A DNA stretch of 64,000 nt from Sideroxydans lithotrophicus (GTDB lineage Bacteria; Pseudomonadota; Gammaproteobacteria; Burkholderiales; Gallionellaceae): assembly GCA_020723185.1 (NCBI GenBank), contig DYJI01000002.1, forward strand, positions 124,001 through 188,000. Direction: 5' to 3'. Of this stretch, positions 1-64,000 are shown in pieces. Position numbers and translations under genes: made by a program. The notes under the pieces are model-generated. The model made no database searches. It was not told the origin of the DNA and was given only the letters and a program-made list of their open reading frames with translations. Every line of letters begins with the position of its first letter. Positions within the stretch are counted from its first letter, which is position 1.

Positions 1-232
1 CGATTCGCGCAGCCGCAGAAAATGGCGGCGTTTTGACTTCGCCATGCAGCCATACCAGCGGTTTATGCTGTTTGCTCATGGCGTTCAGTCTATGTCGGAA
101 CTGACATATTCGCAAGGCGTTTCTTGGCGAATGGTCTGGGGCGTTGCTTGCCTGGAAACAGCCGTAAATATCTCAGCATCCGATATGCAAAGGACAGTCT
201 CACTTGGCCCCTATCGGTATAATCGCGCCGCC

Positions 233-2185
233 ATGTCAACTCCCCTTTCCACCCTCGAACTCCTCGCCCCCGCCAAGACCGTCGCCATCGCCCGCGAGGC
301 GATCTCGCACGGGGCGGATGCGGTTTATATCGGCGGCCCTTCATTCGGCGCGCGCGACAAGGCTGGCAACAGCCTGGCCGACATCGCAGAGCTGGTGCGT
401 TATGCGCATCGTTTCCACGCCAAGGTCTATGTCACGCTGAACACCATCCTGCACGATGCCGAGCTGGAGCCTGCACGCAGGCTTGCGCAGGACTGCTACG
501 ACATCGGTGTGGATGCGCTCATCGTGCAGGACATGGGGTTGCTGCAACTCGACCTGCCACCCATCGACCTGCATGCCTCCACGCAATGCGACATCCGCAC
601 GCCGGAGAAGGCGAAGTTCCTCGCCGATGTCGGTTTCTCGCAACTGGTGCTGGCGCGCGAGCTGACCATCGAGGAGATCATCAAGGTGCGCGCGGCGGTG
701 CCCAACGACACGGTGATCGAACACTTCATCCACGGCGCGTTGTGCGTGGCCTACTCGGGGCAGTGCAACATCAGCCATGCGCACACCGGGCGCAGCGCGA
801 ACCGCGGCGATTGCTCGCAAGCCTGCCGCCTGCCCTACACGCTGGAAGATGAACAGGGACGCGTCGTTGCGTTCGAGAAACATCTGCTGTCGGTAAAGGA
901 CAACAACCAGACGCAAAACCTGCGCGCGCTGGTCAAGGCCGGCGTGCGCAGCTTCAAGATCGAGGGGCGCTACAAGGATGCGCCGTATGTAAAGAACATC
1001 ACCGGCCATTACCGCCGCCTGCTGGACGAGATCCTGGAGAACCGCCACGACCTGCATGCGGCTTCCAGCGGCACCACGAAACTGTTCTTCACACCGGATC
1101 CGGACAAGACCTTCCATCGCGGTGCGACCGACTATTTCGCCAACGGCCGCCAGATCGACATCGGCGCGTTCGATGCGCCCAGCTTCGTCGGCCTGCCGTT
1201 GGGCAGCATCAGCAAGCTCGGGCCGGACTGGTTCGAGATCGAGACCACCGAACAGCTTTCGAACGGCGACGGCCTCAACTACCAGCACAAGCGCGAGACG
1301 CGCGGCTTGCGCGCAAACACAGTGAAGCAGGTGGGCGCGGCATGGCGCGTGTGGCCGAACGAGAAGATGGCTGAACTGACTGGATTGCGCGTCGGCCTCA
1401 CCATCAATCGCAACAGCGACCACGCTTGGGAGATGGCGCTCAGCAAGAAGTCGGCGGAGCGCAAGATCGGCGTGCACGCCACGCTGGCGGAAACCGCGAC
1501 GGGTTACACGCTGACCTTGCACGACGAGGACGACATCGAAGTCAGCGCGAGCGCCGACTTCGACAAGCAACCCGCGAAGCAACCGGAAGAAGCAGAGGAC
1601 GCCGTACGTGCGCAGCTCGCACGCATGGGCAATACCGACTTCGAACTGGAAGATGCGGACGTGCACTGGTCACAACCGCAGTTCATCCCCTCTTCGCTGC
1701 TCAACACCTTGCGCCGCGATGCCGTGGAAAAGCTGGAGGCCGCGCGCCTGGCTGCGTATGTGCCGCTGCCGCGCAAGGCGGCGGTGCAACCGCCTGCCAC
1801 CTATCCGGAAGAAACGCTCTCCTTCCTCGCCAATGTGTACAACAGCGCCGCGCGCGACTTCTACGCGCAGCACGGCGTGAAGCTGATCGCCGCCGCCTAC
1901 GAGGCGCACGAGGAAGCGGGCGAAGTGCCGCTGATGATCACGCGCCACTGCATCCGCTATTCGCTGAGCCTGTGCCCGAAACAGGCCAGGGGCGTGATCG
2001 GTGTACAAGGCCAGGTGCGCGCCGAGCCGATGACGCTGGTCAACGGCAGCGAGCGCCTGCGTCTGGAATTCGATTGCCGCAAGTGCGAGATGCACGTGAT
2101 GGGCAAGGCGAAGAAGCACATCCTTAAATCACCTCCGCCTTCCATTATCCCGCTCACCTTCCACAAGCAACGGCCGTCCGCCTGA
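233..2185 (+). CDS. rlhA: Peptidase U32 family protein, RlhA-like (23S rRNA C2501 hydroxylation)
   Basis: MSTPLSTLELLAPAKTVAIAREAISHGADAVYIGGP...; U32 signature region EHFIHGALCVAYSGQCNISHAHTGRSANRGDCSQACRLPY; ~650 aa matches RlhA/YdcP length. ORF-track start at 44 is an upstream extension; ATG at 233 fits the family N-terminus. Confidence 0.8.
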   Translation: MSTPLSTLELLAPAKTVAIAREAISHGADAVYIGGPSFGARDKAGNSLADIAELVRYAHRFHAKVYVTLNTILHDAELEPARRLAQDCYDIGVDALIVQDMGLLQLDLPPIDLHASTQCDIRTPEKAKFLADVGFSQLVLARELTIEEIIKVRAAVPNDTVIEHFIHGALCVAYSGQCNISHAHTGRSANRGDCSQACRLPYTLEDEQGRVVAFEKHLLSVKDNNQTQNLRALVKAGVRSFKIEGRYKDAPYVKNITGHYRRLLDEILENRHDLHAASSGTTKLFFTPDPDKTFHRGATDYFANGRQIDIGAFDAPSFVGLPLGSISKLGPDWFEIETTEQLSNGDGLNYQHKRETRGLRANTVKQVGAAWRVWPNEKMAELTGLRVGLTINRNSDHAWEMALSKKSAERKIGVHATLAETATGYTLTLHDEDDIEVSASADFDKQPAKQPEEAEDAVRAQLARMGNTDFELEDADVHWSQPQFIPSSLLNTLRRDAVEKLEAARLAAYVPLPRKAAVQPPATYPEETLSFLANVYNSAARDFYAQHGVKLIAAAYEAHEEAGEVPLMITRHCIRYSLSLCPKQARGVIGVQGQVRAEPMTLVNGSERLRLEFDCRKCEMHVMGKAKKHILKSPPPSIIPLTFHKQRPSA

Positions 2186-2320
2186 CCGTGACGAGCATGC
2201 GGGTCCGGCATGTTCCCTGTCGCCAAAGCGAAGTTGAATCAAGGAATTCCTGCGCTATTCGCGGCACGAAAGCCGTACTTTTCAACTATCCTTGCCCCTC
2301 GCCCTGAATAAAGTAAAGCA

Positions 2321-3547
2321 ATGAACGCCACCACCGAGCAGAACACTTCCGAGACGACCTTCCTGGGACTGGCCCCTTTCCTGCGCGCCAGCGTCTCCGG
2401 ACAAGACCTGAAACCCTATGCCGAAGCCCTGCTCGCCGAAGCGCAGCAGAAGCAGACCGACGGCCCGTTGTGGATGAACCTGTCGGTCGCCATGCAGTGC
2501 ATCGGCCAGCGCGACATCGGCCTGTCCATCCAGGCCATGGCGCTGGAGCAACAGCGCATCTACCGTCTACCGGCGATGCAGCAGCCTGTCCTCACGCGTT
2601 TGCTGGTACTGATGGCACCCGGCGACATCGCGGCCAACACGCCCATCGACTGCCTGCTGGAACGCACGGACGTGGACCTGATCCTGTATTACGTGAGCCA
2701 GCCAGACCCGCTCGCATTGCCCATCCCCGAACACGATGCGGTACTGGTCGCCATCAGCGAATCGGATGCCAACCGCGCCACACTGCTCGCTCTGGAAGAA
2801 AAGTTGCATGACTGGCCGAAACCGGTCATCAACCAGCCGAAGCACATCCCCTGCGTCGGTCGCGATGCGGCCAGCGAACTGCTGCGGGATGTAGCCGGTA
2901 TCGAGATGCCGCCTACACTGCGCTGTGGACGCGAAGTGTTGCAGGCGATCGCCGCAGGCCAGACCACGCTCGCCGCGAACTTCCCCGGCAACGACTATCC
3001 GATCATCGTGCGCCCCTACGACTCGCAAGCGGGACGCGATCTGGCGCGCATCGCCTCGGCGCAAGAACTGGCGGCGTATCTTGCCAAGGTACAGGCAAGC
3101 GATCTCTTCATCGCGCGTTTCGTCGACTACAGCGGCGACGACGGCCTGTTCCGCAAATTCCGCATCGCGCTCATAGCCGGCCAGCCCTACGCCTGCCACA
3201 TGGCCGTGTCCGGCAACTGGATGATCCACTACCTCAACGCGGGCATGTACGAGGACGCGAACAAACGCGCCGAGGAACTCGCCTTCATGGAACACTTCGA
3301 CGACTTCGCGCAACGCCATCGCAATGCGCTGGACGAGATATACCGCCGCACGGGTCTGGACTATCTGCTCATCGACGGCGCCGAGACGCGCGACGGCAAG
3401 CTGCTCATCTTCGAGATCGACCACACCATGGTCGTGCACGCGATGGACCCGGAAGAACTGTTCCCCTACAAACAGCAGCACATCGCCAAGGCGCGCGATG
3501 CCTTCCGCGCCTATCTGCAACGCCTGACCGCGAGCCGCGATGCCTAA
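2321..3547 (+). CDS. ATP-grasp (RimK-like) protein with N-terminal helical/TPR-like region
   Basis: C-terminal half YPIIVRPYDSQAGRDLARI...LFIARFVDYSGDDGLFRKFRIALIAGQPYACHMAVSGNWMIHYLN...LLIFEIDHTMVVHAMD resembles an ATP-grasp fold; stop overlaps the next start. Confidence 0.6.
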   Translation: MNATTEQNTSETTFLGLAPFLRASVSGQDLKPYAEALLAEAQQKQTDGPLWMNLSVAMQCIGQRDIGLSIQAMALEQQRIYRLPAMQQPVLTRLLVLMAPGDIAANTPIDCLLERTDVDLILYYVSQPDPLALPIPEHDAVLVAISESDANRATLLALEEKLHDWPKPVINQPKHIPCVGRDAASELLRDVAGIEMPPTLRCGREVLQAIAAGQTTLAANFPGNDYPIIVRPYDSQAGRDLARIASAQELAAYLAKVQASDLFIARFVDYSGDDGLFRKFRIALIAGQPYACHMAVSGNWMIHYLNAGMYEDANKRAEELAFMEHFDDFAQRHRNALDEIYRRTGLDYLLIDGAETRDGKLLIFEIDHTMVVHAMDPEELFPYKQQHIAKARDAFRAYLQRLTASRDA

Positions 3548-4640
3548 GCCCAGCAACCGGCTGAACTTCTCCGGCGGACCGGGTGCGCTGCCCGAGACAG
3601 TGCTGCAACAAGTACAGCAGGCCATCATCGCCGTGCCGGAAGTGGGACTTTCCATCCTCGGCATCAGCCATCGTTCCGACTGGTTCTCTGCCGTCGTGCA
3701 GGAACTGGAAGACAACATCCGCACCCTGCTAGGTTTATCCAAGGACTACCACGTGCTGTTCCTGCAAGGCGGCGCGACCCAGCAGTTCTCCATGATCCCG
3801 ATGACGCTGTTGCGCGGCAAAAAAACGCCTGCGGAATATCTGCACACCGGCTACTGGAGCGGCAAGGCGCTGGCCGAAGCCAGACGCGAAGGCCCGATAC
3901 GCGTGTTGTGGAGCGGCGAGTCCGGGAATTTCAGCCGCCTGCCGACCGATGCGGAACTCGACTACTCGCCGGACGCGCCCTATCTGCACTACATCTCCAA
4001 CGAGACCGTGGAAGGCCTGCAGTTCCAGCGCGTGCTCGGCCGCGACGATGTGCCGCGCGTGTGCGACATGTCGTCCGACTTCCTGTCGCGCCCCTGCGCT
4101 GCGGATCGCTACGCCATGATCTACGCGCATGCGCAAAAGAACATCGGCCCAGCAGGCGTGACCGTGGTCGTACTGCGCGACGAGATACTGAAGGACGCAC
4201 CGGACGACCTGCCCGGCTTCCTCGATTACCGCAGCCACATCAAAGCCCACTCCATCTTCAACACCCCGCCGGTGTTCTCCATCTACGTGGTGCTGCTGGT
4301 GACACGCTGGCTATTGAACGAAGTAGGCGGACTAGAGAACATGGCCGCGCTCAACAGCAGCAAAGCCGAACTGCTCTACCGCACGCTGGACCAGAGCAAC
4401 AACTTCTACCGCGGCCACGCCGCCATCGCCGACCGCTCGCAAATGAACGTCTCATTCAACCTGCCCAGCAAGGAGTTGGAACAACGCTTCCTGCAAGAAT
4501 CTTCCGCAGCAGGCTTCTCCGGCCTAGCCGGACACCGCTCCATCGGCGGCATACGCGCTTCGCTCTATAACGGCTTGACGCTGTCGGCGGCGGAAGAGAT
4601 GGCCGGATTCATGGCGGAATTCAGGGAGGCGAACGGCTGA
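3540..4640 (+). CDS. SerC-like phosphoserine aminotransferase (class V PLP enzyme)
   Basis: FSGGPGALPETVL, SHRSDWF, FLQGGATQQF, YAHAQKNIGPAG (PLP lysine), FNTPPVFSIY, GHRSIGGIRASLYN. Confidence 0.75.
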   Translation: MPKPSNRLNFSGGPGALPETVLQQVQQAIIAVPEVGLSILGISHRSDWFSAVVQELEDNIRTLLGLSKDYHVLFLQGGATQQFSMIPMTLLRGKKTPAEYLHTGYWSGKALAEARREGPIRVLWSGESGNFSRLPTDAELDYSPDAPYLHYISNETVEGLQFQRVLGRDDVPRVCDMSSDFLSRPCAADRYAMIYAHAQKNIGPAGVTVVVLRDEILKDAPDDLPGFLDYRSHIKAHSIFNTPPVFSIYVVLLVTRWLLNEVGGLENMAALNSSKAELLYRTLDQSNNFYRGHAAIADRSQMNVSFNLPSKELEQRFLQESSAAGFSGLAGHRSIGGIRASLYNGLTLSAAEEMAGFMAEFREANG

Positions 4641-4852
4641 TCGTCGCCCGGAAACACGCATTTCATCCTTGCATATTGAAAGACGAAATTTAAATATGCA
4701 GAACACATCCGGCGTTATCATTGCTGCGCCGGAAGGTCATAACCTCCCTCCTCATCCATCCGGATATTCATTTTGCCGATACCGGCAAAGTCTCTATACT
4801 CCGGCCCACGCAATGCAACATTTCCATCGATAGTGGATACAGGGAGTCATTC

Positions 4853-5143
4853 ATGAAAACTTATCTTATGGGTTTGCTTACCGCTGCGATGATGCTGACC
4901 GGGGCAACCGTATTTGCAGCCGGCGAAGAGGGCAGCGGGCATAGCAGCACAGCCACCAAGCTGGACGTTGAAGAGTTGAAGCCGGTTACTGAGGAAGCAG
5001 CGGATAAGCCCACACCGGAAATGAAACCCGCCAAGCCCTACAAACGCAGCACATCGAACAAGCCGCGTGCCAAGGATCTGGATTTCAGGCACTGCCTGGA
5101 ACTGACAGACAACGCCGAGATCGCGCGATGTGCGCAGGAATAA
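4853..5143 (+). CDS. Small secreted hypothetical protein (signal peptide, Lys/Pro/Glu-rich)
   Basis: ATG preceded by aggGAGt; MKTYLMGLLTAAMMLTGATVFAAGEEGSG... then ...FRHCLELTDNAEIARCAQE. Confidence 0.55.
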   Translation: MKTYLMGLLTAAMMLTGATVFAAGEEGSGHSSTATKLDVEELKPVTEEAADKPTPEMKPAKPYKRSTSNKPRAKDLDFRHCLELTDNAEIARCAQE

Positions 5144-5179
5144 CAAGCTCGCACTGGCAGGAAAAACCACCGCGCAGTC

Positions 5180-5390
5180 AGGGAAGGTCTGATTAAGTCC
5201 GAAAGCCATGGTTCGATACATTTTCCGTTCGTCCCGATAACCAGCCACTTGCCAGCTTGCTGGCTTAGTGGATTGGCTAGTAGTTTCATCAGTGCCGCGC
5301 TTGCGCGGTGTATCGAGGGAGCGAACGGAAAACGAGCTTGCGAGTTTCGCTTAAATACTCACCACGAACGGACTTAATCAGACCTTCCCT
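5180..5390. mobile_element. MITE-like element, 22-bp perfect terminal inverted repeats (IS5-group-like ends)
   Basis: AGGGAAGGTCTGATTAAGTCCG (5180-5201) is the exact reverse complement of CGGACTTAATCAGACCTTCCCT (5369-5390); no coding content inside. Confidence 0.6.
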
Positions 5391-5453
5391 GGCTTCGCAC
5401 CTAATGCGCGCCGTGAAGTTAGCGGCACGCATCAATGATCCGCATCGAACAAT

Positions 5454-6746
5454 ATGACCAAACTCAAACTGCACTGGCAGATCCTCATCGCCCTTTTGCT
5501 GGCCGCCATCGCCGGCTCTGTCGCGGGTACTGACGCCACACTGTTCGGCGTGCGCTGGTACGCGGTGTTCGATTTCATCGGCACGCTGTTCCTCAATGCA
5601 TTGAAGATGCTGATCGTGCCGCTGGTAGTGTCGTCCATCATCGTCGGCATCGCGGGCATCGGCGGGGGCGGCGCGTTCGGGCGGCTGGGCGCAAAAACGC
5701 TGATCTATTACGCGACCACCAGCCTGTTGGCCATCCTGATCGGCCTCGCCATCGTGAACATGACCGCGCCCGGCATCATCGACGGCCAACCGGCGAAGGA
5801 ACGACTCGGCATGGCGCAGGTGAACGAGGAAGTGGTCGCCAGCATGGAAGGCAAAGGTGCGGGCGATCTGGTCGGCATCTTCCTGCGCATGGTGCCGACC
5901 AACATCGTGTCGGCGGCGGCGGACGGGCAGATGCTGGGGCTGATCTTCTTCAGCCTGCTGTTCGGCTTCTTCATGACCAAGATCGAGGAGCCCTATGCCG
6001 AAAGTCAGTACAAACTCTGGAACGGCATCTTCCAGGTGATGATGAAGATCACCGACTGGGTGATGAAGTTCGCACCCATCGGCGTGTTCGGGCTGGTAGC
6101 CAAGGTGGTGGCGGGCACCGGCTTCGCCGCCATCGCACCGCTGGCCTGGTTCTTCTTCAGCGTGCTGGCCGGGCTGGCGATACATTCCCTGCTGGTGCTG
6201 CCCGCCCTGCTGTATTTCGTAGGCGGCGTGAGCCCGCTGCGCCATTACCGCGCCATGGCTCCCGCCCTGCTCACCGCTTTCTCCACCAGTTCTTCCGCCG
6301 CCACCCTGCCGCTGACCATGGAATGCGTGGAGAAACGCGCGGGCGTGTCCAACCGCACCAGCAGCTTCGTGCTGCCGCTGGGCGCGACGGTGAACATGGA
6401 CGGTACCGCGCTGTACGAATGCGTGGCGGCGATGTTCATCGCGCAGGCTTACGGCATCGAACTGGGCTTCGTACAGCAGTTCACCGTCGTGCTGCTCGCG
6501 CTGGTCACCTCCATCGGCGTGGCGGCCATCCCCTCCGCCAGCCTGGTCGCCATCGCCATCATCCTGGGTGCCATCGGCCTGCCGCTGGAGGCCATCGGCC
6601 TCATCCTAGCGGTGGATCGCGTGCTGGATATGTGCCGCACGTCGGTGAATGTCTTCAGCGATTCATGCGGGGCGGTTATCATCGCGCGTCTGGATGGCGA
6701 GGAGAACGTGTTGCCCGACACGCCTCCGTCCGCAGCCAAAGGTTAA
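5454..6746 (+). CDS. Dicarboxylate/amino acid:cation symporter (DAACS, GltP/DctA-like)
   Basis: LKMLIVPLVVSSIIVGIAG..., TSSSAATLPLTMECVEKRAG, PLGATVNMDGTALYECVAAMFIAQ, DRVLDMCRTSVNVFSD. Confidence 0.9.
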   Translation: MTKLKLHWQILIALLLAAIAGSVAGTDATLFGVRWYAVFDFIGTLFLNALKMLIVPLVVSSIIVGIAGIGGGGAFGRLGAKTLIYYATTSLLAILIGLAIVNMTAPGIIDGQPAKERLGMAQVNEEVVASMEGKGAGDLVGIFLRMVPTNIVSAAADGQMLGLIFFSLLFGFFMTKIEEPYAESQYKLWNGIFQVMMKITDWVMKFAPIGVFGLVAKVVAGTGFAAIAPLAWFFFSVLAGLAIHSLLVLPALLYFVGGVSPLRHYRAMAPALLTAFSTSSSAATLPLTMECVEKRAGVSNRTSSFVLPLGATVNMDGTALYECVAAMFIAQAYGIELGFVQQFTVVLLALVTSIGVAAIPSASLVAIAIILGAIGLPLEAIGLILAVDRVLDMCRTSVNVFSDSCGAVIIARLDGEENVLPDTPPSAAKG

Positions 6747-6779
6747 TAATCAGCAAGTTGTTCTAATCAGGAGTCTCCG

Positions 6780-8750
6780 TTGAGCGTCAATTACGATGAG
6801 TCGTCATTCAAGGTGCTGCGCGGCCTGGACCCCGTGCGCCAGCGCCCCGGCATGTACACCACGCTGGACAATCCCAACCACATCATCGCCGAGGTGGTGG
6901 ACAACGCCTGCGACGAGGCGCTGGCCGGTTTCTGCAAGAACATCGTCGTCACCGCACACATCGACGGTTCGGTGACGGTATCGGACGACGGGCGCGGCAT
7001 CCCGGTCGGCCTGCATCCGGAGGAAAAGAAGTCCGTGGTCGAGGTCGCCTACACCGTGCTGCACGCGGGCGGCAAGTTCGACAAGGAGAAAGGCGGCGCC
7101 TACCAGTTCTCCGGCGGCCTGCACGGCGTGGGTGTGGCGGTGACCAATGCATTGTCCACCGCGCTCGAGGTCACCGTGTTCCGCGACGGCGGCGAACACC
7201 ATCTTCGATTCGAACACGGCGTCGCGAAGCAGCCGCTGGCGCGCGTGGGCGAATGTCCCAAGCGCAAGACCGGCACCACGGTGCGCGCCTGGCCGGACGG
7301 AAAATATTTCGATGCACCCAACGTCAACCTGGTGCAACTGGAACGCGCGCTGCGCTCCAAGGCGGTGCTGCTGCCGGGTGTGACCGTCACGCTGCTGATC
7401 GAGAAGAGCGGCGAGAAGAAGGAGTGGAACTATCCCGATGGCCTGCGCGGCTACCTGACGCAGGCGCTGGACGCGCAGGAAGACGGCGGCGCATTGATCG
7501 CGCCGGTGTTCTCCGGCGAGCGCTACGTCGGCAAGAACGACGACAACTATGCCGAAGGCGAAGGCGCGAGCTGGGCACTGGCGTGGACCGAGGAAGGCGC
7601 GATCACGCGCGAGTCCTATGTGAACCTGATCCCGACCTGGAACGGCGGCACGCACGATTCCGGCCTGCGCGACGCGATGTTCAACGCGGTAAAGAGCTTC
7701 ATCGAACTGCACGGCATGCTGCCCAAGGGTGTGAAGCTGACTTCGGACGACGTCGCCAACCGCGCCAGCTTCGTGCTGTCCGCCAAGGTGCTCGACCCTT
7801 CCTTCCAGGGCCAGACCAAAGACAGGCTGGTGTCGCGCACCGCGCTGAAACTCGTCTCGACCATGGTCACCGATCCACTGCTGCTGTGGCTGAACGAACA
7901 CGTCGATTACGGCAAGCGCATCGCCGAAGTAGTGATCAAGCAGGCGCAGAGCCGCATGAAATCGGCGCAGAAGGTGGAGAAGAAGAAAGGCTCCGCAGTC
8001 GCCGTGCTGCCGGGCAAGCTGACCGACGCGGCCGACTTCAACCCGGAGCGCAACGAGCTGTTCCTGGTCGAGGGCGACTCCGCAGGCGGCTCGGCCAAGC
8101 AGGGCCGCAACAAGGAGTTCCAGGCCATTCTGCCGTTGCGCGGCAAGGTGCTCAACACTTTCGAGGTGGATCGCAACCGCCTGTTCGCCAATGCCGAGGT
8201 GCATGACATCGCGGTGGCCATCGGCGTCGATCCGCACGACCTGACCGACGACGTCGATCTGTCCGGCCTGCGTTACAAAGGCATCTACATCATGGCCGAC
8301 GCGGACGTGGACGGTTCGCACATCGCCACGCTGCTGCTGACCTTGTTCTTCCGCCACTTCCCGCGACTGGTCGCCGACGGCCACATCTTCCTCGCGCAGC
8401 CGCCGTTGTTCCGCGTCGATGTGCCCGCGCAAGGCAAGAAGCCGATGCGCAAGATCTACGCCCTGAACGAGGACGAGCTGACTTCCATCGAAGACCGTCT
8501 GCGCAAGGACAAGGTGCGCGAAGGGTCATGGAGCATCTCGCGCTTCAAAGGTCTGGGCGAGATGAATCCGGAACAGTTGTGGGACACCACCATGAACCCG
8601 GACACACGGCGCGCGCTGTGCGTGGCGCTGGATGCGGCTAGCAAGGACGACACGCACCGCATCATGAACATGCTGATGGGCAAACAGGAGTCGGGCGCGC
8701 GCCGCGCCTGGCTGGAATATCACGGAAACGAGGTCACAGGCGATGTCTGA
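6780..8750 (+). CDS. parE: DNA topoisomerase IV subunit B
   Basis: [48 protein letters not shown] start; paired with parC. Confidence 0.9.
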
Positions 8751-11127
8751 TCTTTTCGAAGAAGAAGGCGCACAGCCGGAAGAAGCAATGCAACAGGAAG
8801 CAGCGGCAGGCGACGGCGGCGGCAACGCACGCCAGTTCGCCCCGCTGCCCCCGCCGCCGGACGGCGACTCGGTGCCGCTGGCACAGTACGCGGAACGCGC
8901 CTATCTGGAATACGCGGTATCGGTGGTCAAGGGCCGCGCCCTGCCCGACGTGTGCGACGGCCAGAAGCCGGTGCAGCGCCGCATCCTGTATGCGATGCGC
9001 GAGATGGGGCTGGCGCACGACCGCAAGCACGTGAAGTCCGCACGCGTGGTGGGCGAGGTGCTGGGCAAGTTCCACCCGCACGGCGACTCGTCCGCGTACG
9101 AGGCGATGGTGCGACTGGCGCAGGGCTTCTCCATGCGCTATCCGCTGGTGGACGGCCAGGGCAATTTCGGTTCGCGCGACGGCGACAACGCCGCCGCGAT
9201 GCGCTACACCGAAGCGCGTTTGACGCCTATCGCCGACCTGCTGCTGTCCGAACTGGACATGGGCACGGTGGACATGCAGCCGAACTACGACGGCCACTTC
9301 GACGAACCGGCCATGCTGCCGGCGCGCCTGCCCATGGTGCTGCTCAACGGCGCATCCGGCATCGCGGTCGGTATGGCGACCGAGATCCCCTCGCACAACC
9401 TGCGCGAGATCGGCACCGCCGCCGCCATCTGTGTACGCGATCCGAAATGTTCCGACGAGGAATTGCTGGCCTCGATCAGCGGCCCCGACTTGCCCAGCGG
9501 CGGACAGATCATCTCCTCGCCGCGCGAGATCGCCGAGTGTTACCGCAGCGGTCGCGGCTCGCTCAAGATGCGCGCGCGCTGGAAGATCGAAGAACTGGCG
9601 CGCGGCCAGTGGCGCGTGGCGGTGTACGAACTGCCGCACGGCACCTCGGCCAAGAAGATCATGGAAGAGATCGAGGACCTCACCAATCCGAAAGTGCGCG
9701 CCAACAAGAAAGCGCTGACGCAGGAGCAGGTGCAGAGCAAGCAACTGCTGCTGTCGGTGCTGGACCGGGTGACCGACGAGTCGGACAAGGATCAGGCGGT
9801 GCGTCTGGTGTTCGAACCGAAGTCCAGCCGCCAGTCGGTGGACGAGCTGATGACCATATTGCTCGCGCACACCAGTCTGGAAAGTTCGCTGCAACTAAAC
9901 ATGGTGATGATCAGCCTAGACGGCAGGCCGCGCCAGAAGCCGATGGCAGAAGTGCTGCGCGAATGGGCCAGCTTCCGCATCGCCACCGTGCGCCGCCGTT
10001 GCGAACATCGCCTCGCACAGGTCAATGACCGCATCCACATCCTCGACGGTCGCATGATCGTGTACCTGAACCTGGACGAAGTGATCGCGCTGATCCGCGA
10101 ATCGGACGAACCCAAGCCCGCGCTGATCGAACGCTTCGATCTGTCCGACCGTCAGGCCGAGGACATACTCGAAATTCGTCTGCGCCAGTTGGCGAAGATG
10201 GAAGGCATCAAGATCGAGCGCGAGCTCAAGCAACTGAAGGACGAAGGCGAAGAGCTGGGCAAGCTGCTCGGCTCCGATGCCATGATGCGCCGCCGCGTGG
10301 CGAAAGAGATCGACGAAGACATCAAGACCTATGGCGACGACCGCCGCACCCTGATCGAGGAAGCCGAACGCGTGGTGCTGACCACGCAGGTGGTGGACGA
10401 ACCGGTGACAGTCATCGTCTCGAAGAAACACTGGGGCCGCACGCGCCAGGGCCACGGACTCGATCTGGCGGGCATCTCGTTCAAGGACGGCGATGGCTTG
10501 CTGGGCGCGTTCGAATGCCGCACCACCGACCACTGCATCGTGATCTGCAGCAACGGCCGCGTGTGCAGCATCCCCGTGCACTTGCTGCCGGGCGGTCGCG
10601 GCGACGGCGTGCCGCTGGCGACGCTGATCGAAGTGGCGACCGGCGCGAAGATCGTGCATGTGCTGTGCGGCAAGGCGGAACAGCATGTGCTGCTGGCCAC
10701 CGCCGCCGGTTACGGTTTCACCTGCACGCTGGGCAACATGGTGGGCCGCAACAAGGCGGGCAAGCAGTTCATCAGCGTGGAAGGCGAAGCCATCCTCGCG
10801 CCCGCGCTGTTCACGCCGAGCGACAACGCGCTGGTGGTGGCGGCCTGCAAGTCAGGTCGTCTGCTCGCCTTCCTGCTGGCCGAGATGAAACAGCTCGCGG
10901 GCGGCGGCAAGGGCGTGGTGGTGATGGGCATGGCGGACGGCGACGAGCTGGCCGCCGTGACCGTGACCAGCCAACCCAAGGTCAGCGTGATCACCTCCAC
11001 CGGCAGCAAGGAACAGACCGTGCAACTCAACGACAAGGACTTGCAGAACCATTTCGGCAAACGCGCCCGCATGGGAAAAGCGCTGGCACTGAAGGGCAAA
11101 GCTGTCGTGGTCGCATTGCAGGCTTAA
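8743..11127 (+). CDS. parC: DNA topoisomerase IV subunit A
   Basis: [56 protein letters not shown]; overlaps parE by 8 nt. Confidence 0.9.
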
Positions 11128-11135
11128 AGCTTTTC

Positions 11136-11221
11136 CACCACAGAGACACAGAGGGGGCACAGAGAAAAACCTAAACCAAGATCGGTTTTGCTTTTCTCTG
11201 TGTCTCCGTGTCTCTGTGGTG
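11136..11221. repeat. Imperfect inverted repeat of the CACAGAGACACAGAG type, possible terminator
   Basis: caccacagagacacagagggggcacagagaaaa vs ttttctctgtgtctccgtgtctctgtggtg; inner aaacc/ggttt hairpin. Confidence 0.65.
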
Positions 11222-11312
11222 AATGCTTTTGATTTTTTCCTTGTTACCTCACTCCGACAGACATCCGCGTTAAACTCCCGCCCCCGTTTTTCTTCACAGT
11301 TCAGGTCAAATC

Positions 11313-12212
11313 ATGTGGTTCAAAAATCTAATCGTCTATCGTCTCAACAAATGGGACGTCACTCCCGAACAACTGGAAGAGAAACTCTCGCAACATGCAC
11401 TGCAACCCTGCTCCGGTCTGGAGCTGCAGCGCGCGGGCTGGATACCGCCCAAGGAGGCTGAGCCGTCCTTCGTGCACACGCTGGGCAAGCAGATGCTGAT
11501 CTGCTTCGGCGCGGAAAAGAAACTGCTGCCCGCCTCGGTCATCAACACCATCTGCAAGGCGCGCGCGGTGGAGATGGAAGAGCAGCAAGGCTACAAGCCG
11601 GGCCGCAAGCAGATGAAGCAACTCAAGGAAGCCGTCACCGACGAACTGCTGCCGCGCGCCTTCGCCGTGCGCCGCCGCACGTATGCATGGATAGACATGG
11701 CTGCCGGTCTGCTGGTGCTGGATGCAGCCAACCTTGCCAAGGCGGATGAACTGGTCGAATTGCTGGTCAAATCGGTGGACGGCATCGCCTTCACGCCGCT
11801 CAAGACGGAAGTGTCGCCCACCACCGCGATGACCGCGTGGCTGGCGGGCGAGGACCTGCCCGCGGTATTCACCGTCGACCGCGATTGCGAACTGCGCGCC
11901 GCGGGCGAGGAGAAGGCCACCGTGCGTTATGTGCGCCATTCGCTGGAAGCGGAAGAGATCGCCAAACACATCAGCGGCGGCAAGGAAGTGACCAGGCTGG
12001 CGATGACCTGGCACGACCGCCTCTCTTTCGTGCTGCACGAGAACGGTCAGATCAAACGCCTGCAAGCGCTGGACCTGCTCAAGGATCAGGCGGACAGCGA
12101 CGCGCAGGACGACGCCTTCGATGCCGACTTCGCGCTGATGAGCGGCGAGCTGAAGAAATTGCTGCCCGCCATCGTCGAGGCGCTGGGCGGCGAGAGCAGA
12201 CCGGCGGCCTAG
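11313..12212 (+). CDS. rdgC: Recombination-associated protein RdgC
   Basis: MWFKNLIVYRLN...; LPASVINTICKARAVEMEEQQGYKPGRKQMKQLKEAVTDELLPRAF. Confidence 0.9.
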   Translation: MWFKNLIVYRLNKWDVTPEQLEEKLSQHALQPCSGLELQRAGWIPPKEAEPSFVHTLGKQMLICFGAEKKLLPASVINTICKARAVEMEEQQGYKPGRKQMKQLKEAVTDELLPRAFAVRRRTYAWIDMAAGLLVLDAANLAKADELVELLVKSVDGIAFTPLKTEVSPTTAMTAWLAGEDLPAVFTVDRDCELRAAGEEKATVRYVRHSLEAEEIAKHISGGKEVTRLAMTWHDRLSFVLHENGQIKRLQALDLLKDQADSDAQDDAFDADFALMSGELKKLLPAIVEALGGESRPAA

Positions 12213-12337
12213 TCGTCCCCCGCCCCCCACCCCCAAGGAAGGAGGGTGGGACACACTAAAGCATTATTGTTTCTTGCCGAAACAGGCATATGCTGCACAG
12301 GATTATTGCAGCAAGACCTTATTTCGAAAGGACGGCA

Positions 12338-13525
12338 ATGGCGAACAAGTCCCCCTCCATACTCAAGCAACTGAAGTATTCCTTCCTCGGCTTCGGCCTG
12401 CTCATGGGGTTGATATTCCCGTTCTATGCCAATTTCTTCGTGCAATGGAAGCCCGGCATGCTGGGCTGGTTCATCGTCGGCTGCATCGTGGCGGGCATCA
12501 CCATCGGCATCTTCAACCACCTGCTGCTGGAATGGCTGCTGGTGGGCAAGCTGCGCAAGGTGGCAGTCGCCGCCGAACGCATACGCAACGGCGACCTGCG
12601 CGAGGGATGCGGCATACGCAGCGCGGACACGGTGGGCGAGATCACCGGCGGCTTCGATGCCATGGCCTCCGGCCTGCGCGACACGCTGGGCGAGATGACG
12701 ACATCCGCCAACACCGTGGATGCGACCGCGCGCGAGATCGGCGATTCCATGAACTCGCTCGGTGCCAGCATGGCGGAATACCGCCAGAACGAGCAGGAGA
12801 TCATCAAGGTCATCAACGGCATGGCCGATGCCTCGCGCACCATCCTCGAACTGTCCGACTCGGCGGGCGGCAGTGCCGCCTCCGCCGATGAACTGGTGCG
12901 CAACGGGGTCCGGCATGTGTCCGCGACCGAGCAGGCCATCTCCGTGCTGGATGCGGCCAGCCGCAAGATCTCGGCCAATGCCAACAGTCTGGAGGCCAGC
13001 GCCAGGGAGGTCGAGACGGCGGTCTCCGCCATCCGCGCCATCGCGGACCAGACCAACCTGCTGGCGCTCAACGCGGCCATCGAGGCGGCACGCGCGGGCG
13101 AGCAGGGGCGCGGCTTCGCCGTGGTCGCGGACGAAGTCCGGAAACTGTCCGAGCAGGCGGCGCAGGCGACCACGCGCATCGACGGCGTGCTCAAGCAGGT
13201 GAGCGCCGATGTCGCCTCCACCGTCAGCATCTCCGAAGAGAACGCCAATGCCGTCGTCGACGGCCTGCGCGCCTCCAGACTCTCATCCGAGACCTTCGTG
13301 CAGATCGAACAGGCGACGGCCGCGATGAAGGCTTCGGTGGAGGAAGTGCGCGAAGCGGCAGACGACCAGCAGATGCTGGTGGGGCTGGTACTCAAGCGTA
13401 TCGAGGAGAACCAGCACAGCACCGACGAGACCGCCAAGCTCACATCACTGTGCGTCCGCGAATCGGAGCGGATGATAGACACGGCGCACACGCTGAACGA
13501 GGCCACCCACAGATTCATCGTCTGA
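12338..13525 (+). CDS. Methyl-accepting chemotaxis protein with almost no periplasmic domain
   Basis: Two TM helices separated by ~10 residues, HAMP-like region, signalling hairpin [39 protein letters not shown]. Confidence 0.85.
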
Positions 13526-13529
13526 GCGC

Positions 13530-14588
13530 ATGGCACCTTCCCGCCTCCTCTCGACCTGCCGGAGATGGCTGCTGCCAGTCGTGTCGCTGCTCGTGCTGGC
13601 CTCCGCCCCGGCCGGCGCGGCGCAGCCCGTGTTGCGGGTGCTGGCCTGGCCTGGTTACGCCGAGGCGGAAGTGGTGCGCGCGTTCGAGCAACGGCATGCG
13701 GTGCGGGTCGAGCTGACCGTCGCCACCTCGGACGCCTCGCTGTGGGAGAAGATCAATACCCGCAACTACGACGTGTTCGCCGTCAACGCCGCCGAACTGC
13801 AACGTTATCTCGCAGCCGATCTGGTGCAGCCGCTGCGTCCGGACAGCATCCCCAACACGCGCATGCAACTGCCGCGTTTTCGCACCTTGTCCGCCATCCC
13901 CGGGCTGATGCGCGACGGCAAGGTTTACGCGACCCCCTACACCTATTCGCAGATGGGACTGATCTACGACCGCAAGCAGTTCCGGACACCGCCCCGCTCG
14001 ATCTCCGCGCTGTGGGACGAACGCTATCGCGGCAAGGTCATCGCCTACGACGGCGGCACGCATAGCTTCTCGCTGGCCGCGCAGTCGCTGCGACTCGCCT
14101 CCCCTTTCCGCATCGCGCCCGCCGACCTGCCGCGCACCGCAGAACACCTGATCGGATTGCGGCGCAATGTGCTCGGCTTCTACACTCGACCGGAGGAATC
14201 GGTGCATCTGTTCATGCAACACGGTGCCGCGCTGATGTTCGCCAACTACGGCATGCAGCAGGTGCACATGCTCAAGGATGCCGGTGCGGACATCGGTTAT
14301 GTGATGCCGCAGGAAGGCGCACTGGCCTGGCTGGATTGCTGGAGCATCACGCGCGATGCACGCGACCCGGCACTGGCGCATGCCTGGATCGACCATCTGC
14401 TCGGCCCGCTGGCCAGCCGCTTGCTGGTCGAACGGCAGGGACTGTCCAACACGCTGTCCGACGAGGGCAACGGCCAGCCGGACGGCATACCGGTATGGTT
14501 GCAACCGCCGGAAGACACCGTCCGGCGCGAAAGGCTGTGGGAACGGATACGTTCCGGTGACCGCCTGTCGCGGGTGCTGGCACCATGA
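13530..14588 (+). CDS. Periplasmic extracellular solute-binding protein (PotD-like family 1)
   Basis: Signal peptide; LRVLAWPGYAEAEVVRAFEQRHAVRVELTVATSDASLWEKI; GKVYATPYTYSQMGLIYDRKQF. Confidence 0.75.
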   Translation: MAPSRLLSTCRRWLLPVVSLLVLASAPAGAAQPVLRVLAWPGYAEAEVVRAFEQRHAVRVELTVATSDASLWEKINTRNYDVFAVNAAELQRYLAADLVQPLRPDSIPNTRMQLPRFRTLSAIPGLMRDGKVYATPYTYSQMGLIYDRKQFRTPPRSISALWDERYRGKVIAYDGGTHSFSLAAQSLRLASPFRIAPADLPRTAEHLIGLRRNVLGFYTRPEESVHLFMQHGAALMFANYGMQQVHMLKDAGADIGYVMPQEGALAWLDCWSITRDARDPALAHAWIDHLLGPLASRLLVERQGLSNTLSDEGNGQPDGIPVWLQPPEDTVRRERLWERIRSGDRLSRVLAP

Positions 14589-16282
14589 GATTCACCATCG
14601 CCTGGCGTCTCGGTCTGGTGCTGGTCCTGGTCGGATTGCTGGGCACCGGCCTGACCGGTTACTTCGCCTATCAGGCCAGCCGCGAACAGTTGCTGCAGTC
14701 GTCCGAGGAGCGCCTGCTGACCGCGACACAGGTGCTGATGCGCCAGGTGACGGTGGCGTTGAACAATGTGAAGGCAGACGTGCGCCTGGTCGCGCAGCAT
14801 CCGCAGGCCCCGCGCATCCTGCAACGCAGCACCGGCGGTTTCCAGACGCTCAGCGAAGAGAACGTGGCGAAGATATTCGAGGGGATGATGGCGGTGCATC
14901 CGGAATACTTCCACGTGCGCCTGATCGAAGCCGACAATCACGGCCTGGAGCGCATCCGCGTCGACCGCGGCATGCATGGCCTGTTGCGTGTCAGCGGCGA
15001 CGCACTGCAGGAGAAGGGACATTACCCCTATGTGTTCGAGACCCTGCGTCTCCTGCCCGGCAGCATCTATGTCTCGCGCGCCACCATCAACCATGAGATC
15101 GGCGCGCATGCGGGCGAGCATCGTCCCGCCCTGCAGGTCGCCGCCCCCATCCACGATGCGCGGCAGCGCGCCATCGGGCTGGTCGTGATCAACGTCGACC
15201 TGCAAGGTCTGTTCGCCCAGCTGGCTGCCGACCTGCCGCCGGAGTTGGGACTGTATCTGGCGAACCGGCGGGGCGACTATCTGATCCATCCCGACCCGGC
15301 CCTCGGTTTCGCTTTCGACCGTGGCCAGGAGGCGCGCGTGCAGGATGAGTTCCCGGCCGTCTCGGCACTGCTGAAAGATGCCCCGAATGCGGCGTCGCAT
15401 CGCGTGACCACCAGCCTGCCGTCCGCCGCCGAACCACTGGTAGCCGCCTTCGACCAGATCCCCGTGCCCGGCATGGAAGGCGGCGACGGCTTCATCCTCG
15501 GCCTGTCGCAACCACTGTCCAGCGTGATGGCGGAAAGCCGGCAGCTCGCCTCGATCACACTGGGCATCGTGCTGAGTTTCAGCGCCCTGACGGTGCTGCT
15601 CGCCGTGTTCCTGGCGCGCGCCTTCAACCGCCCCTTCTATCACATCGTGGCCGAGATCAGACGTTTCGCGGTGGATGGCAAGATCGGCGCGTTGCCGGTG
15701 GACAGAAAGGATGAGATCGGCGAACTGGCACACAGCATCCAGTTGATGGAGAGGCAGATCCAGCATCAGATCGAGGACCTGCAGCGGCAGCAGGAGATGC
15801 TCGACCACCTGGCCAGCCATGACAGCCTGACCGGCCTGCCCAACCGGCGCATGTTCCTCGACCGCCTGACCCACGCGCTGGCACGCGCCAAACGTCAGGA
15901 CGAACAACTGCTGTTGCTGTTCATCGACCTGGACGGTTTCAAGACCATCAACGACACGCACGGCCATGCTGCGGGCGATGCGGTGTTGCAGGCGGTCGCG
16001 CAACGCCTGCGCGAACTGCTGCGCGAATCGGATACGGCGGCGCGCCTGGGCGGTGACGAGTTCATCATCCTGTTCGAGGGGGCATGGGAGGATGCGCAGA
16101 TCGAACAGATGGTGCGCAAGGTGCAGACCGCGCTGACTGCCCCCATCCCCTACCAGGATATCGAATTGCATTCCGGCGGCAGCATAGGCGTCAGCCGCTT
16201 CCCGCAGGACGGCAGCTCGCCCTCGACGCTGATCGCGGCGGCCGACCAGGCGATGTACCACTCCAAATCGAACGGACGCTGA
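14585..16282 (+). CDS. Diguanylate cyclase with periplasmic Cache-type sensor and HAMP
   Basis: N-terminal TM plus ~280 aa periplasmic domain, HAMP, DSLTGLPNRRMFLDRL...RLGGDEFIILFEG; ATGA overlap with upstream gene. Confidence 0.85.
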   Translation: MRFTIAWRLGLVLVLVGLLGTGLTGYFAYQASREQLLQSSEERLLTATQVLMRQVTVALNNVKADVRLVAQHPQAPRILQRSTGGFQTLSEENVAKIFEGMMAVHPEYFHVRLIEADNHGLERIRVDRGMHGLLRVSGDALQEKGHYPYVFETLRLLPGSIYVSRATINHEIGAHAGEHRPALQVAAPIHDARQRAIGLVVINVDLQGLFAQLAADLPPELGLYLANRRGDYLIHPDPALGFAFDRGQEARVQDEFPAVSALLKDAPNAASHRVTTSLPSAAEPLVAAFDQIPVPGMEGGDGFILGLSQPLSSVMAESRQLASITLGIVLSFSALTVLLAVFLARAFNRPFYHIVAEIRRFAVDGKIGALPVDRKDEIGELAHSIQLMERQIQHQIEDLQRQQEMLDHLASHDSLTGLPNRRMFLDRLTHALARAKRQDEQLLLLFIDLDGFKTINDTHGHAAGDAVLQAVAQRLRELLRESDTAARLGGDEFIILFEGAWEDAQIEQMVRKVQTALTAPIPYQDIELHSGGSIGVSRFPQDGSSPSTLIAAADQAMYHSKSNGR

Positions 16283-16285
16283 ACC

Positions 16286-16711
16286 CTACCAGGGCGAGAA
16301 AGCGGGGGAGTACTTCTGCAGGGACGGCTTCATCAGCAGGTCTTCCTTGATGACATGATCGATCAGCCAATTGCGCAGGAAATCGGCAAAGCCTTTGGTC
16401 AGCTCCGGCGACCAGGTCTGTTCCGCATTGACGAAGCCCGACTCCATCTTTCCCAGCTTCTCCATCAGTGACTGGTGCGACTGCTGCAAGCCGGGTGTCT
16501 GCTGGTAACCGACCGCGATGGCGATCTTCTCCTCGCGGTCGAAATGCAGCTGCGAGTAATCATGCAAACGCTGCAATTCCGCCTTCAATGCGGCCATGTC
16601 CTTCTTCGCGAGACAGGTTTCGACCCGATTGATGATCTCGATCAGGTATTTGTGGTCTTCGTCGATGATGTTGTTGCCGACACTCAGTTGCTCCCGCCAC
16701 GCTATCGCCAT
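16286..16711 (-). CDS. Bacteriohemerythrin
   Basis: IDEDHKYLIEIINRVE, HFDREEKIAIAVGY, QQSHQSLMEKL, NWLIDHVIKEDLLM: His ligands of hemerythrin. Confidence 0.9.
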   Translation of the reverse strand: MAIAWREQLSVGNNIIDEDHKYLIEIINRVETCLAKKDMAALKAELQRLHDYSQLHFDREEKIAIAVGYQQTPGLQQSHQSLMEKLGKMESGFVNAEQTWSPELTKGFADFLRNWLIDHVIKEDLLMKPSLQKYSPAFSPW

Positions 16712-16739
16712 GTTCCCGCTCCTTGTTGAAGATGCCCGG

Positions 16740-18338
16740 TCACCGACACGGCCGATCCATGCTGCCAGTATGCGGTCGAATCTCAACCGCCCGGACGCAC
16801 TTTAACAGCGCGCGCCAGCTGCGTGCATTACTTTTCGACCGGGGGGATAGCCCGGTGTCGAATCTCAACGCCGCTTCCCGTTCCCGGAAAGCCAAAGGCT
16901 GCTGCGCCGCCTGCAATCTCGCCAGCACGTTCACATCCGCCTCAGATGCGTCATGGTGACGCTGGCGGATGCGCTCGCGCAATGTCCCGTCGTCCGCCTC
17001 CAGCGTGGCGATGACGAACGGCAACGCAAGTTCCTGCGCCAGCGCGCGGAACATCTCGCGTTCTTCATGGCGCAGGAAAGCCGCATCCACGATCACCGGA
17101 TAGCCCGCCGCCAGCAGGCCGTGCGCCAGCGCCCGCAGCAAGCCGTAAGTCCGAGCGGTCGCATCGCGGCTGTAGATGTCCGTATCCAACTTGCGACTGC
17201 CTTCCAGCGCCGACAAACCGAACAACCTCTTGCGCTCCACATCCGAGCGGATGCGCACTGCACCCAGTTGTTCGATGACGTATTGCGCGAAGGTGGTCTT
17301 GCCTGAACCGGGCAGGCCGTGCGTGATGATCAGCGCCGGTCGCCTGTCGGACAGGCAGCGCTGCGCCAGCGCCAGATGCGCCCTGCATGCCTGCAGATGC
17401 CGCGTGTGTGCCGTGCCGCCACCATCCGGCTGGCGGGCGCGTATGGCGGCGACCTTGGCGCGCACCGTCGCACGATAGGCCAGATAGAAACGCAGCACGC
17501 CCACGCCTGAATAGTCGCCGCTCGCTTCCAGATACGCATTCAGGAAGCGCCAAGCGAGATCGCTGCGACCGTGATGCAGCAGATCCATCATGGTGAAGGC
17601 GACCTCGTCCATCACATCTATCCAGCGCAGCGCTGGCTCGAACTCGATGCAGTCGAACGGCACCGGCACGCCATCGGCGAGCACGATGTTGCCCAGATGC
17701 AGATCGCCGTGACATTCGCGCACGCGGCCTTCATTCCGGCGCGACTCGAAATGCTCTGCGCACGCCAGCCACTCCGCTTCCGTCAGACGTTGCATTGTAT
17801 CGAGCCGCTGCAGATCGGTGCTGTCCGTCAGCAGCGTGCGCATCTGTTCGAAGTTCTGCAGCGCGGCAGCGCGTATCGTCCCGGCGTCACCGTATGCCGT
17901 CCGCGTATCCACAGTCTCTGCCTGTTCGTGGAAACGCGCGACGGCGGCGGCCAGCGCATCGATGTGCGACGGTTCGATGCCGCCGCGGCGCACGCATGCA
18001 TCCATCAGCGCATCCTGCGCGAAGCGACGCATCTTCACCGCGTATTCGATGGCAGGCAGCGTGCCGAACCGGGGCGCAACTGCGCTGCCGCCCAGACTCA
18101 CCACCTCAAGATAGAGGTCGGGGGCAGTACGCCGGTTGAGGCGCAACTCTTCCTCGCAGAAATGTCCTCTGGAAGACAATGATGAATAATCGAGGAAACC
18201 AAGATCGACAGCCTTCTTGATCTTGTACGCGAAGTCGCCGATCAGCAGCACCCATGAGATATGCGTCTCGATCAGCTGCGCCGCATGTGCGCGCTGCAGC
18301 GCGACTACCAGGCGTTGCTGATCGGCAAGCGCAGACAT
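16740..18338 (-). CDS. Bifunctional aminoglycoside phosphotransferase-like / AAA ATP-binding protein
   Basis: ECHGDLHLGNIVL (APH-type), P-loop THGLPGSGKTTFAQ. Confidence 0.8.
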   Translation of the reverse strand: MSALADQQRLVVALQRAHAAQLIETHISWVLLIGDFAYKIKKAVDLGFLDYSSLSSRGHFCEEELRLNRRTAPDLYLEVVSLGGSAVAPRFGTLPAIEYAVKMRRFAQDALMDACVRRGGIEPSHIDALAAAVARFHEQAETVDTRTAYGDAGTIRAAALQNFEQMRTLLTDSTDLQRLDTMQRLTEAEWLACAEHFESRRNEGRVRECHGDLHLGNIVLADGVPVPFDCIEFEPALRWIDVMDEVAFTMMDLLHHGRSDLAWRFLNAYLEASGDYSGVGVLRFYLAYRATVRAKVAAIRARQPDGGGTAHTRHLQACRAHLALAQRCLSDRRPALIITHGLPGSGKTTFAQYVIEQLGAVRIRSDVERKRLFGLSALEGSRKLDTDIYSRDATARTYGLLRALAHGLLAAGYPVIVDAAFLRHEEREMFRALAQELALPFVIATLEADDGTLRERIRQRHHDASEADVNVLARLQAAQQPLAFREREAALRFDTGLSPRSKSNARSWRALLKCVRAVEIRPHTGSMDRPCR

Positions 18339-18340
18339 AG

Positions 18341-18763
18341 CTAGTCGAAATCTCCCCAGGCGCTCTTGCGCGGCTTGCGATCGCTTTCCACCAGACGCGC
18401 GATCTCGCGCCGGTCGCGTTTGGTCGGCCTCCCCTTGAGGTCGGACTGCGGCAGCAGCTTGTTCTGCTCGGCCTGTATCGCGCGCTTGCGCTTGCTCTCC
18501 TCGGTCTCGCGATACAGCTTCTGTGCGACCGGCGCGGGGCCGCGCTTGCCGGACAGTTCCAGTATCTCCACTTCGTGCTGGTAGGGACCGAGGCGGATCA
18601 CCAGCACATCGCCCACTCCGACCGTCTTGGCCTGCTTGATGCGCGCGCCGTCCATGGTCACCTTGCCACTCTCGACCGCGTCGGCGGCGATGCTGCGCGT
18701 CTTGAAGAAACGCGCGGCCCACAGCCATTTGTCGACGCGTAGTTTTTCTGCCGGTTCGTTCAT
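18341..18763 (-). CDS. hslR: S4-domain RNA-binding protein, Hsp15 family
   Basis: LRVDKWLWAARFFKTRSIAADAVESGKVTMDGARIKQAKTVGVGDVLVIRLG. Confidence 0.8.
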   Translation of the reverse strand: MNEPAEKLRVDKWLWAARFFKTRSIAADAVESGKVTMDGARIKQAKTVGVGDVLVIRLGPYQHEVEILELSGKRGPAPVAQKLYRETEESKRKRAIQAEQNKLLPQSDLKGRPTKRDRREIARLVESDRKPRKSAWGDFD

Positions 18764-18975
18764 TTCGTTGCCATTGAGAAGTCGGATCCGTGAAGATATG
18801 TAAAGTCTGTGCGGTTGCGGAACCTCTGTCGCATGATCGCATCCGACGCCGCGGATTGTGGGCGAGCCGGGAGCATGCGTCAAACCTGCCATGACCCTTA
18901 CGGTTTATTCAAATCGTCCACTATCCTCTATAGAATCCCATCCATATCCGGCCTGCCCGGCCGTGCAGCAGAAAG

Positions 18976-20403
18976 GTGGCAGTGAAAGCCCAACTCCGCA
19001 TACTGATGATGATAGCTCCTCTGGCCGGCTGTGCCGTGGGCCCGGACTACGTCAGACCGGATCTCGCCGCCCCAGCGAACTGGCGCGACACGGCTGGGAC
19101 GCGCCCCGCATCGGCGCAGGAAGACATCTCCCGCTGGTGGTTGCGCCTGAAAGACCCTGTGCTGAACGAACTCATCGCCACTGCGCTGCGCAACAGTCCC
19201 GACATGCGCACCGCGCGCGCCAGGCTGCAGGAATCGCGCGCGCGGCTCGACATCTCTGATGCCGCCTTCATGCCGCAGTTGAACGCTGCGCTCGGTGCAG
19301 GGCGCAGCAAGGCCGGCAATGCTTCGCCCTCCAACCAGTTCAACGCCGGTTTCGACGCGAGCTGGGAGATAGACCTGTTCGGCGGCCTGCGCCGCGCTTC
19401 CGAGGCGGCCGAAGCGGACGCCGGGGCGACACTGGCGGATCTTTACCACACGCAGGTATCACTCGCCGCCGAAGTGGCACTCAACTACATGCAACTGCGC
19501 AGCCTGCAGCAGCGCCTCGCCATCGCGCGCAACAATCTGGCGGCGCAGCGCGAGACACTGAACATCACCGAATGGCGCGCGCAGGCCGGGCTGGTGACAT
19601 CGATGCAAGTGGAACAGGCGAACAGCAATCTGCAGCAGACACTGGCCGGCATCCCCACGCTCGCCACCAACCTCACCAAGGCCGAGAACAGATTGGCCGT
19701 GTTGCTGGGACAGTTCCCCACTTCGCTGCACGAGAAGCTTGCCGCACCTGTCGCACTGCCCCCCTTGCCGGATGAGATCGCGCTCAGCATCCCCGCCGAC
19801 ACCTTGCGCCAGCGTCCCGACGTGCAGGCCGTAGAAAGACGCGTGGCTGCGGAGACCGCGCGCATCGGGCAGGAGACGGCGGCGCGTTATCCCTCGCTCT
19901 CGCTCAGTGGCAGTCTGGGCTGGAAGGCGCTCACCGTCGGCGCACTGGGTGACAGCGCCAACCTGACCCGCTCGCTCTCCGCCAGTCTGGCGCAGTCGAT
20001 CTTCGACGGCGGTCGTCTGAGCAGCCGCATCGAGGCGCAGAGCGCCGTGCAGCAACAAGCACTGATCGCCTATGAACAGACCGTGTTGCTCGCACTGGAA
20101 GAAGTGGAGAACGCGCTGACCAGTTATGCCAACAGCCACGAACGCCGCGCCGCCTTGCAGAACGCCACGACCTCCGCGCGCAATGCCGCGTTGATGGCGC
20201 GACAGCGCTACGAAGGCGGCCTGATCGATTTCCAGAGTGTGCTCGATACCGACCGAACCCTGCTTTCCAGTGAAGACAGTCTGGCCAGCGCTGAATTCGA
20301 CGAGCGTGCCGCATTGATCAGTTTGTACAAAGCGATGGGCGGCGGCTGGAGCGAAGATGCCGCACTGCCTGTTGCGCAAACCAACGAAGGTCCACAACCA
20401 TGA
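18976..20403 (+). CDS. Outer membrane efflux lipoprotein (NodT/TolC family)
   Basis: LAGCAVGPDYVRPDLAAPANW lipobox and motif; SWEIDLFGGLRRASEAAEADAGATLADLYHTQVSLAAEVALNYMQLRSLQ. Confidence 0.88.
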   Translation: MAVKAQLRILMMIAPLAGCAVGPDYVRPDLAAPANWRDTAGTRPASAQEDISRWWLRLKDPVLNELIATALRNSPDMRTARARLQESRARLDISDAAFMPQLNAALGAGRSKAGNASPSNQFNAGFDASWEIDLFGGLRRASEAAEADAGATLADLYHTQVSLAAEVALNYMQLRSLQQRLAIARNNLAAQRETLNITEWRAQAGLVTSMQVEQANSNLQQTLAGIPTLATNLTKAENRLAVLLGQFPTSLHEKLAAPVALPPLPDEIALSIPADTLRQRPDVQAVERRVAAETARIGQETAARYPSLSLSGSLGWKALTVGALGDSANLTRSLSASLAQSIFDGGRLSSRIEAQSAVQQQALIAYEQTVLLALEEVENALTSYANSHERRAALQNATTSARNAALMARQRYEGGLIDFQSVLDTDRTLLSSEDSLASAEFDERAALISLYKAMGGGWSEDAALPVAQTNEGPQP

Positions 20404-21677
20404 ATGACACTTCCAACTCCAGCCAGAAATTGCTGCACGCCATCACCCGTTCTTCAGGCGCGAGTCCACGCAAGCGTGCAATGTGGATCGCACTGGTCGT
20501 GGTCGCCGCCCTGCTGATCGGCTGGATGTTGTGGCCGAAGTCGAACGGTTCTGGCAACGGCAGCTACCTCACTGAGGAAGCCGCGCTTGGCGACCTGTCG
20601 GTGACGGTTTCGGCCACAGGCAATCTTTATCCCACCAACCAAGTTGATGTGGGCAGCGAGTTGTCCGGCATCGTGGAGAGCGTGCTGGTGGATGAGAACG
20701 ACCGTATCAAACGCGGTCAGGTGCTGGTGCGGCTCGACCTGTCCAAACTGAACGACCAGGTGGTCAAATCCCAGGCAGCCGTGCTGGCCGCCGAAGCGCA
20801 GGTGGCACAGATGCAGGCGACGGTGAAGGAATCGCGCGCCACGCTGGCACGCCTGCGCCAGGTGGCGGAGCTGACCGGTGGCAAAGTGCCCTCGCGCAGC
20901 GAGCTGGAAGCGGCGGAAGCGGCGGTGACGCGTGCCGAAGCGAACGAAGCCAATGCGCGCGCCGCCGCCGCGCAGGCCTCCGCCAGCCTGCGTTCCGACC
21001 AGACCAATCTTTCCAAGGCCACCATCCGCTCGCCCATCGACGGCATCGTGCTGACGCGCAAGATCGAGCCTGGACAGACCGTGGCCGCCTCGCTGCAAGC
21101 GCCGGTGCTGTTCACCATCGCCGAGGACCTCGCGCGCATGCAACTGCAGGTGGATGTGGACGAAGCGGATGTGAGTCAGGTCAGCATCGGTCAGTCCGCC
21201 TATTTCATGGTCGATGCCTGGCCGGGACGCAAGTATCCGGCCGAGATCTCGCGCGTCGGCTTCGGTGCGCAGACCACCGACGGCGTGGTGACCTACAAGA
21301 CACTATTGAATGTATCGAATGCTGACCTGAGCCTGCGTCCCGGCATGACTGCCACCGCCGAGATCTCTACTGCGAACCTGCATGATGTCTTGCTGATACC
21401 CAATGCCGCGTTGCGCTTCACGCCGGTGACGAAGACCGCTTCCTCAGGCGGCTTCGTCGCCAGCCTGATGCCGCGCCGTCCGCAGCAGCCCAAGCAGGTG
21501 AAAGAGAACGCATCGAACGGCAGCAGCGCGCGCACGCTGTGGGTGCTGCAGGACAACAAACCGGTGCCGGTCGAAGTCAACATCGGCCTCACCGACGGGC
21601 GGCGCACACAGGTCGTCAGCGGTGATCTGAAGGCGGGTGCGCGCGTCATCATCGGCATGCAGAAATCGGCAAAATGA
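20400..21677 (+). CDS. MacA-like periplasmic adaptor protein
   Basis: GDLSVTVSATGNLYPTNQVDVGSELSGIVESVLVDENDRIKRGQVLVRLD; ATGA overlap. Confidence 0.85.
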   Translation: MNDTSNSSQKLLHAITRSSGASPRKRAMWIALVVVAALLIGWMLWPKSNGSGNGSYLTEEAALGDLSVTVSATGNLYPTNQVDVGSELSGIVESVLVDENDRIKRGQVLVRLDLSKLNDQVVKSQAAVLAAEAQVAQMQATVKESRATLARLRQVAELTGGKVPSRSELEAAEAAVTRAEANEANARAAAAQASASLRSDQTNLSKATIRSPIDGIVLTRKIEPGQTVAASLQAPVLFTIAEDLARMQLQVDVDEADVSQVSIGQSAYFMVDAWPGRKYPAEISRVGFGAQTTDGVVTYKTLLNVSNADLSLRPGMTATAEISTANLHDVLLIPNAALRFTPVTKTASSGGFVASLMPRRPQQPKQVKENASNGSSARTLWVLQDNKPVPVEVNIGLTDGRRTQVVSGDLKAGARVIIGMQKSAK

Positions 21678-22399
21678 ATGACACCGCGATCACCTTCGAT
21701 CCCGATGCGCTGATCCAGCTGTCCGGCATCACCAAGACCTACGGTCAAGGGCAGGCCGCCTTCCAGGCGTTGCGCGGCGTCGACCTTTCCATACGTCAAG
21801 GCGAGTTCGTCGCCATCATGGGGCCGAGCGGCTCCGGCAAATCCACCGCGATGAACATCCTCGGCTGTCTCGACACGCCGACCTCGGGTGCCTATCTGTT
21901 CGACGGTGTGCATGTGGAAGATCTGTCGCGCGACCAGCGCGCGCTGCTGCGCCGCAACTATCTTGGCTTCGTGTTCCAGGGCTTCAATCTGCTGGCGCGC
22001 ACCTCGGCACAGGAGAACGTGGAACTGCCGCTGCTGTATCGCGGCGAGAGTGCCGAAGCACGCCACGAGAAAGGCATGGCTGCACTGCGCTCGGTCGGAC
22101 TGGAGGCCTGGGCGCATCACACCTCGTCCGAACTCTCCGGTGGTCAGCAACAGCGTGTCGCCATCGCGCGCGCCATCGTCACTGATCCCAAAGTTCTGCT
22201 GGCTGACGAGCCGACCGGCAACCTCGACTCCAAACGCGGCCACGAGATCATGGAACTGCTGGTCAGCATGAACCGCGATCGCGGCATCACCATCCTCATG
22301 GTGACGCATGAACCGGACATCGCCGCCTATGCCAAACGCATCGTGCATTTCGTCGACGGCCAGATCGCACAGGACGACAGCAATGGAGGTACGGCATGA
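21674..22399 (+). CDS. MacB-type ABC transporter ATP-binding protein
   Basis: Walker [10 protein letters not shown], signature [14 protein letters not shown], Walker [13 protein letters not shown]. Confidence 0.9.
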
Positions 22400-23607
22400 T
22401 GGGCTGGACCACGTTGTTGCTGGCCTTGCGCGAGATACGCCGCAACCTGATGCGCTCATTCCTCACTGTGCTCGGCATCGTCATCGGCGTAGCCGCCGTG
22501 GTCACCATGGTGACCCTGGGCAACGGCGCGACGCAGTCGGTGTCCGACCAGATATCCAGCCTCGGCAGCAACCTGCTGATGCTGCGCCCCGGGCAGCGCA
22601 TGGGGCCGGGCAGCGGCAGCCTGGGCGCGCCCAGTTTCAAGGCGGAGGATGCGGAAGCGATCCGGGCACAGGTAGGTTCGCTCAAAGCGGTCGCCCCCAC
22701 CGTGAACCGCACGGCCGTGGTGGTAGTCGGCACCAGGAACTGGGCGACCTCCATCACCGGCAGCAACAGCGATTACTTCACCGCCGGCAACTGGACGCTG
22801 GCGGAGGGAAGACTGTTCAATGCCACCGAGGAGCGCGCCGGCAAGGCCGTGTGCATCATCGGCGCGACCGTGCGCAAGGAACTGTTCGAGGCGCACAGCC
22901 CGGTGGGCGATACCATGCGCATCAAACAGTTCTCGTGCGAGGTGATCGGTGTGCTCACCGCGAAAGGTCAGAGCGCGATGGGCCGCGACCAGGACGACAC
23001 GGTGGTGATGCCGCTGCGCACCGTGCAGCGCCGCCTCACCGGCAAGCAGGACGTGAGCACCATCCTCATCTCGATGCAGGATGAGGCGTCGTCCGAACAG
23101 GTGATCAACCAGATCTCGCTGCTGATGCGCGAGCGGCGCAAGCTGTCTGACAACGAGGACGACAACTTCAGCGTGCAGGACACCAAGGAGATCGCCAAGA
23201 CCCTGTCCGGCGCCATCGGCACCATGACCGCGCTGCTCGGCGCGGTGGCGGCGGTGAGCCTGCTGGTGGGCGGCATCGGCATCATGAACATCATGCTGGT
23301 GTCGGTGACCGAGCGCACAAGGGAGATCGGCATCCGCCTCGCCATCGGCGCGCTGGAGAAGGAAGTGCTGATGCAGTTCCTCACCGAGGCGGTGGTGCTT
23401 TCCGCGTTCGGCGGACTGGTGGGACTGTTGCTGGCGGCCATCGCCTGCTACGGGCTGGCCTCCATGCTGTCGCTGCCCTTCCTGTTCAGCCCCGGCATCA
23501 ACCTGCTCGCCTTCGGCTTCTCGGCTGCCATCGGTGTGATCTTCGGCTATGTGCCGGCGCGGCGCGCGGCGCGGCTGGACCCGATCGAGGCGTTAAGGCA
23601 CGAATAA
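22396..23607 (+). CDS. MacB-type ABC transporter permease (FtsX-like)
   Basis: LREIRRNLMRSFLTVLGIVIGVAAVVTMVTLGNGA; GGIGIMNIMLVSVTERTREIGIRLAIGA. Confidence 0.9.
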   Translation: MMGWTTLLLALREIRRNLMRSFLTVLGIVIGVAAVVTMVTLGNGATQSVSDQISSLGSNLLMLRPGQRMGPGSGSLGAPSFKAEDAEAIRAQVGSLKAVAPTVNRTAVVVVGTRNWATSITGSNSDYFTAGNWTLAEGRLFNATEERAGKAVCIIGATVRKELFEAHSPVGDTMRIKQFSCEVIGVLTAKGQSAMGRDQDDTVVMPLRTVQRRLTGKQDVSTILISMQDEASSEQVINQISLLMRERRKLSDNEDDNFSVQDTKEIAKTLSGAIGTMTALLGAVAAVSLLVGGIGIMNIMLVSVTERTREIGIRLAIGALEKEVLMQFLTEAVVLSAFGGLVGLLLAAIACYGLASMLSLPFLFSPGINLLAFGFSAAIGVIFGYVPARRAARLDPIEALRHE

Positions 23608-23617
23608 GGCGGCACCT

Positions 23618-25006
23618 TCAAGCTGCCTTGCGTCTCACCTTCTCTTCATACATCTGTTGGTCAGCCATCTTCAAAACCTGGTCCAGCGTGCCGCCCACTG
23701 CGGGGCACATCGCCACACCGACCGACACGCCCACGCGCAGGCTCTGACCTTCGAACATGATGGGCGCCTCGATCTCCCTGCGCAGCCTGTCGACCAGCGG
23801 TTGCAGGGTCTCCGGTTCCACCTCATCCATCAGCACGATGAATTCGTCGCCACCCCAGCGCGCGATCGTATCGTTCGCACGCACGACCTCCTTGGCACGC
23901 TGGGCCACCGCCAGCAACACGGCATCACCGGCCTTGTGACCGTAACTGTCATTGATCGCTTTAAAGCCGTCCAGATCGAGGAACAGGATGGCGCAGGCCT
24001 GCTCTGGCTTGCGCTTGTGCCGTGCGAACACCATCTCTGCACGGTCCTCCAGCAGATGCCGGTTCGGCAATCCGGTCAACTGGTCGTACATGGCAAGTGC
24101 GGCCAGATCGGAACGGCTGCGGATCAGCATGTACATCATCCAGCCGGCGATAGCCGCCAGCGCGATGGACAGCAGACGTATCAACAGGTCCGTCTGATCG
24201 AAGCCGGTGTCGCGCAGCGAGCGCACGGCGATGAGCCACTTGCCGCCCGGGATGTCGATCTCCTGCGTGAAGGCATCGGCCCTGTCGAACAGCGATGCAT
24301 CCCCCAGCACCATACCTCCGTCTGCACCCGCACCGTCGCGGCCGCGTATGGCGAACTCGAACTGTTTTGGATCGACGCCCGATGCGATCACCTCGGTGAA
24401 CGAATCGAGGTCGATGACAGTAGAGAGCAGCCCCCAGTACTTGTTGTCGATATACAGCGGGACGCGATAGATGAGACCGCGCCCGCCCTGCACCAGATCG
24501 ACCGGACCGGCCAGCGCGGGCACACCGCTTTCGGTGATGCGCTTGACCATGCCCCATTGCTTGGGCTGGTCCGGATAATGCAAGCCGATCGCACCTTCGT
24601 TCCCCTCGCGCGGATAGACATATCTCAGGGTGTAGCCGACGGCGACACCGAAGTTGCGGACATGGGCGTTACTCTTGTGCAGGACACCGAGGATGTCGTG
24701 GACTTCCTGCGCCTGCAGATCGTTGTTGCGCACCACCAGATAACTGCCGAGGCCGCTGCTCAGATAGAGCAGGGAATTCAACTCGCTCTCGGTCTGCGCT
24801 CGCAGCTTGGCGTTAAAAGCGACGCTGTCGCGGAAGAACTCTTCCTTCCGGTCTTCGGCACGATTATGCAGAACCAGTTCTCCCATCACCGCAATGAGGA
24901 TGAAAACACCTGCCGCACCTGCCAGTGCAAAGCGATGACTGCGAATGAACAAACCGATCTTGTTTCTCAAACTGCCCCCTGCGGGGAATCTTCCTCTCCG
25001 CATCAA
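23618..25006 (-). CDS. CHASE-domain diguanylate cyclase
   Basis: TM-CHASE-like periplasmic domain-TM, YDQLTGLPNRHLLEDRAE...RWGGDEFIVLMDEVE. Confidence 0.82.
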   Translation of the reverse strand: MMRRGRFPAGGSLRNKIGLFIRSHRFALAGAAGVFILIAVMGELVLHNRAEDRKEEFFRDSVAFNAKLRAQTESELNSLLYLSSGLGSYLVVRNNDLQAQEVHDILGVLHKSNAHVRNFGVAVGYTLRYVYPREGNEGAIGLHYPDQPKQWGMVKRITESGVPALAGPVDLVQGGRGLIYRVPLYIDNKYWGLLSTVIDLDSFTEVIASGVDPKQFEFAIRGRDGAGADGGMVLGDASLFDRADAFTQEIDIPGGKWLIAVRSLRDTGFDQTDLLIRLLSIALAAIAGWMMYMLIRSRSDLAALAMYDQLTGLPNRHLLEDRAEMVFARHKRKPEQACAILFLDLDGFKAINDSYGHKAGDAVLLAVAQRAKEVVRANDTIARWGGDEFIVLMDEVEPETLQPLVDRLRREIEAPIMFEGQSLRVGVSVGVAMCPAVGGTLDQVLKMADQQMYEEKVRRKAA

Positions 25007-25146
25007 GTGTGGTCAATAGCTTTGCACACTACGGGCATAACGCCACTGCCTGGTACGAGCTGCTCGCCACGTTGGCGAAAGCGTCGACCGTGAGCGTCGA
25101 GATGTCAGCCTGAACTGCCCGGATGACGACGCTCATGGCGTCAGGT

Positions 25147-27393
25147 TCACTTCACGCAGTCGACGAAATAGATGCGCTCGCCGTTCACCTTGTCCGACAC
25201 CAGGCCGTGGATGTCGGTCTCGAAGCCGGGGAAGCCCTTGTTGAAATTGCGCGCGAACTTGAGATAGTCGACGATGGTCTTGTTGAAGCGCTCGCCGGGG
25301 ATGAGTAGCGGGATGCCCGGCGGGTAAGGCGTGAGCAGCACGGCGGTGATGCGGCCCTCCAGCTCATCCACCGGCACGCGCTCGATCTCGTCGTGCGCCA
25401 TCTTCGCGAACGCATCGGACGGTTTCATCGCGGGCTGCATGTCGGACAGATACATCTCCGTCGTCATCTTGGCCACATTGTTGGCCTTGTAGGTGTCATG
25501 GATCTGCTGGCACAGGTCACGCAGGCCGGTGCGTTCGTACTGAGGGAACTTCGCGGCGAACTCCGGCAGGATGCGCCAGATCGGCGCGTTCTTGTCGTAG
25601 TCGTCCTTGAACTGCTGCAGCGCGGTGAGCAGCGTGTTCCAGCGGCCCTTGGTGATGCCGATGGTGAACATGATGAAGAAGGAATACAGGCCACACTTCT
25701 CCACGATCACGCCATGCTCGGACAGGTACTTGGTGACCATCGCAGCAGGGATGCCCGAGTCGGCGAAGTCGCCGTCCACGTCCAGCCCCGGCGTGATGAC
25801 GGTGGCCTTGATGGGATCGAGCATGTTGAACCCTGCCGCCAGTTTGCCGAAACCGTGCCACTTGTCGTCCGGGTTCAGCATCCAGTCGTCGCGCTCGCCG
25901 ATACCTTCCTCGGCGATGTTCTGCGGCCCCCACACCTTGAACCACCAGTCCTCGCCATACTCTTCATCCACCTTGCGCATGGCGCGGCGGAAGTCGAGCG
26001 CTTCGGCGATGGATTCTTCCACCAGCGCGGTGCCGCCCGGCGGTTCCATCATCGCCGCGGCCACATCGCACGAGGCGATGATGGAGTATTGCGGTGAGGT
26101 GGAGGTGTGCATCAGGTAGGCTTCGTTGAACACATGGTTGTTCAGTTTGCGCGTCTCGGATTCGCGCACCAGGATCTGCGATGCCTGCGACAGACCGGCC
26201 AGCAGTTTGTGTGTGGACTGCGTGGCGAAGATCATCGATTCCTTGGCGCGCGGGCGACCGCGACCGATGGCATGCATGCTCTTGTAGAAGTCGTGGAAAG
26301 CGGCGTGCGGCAACCAGGCCTCGTCGAAGTGCAGCGTATCGATCCTGCCATCCAGCATCTCCTTCAGTGTCTCGACGTTGTAGATCACACCGTCGTAGGT
26401 ACTCTGCGTGATGGTGAGGATGCGCGGTTTCTTCTTTTTGTCCTTGATGAACGGGTTGGCGTCGATCTTCTTCTGGATGCTGGCCGGATCGAACTCGGAT
26501 TTCGGGATCGGGCCGATGATGCCGAAGTTGTTGCGCGTCGGCGTCAGGAACACCGGCACCGCGCCGGTCATCATGATCGAATGCAGGATGGACTTGTGGC
26601 AGTTGCGGTCGACGACCACGATGTCGTCCGGCGCCACGGTGGAGTGCCACACGATCTTGTTCGAGGTCGATGTGCCGTTGGTGACGAAGAACAGGTGATC
26701 GGAATTGAAGATGCGCGCCGCGTTGCGCTCGGAAGCCGCCACCGGGCCGGTGTGGTCCAGCAACTGGCCGAGTTCGTCCACCGCGTTGCACACGTCGGCG
26801 CGCAGCATGTTCTCGCCGAAGAACTGGTGGAACATCTGCCCCACCGGCGACTTCAGGAATGCCACGCCGCCGGAGTGGCCGGGGCAATGCCAGGAATAGG
26901 AACCGTCCTGCGCGTAGTCGAGCAGCGCGCGGAAGAACGGCGGCGCCAGCGAATCCAGATAGCTCTTCGCCTCGCGGATGATGTGGCGCGCCACGAACTC
27001 CGGCGTGTCCTCGTGCATGTGGATGAAGCCGTGCAACTCGCGCAGCACATCGTTCGGGATGTGACGCGAAGTGCGCGTCTCGCCGTACAGATAGATGGGG
27101 ATGTCGGCGTTGCGAAAACGCAGCTCGGCCACGAAGGCGCGCAGCGTCTTGAGCGCGGATTCTGTCTCTTCCTTGCTGCCCGCGCCGAACTCCTCGTCGT
27201 CGATGGAAAGCAGGAAAGCCGACGCACGGCTCTGCTGTTGCGCGAACGAGGTCAGGTCGCCGTAGCTGGTGACGCCCAGCACTTCCATGCCTTCTTTTTC
27301 GATGGCATCGGCCAGCGCGCGGATGCCAAGACCGCTGGCGTTCTCGGAACGAAAGTCTTCGTCGATGATGATAACTGGGAACCTGAATTTCAT
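25147..27393 (-). CDS. Orn/Lys/Arg decarboxylase (PLP fold type I, inducible type)
   Basis: SYSWHCPGHSGGVAFLKSPVG, VDRNCHKSILHSIMMTGAVPVFL, ATQSTHKLLAGLSQAS (PLP lysine). Confidence 0.88.
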   Translation of the reverse strand: MKFRFPVIIIDEDFRSENASGLGIRALADAIEKEGMEVLGVTSYGDLTSFAQQQSRASAFLLSIDDEEFGAGSKEETESALKTLRAFVAELRFRNADIPIYLYGETRTSRHIPNDVLRELHGFIHMHEDTPEFVARHIIREAKSYLDSLAPPFFRALLDYAQDGSYSWHCPGHSGGVAFLKSPVGQMFHQFFGENMLRADVCNAVDELGQLLDHTGPVAASERNAARIFNSDHLFFVTNGTSTSNKIVWHSTVAPDDIVVVDRNCHKSILHSIMMTGAVPVFLTPTRNNFGIIGPIPKSEFDPASIQKKIDANPFIKDKKKKPRILTITQSTYDGVIYNVETLKEMLDGRIDTLHFDEAWLPHAAFHDFYKSMHAIGRGRPRAKESMIFATQSTHKLLAGLSQASQILVRESETRKLNNHVFNEAYLMHTSTSPQYSIIASCDVAAAMMEPPGGTALVEESIAEALDFRRAMRKVDEEYGEDWWFKVWGPQNIAEEGIGERDDWMLNPDDKWHGFGKLAAGFNMLDPIKATVITPGLDVDGDFADSGIPAAMVTKYLSEHGVIVEKCGLYSFFIMFTIGITKGRWNTLLTALQQFKDDYDKNAPIWRILPEFAAKFPQYERTGLRDLCQQIHDTYKANNVAKMTTEMYLSDMQPAMKPSDAFAKMAHDEIERVPVDELEGRITAVLLTPYPPGIPLLIPGERFNKTIVDYLKFARNFNKGFPGFETDIHGLVSDKVNGERIYFVDCVK

Positions 27394-27460
27394 GGTCTAA
27401 CTCCGGTGGAAGCAATGATTGGCGCGGATTGTCGCAGAACGTCGAACGACGGATGATGAA

Positions 27461-27682
27461 TTATTTTTGCCCGGGATACGGACTGGCGAGGGTGGCGACC
27501 AGATTGGCCAGCACCTCACGGAACTGCTGTTCATCGCAGCCCATCAGCACGGCATCTTCCAGCGCATCACGGCAGACCTGGCCGATCTCGACCAGGTTCT
27601 CCTGCATGACTTTGTTCTTCTCATAGCAGGCCACCACCTCGCCTTCGGGTGATTTCCAGACGATGTGCTTGATCTTGTCCAT
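27461..27682 (-). CDS. Small conserved-looking hypothetical protein coupled to dcd
   Basis: 73 aa, start overlaps the dcd stop by 1 nt. Confidence 0.5.
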   Translation of the reverse strand: MDKIKHIVWKSPEGEVVACYEKNKVMQENLVEIGQVCRDALEDAVLMGCDEQQFREVLANLVATLASPYPGQK

Positions 27683-28248
27683 CAGGTCTTCGGCAGGGTG
27701 ACGCCGACCTGGCCCTGATACTTTCCGCCACGGTCTTTATAGGAGGTCTCGCACACCTCGTCGCTCTCGAAGAACAACACCTGCGCCACGCCCTCGTTGG
27801 CGTAGATCTTGGCCGGCAGCGGCGTGGTGTTGGAGAACTCCAGCGTCACATAGCCTTCCCACTCCGGCTCGAACGGGGTGACGTTGACGATGATGCCGCA
27901 GCGGGCATAGGTGGACTTTCCCAGACACACGGTCAGCACGTTGCGCGGGATGCGGAAATATTCCACGGTGCGCGCCAGCGCGAAGGAGTTGGGCGGGATC
28001 ACGCAATAGTCAGCCTCGACGCTCACGAAGGAATTCGGATCGAAATTCTTGGGGTCGACGATGGTGCTGTTGATATTGGTGAACAGCTTGAACTCACGCG
28101 AGCAGCGGATATCGTAACCATAGCTGGAAGTGCCGTAGGACACGATCTTGTGGCCGTTCACTTCCTTCACCTGGTTGGGCTCGAACGGGTCGATCATGCC
28201 GGTCTGCTCGGCCATGCGACGTATCCACTTGTCTGACTTGATGCTCAT
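27682..28248 (-). CDS. dcd: dCTP deaminase
   Basis: [24 protein letters not shown]...[17 protein letters not shown]...[39 protein letters not shown]. Confidence 0.95.
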
Positions 28249-28343
28249 TGCGATTCCTTGCTGGGTTTGTGCGGGCGCGATTTTATCTGATTCCTCGGCG
28301 GTGCGTGGGTTTTGCTACAATCGCGCCCTCATCGAATTTAAGC

Positions 28344-28463
28344 AAAAGCGAGCGAGACGGATGCAATGCAAGGCGCACGGCGCGCAGGAACCGGAATGCA
28401 CATCAAGTGCATGAGGATTCCGAGCACCGTGCAACGCCGCAGTGCGCCGTCGCAGCCGCTTTT
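28344..28463 (+). ncRNA. Putative structured leader repeat, copy 1 (metG 5' region)
   Basis: Nested inverted repeats AAAAGCG/CGCTTTT, GACGG/CCGTC, GGCG/CGCC, GCACGG/CCGTGC, CGGAAT/ATTCCG, ATGCAC/GTGCAT; homologous to 61951-62084. Confidence 0.5.
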
Positions 28464-28478
28464 CAAGGAAGAACCCGA

Positions 28479-30560
28479 ATGACCCGCAAGATATTAGTGA
28501 CCTCCGCCCTGCCCTACGCCAACGGCAGCATCCACCTCGGCCACCTGGTCGAATACATCCAGACCGACATCTGGGTGCGCTTCCAGAAGATGCGCGGCAA
28601 CGAATGCCACTACGTCTGCGCCGACGACACCCACGGCACCCCCATCATGCTGCGCGCCGAGAAGGAAGGCGTCACGCCGGAACAGTTGATCGCCCGCGTC
28701 TGGCAGGAACATTTCGACGACTTCTCCGCTTTCCACGTCAACTTCGATAACTACGGCTCGACCAACTCAGCCGAGAACAAGGAAAGCGCACAGAGCATCT
28801 ACCGTACGCTCAAGGCCAACGGCCTGATCGAGGTGCGCTCCATCGAGCAGTATTTCGACCCGGTCAAGAACATGTTCCTGCCGGACCGTTTCATCAAGGG
28901 CGAGTGCCCCAAGTGTCACGCCAAGGACCAGTACGGCGACAACTGCGAAGTGTGCGGCGCGGCCTACGCCCCCACCGACCTGATAGCACCGTTCTCCGCC
29001 GTGTCCGGCGCCAAACCTGAACTGCGCAACTCCGACCACTACTTCTTCAAACTCTCCGACCCGCGCTGCCAGAACTTCCTGCGCGAATGGACGCGCGGCG
29101 GCTCGCTGCAAGCCGAGGCCGCCAACAAGATGCAGGAATGGCTGGGCGCGGAAGGCGAGAACAAACTGACCGACTGGGACATCTCGCGCGACGCGCCCTA
29201 CTTCGGCTTCGAGATCCCCGATGCACCGGGCAAATACTTCTATGTGTGGCTGGATGCGCCGGTGGGCTACATGGGCAGCTTCAAGCAGCTGTGCGCGAAG
29301 ACCGGCATCGATTTCGACGACTACTGGAAGCAAGGCTCCGACGCCGAGCTGTATCACTTCATCGGCAAGGACATCCTGTATTTCCACGCGCTGTTCTGGC
29401 CGGCCATGCTGCAGCACGCAGGATTCCGCACGCCGACCAAACTGTTCGCGCACGGTTTCCTCACCGTCAACGGCGAGAAGATGAGCAAATCGCGCGGCAC
29501 CTTCATCACCGCGCGCAGCTATGTCGATCACATCAAGAACACCGAATACCTGCGCTACTACTACGCCGCCAAGCTCAACGGCACCATGGAAGACATCGAC
29601 CTCAACCTCGATGACTTCGTGGCCAAGGTGAACAGCGATTTGATTGGCAAGTACATCAACATCGCCAGCCGCTGCGCGGGGTTCATCAGCAAGAAGTTCG
29701 ACGGCAAGCTGGCCGACGTATCAGTAGAAACCGAGATCGACTTCCAGAATGGTTTTCACTCGCTAAATGAAATTGCTCAGGCATACGAACTACGTGATTT
29801 TGCAAAAGCCTTGCGAAATATCATGGCGTTCGCCGATGACATAAACATCTACGTCAATGACAACAAGCCTTGGGAATTAGCGAAGCAAGAGGGGCAAGAA
29901 CAGAAGCTTCATCTAGTGTGCTCTGCCGCACTTGTGTTGTTCAAGCAACTGACTGCAATGCTCAAACCCGTCTTGCCCAAGCTGGCCTTGGATGTTGAAG
30001 CGTTCTTGAACATTAATCCGCTAACTTGGAATGATGCCAAGTCCAAGCTACCCGCCGGCCACACCATCAACGAATACAAACATCTGGCCACCCGCCTCGA
30101 TCCCAAGCTGATCGAAGCGATGGTCGCCGCCAACCAGGAATCGCTGCAGCCGCAGGCGCACTCTGAACAGCGCCATGCCGCACACCAGCAACAGGAAACG
30201 AAGAAAGCCATGACCGAAACTGAAACCACACCATACATCTCTATCGACGATTTCATGAAGGTGGACCTGCGCGTCGCACGCATCGTGGATGCACAGCATG
30301 TGGAAGGCGCCGACAAGCTGATCCAGTTGACGCTGGACATCGGCGAAGAGAAGCCGCGTAACGTGTTCGCCGGCATCAAGTCGGCCTACGCCCCGGAAGC
30401 CTTGAAGGGCCGCCTGACGGTGATGGTCGCCAACCTGGCACCGCGCAAGATGAAGTTCGGCATGAGCGAAGGCATGGTGCTGGCCGCCTCCGGCAGCGAG
30501 CCCGGCCTGTTCATCCTGTCGCCGGATGACGGCGCACAGCCGGGCATGCGCATCAAGTAA
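28479..30560 (+). CDS. metG: Methionyl-tRNA synthetase
   Basis: [50 protein letters not shown]-terminal tRNA-binding domain [31 protein letters not shown]. Confidence 0.95.
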
Positions 30561-30566
30561 TAATGC

Positions 30567-30692
30567 CGTCATTCCGGCGCAGGCCGGAATCCAGTTGATT
30601 GAATATCCCCCGCGCAAGCGGGACTGCATCAAAAGTTGGTCTGCTGCGCAGGATGTGTTTTTTTCTGGATTCCGGTTTTCACCGGAATGACG
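30567..30692. repeat. REPIN-like pair of inverted REP hairpins, copy 1
   Basis: cgtcattccggcgcaggccggaatccag ... ctggattccggttttcaccggaatgacg. Confidence 0.7.
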
Positions 30693-30723
30693 TAGGTATA
30701 TCACTCATTTGGAGCCCGCCCGC

Positions 30724-32115
30724 ATGGACTACGACATATTGATCATCGGCTCCGGCCCCGCCGGTCAACATGCGGCCTGGCAGGCGGCGCGCATGGGCAA
30801 GCGCGCGGCGATCATCGAGCGCAAGCCCAAGCTCGGCGGCGCGGGCTTACAGACCGGCACCATCCCCAGCAAGGCGATGCGCGAAGTGGCGTATCTGTTG
30901 TCGCGTTCCGGCGGCATGCGTTCCGCGCTCGCGCCGGACAGCCGCAGCCGCCACGGTCTGCTGGCCGACGCGGTGCGCCGCAAGGAAGGCGTGATCGCGC
31001 AGCAGGAATCGGTCATCCTGAAACGTCTGCTGAAACACGGCGTGGCGCTGATCCCCGGCGAGGCATCGTTCGTCGATGCACACACGCTGCAAGTCACCGA
31101 CGCTTCCGGCAACACGCGCAACATCTCGGCGCAGGTCATCCTGCTCGCCGCCGGTTCGCGTCCGCGCCGCCCGGCCGACATCCCCTTCGACAAGAAGACG
31201 GTGCTCGACTCCACCTCCATCCTCAACCTGCGCCATCTGCCCGACAGCCTGCTGGTGGTGGGCGGCGGCGTGATCGCCTGCGAATTCGTGTCCATCTTCG
31301 CCGCGCTCGGCGTGCACGTATCGGTGGTGGATAGCCACAAACAACTGCTCACCTACCTGAGCGAGGATGTGGTCGGCGTGCTGGCCGACAGCTTCCTCGG
31401 CATGGGTGTGGAGTTTTACATGCAAGAACGCGTGGCCGAGATCGTGCGCGAGGACCACGGCGTTTTGACGCGGCTGGCGAGCGGCAAGGAATTCCGCACC
31501 GATGCCGTGCTGTTCGCGCAGGGCCGCGAACCGAACACGGCGGGCCTGAAAGTAGAACAGGCAGGCATCGCGCTGGATGAAGGCTGGGTCACCGTCAACG
31601 CACAGTTCCAGACCAGCGTGCCGCACATCTACGCGGTGGGCGACCTGATCGGCCGCCCCGCACTCGCCTCCACCGGCATGGAACAGGGACGCAGTGCAGT
31701 GCTGCATGCCTTCGGCGGCAGCGAACAGCAGTCTGCCGAGAACCTGCCGATGGCGGTGTATACCATCCCCGAGATCTCCTACGTCGGCAAGACCGAGAAA
31801 GAAGTACAGCAGGCGAACATCCCCTACGTGGTCGGGCGTGCCTATTTCAAGGACAGCGCGCGCGGCCAGATCATCGGCGACGCGCAGGGCTTGCTGAAGC
31901 TGGTGGTGGATGCGCGTAGCGGTAAACTGCTGGGCGTGCACATCGTGGGTGAACAGGCCAGCGAGCTGGTGCACATCGGCCAACTGGTGATGAACCTGAA
32001 CGGCAGCGTGCGCGACCTGATCAGCAACGTTTTCAACTACCCAACGCTGGCAGAATGCTACAAACTGGCGGCACTGGATTGCACACATCAGATGGAGCGG
32101 CACACCAAAGTTTAA
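30724..32115 (+). CDS. sthA: Soluble pyridine nucleotide transhydrogenase (SthA-like flavoprotein)
   Basis: MDYDILIIGSGPAGQHAAWQAARMGKRAAIIE; GTIPSKAMRE; VVGGGVIACEFVSIFAALGVHVSVVD; IYAVGDLIGRPALASTGMEQGR. Confidence 0.85.
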   Translation: MDYDILIIGSGPAGQHAAWQAARMGKRAAIIERKPKLGGAGLQTGTIPSKAMREVAYLLSRSGGMRSALAPDSRSRHGLLADAVRRKEGVIAQQESVILKRLLKHGVALIPGEASFVDAHTLQVTDASGNTRNISAQVILLAAGSRPRRPADIPFDKKTVLDSTSILNLRHLPDSLLVVGGGVIACEFVSIFAALGVHVSVVDSHKQLLTYLSEDVVGVLADSFLGMGVEFYMQERVAEIVREDHGVLTRLASGKEFRTDAVLFAQGREPNTAGLKVEQAGIALDEGWVTVNAQFQTSVPHIYAVGDLIGRPALASTGMEQGRSAVLHAFGGSEQQSAENLPMAVYTIPEISYVGKTEKEVQQANIPYVVGRAYFKDSARGQIIGDAQGLLKLVVDARSGKLLGVHIVGEQASELVHIGQLVMNLNGSVRDLISNVFNYPTLAECYKLAALDCTHQMERHTKV

Positions 32116-32138
32116 TGAAGCTTTGATTAACTCGAATT

Positions 32139-32207
32139 CGTCATTCCGGCGAAGGCCGGAATCCAGTGATTTTATTCAACTGGACACCGGCCTTCGCCGG
32201 TGTGACG
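32139..32207. repeat. REPIN-like pair of inverted REP hairpins, copy 2 (short spacer)
   Basis: cgtcattccggcgaaggccggaatccag ... ctggacaccggccttcgccggtgtgacg. Confidence 0.7.
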
Positions 32208-32281
32208 ACTGAATCAGACACTTCTTAACTAGCAACTCAATGCCGTTCGTGCTTATAACGTTTCTCTACAGAAAGGCGCAT

Positions 32282-33187
32282 ATGACTAAGTTACTCGGCT
32301 TGCTCTTACTCCTCCCCGCCCTCGCTTACGCGGCGCCTTTCAACATCGAGAACATCGCCCCCGGCGTGTACGTCCATCGCGGCGAACACAAAGATCTCTC
32401 CGGGCATTACGGCGGCGACATCTGCAACCTCAGCTTTATCGTCGGCAGCAAAGGCGTGGCCGTGATCGACACCGGCGGCTCACCCGCCGTAGGCGCAAGC
32501 CTGCGCAATGAGATACGCAAGGTCACCCAGCTGCCCATCCTTTACGTCATCACCACCCACGTGCATCCCGACCACGCGCTGGGCAGCGCCGCGTTCAAAC
32601 AAGACAAGCCGGTATTCGTCGGGCACGCCAAGCTGGCGAACGAGATGGCGCTGCGCAAAGAAGTCTATCTGCGCAACCAGGCAGAATGGGTGGGCAAGGA
32701 TGCCACCGGCAGCGAACTCATCCCGCCCGATCTGGCAGTCGAGACCACACATGAACTCGACCTCGGCGGACGCACGCTACACCTCACCGCCCACCCCGTC
32801 GCGCACAGCCCCTCCGACCTCAGCGTGCAAGACAGCACCAGCAACATCCTGTGGACCGGCGACCTGCTGTTCATCGAACGCGCCCCGTCAGTGGATGGTG
32901 ACATCCCCTCCTGGCTCACCGTCATCGAGGATCTGCGCAACGTGAACGCCCCCCACCTCGTGCCCGGCCACGGCCCGGTCACTGCGAACGGCGGCGCAGC
33001 ACTGGACGATGAAAAACGCTACCTGACGGCTTTACTGACCGAAGTGCGCGCCGCCATCGAACGCGGCGACAGCATGGAGCAGACCATAGAGACCGCCGCG
33101 CAATCGGAGAAAGATAAATGGCTGCTGTTCGACATCACCAACCGACGCAACATCGCGAGAGTGTTTCCGATGCTGGAGTGGGAGTAG
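32282..33187 (+). CDS. Secreted MBL-fold metallohydrolase (SoxH / quinoprotein-relay hydrolase-like)
   Basis: Signal peptide MTKLLGLLLLLPALAYA; TTHVHPDHALGSAAF; WTGDLLF; HLVPGHGPV. Confidence 0.8.
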   Translation: MTKLLGLLLLLPALAYAAPFNIENIAPGVYVHRGEHKDLSGHYGGDICNLSFIVGSKGVAVIDTGGSPAVGASLRNEIRKVTQLPILYVITTHVHPDHALGSAAFKQDKPVFVGHAKLANEMALRKEVYLRNQAEWVGKDATGSELIPPDLAVETTHELDLGGRTLHLTAHPVAHSPSDLSVQDSTSNILWTGDLLFIERAPSVDGDIPSWLTVIEDLRNVNAPHLVPGHGPVTANGGAALDDEKRYLTALLTEVRAAIERGDSMEQTIETAAQSEKDKWLLFDITNRRNIARVFPMLEWE

Positions 33188-33299
33188 TTTTCTCTCCGAG
33201 CGAGCGCAGCCAATAGTTGGCTTACTTTATTTGCCGAACTACGTCAAACAGTTGAGAGTACACTGGGCCAACATTCGATTACACCTTAAGGAGTGGGCC

Positions 33300-33584
33300 A
33301 TGACAAACCAAGACGATTCGCAAATGAACTATGAGTTAACGAGAGAGAATCAATTTTTAAAGATGACTCTTCGTAGCGAGACTCACAAGGTTGCCGACTT
33401 GAAAGTCCAGGTAAGAAAGCTCGAAAGTGGTCATATTGAACTGGTCGTCAAACTGGAGAACGCCAACAAAGAAATCGAGCGCCTTACGATTAAATTGGAG
33501 GATGCAGATAATGAAGTTGGCAGATTAGGCATGGTGCTTCGCCACCAGATTCAAAACCTGGAGTCGGCAAGGAGAAAACTTTAG
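33300..33584 (+). CDS. Small AT-rich coiled-coil hypothetical protein
   Basis: TRENQFLKMTLRSETHKVADLKVQVRKLESGHIELVVKLENANKEIERLTIKLEDADNEVGRL: heptad-rich; ATG after taaGGAGtgggcc. Confidence 0.5.
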   Translation: MTNQDDSQMNYELTRENQFLKMTLRSETHKVADLKVQVRKLESGHIELVVKLENANKEIERLTIKLEDADNEVGRLGMVLRHQIQNLESARRKL

Positions 33585-33613
33585 CTGTTCTCAATGAATC
33601 CACCCCACCTTGA

Positions 33614-34108
33614 TCACAAATCCCCCTTACTCGCCGCCACCATCATGTCCTTCATGGCGGCCATCACCTTCTCAGCGCTCTTGCGTGTATCTTCCGGCAG
33701 GGACTTGATCATCTTGAGGTCCATCATCATGGAGATGACCCAGCGCTTGCCTGTCTTGTCTTCGACGATGGCGATGCGGCATGGCATGAAGGCGATCATC
33801 ATGTGGTCGGCGGCGAGCATCTTGTTGGCGGTGAGGCCGTCGCAGAAGTTGAAGATCTCCATGCGTTTGGCGGGCTTGCCGGTGAGGGCTTCGATCTCTT
33901 TGTAGATGGGGTTGCCGCCGACGAACTTGAGGTTGTGCTGGTTGGCGCGCAGTTTGAGCGATTCCACGGCGTCGTCGAAGCTGATGTCGTCCTGCACCTG
34001 AATGTGCGCGATCTGCAGTTGGACGTTGGTGTAGCTGAGCCCTTCTGCGGCGGCGAATTGGGTGACGGCCAGCAGCAGGGTGACGATGAGGGTTTGGAGT
34101 GTTTTCAT
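33614..34108 (-). CDS. DUF302-family periplasmic protein
   Basis: Signal peptide; DISFDDAVESLKLRANQHNLKFVGGNPIYKEIEALTG...IFNFCDGLTANKMLAADHMMIAFMPCRIAI. Confidence 0.7.
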   Translation of the reverse strand: MKTLQTLIVTLLLAVTQFAAAEGLSYTNVQLQIAHIQVQDDISFDDAVESLKLRANQHNLKFVGGNPIYKEIEALTGKPAKRMEIFNFCDGLTANKMLAADHMMIAFMPCRIAIVEDKTGKRWVISMMMDLKMIKSLPEDTRKSAEKVMAAMKDMMVAASKGDL

Positions 34109-34152
34109 TTTGCTTCCTTTCATTGCGTGCGACGTTCGGCGATGGCCGTATG

Positions 34153-34629
34153 CTACGCCAACAGCTTCATGCCCTGCGTACGAAACTGCTCGGCCTTGCT
34201 TTCATCTATGGACAGCTTGATCAGCTTGCAGCAACGCTCCACTGCCTGCACCAGTGCATCGCGAGCATCTTCCGTTTCCTGCAGACGTTGTATGACTTTA
34301 TCCCCGTGCGCGCCGAGCAGGTGCTGCGCCAGCTCGATGAGCCCGGCCCGCCCTGATGCAGAGGGCGCGAATGCGGCTTGAGCCGTTGCGGCAGCGGCAG
34401 CCGCGCCTGCCGGCTTGCCTGCTACCGCAACGAAGCCGTTGTCGAGCAGCCAGTTCAGTTGCTCGCCGAACTCGGGCAGTCCGGCATAACGTTCCAGCAG
34501 GTCTTCCAGGCGGGTCTTGCCGTCGACCATGATGAGGATGGCACGCAGCTTTTGCGGCACTGCGTCGCTGCGCTGCGCCAGCTCTGCCACCCCCTTGTCT
34601 GTTTTGACTAATACAGCGGCGCTATCCAT
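34153..34629 (-). CDS. Hypothetical protein, sox-adjacent
   Basis: Complete ORF directly downstream of the 98-aa membrane protein on the same strand; Ala-rich linker in the middle. Confidence 0.55.
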   Translation of the reverse strand: MDSAAVLVKTDKGVAELAQRSDAVPQKLRAILIMVDGKTRLEDLLERYAGLPEFGEQLNWLLDNGFVAVAGKPAGAAAAAATAQAAFAPSASGRAGLIELAQHLLGAHGDKVIQRLQETEDARDALVQAVERCCKLIKLSIDESKAEQFRTQGMKLLA

Positions 34630-34635
34630 GAGCAC

Positions 34636-34932
34636 TTAGACAAGTTCTTCGATGACACGGAAGATCAGCCGCACGGTGATCAGCACGTAGATCGCGCCGA
34701 ACAGGAAGATCAGGGCCACGAACATGTTGATGATGTTGGGCGGCAACTGGGTGAAGAACGGTGTGACGAAATAGCCCGCCGTGAACACCGTGACCATGAA
34801 GGTCAACAGGCCCCACTGCTTGCCCACGACACCGCCGGGTATCTTGCTGCGCAGCGAGTACACCAGATACATACAGATCAGCATAACGCCGATGGCCGCG
34901 ATGTTAATTCCCAGGACAACTTGTGATTCCAT
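34636..34932 (-). CDS. Small integral membrane protein (~3 TM), sox-adjacent
   Basis: 98 aa, hydrophobic segments VVLGINIAAIGVMLICMYLVYS, LLTFMVTVFTAGYFVTPFF, IINMFVALIFLFGAIYVLITV. Confidence 0.6.
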   Translation of the reverse strand: MESQVVLGINIAAIGVMLICMYLVYSLRSKIPGGVVGKQWGLLTFMVTVFTAGYFVTPFFTQLPPNIINMFVALIFLFGAIYVLITVRLIFRVIEELV

Positions 34933-34986
34933 TTGATTCTCCCCTTTCGTTTCACTTCATCGTTAACAATGGATATCCGGTGCTTC

Positions 34987-36708
34987 TCAAACCATGCCCG
35001 GATTACCCGCCACTCCCTTCAGCTTCGGCACGTTGGGTGTCGAGACCTTGACCACCTTCTCGTTGCGCAAGTGACGCGCGACCAAGTCCCAGATCGGTTC
35101 GCCGCCTTTGTCACGCGCGGCTTCGGTGACGGGTGCCCAGCCGGCGACCTTGTAGGTCTTGTTCGCGTCCAGCGGTTTGCCGTTCAGGCGCATGTCCTGG
35201 ATGCGCTTGCCCATGGCTGCGCCCGGTTCGCAGGTGTAATCCAGTCCGCCCACGCGCACCATGTCACCACCCTGCTGGTAATACGGATCGGGGTTGAACA
35301 GGTTGTCGCCCACGTCTTCGAGTACGTTCTTGATCTGTGCGCCGGTCATCTCGGTGAGCGTGCTGTACGGGTAGGTGATCGCCGTCTGGTTGAGCACGTC
35401 TTCCATGGTGATGGCTGCACCGGGCAGCAGCGAGGTGCCCCAGCGGAAGCCGGGCGAGAAGGCGATGGGCGCATCCTTCTCTTTCATCATCGCATCGAGG
35501 ATGAGCTGGTCGAAGCTGCCGTTGAAGTTGCCGCGACGGTAGAGCAGACCGTCGGTGGTGGCGAGCTTCTCGTCCAGCTTGGCGGCGTAGGGTGCGCGAT
35601 GTTTCTGGATCAGCGCGGTCATATCCTTGTCCGCCGCGAGCAGGTTGGAGAACACCGGCAGCAGTTTGTATTGGAAGCCTTTGACCTTGCCGCCCTTCAC
35701 ATCGAAGTCGAGCACGCCGAGGAACTTTCCGTTGGAGCCTGCGTTGGTCACCAGCGTGATACCGCCGGCGTTCTTCACCGGGATGGGTGCGGGGATACCG
35801 TCGTGCGTGTGGCCGCCGAGGATGGCGTCGAGGCCGGTGACACGCGAGGCGAGCTTGAGGTCTACGTCCATGCCGTTGTGCGACAGCAGCACGACGACCT
35901 GCGCGCCTTTGCCGCGCGCTTCGTTGATGACCTCTTGCAGGTTGTCTTCCTGGATGCCGTAGGACCAGTCCGGCACGAAGTAGCGCGGGTTGGCGATGGT
36001 GCTGTAGGGGAAGGCCTGGCCAATGATGGCGACCGGCACGCCATTCATCTCTTTGATGACGTAAGGCTTGAACACGGGGTCGCCGAAATCGGTGGTCTTC
36101 ACGTTGTGCGCGACGATGTCCATCTTGCCTTGCAGTTGCTCTTCGATCTCTTTGACGCGGTCCGCACCGTAGGTGCATTCCCAGTGCATGGTCATCACGT
36201 CCACGCCGAGTTGCAGACAGGCGTCGACCATGTCCTGGCCGTTGGTCCACAGCGCCTGCCCCGTGCCTTGCCAGGTGTCGCCGCCGTCCAGCAGCAATGC
36301 GCCGGGACGCGCGGCGCGCACTTGTTTGACCAGCGTGGCCAGATGCGCGAAGCCGCCGACCTTGCCGTAGTGGCGCGCGGCTTCGATGTAGTCGAGGCTG
36401 GTATAGGCATGCGCTTCGGGCGAGCCGGGCTTGACGCCGAAGCGCTTGAGCAGCGCGTTGCCGACCAGATGCGGCGCTTGTCCGCTCATGGCGCCGATGC
36501 CGAGGTTGATCTCAGGCTCGCGGAAGAAGATAGGGTTCAGTTGCGCGTGGCAATCGGTGATGTGCAGCAGACTGACGTTGCCCTTGCGCGGCAAGTCGTA
36601 CATGCGCGAGGCATCTCCGGCCGCCCAGGATTGGTTGCTGTTCAGCACAAAGCCGCCCGCCGAGGCGATGGCCAGTATCTGCAGGAATTCGCGTCGATTC
36701 ATACCCAT
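34987..36708 (-). CDS. soxB: Thiosulfohydrolase SoxB
   Basis: LLHITDCHAQLNPIFFREPEINLGIG; GGDTWQGTGQALWTNGQDMVDACLQLGVDVMTMHWECTYG; LSHNGMDVDLKLASRVTGLDAILGGHTHDG. Confidence 0.95.
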   Translation of the reverse strand: MGMNRREFLQILAIASAGGFVLNSNQSWAAGDASRMYDLPRKGNVSLLHITDCHAQLNPIFFREPEINLGIGAMSGQAPHLVGNALLKRFGVKPGSPEAHAYTSLDYIEAARHYGKVGGFAHLATLVKQVRAARPGALLLDGGDTWQGTGQALWTNGQDMVDACLQLGVDVMTMHWECTYGADRVKEIEEQLQGKMDIVAHNVKTTDFGDPVFKPYVIKEMNGVPVAIIGQAFPYSTIANPRYFVPDWSYGIQEDNLQEVINEARGKGAQVVVLLSHNGMDVDLKLASRVTGLDAILGGHTHDGIPAPIPVKNAGGITLVTNAGSNGKFLGVLDFDVKGGKVKGFQYKLLPVFSNLLAADKDMTALIQKHRAPYAAKLDEKLATTDGLLYRRGNFNGSFDQLILDAMMKEKDAPIAFSPGFRWGTSLLPGAAITMEDVLNQTAITYPYSTLTEMTGAQIKNVLEDVGDNLFNPDPYYQQGGDMVRVGGLDYTCEPGAAMGKRIQDMRLNGKPLDANKTYKVAGWAPVTEAARDKGGEPIWDLVARHLRNEKVVKVSTPNVPKLKGVAGNPGMV

Positions 36709-36787
36709 CGTGTTTCCTTATATAGAAAGCAGCGTGATGAGGAGAAGGGCCGCCCCGCCGCGAACGGGCGGGGCGGACTGCTCAGTC

Positions 36788-37423
36788 TTACTTGTTGACG
36801 GGTGATTCCGGGTCCAGCAGCAATGCCACCAGATCCTTCATCTGTGCTTCAGTAAGGATGCCCATGTGACCGAAACGCGGCATGTTGGCGCATGCATTGC
36901 CGGCTTTGGCGTTGTAGATGCGGGCATAGGCGTAGCGCTGGATGTCTTCGCCGTTGCCGCGCGTCTTGCCGAAGTTGAGCAGGCTGGGACCGATGGTGCC
37001 GTAGGCGATCTCGCTGGAAGACAGCTGGTGGCAGTTGTAGCAGTTGCCGCCGTTCGGGTCGCCTTCCTTGTCGCTCCAGGTCATACCCCGGCCGCTCTGG
37101 GCCAGCTTCTCGCCGGCCTTCCAGTCGCCCATGAACTTGCCATCGGCAGGCCACTTGATGGCTTCGGCTTCCTTGGCTTCCAGTTTGGCCTTCAGCTTCT
37201 TCGGCAGATTGTCCACGTATTTGCTGCACGCGGCTTGTAGCTCATCCTGCTCCACGCGTGTCGCCTTGGCGATGCCTTTGTCGCGGAAATCGCGTTTCAC
37301 GATCATGGCGGTCTTGGCGTCCAGATCCTTGGACGCATCACCCGCCTGCGACGGTGCAGCAACCATGGCCAGCGAGAGACTGACCGCGAATCCAATCATC
37401 GATTTAGTATTCATGTTCGTCAT
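36788..37423 (-). CDS. soxX: Sulfur oxidation c-type cytochrome SoxX
   Basis: GNCYNCHQLSSSEIAYGTIGPSLLNFGKTRG heme motif; next to soxA/soxB. Confidence 0.9.
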   Translation of the reverse strand: MTNMNTKSMIGFAVSLSLAMVAAPSQAGDASKDLDAKTAMIVKRDFRDKGIAKATRVEQDELQAACSKYVDNLPKKLKAKLEAKEAEAIKWPADGKFMGDWKAGEKLAQSGRGMTWSDKEGDPNGGNCYNCHQLSSSEIAYGTIGPSLLNFGKTRGNGEDIQRYAYARIYNAKAGNACANMPRFGHMGILTEAQMKDLVALLLDPESPVNK

Positions 37424-37426
37424 CTC

Positions 37427-38248
37427 CTAGCGTTTCAGACCTGGGCCGACATACTCTGCGCCGTTCGCGCTGACTGCCAGATAGGTGGTCAATGCGATGG
37501 TGGCTTCGGATGCGAACTTCGGTTCCGGGAAGCGTTGCTGGCGGAAGCAGTCGTTCAGACGCCACTGGAAGGAGCGGGTCAGACCCTGCGACACGCGATA
37601 GGCAGGCCAAGATGTGTAAGCCGCCTGGGCGTCCTTTTTGCTGCTGCGCATGTTGGGCAGGTCCTGCATGCGGATGCGCACGCCGCTGGTGGCATGGCAG
37701 GTGGAGCAGGCGAAGTCATACGGACCGGCGCGATAATTGAAGATGCGCTTGCCGATCTCGTAGGCTTCTTTCTCCTTGGGGTGCTTGGTCGAGACCTTCA
37801 TCTTCATGCCTTTGGATTGACCGACAACGTAGGTGGCCAGCGAAGAGATATCGGACTCTTTCTTCTCGGAAGCGAATGGCTTGGCGGTGATCTGCTCTTC
37901 CGGGATGCCCTGCAAGGTGGTCATGCAGGTGAGCAGACGCGATTCCAGGTCCTGCACCATCTTCGTATCCTTGAAGTATCGCGGCATCTCTGCATAAGCG
38001 CCCTTCACCACGCCCGGGCCTTTGCCCAGATCGCACTTCTCCAGGCTGACATTCTTCGGACCGCCCGGTGTCTTCCACAGCTCTTCGCCGCGCATCTCGT
38101 CGAACTCGGCGGGGTTGCCGTCGCTGATCATTTCGCGGTATTGCTCGATGCGATCCGAATCGGTGACGGCTTTCTCTTCCGCCACCGCCGTCAGGCTGGT
38201 CGACAATGCCAGCACCATCACTGCCCTGCATATTTGATTGGTGTTCAT
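37427..38248 (-). CDS. soxA: Sulfur oxidation c-type cytochrome SoxA (single CxxCH)
   Basis: FACSTCHATSGVRIRMQDLPNM heme site; WRLNDCFRQQRFPEP catalytic-Cys region; signal peptide. Confidence 0.9.
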   Translation of the reverse strand: MNTNQICRAVMVLALSTSLTAVAEEKAVTDSDRIEQYREMISDGNPAEFDEMRGEELWKTPGGPKNVSLEKCDLGKGPGVVKGAYAEMPRYFKDTKMVQDLESRLLTCMTTLQGIPEEQITAKPFASEKKESDISSLATYVVGQSKGMKMKVSTKHPKEKEAYEIGKRIFNYRAGPYDFACSTCHATSGVRIRMQDLPNMRSSKKDAQAAYTSWPAYRVSQGLTRSFQWRLNDCFRQQRFPEPKFASEATIALTTYLAVSANGAEYVGPGLKR

Positions 38249-38305
38249 TTGTTCTCCCTGATAAAAAAATGGCCATGCAGTCGCATAGCCAATTCATCTT
38301 TACTT

Positions 38306-38620
38306 TTATGCCGAGATCGTCACCTCGTCGCTGCGGGAGTCGCCCTTGTTGTCGACCCAGCTGACTTTGACCTTCTCACCCGCGCTGCCCCCTTTGAAGC
38401 TGAACATCAGGTAAGGGTTCTTGGAGATCGATTGCCCGAACTGGGCATCGAGCACGATGCGTCCCTGGTATTCCGCCTTGACCTCGGTGATGAACCAGGC
38501 CGGGATCAGGGAACCGTCCGCATCCTTGCGCAGGCCGGTCTCCATCTCGTGCTGCATCAGGATCTTGACTTCGGTCATGCCGTCCTTGACGGAGGCACGT
38601 ATCTTCATTGGTTTGCCCAT
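38306..38620 (-). CDS. soxZ: Thiosulfate oxidation carrier complex protein SoxZ
   Basis: MGKPMKIRASVKDGMTEVKILMQHEMETGLRKD...HPYL-like NPYLMFSFKGGSAGEKVKVSWVDNKGD. Confidence 0.92.
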   Translation of the reverse strand: MGKPMKIRASVKDGMTEVKILMQHEMETGLRKDADGSLIPAWFITEVKAEYQGRIVLDAQFGQSISKNPYLMFSFKGGSAGEKVKVSWVDNKGDSRSDEVTISA

Positions 38621-38660
38621 GTTGTCTTCCTTGTGCGTATTGAGTGAGTGTCCGCTACGG

Positions 38661-39140
38661 TTAGCCGCCGCAGCCGCCTGCCGTGACTTTGACTTCTTTC
38701 GAAGTGCGGTAGTACTTGCCGTCGGCCTTGACCAGCGCCACCACATGGGCCGTCTTACCCATCTTCACTCGCGTCGTCACTTCGGCTGCTGTGCCTGCGG
38801 GGATATTGAACACGGCCGCCAGCACGTTGGGGTTCTTGTCCACCATGATGGCGATCTGCTCGACATTGGGAAGTGAACTGGAGATACCGACCGGCACCAC
38901 CGAGCCGTTCTCGGCGATCTCGGGTACGGTCAAGCGGATCAAGGTGGAATTCTCTTCCGGGTTGGTCGCCCCCAGCGAGCCCAAGGCTTCGTCCACTGCT
39001 TTGGATGTGAAGGCTTTCTGATTCCATTCGGCCAGTGCCTGGCCCGGGCGCAACAGGGCCGCACCGCCGAACAGGGCCAGCAAACCTATGCCCCCGGTGG
39101 ATAAAGCCTTGCGACGTCCCAGATCTATCTCTTTACTCAT
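38661..39140 (-). CDS. soxY: Thiosulfate oxidation carrier protein SoxY
   Basis: Twin-Arg signal GRRKALSTGGIGLLALFGGAAL; C-terminal swinging-arm GGCGG. Confidence 0.95.
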   Translation of the reverse strand: MSKEIDLGRRKALSTGGIGLLALFGGAALLRPGQALAEWNQKAFTSKAVDEALGSLGATNPEENSTLIRLTVPEIAENGSVVPVGISSSLPNVEQIAIMVDKNPNVLAAVFNIPAGTAAEVTTRVKMGKTAHVVALVKADGKYYRTSKEVKVTAGGCGG

Positions 39141-39441
39141 CAAGATTCTCCCTTTCCCGTTTCGTTGTTAAAACAAGGACTGCACACTCGCTGCGTTTTC
39201 CACCGTGGACGGATATCACCGTCCTCGGAGCAGAGCCGAACCGTATACCTGACAAGATTACGGTGTCAATAACCCATACGTAGCCCGAATGGGTAGTGAA
39301 TACAACTATTAAGTGTGATTTTTAACAACGGCTAATATGCCGGCGAAGCGGCCGACACGATAGATGTTGCGGGTGCTGACGCACCCGGTGGAGGCAAAGA
39401 CTAAGCAGCGGATCAGACGCCTAAAAGGTGCAGTTGGGTGG

Positions 39442-42400
39442 TCACTGCAAGACCGCATCCTTGCCGTAACTGGCGACCAATTCCTTGCTGCTCAGCGGAT
39501 GCGCGAACAGGTAGCCCTGACCGATGTCGCAGCCAGTGCTGCGCAACACTTCCAGCTGTTCCGCCGTCTCGATGCCCTCCGCCACGACGCTGAACCCAAG
39601 CGTCTGCGCCATCAGCAGGATGGTCTTGGCGATCGCTTGCGCATCCGAGTTGTTGGCGATGTCGATAACGAAATGCTGGGCAATCTTCAACTCGTGGATC
39701 GGCATACGTTGCAGATAGGCCAGCGAGGAATAACCGGTACCGAAATCGTCGATGCTGAGTTTGATGCCGAGCGCCTTCAACTCCTGCAACATCTGTTGCG
39801 CCTGCTCGGTATCTTCTGCCAGCGCGCTCTCGGTCAATTCCACCATGACGCGGCCGGCATCGAGCTTGTGCTGGCTGAGCAGGCGCAGCATCAGCGCCGG
39901 GATGTTGCTGCGGCGGAACTGGTAGGGCGAGACGTTGATGGACACGCGCGGGATGTCATGGCCGTGTTTCACCCATTCCGCCATCTGTTTGCAGGCGGTC
40001 GCGGCAACCCACTCGCCGAGGCGGTCGATGATGCCGGTCTTCTCGGCCAGCGGGATGAACTTGGACGGCGGGACCAATCCCTCTGTCGGGTGCTGCCAGC
40101 GCACCAGCGCCTCGACACCGACCAGCCTTCCGCTGGCGATATCCACCTGCGGTTGATAGAGCAGGTACAGTTCATTGCGCTCGATCGCACCGCGTAACTC
40201 GGTCTCCAGTTTCAGGCGCTCGTCGGCGATGCGCTTGAGTTCGTCGGTGAAGAAGTGGTGCGAGCGCTTGCCGCCGTCCTTGGCTTGGTACATGGCGCTG
40301 TCCGCGTTCTTGAGCAGCGTCTCGGGATCGAGGCCGTCATTGGGATACAGGCAGATGCCGATGCTGGCACCAGGGTAGATGTTCTGGCGGCCGATCGAAT
40401 GCGGACGCAGCATGGCGTCGCTGATGCGGTGTGCGGTCATCTCCGCCTCGGCCACGGTCGCCTCTTCGATCAGCAGCGCGAACTCGTCGCCGCCAAAGCG
40501 CGCCACGGTGTCACCGCCGCGCACGCAGTCGCGCAGGCGTGCGGAGATCTCCTTGAGCAGATCGTCGCCGGCGGCATGTCCCATCGAGTCGTTGATTACC
40601 TTGAAGTTGTCCAGGTCGATGAACAGTACGGCGAATGAGTTCTCGCTACGCTCGGCATGCGCGATGGCCTGACGCAGGCGGTCGAGGAACAGCGCGCGGT
40701 TGGGCAGGCCGGTCAACTCGTCGTGCGTGGCCAGGAATTCCACCTTGCGCTGCGATTCCTTGACCACCGAGATGTCGCTGAAGATGCCGACGTAATTGAT
40801 GATGTTGCCTTCCGGGTCGTTCACCACATTGATGGTGAGCCATTCAGGGTAGATCTCGCCGGATTTGCGCTTGTTCCAGACTTCGCCCTGCCACCAGCCA
40901 TGGGTCTCCAGATGGGACCACATGCTCTTGTAGAACGAGGCATCCTGTTTGCCGGACGACAGCATCTTGGGCGTCTGACCGACGGCTTCCTCGGGCTCGT
41001 AGCCGGTCACCTGCGTGAACGCGCTGTTGACGGTGAGGATGCGCTGGTGCGCATCGGTGACCACGATGCCTTCACCGGAACGGTCGAACACGCGCGCCGC
41101 CAGACGCAACTGGTCCTCGGCACGCTTGTGCTCTGTGACATCGGCGGACTGCGTGCAGATGCTGTATACCACGCCGTCCTCGGTCAGCAGCGGGAAGCGG
41201 ATGGAATGCAGGAAACGTTCCTGCCCGTTGGAAAATGCGAGGTGATCCTCGAACTCCAGCGAGGTGCGCAGACGCACCACATCCAGTTCCTTGGAACGGA
41301 AGTCGTCGGCGATCTTGCGCGGCAACACCTGGGCATCGGTCTTGCCCAGCACGTCCGCCGACACCAGCCCGAAGAACTTCTCGAACTCCCGGTTGACGAA
41401 CTCGTAGCGGCCGGCCAGATCCTTGAGTGCGATGATGGAGGTGGAGTTATTCATGATCGCCAGCAGGATCTCGCGGTTCTTGCGCACATCGCGTTCGGCC
41501 ACCAACCGTTCGGTATGGTCCAGCAGCACGATGATCGCGCCGCGGTTGCCGCTCATTTTCGTCTCGTAAGGGGAGACATGCAGCAGGTAGTGACGCTCGC
41601 TGGAGAAGATATGCGTCTCGTCCACTCGTTTGTTGGCGATCGCGCCCTGCACCGCCGCCGAGAAATCCTTCATCCCGACCGGCAAACGCATACTGGGCAA
41701 CTGCTGCTTGAGGGATGCGTTGGTGAGCGAGAACAAGGATGCGGCTGGGCTGTTGAAGCGCACGATCTCCAGATGTGCATTGCACACGATGATGGGGAAT
41801 CCGGCACTATTCTGGATGTTCTCCAGATCGTTCAACAACTCTGCCAGTTCTCCGGAACGTACCTGCAATTCCTCGTTTACCGTGGTCAATTCCTCGTTGG
41901 TGGATTGCAACTCTTCGTTCGCCGCCTCCAACTCCTCGTTGGAAGATTGCAGCTCTTCGTTGGCCGCCACGACTTCCTCGTTGAGTGCCTGCATCTCCTC
42001 GTTAGAGGTCTCCAGCTCCTCGATCACGGTCTGCAGACGCTCGCGCGTGGAGATCAACTCCTCCTCGAGCTCGCGGACATTTCGCCCCTCGGCGCTGAGC
42101 GGCGGGACCTCGCCATCCCCTTCGCGCGCGATCGCCGGCGGCATCACTTCGAAACTCACCAGGAACAACATACTGTTGATGCCGCGCTCCATCGGATGCA
42201 CGGCGATGCGCACGCTTCGCGTCTCTTCTCCAATCTTTATGGCGTGCGGACGACCCACAGCGGACTCGTGCTTATGATCGGCATGATGCTGTAGCAATTG
42301 CAGATCAGCGCGCAGCTCCCGCCTGAGCAGATGCTGCAGATTGAAGTTGGGTTTTCCGGGCAGAACGAGCAGATACGGGCTGACATCCCCATGGATATGC

Positions 42401-44055
42401 AGGATATCGAATGAGCTGTTCACCAACACGGTGGCCGGCACATAGCGGCGCACCGCCTCGTCCATCAGTCTCGACTCGGAATCCGCCACTGACTTGGGCA
42501 GGATGCGCTCGGAGGTGTCCGGCAACCTGAATGCCGGCACATTGAGGCGCGACTCGCCAGGCATGCGGCGGTAGATCCGTGCGCCCTTGTCGATGACCTC
42601 GAACAATGCCTCCTGCTGGAAGATACCCTCGGACTTACCAAGGAACAGGACTCCACCCGGATTCAAACTGTAATGGAATGTCGACAGTACCTTTGCTTGC
42701 AGTTCGTTCTGCAAGTAAATGAGCATGTTCCGGCAGCTCACCAAGTCCAGCCTGAGGAACGGCGGATCCTGTATCAGATCCTGTCGTGCCACCACGACCA
42801 TGTCGCGCAGGACGCGCGACACCTCAAGTCGATTACCTACCTTCACGAAATAGCGGATCGCCAATCCCGGCTCCAGATCGGCCAGCGCACTCTCGGCATA
42901 GGACCCCTTGCGCGCAATCGCCAGAGCGTTGATGTCGATGTCGGTGGCGAATATCTGGATGCGGAACTGGGACAAGTTTGGCCCCAGCAGCTCGGCCAGC
43001 AGGATGGCCATCGTATAGGCCTCTTCGCCCGTGGCGCAGGCTGCGACCCAGATGCGGATCTCATCACCCGGTCGCTTGTTCTGGATGATGCCTTGCAGCA
43101 TCCTTCTTAACGCATCGAACGACGATGCGTCACGGAAGAATGCAGTGACCGAGATCAGGATGTCCTTGCCCAGGTGCTCCAGCTCTTCGGGGTTGCTATC
43201 CACCAGAGCCAAGTAATCGTCCAGATCGTTCACATGGCAGGCTGCCATGCGCCGCTCGATGCGCCGCCACAGCGTGCCTTCCTTGTAGCCCGAGAAATCG
43301 ATGCGCGTGTGCTGCTTGACCTTGATCAGCAGTTTCTTAAGCGTAGTTGCGGCAATGGGCGGCTTGTTGGTGACCGTGACGCTGCCATGCGAGCGCGCGA
43401 TGACGGCGATCTCCTTGGCGATACCTTCCGGAGACAACACCCAGTCCACGCAACCGGTGTCGATGGCCGATTGCGGCATACCCGCATATTTTGCCGTCTG
43501 CGGATCCTGCGCAAAGGTGTAGCCACCCGCCGCCTTGATATCTCGCAATCCGGCAGCACCATCGCTTCCTGTTCCGGAAAGGATCACACCGATGGCATCT
43601 TCTATCTTCTCTTCGGCCAGCGAAGTCAGGAACAGATTGACCGACGGTCGCGGTGTCGCTTCGCGCGGTCCCTCGATCAACTCAAAACAGCCATCCTTCA
43701 GTTTTACATTGCTGCTGGCTGGCGCGACATAGATCGTGTCCGGCTCGGGTTGCACGCCGTTCTCGACTTCCTGCACGGCCATCGCGGTCTCGCGGCCGAG
43801 CAACTGCGCCATCATGCTGCGGTGGGTAGGGGAAAGATGCTGAAGCACGACGTAGGAGATGCCCAGATCGGTCGGCAGTGCGGCGATGAGTGCGGACAAC
43901 GCTTCCAGACCGCCCGCAGAAGCTCCGATGCCGACCAAATATGGGCGTAGCGGAACCACTGCATCTATCTGAGCCGCCTTCTTCTTCGTCTGTTTAGCCG
44001 TTGACACTCTGGGCGGTTTAGCCACCGCGACCTTGCTCTTTTTTTCCGGAAGCAT
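39442..44055 (-). CDS. CheB methylesterase - CheR methyltransferase - coiled coil - PAS - GGDEF - EAL fusion
   Basis: CheB: [15 protein letters not shown]...[22 protein letters not shown]; CheR: [54 protein letters not shown] and [24 protein letters not shown]. ATG at 44055 preceded by GAGGGG. Confidence 0.92.
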   Translation of the reverse strand: [1537 protein letters not shown]

Positions 44056-44343
44056 CTGTTTCCCCTCGTGATGGACCGTGGCCCCGCCTCTGCCTGCCGG
44101 GCCTCCCTTGCCCCAGTCAGATTCTGTGATCCAATTCACTCAACGCCGCACAACATCGAACTTGATGCGCGCACGTTCTATGTGTGATGCGCACAATAGC
44201 GCAAAACTACCAACGAGGAGAAAGAAAAACCCGTATTTTCTGAAATGTTATTCGGGCAGGGCAACCTGGATATCAAACAACACGTCGCTTATTGCCGGTC
44301 AATTTGGAAGGAATTCGGTTCCGGTACCTGTTCCTTCTGTGTT

Positions 44344-44510
44344 GACAGGGCCAGCAAACCTTGCCCCCCGGTGGATATGCCTTGCGACGTCCCTGATCTA
44401 TCTCAAGGATTGCACATTCGCCTGAGTATTCCAGCGTGAGCTGATATCGCCACCAGAAGCCAACTTGCAGCCAGTAAGATCAATGAATACAAACATTCAT
44501 TGAGATTTTC
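44344..44510 (-). pseudogene. Decayed partial duplicate of the soxY 5' end plus its upstream region
   Basis: acagggccagcaaacct...ggtggata.gccttgcgacgtccc.gatctatctc matches 39071-39131 at ~90%; soxY start codon/RBS segment deleted; weaker similarity continues into the promoter (aagga.tgcaca.tcg..., tgaatacaa...gatttt). Confidence 0.7.
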
Positions 44511-44646
44511 GAGCGCAGCAGGCACCGTCGGCGGCTCTTTACGGCCACCCATCGAGCGGTATTTGCGGTGAACCCGTGTGCTTAGAGATAGAGGATCTCC
44601 AGCCGAAGTATTGCACCTCTCAAAGAATCCAAGGCTGCTCGCGGAG

Positions 44647-47346
44647 TCATCGATGGAATGCCAGTACGCCGTTCACGGTCGTGGCACTGTTCTGGAAGCC
44701 GTAAACCACCCCGGCACCGGTCGCGCCGATGCCGGTGAACGATCCGCCCAATCCGCCTTGGATCGCCACACCATTGGCAGTAGCAGTGAATGTTCCGCCA
44801 CCACTCCCATCGCCGAATACTGTTTGCTGGATCGGAAGATTGGTGCCGGTCGCCACGTAGTTTGTGCCAGCCACTGTCGCATTCACGCCCACGTTCACTG
44901 TCATGGCGGAAAAGTCAGCCTTCAATGTCGCACCGTTCAGTGTGCCTACATTACCCAGATTGTCGGTCGGGCTGGTACCGCCACCCAGCGTGTAGTTATA
45001 CGTGCCCGAGGCGGGCAAGGTCACTGGCCCGTTCATCACTGGCGCAGCAAGCCAGTGCAGACTGCTGCTCGTGTTGCTGACAGAAGCCAGAGCGGTGTTG
45101 GTCACACGGTCGGTGACGTCCAGACTGCCCCCTTGCCAGCGCCCCCAACTGATACCCGAAACAGGGTCTTTCCCCAAGTTGGTGGCTGTGGCCGTTCCGA
45201 TGGAGATGATGTTGGAATTCATGCTGACTATCGTGCCGCCCTGCGTCGACCCGCCTTTATTCGACCCCATATCGAAGCGCGTCAGATTGCCTGCCGCGTC
45301 TCTGATCACGCGCCCTGCGTTATTGAAAGCCCCGTTGATGTCGTAATAACTGCTGCCGCTGCTGGAGACGCCGAGAGGGTCGTACCTTGAGATCGCCACC
45401 AGTTGGTACGGCGTAGCCAGATTCACCGTCGTCGCGGGCGAGCCGTTGAAAGTTTCAAGCCTGAACGCTGCGGCACCGCTGATACTTTGCGCCAGAGTGT
45501 CGCTGAAGTAGTACTGCAGGAATGCGCCGTTGATGCCATTGCCGGTGATCTGCCCGGAAATATAACCCTGCCCCGAATTCGTTCCGTCCATGACGATATT
45601 CAAGGTGCCACCACCGTAGGTATCAAAATGCGAGCGGGAATTACCCACGCCGCTATTGGATGTCAGCGGCATCCCGGTGGCTGCGGCTGTCCAGCTGTGT
45701 CCGCCGCCGCTTACCGCAAGATTCGCCCCCACGGATTGATTGGTGAAATTCACCGACAGGCTGGCCGAGCCAATAGCACCGGTCACCCCTGCCTGTGTGA
45801 CTGGGACGGTTCCGCCGTCGAATACATAAGTCGCGGTACCGACCAATGCTTCCGGCAAGTAGAAGGGATTCACACCGGGCCCGGTGATCCAGCTTCCGTA
45901 GCCGCCGGAGAATGTCTGGGTGAACGAAGTTGAAGGCGAGCCTGCGTACGAAATGGTAGTGGTCAGTGTCGGCACTACGGCATAGCGTCCGTACTTGATC
46001 CCTGTGGAAGTCACACTATTCGCAGCGCCCGTCACGGCACCTGTTGCACCTGTCAAAGTATAGGTCGCCCCCGTACTGCACGGTGGCACTGAACAAGTGC
46101 CTCCCCAAGTCACCGTGAAGCTCGGATCGGTTGCTAACGGAGAGATGGCACTCGGCAAGGTTTCAAAATTGTATGGCTGCCAAAAGGAGGTGAGCATCAA
46201 ACTATCCGTAACCAACAATGAAGTGACCACATAAGGATTCGTCACCGGCGTCGTCACCAGCGTGTTCAATGTCGTGGTCGTCCCCTCCTGCAATAGTGTC
46301 TGTGTGGTGGAATTCAATGTGGCACCGGTAGTGGAATTGACCAGCACGACAGGAACGAGCAACGGCGGTGGAGCGATAGCTGGCAACGGTTGCAGAGCAC
46401 CGACCGGCGGAGGGGGCATTAAAGCACCGGGACGCACAGGTGCAGCATCAGCTGCTGCGGTCCTGATCGGAGCAGGACCGGCCGCCCCCTTTGGCGCACG
46501 CTCACCAGCCCCTTCCCGACTCTGCTTCCCCTCCCCGTTCTGGGGCGGTTGGTCGCCATCGTTTCGCGCCTGTTTTGCATCACCCTCCTGTGGCTTTTTT
46601 CCGCCATCCTGCTGCCCCGAAGCGCCTTGCCCCGTTTTGCCGGCATCACCTTCTTCATTCTCCTTGACGGTTTTGCTTGGTGCTGCAGCTACCGTGAAGA
46701 TATTGGTATTGATCGGAGCCAATACAGGCAGCGCATTCAGTCCGCTTGAAAAACCCATCTGATTCGGCAGCACATTTACAGTGCCCAAGTTCGTCGTGAG
46801 CGTCGTTTCACCCACGTTCACTTTGCTATATGTCCCCGGCGGTGGACCGGGGGGCGGGCTGCCGGCGGGACCGCCGACCGGTCCCAAAGGAGGCACAACA
46901 TATGATTCGTGATCGGTACCACGGATACCGATAGTGGCCGATGGTGTCTTGATGCTGTAGTTGTGCTTGTTCTTGGATCCGATCAGGCCGGTCACCGCCC
47001 TGAAGCCGCCCTTGAGCAAGGAGAAGATGCTGCGCTCACTGCCGTCCTGCTTGCCTTTGAATATGAACTGGTCGAACTTCATCTGCGTATTCGGGCGGAT
47101 CGCGACAAAGCCGCCATCCAGCATCTTGATCTGCGCCGAAGATGACACCGCAGTGGAGATGAAGTCCCCCTCGGACACCCTGTCGCCCTTCCTCAGGACT
47201 CGTGTCACACCCTCAGTCGTGACCTTCACATTGCCGTGTACGAACTGGACACTGCCCGCCACGGACGCTTCTGCCGCTTGAGTAGAAAGCATCAGACTGG
47301 CCGATGCGAAGGCCAGAAGGAATTTGATTTGCCTGGTGATATTCAT
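44647..47346 (-). CDS. FecR-domain secreted/surface protein with disordered linker and repeated C-terminal beta domains
   Basis: Signal peptide; GNVKVTTEGVTRVLRKGDRVSEGDFISTAVSSSAQIKMLDGGFVAIRPNTQMKFDQF...TPSATIGIRGTDHES (FecR); Gly/Thr/Ser-rich beta C-terminus. Confidence 0.8.
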   Translation of the reverse strand: MNITRQIKFLLAFASASLMLSTQAAEASVAGSVQFVHGNVKVTTEGVTRVLRKGDRVSEGDFISTAVSSSAQIKMLDGGFVAIRPNTQMKFDQFIFKGKQDGSERSIFSLLKGGFRAVTGLIGSKNKHNYSIKTPSATIGIRGTDHESYVVPPLGPVGGPAGSPPPGPPPGTYSKVNVGETTLTTNLGTVNVLPNQMGFSSGLNALPVLAPINTNIFTVAAAPSKTVKENEEGDAGKTGQGASGQQDGGKKPQEGDAKQARNDGDQPPQNGEGKQSREGAGERAPKGAAGPAPIRTAAADAAPVRPGALMPPPPVGALQPLPAIAPPPLLVPVVLVNSTTGATLNSTTQTLLQEGTTTTLNTLVTTPVTNPYVVTSLLVTDSLMLTSFWQPYNFETLPSAISPLATDPSFTVTWGGTCSVPPCSTGATYTLTGATGAVTGAANSVTSTGIKYGRYAVVPTLTTTISYAGSPSTSFTQTFSGGYGSWITGPGVNPFYLPEALVGTATYVFDGGTVPVTQAGVTGAIGSASLSVNFTNQSVGANLAVSGGGHSWTAAATGMPLTSNSGVGNSRSHFDTYGGGTLNIVMDGTNSGQGYISGQITGNGINGAFLQYYFSDTLAQSISGAAAFRLETFNGSPATTVNLATPYQLVAISRYDPLGVSSSGSSYYDINGAFNNAGRVIRDAAGNLTRFDMGSNKGGSTQGGTIVSMNSNIISIGTATATNLGKDPVSGISWGRWQGGSLDVTDRVTNTALASVSNTSSSLHWLAAPVMNGPVTLPASGTYNYTLGGGTSPTDNLGNVGTLNGATLKADFSAMTVNVGVNATVAGTNYVATGTNLPIQQTVFGDGSGGGTFTATANGVAIQGGLGGSFTGIGATGAGVVYGFQNSATTVNGVLAFHR

Positions 47347-47380
47347 CATCAACCTCATTCAAGAATGTTGCGCGCGCAAA

Positions 47381-48821
47381 CTATTTAAAATCCCTGCGTA
47401 CCGTCATGGATGCATCGACACGATCAAAACTGTAAATGGCTATGTTGGATCTGTTGCGCGAGTAACCAACCTGGGGGCGGAAGGTCCATAGCTGTGCAAA
47501 ATGCCAGTTGGCACCCAATGTTGCGTCGGACTGCTTGTCATCGCGCTTGGCCAGGAAAGCAAGATTCTCTTTGTCATACCGCCCCCTCTGATAACCGACA
47601 CTGGCAAACACCTCGACCGCTTCGCCGAATGGAGTTTGTCCGCCGAGCCTAAGGCCATAGCCGGTTTTGCTTCCGTCAGCCCGGTCATGTACCGCGCCTT
47701 CTTTTAGTCCATTGATACTGACAAACAATGCGGATCTTCCATCGTCCAGGATATGCAGCATCCCCGCACCAATGACTACTTGATTGAAATCGTTCACTCG
47801 ATAGGTAGGGTCCGAATATCGATTCTTCCCGTATTGCCCAAACACACTGAACTGGTTCTTTGGATCGAAATTGTGCTGCCATCCCCCTGTGAACCCGTAG
47901 GAATTCCTGTTCTTCAGGTGTGCCTGCTCATAGAATCCCCAAGTGATTCCCAGTCGGAAAACTTCATTGCCTGTTGCATAGGCAGCTCCGGCTCTGGCAT
48001 CCAGGCTTCCAAAATCATAGGTATGCATCTTGTTATTGTTGCGCTGCCGCAGATCGAGACCGCCATTTACACGCCACCGGTCGTCGAAGGCATGCTCAAC
48101 CTCCCAGCCTGTTGCGCCCATATAGTAAGTTGCTGGCGTTTTCAGACTGGTGGGACTCAAAGTGAATACCAAATCACCGAACGCGGGGATGGCCACATCC
48201 GATTGGCTGGTGGAGTTATTGACGTTCGTGTCACGGCCGATCGTCCCCTCCACATAGGCTGAATAACGCGTCCTCTTTGCCTCCTCGGCCGAGTCGATCG
48301 CCGCAAGATATTTCTCGATGGTGATACGCGCGGCTTCCGGCGGCTCCTGCTTCATCACCATTTCCAGTTCAGTCTTGGCACGGGGAAGATCACCCAGATG
48401 GAAATACGCTCGAGCCATATCCAGTCGCGCACCCGCGAAATTCGGATCGACCGCCAAAACACGTTCCAAGGCAAGCGTTGCCTTGTCCGGATGGCCGCTA
48501 TCCAGCGCGGCCACACCCAACAGATAGTCGAATTCAGAATTGCCGGAGTATTCAAAATCCTTAGCCTCCAGCAGCTGGTATGCCTCCTCTGCTTTTCCGG
48601 CATTGAGCAGTGCCTCTGCCTCTCGAAGCAAATGGTCAGGCACCTCGACACTACCCACCCGCATCGGATTGGTTGCGTTTTGAACCTCCGATGTTGCAGG
48701 GATCGGTACTGCCGAAAAGGCCCGAATGACCACGCCCCCCCTGGCGTAGGCAGCCTCGTGCATCCCGACACACAAGCAAAAGACTGCGGTTATCAAACTT
48801 CGCGAAGTCGCACTTCCCATG
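47381..48821 (-). CDS. TPR plus outer-membrane beta-barrel protein (Slam/DUF560-like architecture)
   Basis: Signal peptide; TPR region EAYQLLEAKDFEYSGNSEFDYLLGVAALDSGHPDKATLALERVLAVDPNFAGARLDMARAYFHLGDLPRAKTELEMV; ~280-aa barrel ending in aromatic MTVRRDFK. Confidence 0.7.
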
Positions 48822-48964
48822 CTCACCCCTTTGATTTTTCATGACGACACAGACGTGCACCGTCACCTGAAGATACACCTCGCCTCTCAACCGGCGCTTG
48901 GTTTATGGGGCCATTCTATTACCTGACTCAGCATGTGTCGTCACGTTTTGGTCACGCCAAATGC

Positions 48965-48994
48965 AAAAAGCCCACCGTTGCGGGTGGGCTTTTT
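48965..48994. terminator. Bidirectional-looking intrinsic terminator
   Basis: AAAAAGCCCACC-gttgcg-GGTGGGCTTTTT. Confidence 0.8.
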
Positions 48995-49001
48995 CGTATT
49001 C

Positions 49002-49077
49002 TGGTGGCTCGGGGCGGAATCGAACCACCGACACGCGGATTTTCAATCCGCTGCTCTACCAACTGAGCTACCGAGCC
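49002..49077 (-). tRNA. tRNA-Phe (GAA)
   Basis: Reverse complement GGCTCGGTAGCTCAGTTGGTAGAGCAGCGGATTGAAAATCCGCGTGTCGGTGGTTCGATTCCGCCCCGAGCCACCA; GAA anticodon, encoded CCA. Confidence 0.97.
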
Positions 49078-49154
49078 GTTTTTGTCTTCCTTCCCGGACG
49101 GGTCGGTCAAAACGAAGGCGCGCATTGTAGCCATAAGCTGCGTTACGGGCAACA

Positions 49155-49187
49155 CAAAAAACAAACCCCGCATCACGCGGGGTTTGT
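49155..49187 (-). terminator. groEL intrinsic terminator
   Basis: Reads on minus strand ACAAACCCCGC-gtgat-GCGGGGTTTGT followed by TTTTT. Confidence 0.8.
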
Positions 49188-49220
49188 CGGGTGCGGCATC
49201 GAACCTTACAGCAGGTTCGA

Positions 49221-50870
<1,650 letters not shown>

Positions 50871-50896
50871 TTATTTCTCCTGAATTCGTTGAATGC

Positions 50897-51187
50897 TTAG
50901 GCTTCGATGATGCCAATGATGTCGTCTTCACGCATCTGCAGATATTCCACGCCGTCCATCTTGAACGCTTGGCCGGAATATTTGCCGAACAGCACCTTGT
51001 CGCCGACCTTGACGTTCATCGGGCGCACCTTGCCGTCGTCACCGATCTTGCCGTTGCCCACAGCGATGATTTCGCCTTGGTCCGGCTTCTCGGTCGCAGC
51101 GTCGGGGATGACGATACCTGAAGCGGTCTTGCGCTCTTCTTCCATGCGCTTGACGATGACGCGATCATGCAAAGGACGAATCTTCAT
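50897..51187 (-). CDS. groES: Co-chaperonin GroES
   Basis: [44 protein letters not shown]. Confidence 0.98.
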
Positions 51188-51236
51188 GCTTATTTCTCCT
51201 AAAATCAGTGAGTTGATGATTTGCGTCGGCGGGAGA

Positions 51237-51263
51237 TTAGCACTCGCCGCCAGCGACTGCTAA
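51237..51263 (-). promoter_or_regulatory. CIRCE element (HrcA operator)
   Basis: TTAGCACTC-gccgccagc-GACTGCTAA; one mismatch to TTAGCACTC-N9-GAGTGCTAA; upstream of groES. Confidence 0.85.
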
Positions 51264-51318
51264 TGATAGGGGCGCGCCCCACTCAATTCAAGGGCACGCA
51301 GGTAATTTCTTTTTTGCG

Positions 51319-52215
51319 TCACCCCAGAATGGCGCGTAAAGCGGATTCCAGGTCGGGGTAGCGGCATAGCATGCCCTTGGCTTCCAGTCGCGCCGGCAGC
51401 ACGCGCTGCCCTTCCAGTACCAGCGCCGCCCGCTCGCCCATGGCCAGTTTGAGCATGGCGACCGGGGCGGACAGCGGAGCCGGACGATGCAAGACCATGG
51501 CTAATATGCGAGTGAACTCGGCATTAATTACCGGCTGCGGCGAGGTCATGTTGAACGGGCCGCTGAGCTGTTCGTCGTTCAGCAGGCGTTGCAGATGCCG
51601 CACATAGTCATCGATGTGGATCCAGCTCATCCATTGTTTGCCGTCGCCCAGCCGCGCACCCAGCCCCAGCCGGAACGGCGGCAACATGCGCGCCAGCAGG
51701 CCGCCATCCTTGCTCAGGATGAGCCCGGTTCGGAGCAGGCAGACGCGCACCCCGTATCGCTCGGCCTCGATCGCGGCGGCCTCCCAATCGATGCAAAGCT
51801 GTGCGGGAAAGTCGTCACCCGGCCCGGAAGTCTCCACCAGCTCCTGATCGCCGCGACCGCCGTAATAGCCGATGGCGGAACCAGACAACAGCACGGCGGG
51901 TTTCTGTTCGGACCGTGCGATACGTTCGACCAACTGCCGCGTCAGCGCGATGCGGCTGTCCCGCAATATCTTTTTGCGACGATCGGTCCAGGCCGCATCG
52001 ACGATGGGTTCGCCCGCCAGATTGATGACGGCATCGAAATGCCGTTGCGGCGTCCAGTCATCGAGCGAGGCCAGTGCCTGCACTGCGGCACCGCATTTGT
52101 CGGCCACTGTCTCCGGATGTCGGCTGAATACAGTCAGGGTATGCCCTTCGGCATGCAGGACACGGCACAGGGCGCGACCGATCAGGCCCGTACCGCCAGT
52201 GATGAGGATGTTCAT
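51319..52215 (-). CDS. TIGR01777-type NAD-dependent epimerase (YfcH-like)
   Basis: MNILITGGTGLIGRALCRVLHAEGHTLTVFSR; LSGSAIGYYGGRGDQELVETS; WMSWIHIDDYVR. Confidence 0.88.
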   Translation of the reverse strand: MNILITGGTGLIGRALCRVLHAEGHTLTVFSRHPETVADKCGAAVQALASLDDWTPQRHFDAVINLAGEPIVDAAWTDRRKKILRDSRIALTRQLVERIARSEQKPAVLLSGSAIGYYGGRGDQELVETSGPGDDFPAQLCIDWEAAAIEAERYGVRVCLLRTGLILSKDGGLLARMLPPFRLGLGARLGDGKQWMSWIHIDDYVRHLQRLLNDEQLSGPFNMTSPQPVINAEFTRILAMVLHRPAPLSAPVAMLKLAMGERAALVLEGQRVLPARLEAKGMLCRYPDLESALRAILG

Positions 52216-52266
52216 GGCTGCCTCCTCGTATCGGTTGAGGCTTCATCTTACGTTATGATTGCCCGC

Positions 52267-53583
52267 ATGACATCCAACATCGAATTGCTGACGCGCAGCC
52301 TTTCCGCCGTCTGGCATCCCTGCACCCAGATGAAGCGCCACGAGACCCTGCCGCTGGTCCCGATCGCGCGCGGCAAAGGCGTGTGGCTGTACGACTTCGA
52401 AGGCAAACGCTATCTGGATACTGTCAGCTCCTGGTGGGTGAACCTGTTCGGCCATAGCGAGCCGCGCATCAATGCCGCCATCACCGACCAGCTCGGCAAA
52501 CTCGAACATGTGATGCTGGCCGGCTTCACCCACGAGCCGGTGGTGCAACTGTCGGAACGATTGCGCGAACTGGCTCCCGCCGGTCTCGGCCATTGCTTCT
52601 ACGGCTCGGACGGCGCGTCGGCTACCGAGATCGCGCTGAAGATGAGTGCGCATTACTGGCGCAATTCCGGCCGCCCTCATAAGACTGAATTCATCAGCCT
52701 GCAGAACAGTTATCACGGCGAGACACTGGGTGCGCTGTCGGTGACCGATGTCGCCTTGTTCCGTGATGCCTACGGCACGCTGATCCGGCAGAACGCTACC
52801 GTACGCAGCCCGGACTGGCGGATCGCAGAGGAAGGTGAAAGTCCGGAGTCTTTCGCGCTGCGTTGCGCCGCCGATCTGGACCAGCACCTGCAACAGCACC
52901 ATGCGCACGTCGCCGCGTTGATCGTGGAGCCGCTCATTCAGGGGGCTGCGGGCATGGCGATGTACCACCCGGCGTACCTGAAACGCGCACGCGAACTATG
53001 CACGCGCTACAACGTGCATCTGATCGCGGACGAGATCGCAGTCGGCATGGGGCGCACCGGCACCCTGCTCGCCTGCGAACAGGCGAACATCCGCCCCGAT
53101 TTCCTGCTGCTGTCCAAAGGCATCACCGGGGGTTATCTGCCCTTGTCGGTGGTGATGACGACCGACGACATCTATCAGGCTTTCTATGCCGACGAGACGG
53201 CACGTGGTTTCCTGCATTCGCATTCCTACACCGGCAACCCGCTGGCCTGCCGCGCCGCGCTGGCGACGCTGGATATCTTCGTGCAGGACGATGTGCTCAC
53301 CGCGAACCGCGCCAAGGCCGCCTTCCTGAACCGCATCGCGCAGCCGTTGCGCGACCACCTCGCCGTGCGGAACTTCCGCAACACCGGCATGGTCTGGGCG
53401 TTCGAAGTCGAATCGTCGCATACGGATTTCGCGCAACGCTGTTTCAGCCTGGGCCTGCGACATGATCTGCTGCTACGACCGATGGGCGACACGGTATATT
53501 TCATGCCACCGTATGTCATCACCGAAGAAGAGATGCAACTGATGGTCTCGCGCACTCTGAGCGTCATCAACGAACTTACATGA
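52267..53583 (+). CDS. bioA: Adenosylmethionine-8-amino-7-oxononanoate aminotransferase
   Basis: SAVWHPCTQMKRHETLPLVPIARGKGVWLYDFEGKRYLDTVSSWWVNLFGHSEPRIN; ISLQNSYHGETLGALSVT; LLLSKGITGGYLPLSVVM. Confidence 0.92.
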   Translation: MTSNIELLTRSLSAVWHPCTQMKRHETLPLVPIARGKGVWLYDFEGKRYLDTVSSWWVNLFGHSEPRINAAITDQLGKLEHVMLAGFTHEPVVQLSERLRELAPAGLGHCFYGSDGASATEIALKMSAHYWRNSGRPHKTEFISLQNSYHGETLGALSVTDVALFRDAYGTLIRQNATVRSPDWRIAEEGESPESFALRCAADLDQHLQQHHAHVAALIVEPLIQGAAGMAMYHPAYLKRARELCTRYNVHLIADEIAVGMGRTGTLLACEQANIRPDFLLLSKGITGGYLPLSVVMTTDDIYQAFYADETARGFLHSHSYTGNPLACRAALATLDIFVQDDVLTANRAKAAFLNRIAQPLRDHLAVRNFRNTGMVWAFEVESSHTDFAQRCFSLGLRHDLLLRPMGDTVYFMPPYVITEEEMQLMVSRTLSVINELT

Positions 53584-55031
53584 AACTGCTTCTGACCCTG
53601 CTCGCCGTCCTGACCTTTCCCCTAACTGCCGGGGCGGCCCAGCTTCCGGCGGCCGTCACCCAAGCATTGAAGGATGCTGGGATCCCGACCTCTGCCGTCT
53701 CCATCGTAGCCCGCGAAGTCGGTCACAAGGACAGCCTGTTCAGCCTGAACGCCCAGCGTGCCATGAACCCCGCTTCCAACATGAAGCTGCTGACCACCTA
53801 TGCCGGACTGGACCTGCTCGGTCCGGCCTATACATGGAAGACCGAGGCTTACATCGACGGTGAGTTGACGGACGGTGAGCTGTACGGCGACCTGATCCTG
53901 AAAGGCTACGGAGACCCCAAGTTCACGGTCGAGCAGTTCTGGTTGTGGCTCTCCGATCTGCGCGCGCGCGGTTTGCGCGACATCAAGGGCGACCTGGTAC
54001 TCGACCGCAGCTATTACGACCTGCAACCTCACGATCCCGCCGAATTCGACAACGACCCGTTGCGCGCCTACAACGTGGGGCCTGATGCGCTGCTGCTCAA
54101 TTTCAACATCGTACGCCTGCGTTACCTGCCCAACGGCGAGAATCTGAAAGTCGTGACCCTGCCGCCAGTGTCTGGATTCTCGCTGGAGAACCAGCTCGCG
54201 CCGGCCAGCGGCAAGTTCAACTGCAGTGACTGGGACGGCCGCCTGTCGGTGCAACCCGGCGGAGACAGCGTGGTATTGCAGGGCGATTACCCCATCGAAT
54301 GCGGCGAACGCGAACAGAGCCTGTCCGTGATGCCGCACACGCGCTACGTGGAGGCCGTCTTCAGGGCCATCTGGCAAGAGCTGGGCGGCACGCTCAACGG
54401 CATACAACGCGAAGCCGCCGTCACACCGACTGCACGACTGTTCTCCACACATCGTTCTGAACCGCTCAGCACCGTGATCCGTGATATCAACAAGTACAGC
54501 AACAATGTCATGGCGCGCCAATTGTTCCTGACACTGGGTGAGACCCTGCCCTTGGAGAACGAACCCGGCGACATGCCGGCAGTATTCTCTGGCAGCGAGA
54601 CCAGCCGACGCATGGGCATCGAGCGCAGCATCTTCGCCATGCAGAACTGGCTATCGCGCGCGGGCATGGATTTCCCCGAACTGGTGCTGGAGAACGGTGC
54701 CGGGTTGTCGCGCATCGAACGCATCAGCGCGGCGCACATGGCACAGTTACTGGAACATGCCGCCGCGCATCCGCTGAGTGCCGAGTTGCGCGCCTCGCTG
54801 CCCATCATGGGCGTGGACGGCTCCGTACAGCAGCGGTTGAGTGACAGCCCGGCCGCCCGCCGCGCGCATCTCAAGACCGGCACGCTGGAAGGCGTGAAGA
54901 CCCTCGCGGGATATGTGCGTTCCAAGCACAACAAGGATTGGGTAGTGGTGTTCTTCATCAACCACCCAAATGCCAAACTCGGCCAGGATGCACAGGATGC
55001 GCTGATCGAGTGGCTCGCCACCACACACTGA
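53580..55031 (+). CDS. dacB: D-alanyl-D-alanine carboxypeptidase/endopeptidase (PBP4 family)
   Basis: NPASNMKLLTTYAGLDLLGPAYTWKTE (SxxK), KYSNNVMARQLFLTLGE (SxN), AHLKTGTLEGVKTLAGY (KTG). Confidence 0.92.
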   Translation: MKLLLTLLAVLTFPLTAGAAQLPAAVTQALKDAGIPTSAVSIVAREVGHKDSLFSLNAQRAMNPASNMKLLTTYAGLDLLGPAYTWKTEAYIDGELTDGELYGDLILKGYGDPKFTVEQFWLWLSDLRARGLRDIKGDLVLDRSYYDLQPHDPAEFDNDPLRAYNVGPDALLLNFNIVRLRYLPNGENLKVVTLPPVSGFSLENQLAPASGKFNCSDWDGRLSVQPGGDSVVLQGDYPIECGEREQSLSVMPHTRYVEAVFRAIWQELGGTLNGIQREAAVTPTARLFSTHRSEPLSTVIRDINKYSNNVMARQLFLTLGETLPLENEPGDMPAVFSGSETSRRMGIERSIFAMQNWLSRAGMDFPELVLENGAGLSRIERISAAHMAQLLEHAAAHPLSAELRASLPIMGVDGSVQQRLSDSPAARRAHLKTGTLEGVKTLAGYVRSKHNKDWVVVFFINHPNAKLGQDAQDALIEWLATTH

Positions 55032-55052
55032 AACCGACCTGCGACCGGCACC

Positions 55053-55847
55053 ATGCTCCGACACCATCCCCTTGCCATTGCCTTCACCGGTTTGATGATT
55101 TGTTCGCCCGCCCATACTGCCAGCCTGACCCCGGGGGGCAACGATTTTGGCGTGTCGCTTGGGCAATACCGCTATGAAGAGCCGGGATTGATGTCACTGG
55201 ACGGGCTGAAAGGCGGATTAGAGTTGCGGATGACAAGGACCTACCCCGCTCGCCGCACGTTCCTGCGCGGGGAGTTACGCTATGCAGGCGGTACCGTGGA
55301 CTACACGAGCAATGGCACGGGCCGCAGCAGTGGTGAACCTGACTGGTATATCGAGGGGCGGGCGCTGATCGGGAATGACTGGCCGTTGACCACCGCGACC
55401 GTCTCCACCTATGTCGGGCTCGGCTACCGCTTCCTGCTGAACGATGGCCGGGGCATCACCAGCACGGGGCACGCCGGCTACAGAAGAGAGAGCACCTATA
55501 TCTATCTGCCCGCGGGTGTCATCCTGCGCACCAGCCTGGATAGCGGTAACGAAGTCATCGGCTCATTCGAATACGACCATCTGCTTTCCGGCAACCAGTT
55601 CACAAAGTTATCCGACACCGGCCTGGGATACAGCGACCTCGACAGCAAACAGAGCGAGGGGTATGGCCTGAAGCTGCGGTTGAGCTATGTGACGCCACGC
55701 TGGTCGGCGGGGCCATATCTGCATCATTGGAACATCGCTGATTCGGCGATCAATCCGATCTACCGGAACGGCGTGCTGAATGGATATGGATTGGAACCCC
55801 GGAACCGCAGCACGGAGGTCGGCGTGGAACTGACCCGACCTTTCTGA
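55053..55847 (+). CDS. Outer-membrane beta-barrel-like protein of unknown function
   Basis: Signal peptide; alternating amphipathic strands with Gly/Tyr/Arg; C-terminal EVGVELTRPF aromatic residue. Confidence 0.6.
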   Translation: MLRHHPLAIAFTGLMICSPAHTASLTPGGNDFGVSLGQYRYEEPGLMSLDGLKGGLELRMTRTYPARRTFLRGELRYAGGTVDYTSNGTGRSSGEPDWYIEGRALIGNDWPLTTATVSTYVGLGYRFLLNDGRGITSTGHAGYRRESTYIYLPAGVILRTSLDSGNEVIGSFEYDHLLSGNQFTKLSDTGLGYSDLDSKQSEGYGLKLRLSYVTPRWSAGPYLHHWNIADSAINPIYRNGVLNGYGLEPRNRSTEVGVELTRPF

Positions 55848-55851
55848 TCGC

Positions 55852-57315
55852 TCACAGCCCCAGCTCGCCCCACATCGCATCCACCTTCGCCTTGACCGCC
55901 GCATCCATCACGATGGGCGTGCCCCATTCGCGCTGCGTCTCACCCGGCCATTTGTTGGTCGCATCCATCCCCATCTTGCCGCCGAGGCCGGAAACAGGCG
56001 AAGCGAAGTCGAGATAGTCGATAGGCGTGTTCTCCACCAGCAGGGTGTCGCGCACCGGGTCCATGCGCGTAGTGATGGCCCACATGACTTCCTTCCAGTC
56101 GCGCGTGACGATATCGTCGTCCACCACGATGATGAACTTGGTGTACATGAACTGGCGCAAAAAGCTCCATACGCCGAACATCACGCGCTTGGCGTGCCCG
56201 GCGTATTGCTTCTTGATGCTGACCACAGCCATGCGATAGCTGCACCCTTCCGGCGGCAGGTAGAAATCGACGATCTCGGGGAACTGCTTTTGCAGCAGCG
56301 GCACGAACACCTCGTTCAGCGCCACGCCGAGCATGGCCGGCTCGTCGGGCGGCTTGCCGGTGTAGGTGGAGTGATAGATCGGGTTAGAGCGCATCGTGAT
56401 GCGCTGGATGGTGAACACGGGAAACTTGTCCTGCTCGTTGTAGTAGCCGGTGTGGTCACCATAGGGGCCTTCGAGCGCCGTCTCGCCGGGATGGATGACG
56501 CCTTCCAGCACGATCTCGGCGGAGGCCGGCACCTGCAGGTCGCTGCCGATGCATTTCACCAGCTCGGTCTTGCTACCGCGCAACAGTCCGGCGAACTGGT
56601 ATTCGCTCAAAGAGTCGGGGACCGGCGTCACCGCACCGAGGATGGTCGCCGGATCAGCGCCGATCACGACCGACACCGGGAACGGTTGTCCCGGATGCTT
56701 TTCGCAATGGTCTCGGAAATCCAGCGCACCGCCGCGATGCGCCAGCCAGCGCATGATGACCTTGTTCGGTCCCAGCACCTGCTGGCGGTAGATGCCCAGG
56801 TTCTGGCGCGGCTTGTTCGGGCCGCGCGTGACGACCAGGCCCCAGGTGATGAGCGGCGCGACATCGCCGGGCCAGCAGTGCTGGATGGGCAGTTTCGACA
56901 AATCGACCTCCGCCCCTTCCCACACCACTTCCTGACACGGTGCTGACGACAGCACCTTGGGCGACATGGTGATGACCTGTTTGAGGATGGGCCATTTGTC
57001 CCATGCATCCTTCAATCCCTTGGGTGGCTCCGGTTCTTTCAGATAGGCGAGCAACTTTCCCACCTCGCGCAATGCTCCGATGTCTTCCTCACCCATGCCC
57101 AATGCCACGCGGCGCGGAGTGCCGAACAGATTGGCCAGCACCGGCATCTTGTGCCCGGCGACGTTCTCGAACAGCAGCGCCGGTCCCTGCGCACGCAACA
57201 CACGGTCGCAGATCTCGGTCATCTCCAGATGGGTGGAAACAGGCGCAGTGACGCGTTTGAGTTCGCCCAGCTTTTCCAGTTGCGAGATGAAATCGCGCAG
57301 GTCTTTATATTTCAT
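55852..57315 (-). CDS. ubiD: UbiD family 4-hydroxy-3-polyprenylbenzoate decarboxylase
   Basis: [75 protein letters not shown]. Confidence 0.95.
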
Positions 57316-57361
57316 TGCCCTCTCCCCTGTCCCTCTCCCGCACGCGGGCGAGGGGGATGTC

Positions 57362-58234
57362 TCAATAGAATCTCGCCTCGCCCTCGGGACGCGTCTTGAA
57401 GCGCTTGTGCAACCAGAAATACTGCTCCGGCATCTCCAGCACACGTTGTTCGATGAATTCGTTCATGCGCCGCGCGTCGGCGACGTCATCACCGCTCGGA
57501 TAGTTCTCCCATGCCGGATAGAAGGTCAGCACATACCCCTCACCGCCCGGCAGCACGCGCGTGATGCTCGGCACCACCTTGGCGCCTGTCATCTGCGCGA
57601 TGCGCGGCAACGAAGTCATGGTCGCAGCGGGTACGCCGAAGAAAGGGATGAAAGCTCCGTCCTTCACGCCCTGATCCTGATCGGGCGGATAGATGAAAGG
57701 CAGATTGTCGCGCATGCCCTTCAGGATCGGACGCAGCCCCTGCTGACGCGAATACAGGCGCTGGTTGCGGAAACGGGCACGCTTCTGCAACAACAATTCC
57801 GTCAGGTAGGCGCTCTTCTGGTTGGCATACATGCACACGGTATCCACCTGCTGCGCCACCCACTGTCCGCCCGCATCCATGCCGACGAAATGCGGGGTGA
57901 GCAGGATCATGGGTTCACCCTTCACGGCCTCGAAATGTTCGATACCTTCCACGCGGATCAGCGAATTGATGCGCGCCGCACTGGACCACCACAGGATGCA
58001 GCGCTCGACCAGACCGCGAAAGAACATCATGAAGTGGGCACGCAGCAATCGCTTGCGCGCCGCCGCATCCATAGCCGGGAAACACAGTTTGAGATTGATG
58101 TCCCCGACGCGACGACGCTCTCCGGCCAGCAGAAAGACCAGCATACCCAGTGTATTGCCGATAGCAACGATCACACGGAAAGGCAGAAAGTGGATCAGCC
58201 ACAGGATGAATACGCCCGACCTTGCCAACATCAA
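57362..58234 (-). CDS. LpxL/HtrB-type lipid A acyltransferase
   Basis: [57 protein letters not shown]. Confidence 0.85.
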
Positions 58235-59094
58235 TGCCCCACTTCCGCCGCGGGAGGGTTCGCCCCGCGCGGCACTTTATAACGGTTATAGCTCCATAGA
58301 TATTGCTCTGGATGCTGGCGTATAAGTGTCTCCAGTGCAGCATTCAGTTGCATTGGCACAGAGCGACCTGGCTCGAATTCAAAGGGGGAGAAATGCAGTG
58401 AATATCCCGCGCCGCCGGGCAGTCGCTCTCCGATACACATTACCACCGACGCACCACTTGCTTCGATCAAGCGGCCCAGCAAGGTCATGGTGTAGGCGGG
58501 CCGCCCGAAGAAGGGCACCCACTCTCCTTCTCCGTTGCTCGGTGCCTGATCGGGCAGCACACCGATGACCTCACCGCGCCGGAGTGCCTTGAGCAACAGA
58601 CGCACACCGCCCAGATCGGTCGGTGCAAGCTTCATATGCCCGCGCTCGCGCCCCTGATGCATCATCCTGTCCAGCGCGGGATATCGCGGCGGACGGTACA
58701 TGCAGGTCATCGGATACTTCTCTGCAACATACAGACCGATCACTTCGAAGCAGCCGATATGGGGTGTCAGCATAATCACACCCCTACCCTGCGCGCGCGC
58801 AACCTCGAAATGTTCCCAGCCATGGCATGCCGACACGCTGCCGACCACCTGCTGCAGGGGACGACGCCATACCCAAGGCAGTTCCAGCACACTCCTGCCC
58901 GCTTCGCGGATATTGGCATGCAGCAGCTTTCGATAGGCCGCCTCCGAATGCGCGACCCCGGCCCGGCGCAGATTCTCCCGCAATCGTGCCGCATAGCGCC
59001 CTGACGACCAGTACACCAGCCAGCCGAACGGGCCACCCAGGCGATAAAGCAAGGGCAGCGGCAGGCGGGCAAGAATGTCGAACAGCAAGGTCAT
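58231..59094 (-). CDS. LpxL/HtrB-type lipid A acyltransferase, second paralog
   Basis: IMLTPHIGCFEVIGLYVAE; PDQAPSNGEGEWVPFFGRPAYTMTLLGRLIEASGASVV; overlaps next gene by 4 nt. Confidence 0.85.
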   Translation of the reverse strand: MTLLFDILARLPLPLLYRLGGPFGWLVYWSSGRYAARLRENLRRAGVAHSEAAYRKLLHANIREAGRSVLELPWVWRRPLQQVVGSVSACHGWEHFEVARAQGRGVIMLTPHIGCFEVIGLYVAEKYPMTCMYRPPRYPALDRMMHQGRERGHMKLAPTDLGGVRLLLKALRRGEVIGVLPDQAPSNGEGEWVPFFGRPAYTMTLLGRLIEASGASVVMCIGERLPGGAGYSLHFSPFEFEPGRSVPMQLNAALETLIRQHPEQYLWSYNRYKVPRGANPPAAEVGH

Positions 59095-59176
59095 GCAAGA
59101 AAACCCATAAATTGACTTGAGGGGGATTTGATATACTGCGCGCCCATTTAACTATTGAAGAAGTGATCGGAGAGCC

Positions 59177-60340
59177 ATGAGCGAGTTTTTCTTTACATCC
59201 GAATCCGTGTCCGAGGGCCATCCGGACAAGGTTGCAGACCAGATCTCCGATGCCATCGTGGACGCGATTCTAGCGCAGGACAATCATTCCCGCATCGCAG
59301 CCGAGACGCTGGTCACCACCGGACTGGTCGTGCTCGCCGGCGAGATCACCACCAATGCACAGGTGAACTACGCCAAAGTCGCGCGCGAAACCATCCGCAA
59401 GATCGGTTATGACGACCCCAGCCTGCGCTTCGATGCAGACGGCTGCTCGGTCCATGTCTGCTACGGCACGCAAAGCCCGGACATCGCACAGGGTGTGGAC
59501 AAGGCTTACGATGACAACATGGACCAGGGTGCTGGCGACCAGGGCTTGATGTTCGGTTACGCCTGCCGCGAGACCGATGTGCTGATGCCGCTGCCCATCC
59601 ACCTGTCGCACCGTATCGTCGAGCGTCAGGCGCAATTGCGCCGCGACGGCCGCCTGGGCTGGCTGCGTCCGGATGCCAAGTCGCAAGTCACTGTGAAGTA
59701 TGTGGACGGCGTACCGGATCGCATCGACACCGTGGTGCTGTCCACCCAGCACACGCCCGACATCACGCTGGAGCAGATCCGCGAAGCCGTGATCGAAGAG
59801 GTCATCAAGCCGGTGTTGCCCAAAGAACTCATCAAAGGCGACATCAAGTATCTGGTGAACCCGACCGGTCGTTTCGTCATCGGCGGCCCGCATGGCGATG
59901 CAGGCTTGACCGGCCGCAAGATCATCGTTGACACCTACGGCGGCGCAGCCCCGCACGGCGGCGGCGCATTCTCCGGCAAGGACCCGTCCAAGGTCGACCG
60001 TTCCGCAGCCTATGCAGGCCGTTATGTAGCAAAGAACATCGTCGCCGCTGGTCTGGCCGATAAGTGCCAGGTGCAGGTCAGCTACGCCATCGGCGTGGCA
60101 CAACCCACCAGCATCATGGTCACCACCTATGGCACCGGCAAGATCTCTGACGAGAAGATAACCGCACTGGTCAGGAAACATTTCGACCTGCGTCCGAAAG
60201 GCATCGTCAATATGCTCGACCTGCTGCGCCCGATCTACCAGAAGACCGCTGCATACGGTCACTTCGGTCGTGAAGAACCGGAGTTCCGCTGGGAAGCGAC
60301 AGACAAAGCTGCAGCATTGCGCGCTGACGCAGGACTGTAA
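59177..60340 (+). CDS. metK: S-adenosylmethionine synthase
   Basis: [60 protein letters not shown]. Confidence 0.98.
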
Positions 60341-60354
60341 TCCGTATCACCCAT

Positions 60355-60441
60355 CCCGCCGAGGGGCGCTGCAGCAGTCACCACATGGTGAATCTGTCAG
60401 GCTCGGCGGAGATGGCTCAACATGTAGCAACGGCGCCCATT
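60355..60441 (+). ncRNA. SAH (S-adenosylhomocysteine) riboswitch upstream of ahcY
   Basis: cccgCCGAGGGGCGCTGCAgcagtcaccacatggtgaatctgTCAGGCTCGGcggagatggctcaacatgtagCAACGGCGCCCa; pairs CCGAG/CTCGG and GGGCGC/GCGCCC. Confidence 0.88.
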
Positions 60442-60471
60442 CATTAACTTACCAAATGAATGGAGTGCTTT

Positions 60472-61875
<1,404 letters not shown>

Positions 61876-61950
61876 TTAACGACTTGCAGGTATGATGGCG
61901 AGGGGCGGACGTCAGGTTCGCCCCTCTTAACTTGTAAAAATGGAGAGGGC

Positions 61951-62084
61951 GCCTCGAAAAACCGTAGCGAGCAGTTTGAGTGCAAGGCGCACGGCGCGCA
62001 GAAGCCGGAATGTACACAAAGTACATGAGGATTTTGAGCACCGCGCAACGCGGCAATCAGACTGCGCAGTAGGTTTTGCGAGGT
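61951..62084 (+). ncRNA. Putative structured leader repeat, copy 2 (upstream of holin-like gene)
   Basis: gcaaggcgcacggcgcgcag..ccggaatg.aca..aagt.catgaggatt..gagcaccg.gcaacgc shared with 28344-28463; closing CCTCGAAAAACC/GGTTTTGCGAGG. Confidence 0.55.
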
Positions 62085-62090
62085 GAACAT

Positions 62091-62480
62091 ATGCTGCTAC
62101 GACTGCTACTGATCTGGAGCCTGAACTCACTGGCATTGATCGCCGTGGCGAGCTTCGTGCCGGGCATCCATGTGGACGGCTTCATGGCCGCCTTCGTGGC
62201 GGCGCTGGTGCTGGGGCTGGTGAACACCTTGATCAGGCCGATCTTTCTGGTGCTGACTTTGCCGGTCACCGTGCTGACGCTGGGGCTGTTCATCCTGGTC
62301 ATCAACGGCCTGATGTTCTGGTTCGCGGGCTCCATCCTGCGCGGCTTCGTGGTCGACAGTTTCTGGCATGCCGTGCTGGGTGCCCTGCTGTTCAGTATAT
62401 TTTCATGGGCGCTGTCCGCAGCCGCCGCACAACTATTGGTGAGGAAACATGGGAAACCCAACCACCCCGATCAGCTTTGA
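62091..62480 (+). CDS. Phage holin family IV-like (PF04020-type) small membrane protein
   Basis: MLLRLLLIWSLNSLALIAVASFVPGIHVDGFMAAFVAALVLGLVNTLIRPIFLVLTLPVTVLTLGLFILVINGLMFW; sits between ahcY and metF. Confidence 0.8.
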   Translation: MLLRLLLIWSLNSLALIAVASFVPGIHVDGFMAAFVAALVLGLVNTLIRPIFLVLTLPVTVLTLGLFILVINGLMFWFAGSILRGFVVDSFWHAVLGALLFSIFSWALSAAAAQLLVRKHGKPNHPDQL

Positions 62481-63291
62481 ATTCTTCCCTCCGCAAACGC
62501 CGGAGGGTGCCTCCAAACTGACTGCCGCGCGCCAGCGTCTGGCCGCGTTCCAGCCGGAGTTCTTCTCCGTCACATTCGGCGCGGGCGGCTCCACGCAGGA
62601 TCGCACGCTGGAGACCATCCGGCTGATCCACAGCGAAGGTCACAGCGCCGCGCCGCACCTGTCCTGCGTGGGCAGCACGCGCGAGAACATCCGCGGGCTG
62701 CTGCACATCTATAAGGATATGGGCATCAAGCGCATCGTCGCACTGCGTGGCGACCTGCCTTCCGGCATGGCCAGCATCGGCGAGTTCCAGTATGCCAACG
62801 AGCTGGTGAGCTTCATCCGCGCGCAGACCGGCGAGCACTTCCACATCGAGGTCGCCGCCTATCCCGAGTTCCACCCGCAGGCGAAGTCTGCGCGCGACGA
62901 CATGCTCAACTACAAACGCAAGATCAACGCAGGTGCGAACTCGGCCATCACGCAGTATTTCTACAACGCCGACGCCTACTTCCGTTTCGTCGACGAGACC
63001 CGCAAGCTCGGTGTCGAGGCACCTGTCGTGCCCGGCATCATGCCCATCGTGCGTTACTCGCAACTGGCGCGCTTCTCCGACATGTGCGGCGCCGAAATCC
63101 CGCGCTGGATGCGCAAGACCATGGAAGGCTATGGCGACGATGTGGAATCGGTGCAGAACTTCGGTCTGGATGTCGTGACTGAACTGTGCGAAAAACTGAT
63201 CGCAGGCGGCGCACCCGCGCTGCATTTCTACACATTGAACCAGGCCAAGGCTTCCATCGATATCCTGCAACGTCTGGGTTATCACGCATAA
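62449..63291 (+). CDS. metF: Methylenetetrahydrofolate reductase
   Basis: ISFEFFPPQTPEGASKL; FFSVTFGAGGSTQDRTLETI; ITQYFYNADAYFRFVDE; PGIMPI. Confidence 0.96.
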   Translation: MGNPTTPISFEFFPPQTPEGASKLTAARQRLAAFQPEFFSVTFGAGGSTQDRTLETIRLIHSEGHSAAPHLSCVGSTRENIRGLLHIYKDMGIKRIVALRGDLPSGMASIGEFQYANELVSFIRAQTGEHFHIEVAAYPEFHPQAKSARDDMLNYKRKINAGANSAITQYFYNADAYFRFVDETRKLGVEAPVVPGIMPIVRYSQLARFSDMCGAEIPRWMRKTMEGYGDDVESVQNFGLDVVTELCEKLIAGGAPALHFYTLNQAKASIDILQRLGYHA

Positions 63292-63310
63292 ACGAAAGCC
63301 AGTTGAAACC

Positions 63311-64000
63311 ATGAAGAGACCGGAACTCCTGTTACCCGCCGCCTCACTGGAAAAGATGCGCACCGCCTACGCCTACGGTGCGGACGCGGTGTATGCCGGT
63401 CAGCCGCGCTACTCGCTGCGCGTGCGCAACAACGAATTCATGATGGAGCAGCTTTCCCAAGGCATCGAAGAAGCACACGCGCTGGGCAAACAGTTCTACG
63501 TCGCCAGCAACCTGATGCCGCACAACGCCAAGCTGAAGACCTACATGGCGGACATGGAACCCATCATCCAGATGAAGCCGGATGCGCTGATCATGGCCGA
63601 CCCCGGCCTGATCGCCATGGTGCGCGAGCGCTGGCCGGAACAGGTGATCCACCTGTCGGTGCAGGCCAACACCGTCAACTACGCGGCGGTGAAATTCTGG
63701 AAGTCCATCGGTCTGTCGCGCGTGATCCTGTCGCGCGAACTGTCGCTGGACGAGATCGAGGAGATCCGCCAGCAATGCCCGGACATGGAGCTGGAGGTGT
63801 TCGTGCACGGCGCGCTGTGCATCGCCTATTCCGGCCGCTGCCTGCTGTCCGGCTACTTCAACCATCGCGATGCCAACCAGGGTACCTGCACCAACTCCTG
63901 CCGCTGGGATTACAAAGTGGAGAATGCCGCTGAAGACGGCACCGGGCACATCCAGAAGATCGACTTCGATTTCGACAAGGCGCTGGGTGAGAGTGCGCTG
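63311..64000 (+). CDS. trhP: Peptidase U32 family protein, TrhP/YegQ-like (tRNA U34 hydroxylation), truncated by window end
   Basis: MKRPELLLPAASLEKMRTAYAYGADAVYAGQPRYSLRVRNNEF...EVFVHGALCIAYSGRCLLSGYFNHRDANQGTCTNSCRWDY; no stop before 64000. Confidence 0.85.
   Translation, partial: MKRPELLLPAASLEKMRTAYAYGADAVYAGQPRYSLRVRNNEFMMEQLSQGIEEAHALGKQFYVASNLMPHNAKLKTYMADMEPIIQMKPDALIMADPGLIAMVRERWPEQVIHLSVQANTVNYAAVKFWKSIGLSRVILSRELSLDEIEEIRQQCPDMELEVFVHGALCIAYSGRCLLSGYFNHRDANQGTCTNSCRWDYKVENAAEDGTGHIQKIDFDFDKALGESAL

Follow-up and report, generated by a model that had tools for sequence, protein, structure and literature searches.

The structured element that lies in the 5' leader of metG and recurs downstream of ahcY within the window (the whole stretch of 64,000 nucleotides analysed, G000:C2:124001-188000 of a 2.6 Mb genome) is very probably a palindromic MITE that IS5-type transposases mobilize in trans, a reading to which a probability of about 0.86 is given. 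The family is read as MITEs because its terminal inverted repeats (TIRs) are specific to lineages, TNA duplications flank its copies, and the same ends occur on IS5 elements; from these sequence comparisons we infer movement by transposases of the IS5 type. As expected of MITEs, the element is short, bears TIRs, lacks a transposase gene and is dispersed in multiple copies, its orthologous sites being filled in some species and empty in others. Target duplications of the IS5 type (TNA or YTAR) were found at the level of the family and at a third copy in the genome (TTAG/TTAG), and an autonomous IS5 element with the same ends was found both in the sister species G102 and in Xanthomonas. A puzzling structured repeat is thereby explained, and the question is raised of why the hairpin tip persists from phylum to phylum although ends and arms do not.

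Two copies of the element in the window

Both copies placed by the original prediction were found, on the same strand. Copy 1 (28344..28463, plus strand; 126.7 bits with covariance model R1) is bounded by a left outer arm (28344..28360, plus strand) and a right outer arm (28447..28463, plus strand), which together form inverted repeat I1, and contains a conserved apical hairpin at 28391..28419 (plus strand; CCGGAATGCAC-ATCAA-GTGCATGAGGATT), whose pattern is common to several phyla. As had been described, it ends 15 nt upstream of the ATG (position 28479) of metG, encoding methionine--tRNA ligase (28479..30560, plus strand; NF001100, 966 bits). Copy 2 lies between ahcY, encoding adenosylhomocysteinase (60460..61875, plus strand; TIGR00936, 612 bits), and a gene for a membrane protein of the Phage_holin_4_2 type (62091..62480, plus strand; PF04020, 114 bits). 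Its predicted location was correct, but the span proposed for it (61951-62084) is too short, since comparison of filled and empty sites places the outer limits at about 61947..62088 (plus strand), with ends GGGCGCCTCGAAAAACC / GGTTTTGCGAGGTGAAC, so that the copy stops just 5' of the ATG at 62091. Its conserved apical hairpin occupies 62005..62033 (plus strand; CCGGAATGTAC-ACAAA-GTACATGAGGATT). A SAH riboswitch (60355-60445; RF01057, 59 bits) precedes ahcY, and the holin-like gene that follows copy 2 is accompanied by a methylenetetrahydrofolate reductase gene.

Each copy folds into one long hairpin, as predicted, with energies of -64.1 and -66.3 kcal/mol and fold z-scores of -6.1 and -6.5 for copies 1 and 2, respectively (0/200 shuffles as good); against dinucleotide shuffles, both copies reached z-scores of about -5 to -6 on either strand. 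BLAST E-values against other copies in the same genome range from 1e-19 to 1e-28, and the repeat is therefore not a product of chance. Consensus scans detected neither promoter nor terminator inside the element at the two window copies, and a search of Rfam at the gathering threshold returned no match at the element and no riboswitch. No clean target duplication is visible at these two copies; the orthologue of copy 2 at L204 is flanked by GAAA/TAAA.

Occupancy of orthologous sites

Comparison of 30 loci from species of the genus revealed the full element in the metG leader of three species (G000, G090 and G051) and an apex-deleted remnant in that of four (G061, G058, G064 and G043), the other sites being empty. 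In the empty leaders, a promoter-like TTTTGCTACAATCGCG and the RBS are mostly close together. A TACAAT motif situated 5' of the insertion (28316..28321, plus strand in the window) is kept upstream of metG in filled and empty species alike; this conservation marks it as the likely -10 box of metG, although it was not among the promoters called by the consensus scan, and for the same reason the metG copy is probably transcribed as 5' UTR. The ahcY/holin-like site is filled in G000, G064 and G001 and without the element in other species of the genus, G058 being empty despite a 100% identical holin-like query segment. In other species (L209, L212 and L225) the same spacer carries unrelated palindromic repeats, and it looks like an insertion hot spot.

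The presence of filled, apex-deleted and empty orthologous sites indicates decaying insertions rather than a conserved leader. The proposal of a metG leader element thus does not hold, its apex having been lost in 4/7 carrier species and the element being absent from the rest; a metabolite-sensing leader in particular is ruled out by the empty and decayed sites. Nor are copies concentrated ahead of start codons on the sense strand, a pattern that had been proposed as a check: of 114 copies elsewhere, 55 have a 3'-side gene running in the same direction and 59 one running in the opposite direction, as judged from simple and crude ORF calls with the element masked. The element is not conserved in a fixed orientation ahead of one particular gene, as a cis-regulatory leader would be.

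Distribution of the family

The suspicion of a dispersed repeat was borne out, with three good and several decayed copies in the genome and relatives in other genomes. The third good copy, located by BLAST at C2:204926-205070, 17 kb beyond the window, has the ends CAGGTTGTTGAAAAAC...GTTTTTCAACAGCCTG with TTAG on either side, and two decayed copies (53 and 33 bits) were detected on the minus strand of other contigs with a covariance model built from 26 relatives. The copies in this genome look like fossils. A fourth copy, L055:1501-1729 (G000:C10:53708-53936), combines the same arms with a different centre, longer by ~100 nt; no Rfam match was obtained for this element.

Of 151 family genomes sampled, 88 matched a 75-nt core. 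The exact motif CCGGARTGYAC-N2-8-GTRCATGAGGAYT, whose chance expectation is estimated at about one or fewer in the whole collection, gave at least 120 matches in a GTDB scan, and the matches listed include Gallionella, Rhodocyclaceae, Polaromonas, Herbaspirillum, Xanthomonas, Pseudomonas, Legionella, Desulfobacula, Chlorobium and others. Related elements occur in Proteobacteria, Chlorobi and other phyla. Viral contigs, plasmids, phages and E. coli almost entirely lack the element, and in E. coli a partial match at best was seen in 2/5426 genomes; ERIC copies are normal in E. coli genomes, and the element is therefore not ERIC. In Bacillus sinesaloumensis (L158:620-3937, also L143), at least 13 tandem units of 271 bp lie 3' of a 23S-5S pair, each combining the same apical hairpin with the 3' portion of a 5S rRNA gene and a tail that resembles a terminator.

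Terminal inverted repeats, target duplications and candidate IS5 partners

Across phyla the elements share one layout, namely a constant tip, differing but paired arms, and an outermost inverted repeat of 15-20 bp that is specific to the lineage: GAGCGGCTAACAAAAC in Xanthomonas, GAACCTGTTCACGATCT in Chitinimonas, Pseudogulbenkiania, Formivibrio and Herbaspirillum, and CAGGYTGTTGAAAAAC in part of the genus to which the window belongs. Identical 3-bp flanks, nearly all of them TNA, border 18/30 distinct copies in Xanthomonas (shuffled mean 10, maximum 16) and 16/25 in Neisseriales/Herbaspirillum (shuffled mean 5.2, maximum 11); over all lineages, 3-bp duplications occur at 33/112 copies, compared with 9.4 +/- 2.8 when flanks are swapped. 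TIR ends number 26-149 per genome in Xanthomonas and 84-166 in Chitinimonas, Pseudogulbenkiania and Formivibrio, against 0-1 in controls, and judged by these ends there are up to roughly 80 copies per genome.

A link to an IS, which rests on the sharing of 15-17 nt, was sought in four TIR sets and found in two. In the sister species G102, a 1319-bp IS bears the TIR of the element, AGCAGGCTGCTGAAAAAC, and encodes a transposase of the IS5 family (NF033581, 270 bits, cut-off 140). In Xanthomonas, the TIR of the element is also carried by IS5-type elements (L398, 881 bp; PF13340, 96 bits against a cut-off of 34), the transposase frame being interrupted and scoring 104 bits against an NCBIfam cut-off of 110. 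Around the TIR of genus g12 (AGAAGCTGTCTTAAAAAT), paired ends enclosed only elements of 90-338 bp and no IS, and no IS was found for the Neisseriales/Herbaspirillum TIR set. A 1141-bp pair of Chitinimonas ends (GAACCTGTTTACGATCT), considered as a candidate IS, proved to be two elements flanking another gene. A search of the window's own genome for two TIR types yielded no IS, and only copy 3 had an end pair of the first type.

Variants of this architecture were observed as well. Other genera of the family (L341-L361) harbour a sister MITE with ends GGGCACCTCTAAAAATC, another tip and the same TGCAAGGCGC/GCAACGCAGCA arms, with up to 81 ends per genome and TTAA or TGAT duplications in some copies. 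Elements of 90-338 bp with the same ends (L288-L293, L297) carry extra hairpin modules at recurrent points of either arm. In Chitinimonas (L443:204-250), a 46-bp near-perfect palindrome consists of two TIRs alone, flanked by TTA/TTA, and is apparently the element minus its whole centre.

Pairing, covariation and strand

The arms are kept complementary while their sequences diverge. In 52 elements with an arm identity of 33%, cognate arms pair at -43.5 kcal/mol and swapped arms at -26.1 kcal/mol, the cognate arms beating the median swap in 45/52 elements. The alignment of 26 members has 97.6% of cells paired (89.5% when shuffled), 13 pairs changed on both sides and a covariation score of 0.267 (0.109 when shuffled), and pairing drops to 22-47% in slid alignments. 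The covariation anticipated by the original prediction is strong, but selection on a DNA palindrome or arm-templated repair would also produce it; causes at the DNA level, such as arm-templated repair, a cruciform or a single-strand hairpin, would give the same arm pairing.

The replacement of a C-G by a T-A pair in the apical stem between the two copies was correctly recognized. The second stem, proposed as CGGAAT/ATTCCG, is in the wrong register: the 26 family members support GGAACC/GGATTCC with a bulged A, the inner pair of which changes from G-C to A-U to C-G, and in this register copy 2 shows one fully compensatory A-U pair and two G-U pairs on the plus strand. The G-U asymmetry between the two copies had been taken to mean that the plus strand is the RNA. 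When 89 non-redundant elements are considered, the minus strand has more wobble pairs than the plus strand (386 against 284 overall, 344 against 237 in the arms only), and the strand assignment drawn from two copies therefore does not generalize. The sole described RNA of the family, sX9, also corresponds to the minus strand, which counts against the plus strand as the RNA.

The apical hairpin is characterized by a tandem G-A internal loop and a bulged A. The search pattern itself imposes part of the identity seen in its core from phylum to phylum, but the columns just outside the pattern (AA at 98 and 96% on the 5' side; C, G and A at 67, 77 and 71% on the 3' side) are free of this bias and indicate that the tip is the centre of conservation. 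In L418 and L428 the most conserved part carries a compensatory change: the tip stem reads GTTTAT/ATAAAT, with the internal loop CCGGA/TGAGGATT retained.

Relationship to the small RNA sX9

The Rfam family sX9 (RF02228) matches the minus strand of both window copies below its gathering cut-off of 44 bits: copy 2 at 61951..62026 over the whole model (1-76; 37.7 bits) and copy 1 at 28359..28412 (32.8 bits). Several copies aligned with model positions 1-76, at E-values as low as 8e-5 in 23 kb, and the cut-off was passed in 1/299 genomes. The family is among the 20 most prevalent annotated bacterial sRNAs by abundance (PMC9029176), and several sX9 genes are up-regulated under copper in X. campestris (PMC10924375). 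No paper calling sX9 a MITE or transposon was found in a search of mainly open-access literature. Judged by the alignment, sX9 appears to be half of this transposon, one arm plus the apex; counts of sX9, like claims about its expression, call for reappraisal, as a widely annotated "small RNA" would apparently be a transposon arm.

Alternative explanations and proposed mechanism

That the plus-strand hairpin in the metG and holin-like leaders senses a signal and controls the next gene as a cis-regulatory RNA is highly improbable. The stems do covary, the metG copy sits between the conserved TACAAT and the metG RBS, hence is probably transcribed, and full copies are retained at metG in three species; yet apex and core are deleted there in 4/7 carriers and the site is empty in the other species, copies elsewhere stand in all gene arrangements (55/114 with a co-directional 3'-side gene), a riboswitch match in Rfam is absent, and wobble pairs favour the minus strand. 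This last point agrees better with a trans-acting sRNA family of the sX9 kind, in which the minus-strand arm and apex would be functional and the copies would be sRNA genes. The end-to-end alignment of sX9 with the minus strand, its prevalence (PMC9029176) and its copper response (PMC10924375) speak for such a family, which is nonetheless improbable: the palindrome is copied as a whole along with its TIRs and target duplications, unlike a promoter-bearing gene, neither promoter nor terminator was found at either window copy, both copies score under the sX9 gathering cut-off, and MITE-derived sRNAs are known as by-products (PMC5896051).

A different machine, in which a HUH/RAYT-type enzyme or a host replication factor recognizes the single-stranded hairpin apex and IS5-like ends are only acquired, would suit an apex far more conserved than the ends and the preference of 52 unlike elements for their own arms (-43.5 against -26.1 kcal/mol). 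It is nevertheless decidedly improbable, as TNA duplications and TIRs shared with IS5 are the outcome of IS5-type transposition. HUH elements produce no such target duplication and need no TIRs. Variable ends around a constant centre are the reverse of REPINs, which makes a REPIN/RAYT system unlikely. Integron attC sites, considered for the same-strand copies of Formivibrio, were rejected because the copies are scattered and bear TIRs and target duplications.

Under the palindromic MITE reading, the transposase of an IS5-type element, either resident now or present in the past, would bind the element ends, insertion would occur at TNA or YTAR-like sites with duplication of 3 (or 4) bp, and the palindrome would subsequently decay through loss of the apex. 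Copy 1 would probably be transcribed as additional metG 5' UTR and copy 2 as RNA of the ahcY/holin-like spacer, any effect on expression being at most incidental. Besides the lack of a clean target duplication at the window copies, the two TIR sets in which no IS was found and the shortness of the sequence shared with IS ends, two further observations sit uneasily with the MITE reading: conservation across phyla is highest in the apex and the arms still pair, although a plain MITE has no need of a conserved centre, and the near-absence from plasmids, phages and viral contigs leaves the spread between phyla unaccounted for. A tentative extension, somewhat short of even odds, is that the elements form an ancient, modular family of transposons whose ends can be exchanged, in which the apical hairpin is near-invariant in several phyla, the arms change completely yet stay complementary and the TIRs track the local IS5-type transposase. 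If so, the apex would serve the element itself, for instance by binding a conserved host protein or by protecting the DNA or RNA hairpin.

Comparison with known elements

The element resembles IS5-family MITEs in being short and free of ORFs, in its TIRs shared with IS5, in its TNA duplications and in its many intergenic copies; it differs in that nearly the whole element is one long palindrome and that TIRs varying by lineage surround a hairpin core conserved from phylum to phylum. With ERIC / RU-1, the 127-bp enterobacterial palindromes, it has in common its size, a long imperfect palindrome and an intergenic location, whereas the sequence is different. The likeness to sX9 (RF02228) lies on the minus strand, where the left arm together with the apex aligns with all 76 nt of the model (E 1e-5 and 1e-4), but sX9 spans only about half of the palindromic element. 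A precedent for MITEs giving rise to sRNAs is provided by QMITE1 and QMITE2 of Coxiella burnetii, which yield annotated sRNAs, often in 3' UTRs and intergenic regions (PMC5896051); by their description they are set apart from the present family, QMITE2 having direct repeats of 7-11 nt and the QMITE families being mostly confined to Coxiella (PMC5896051).
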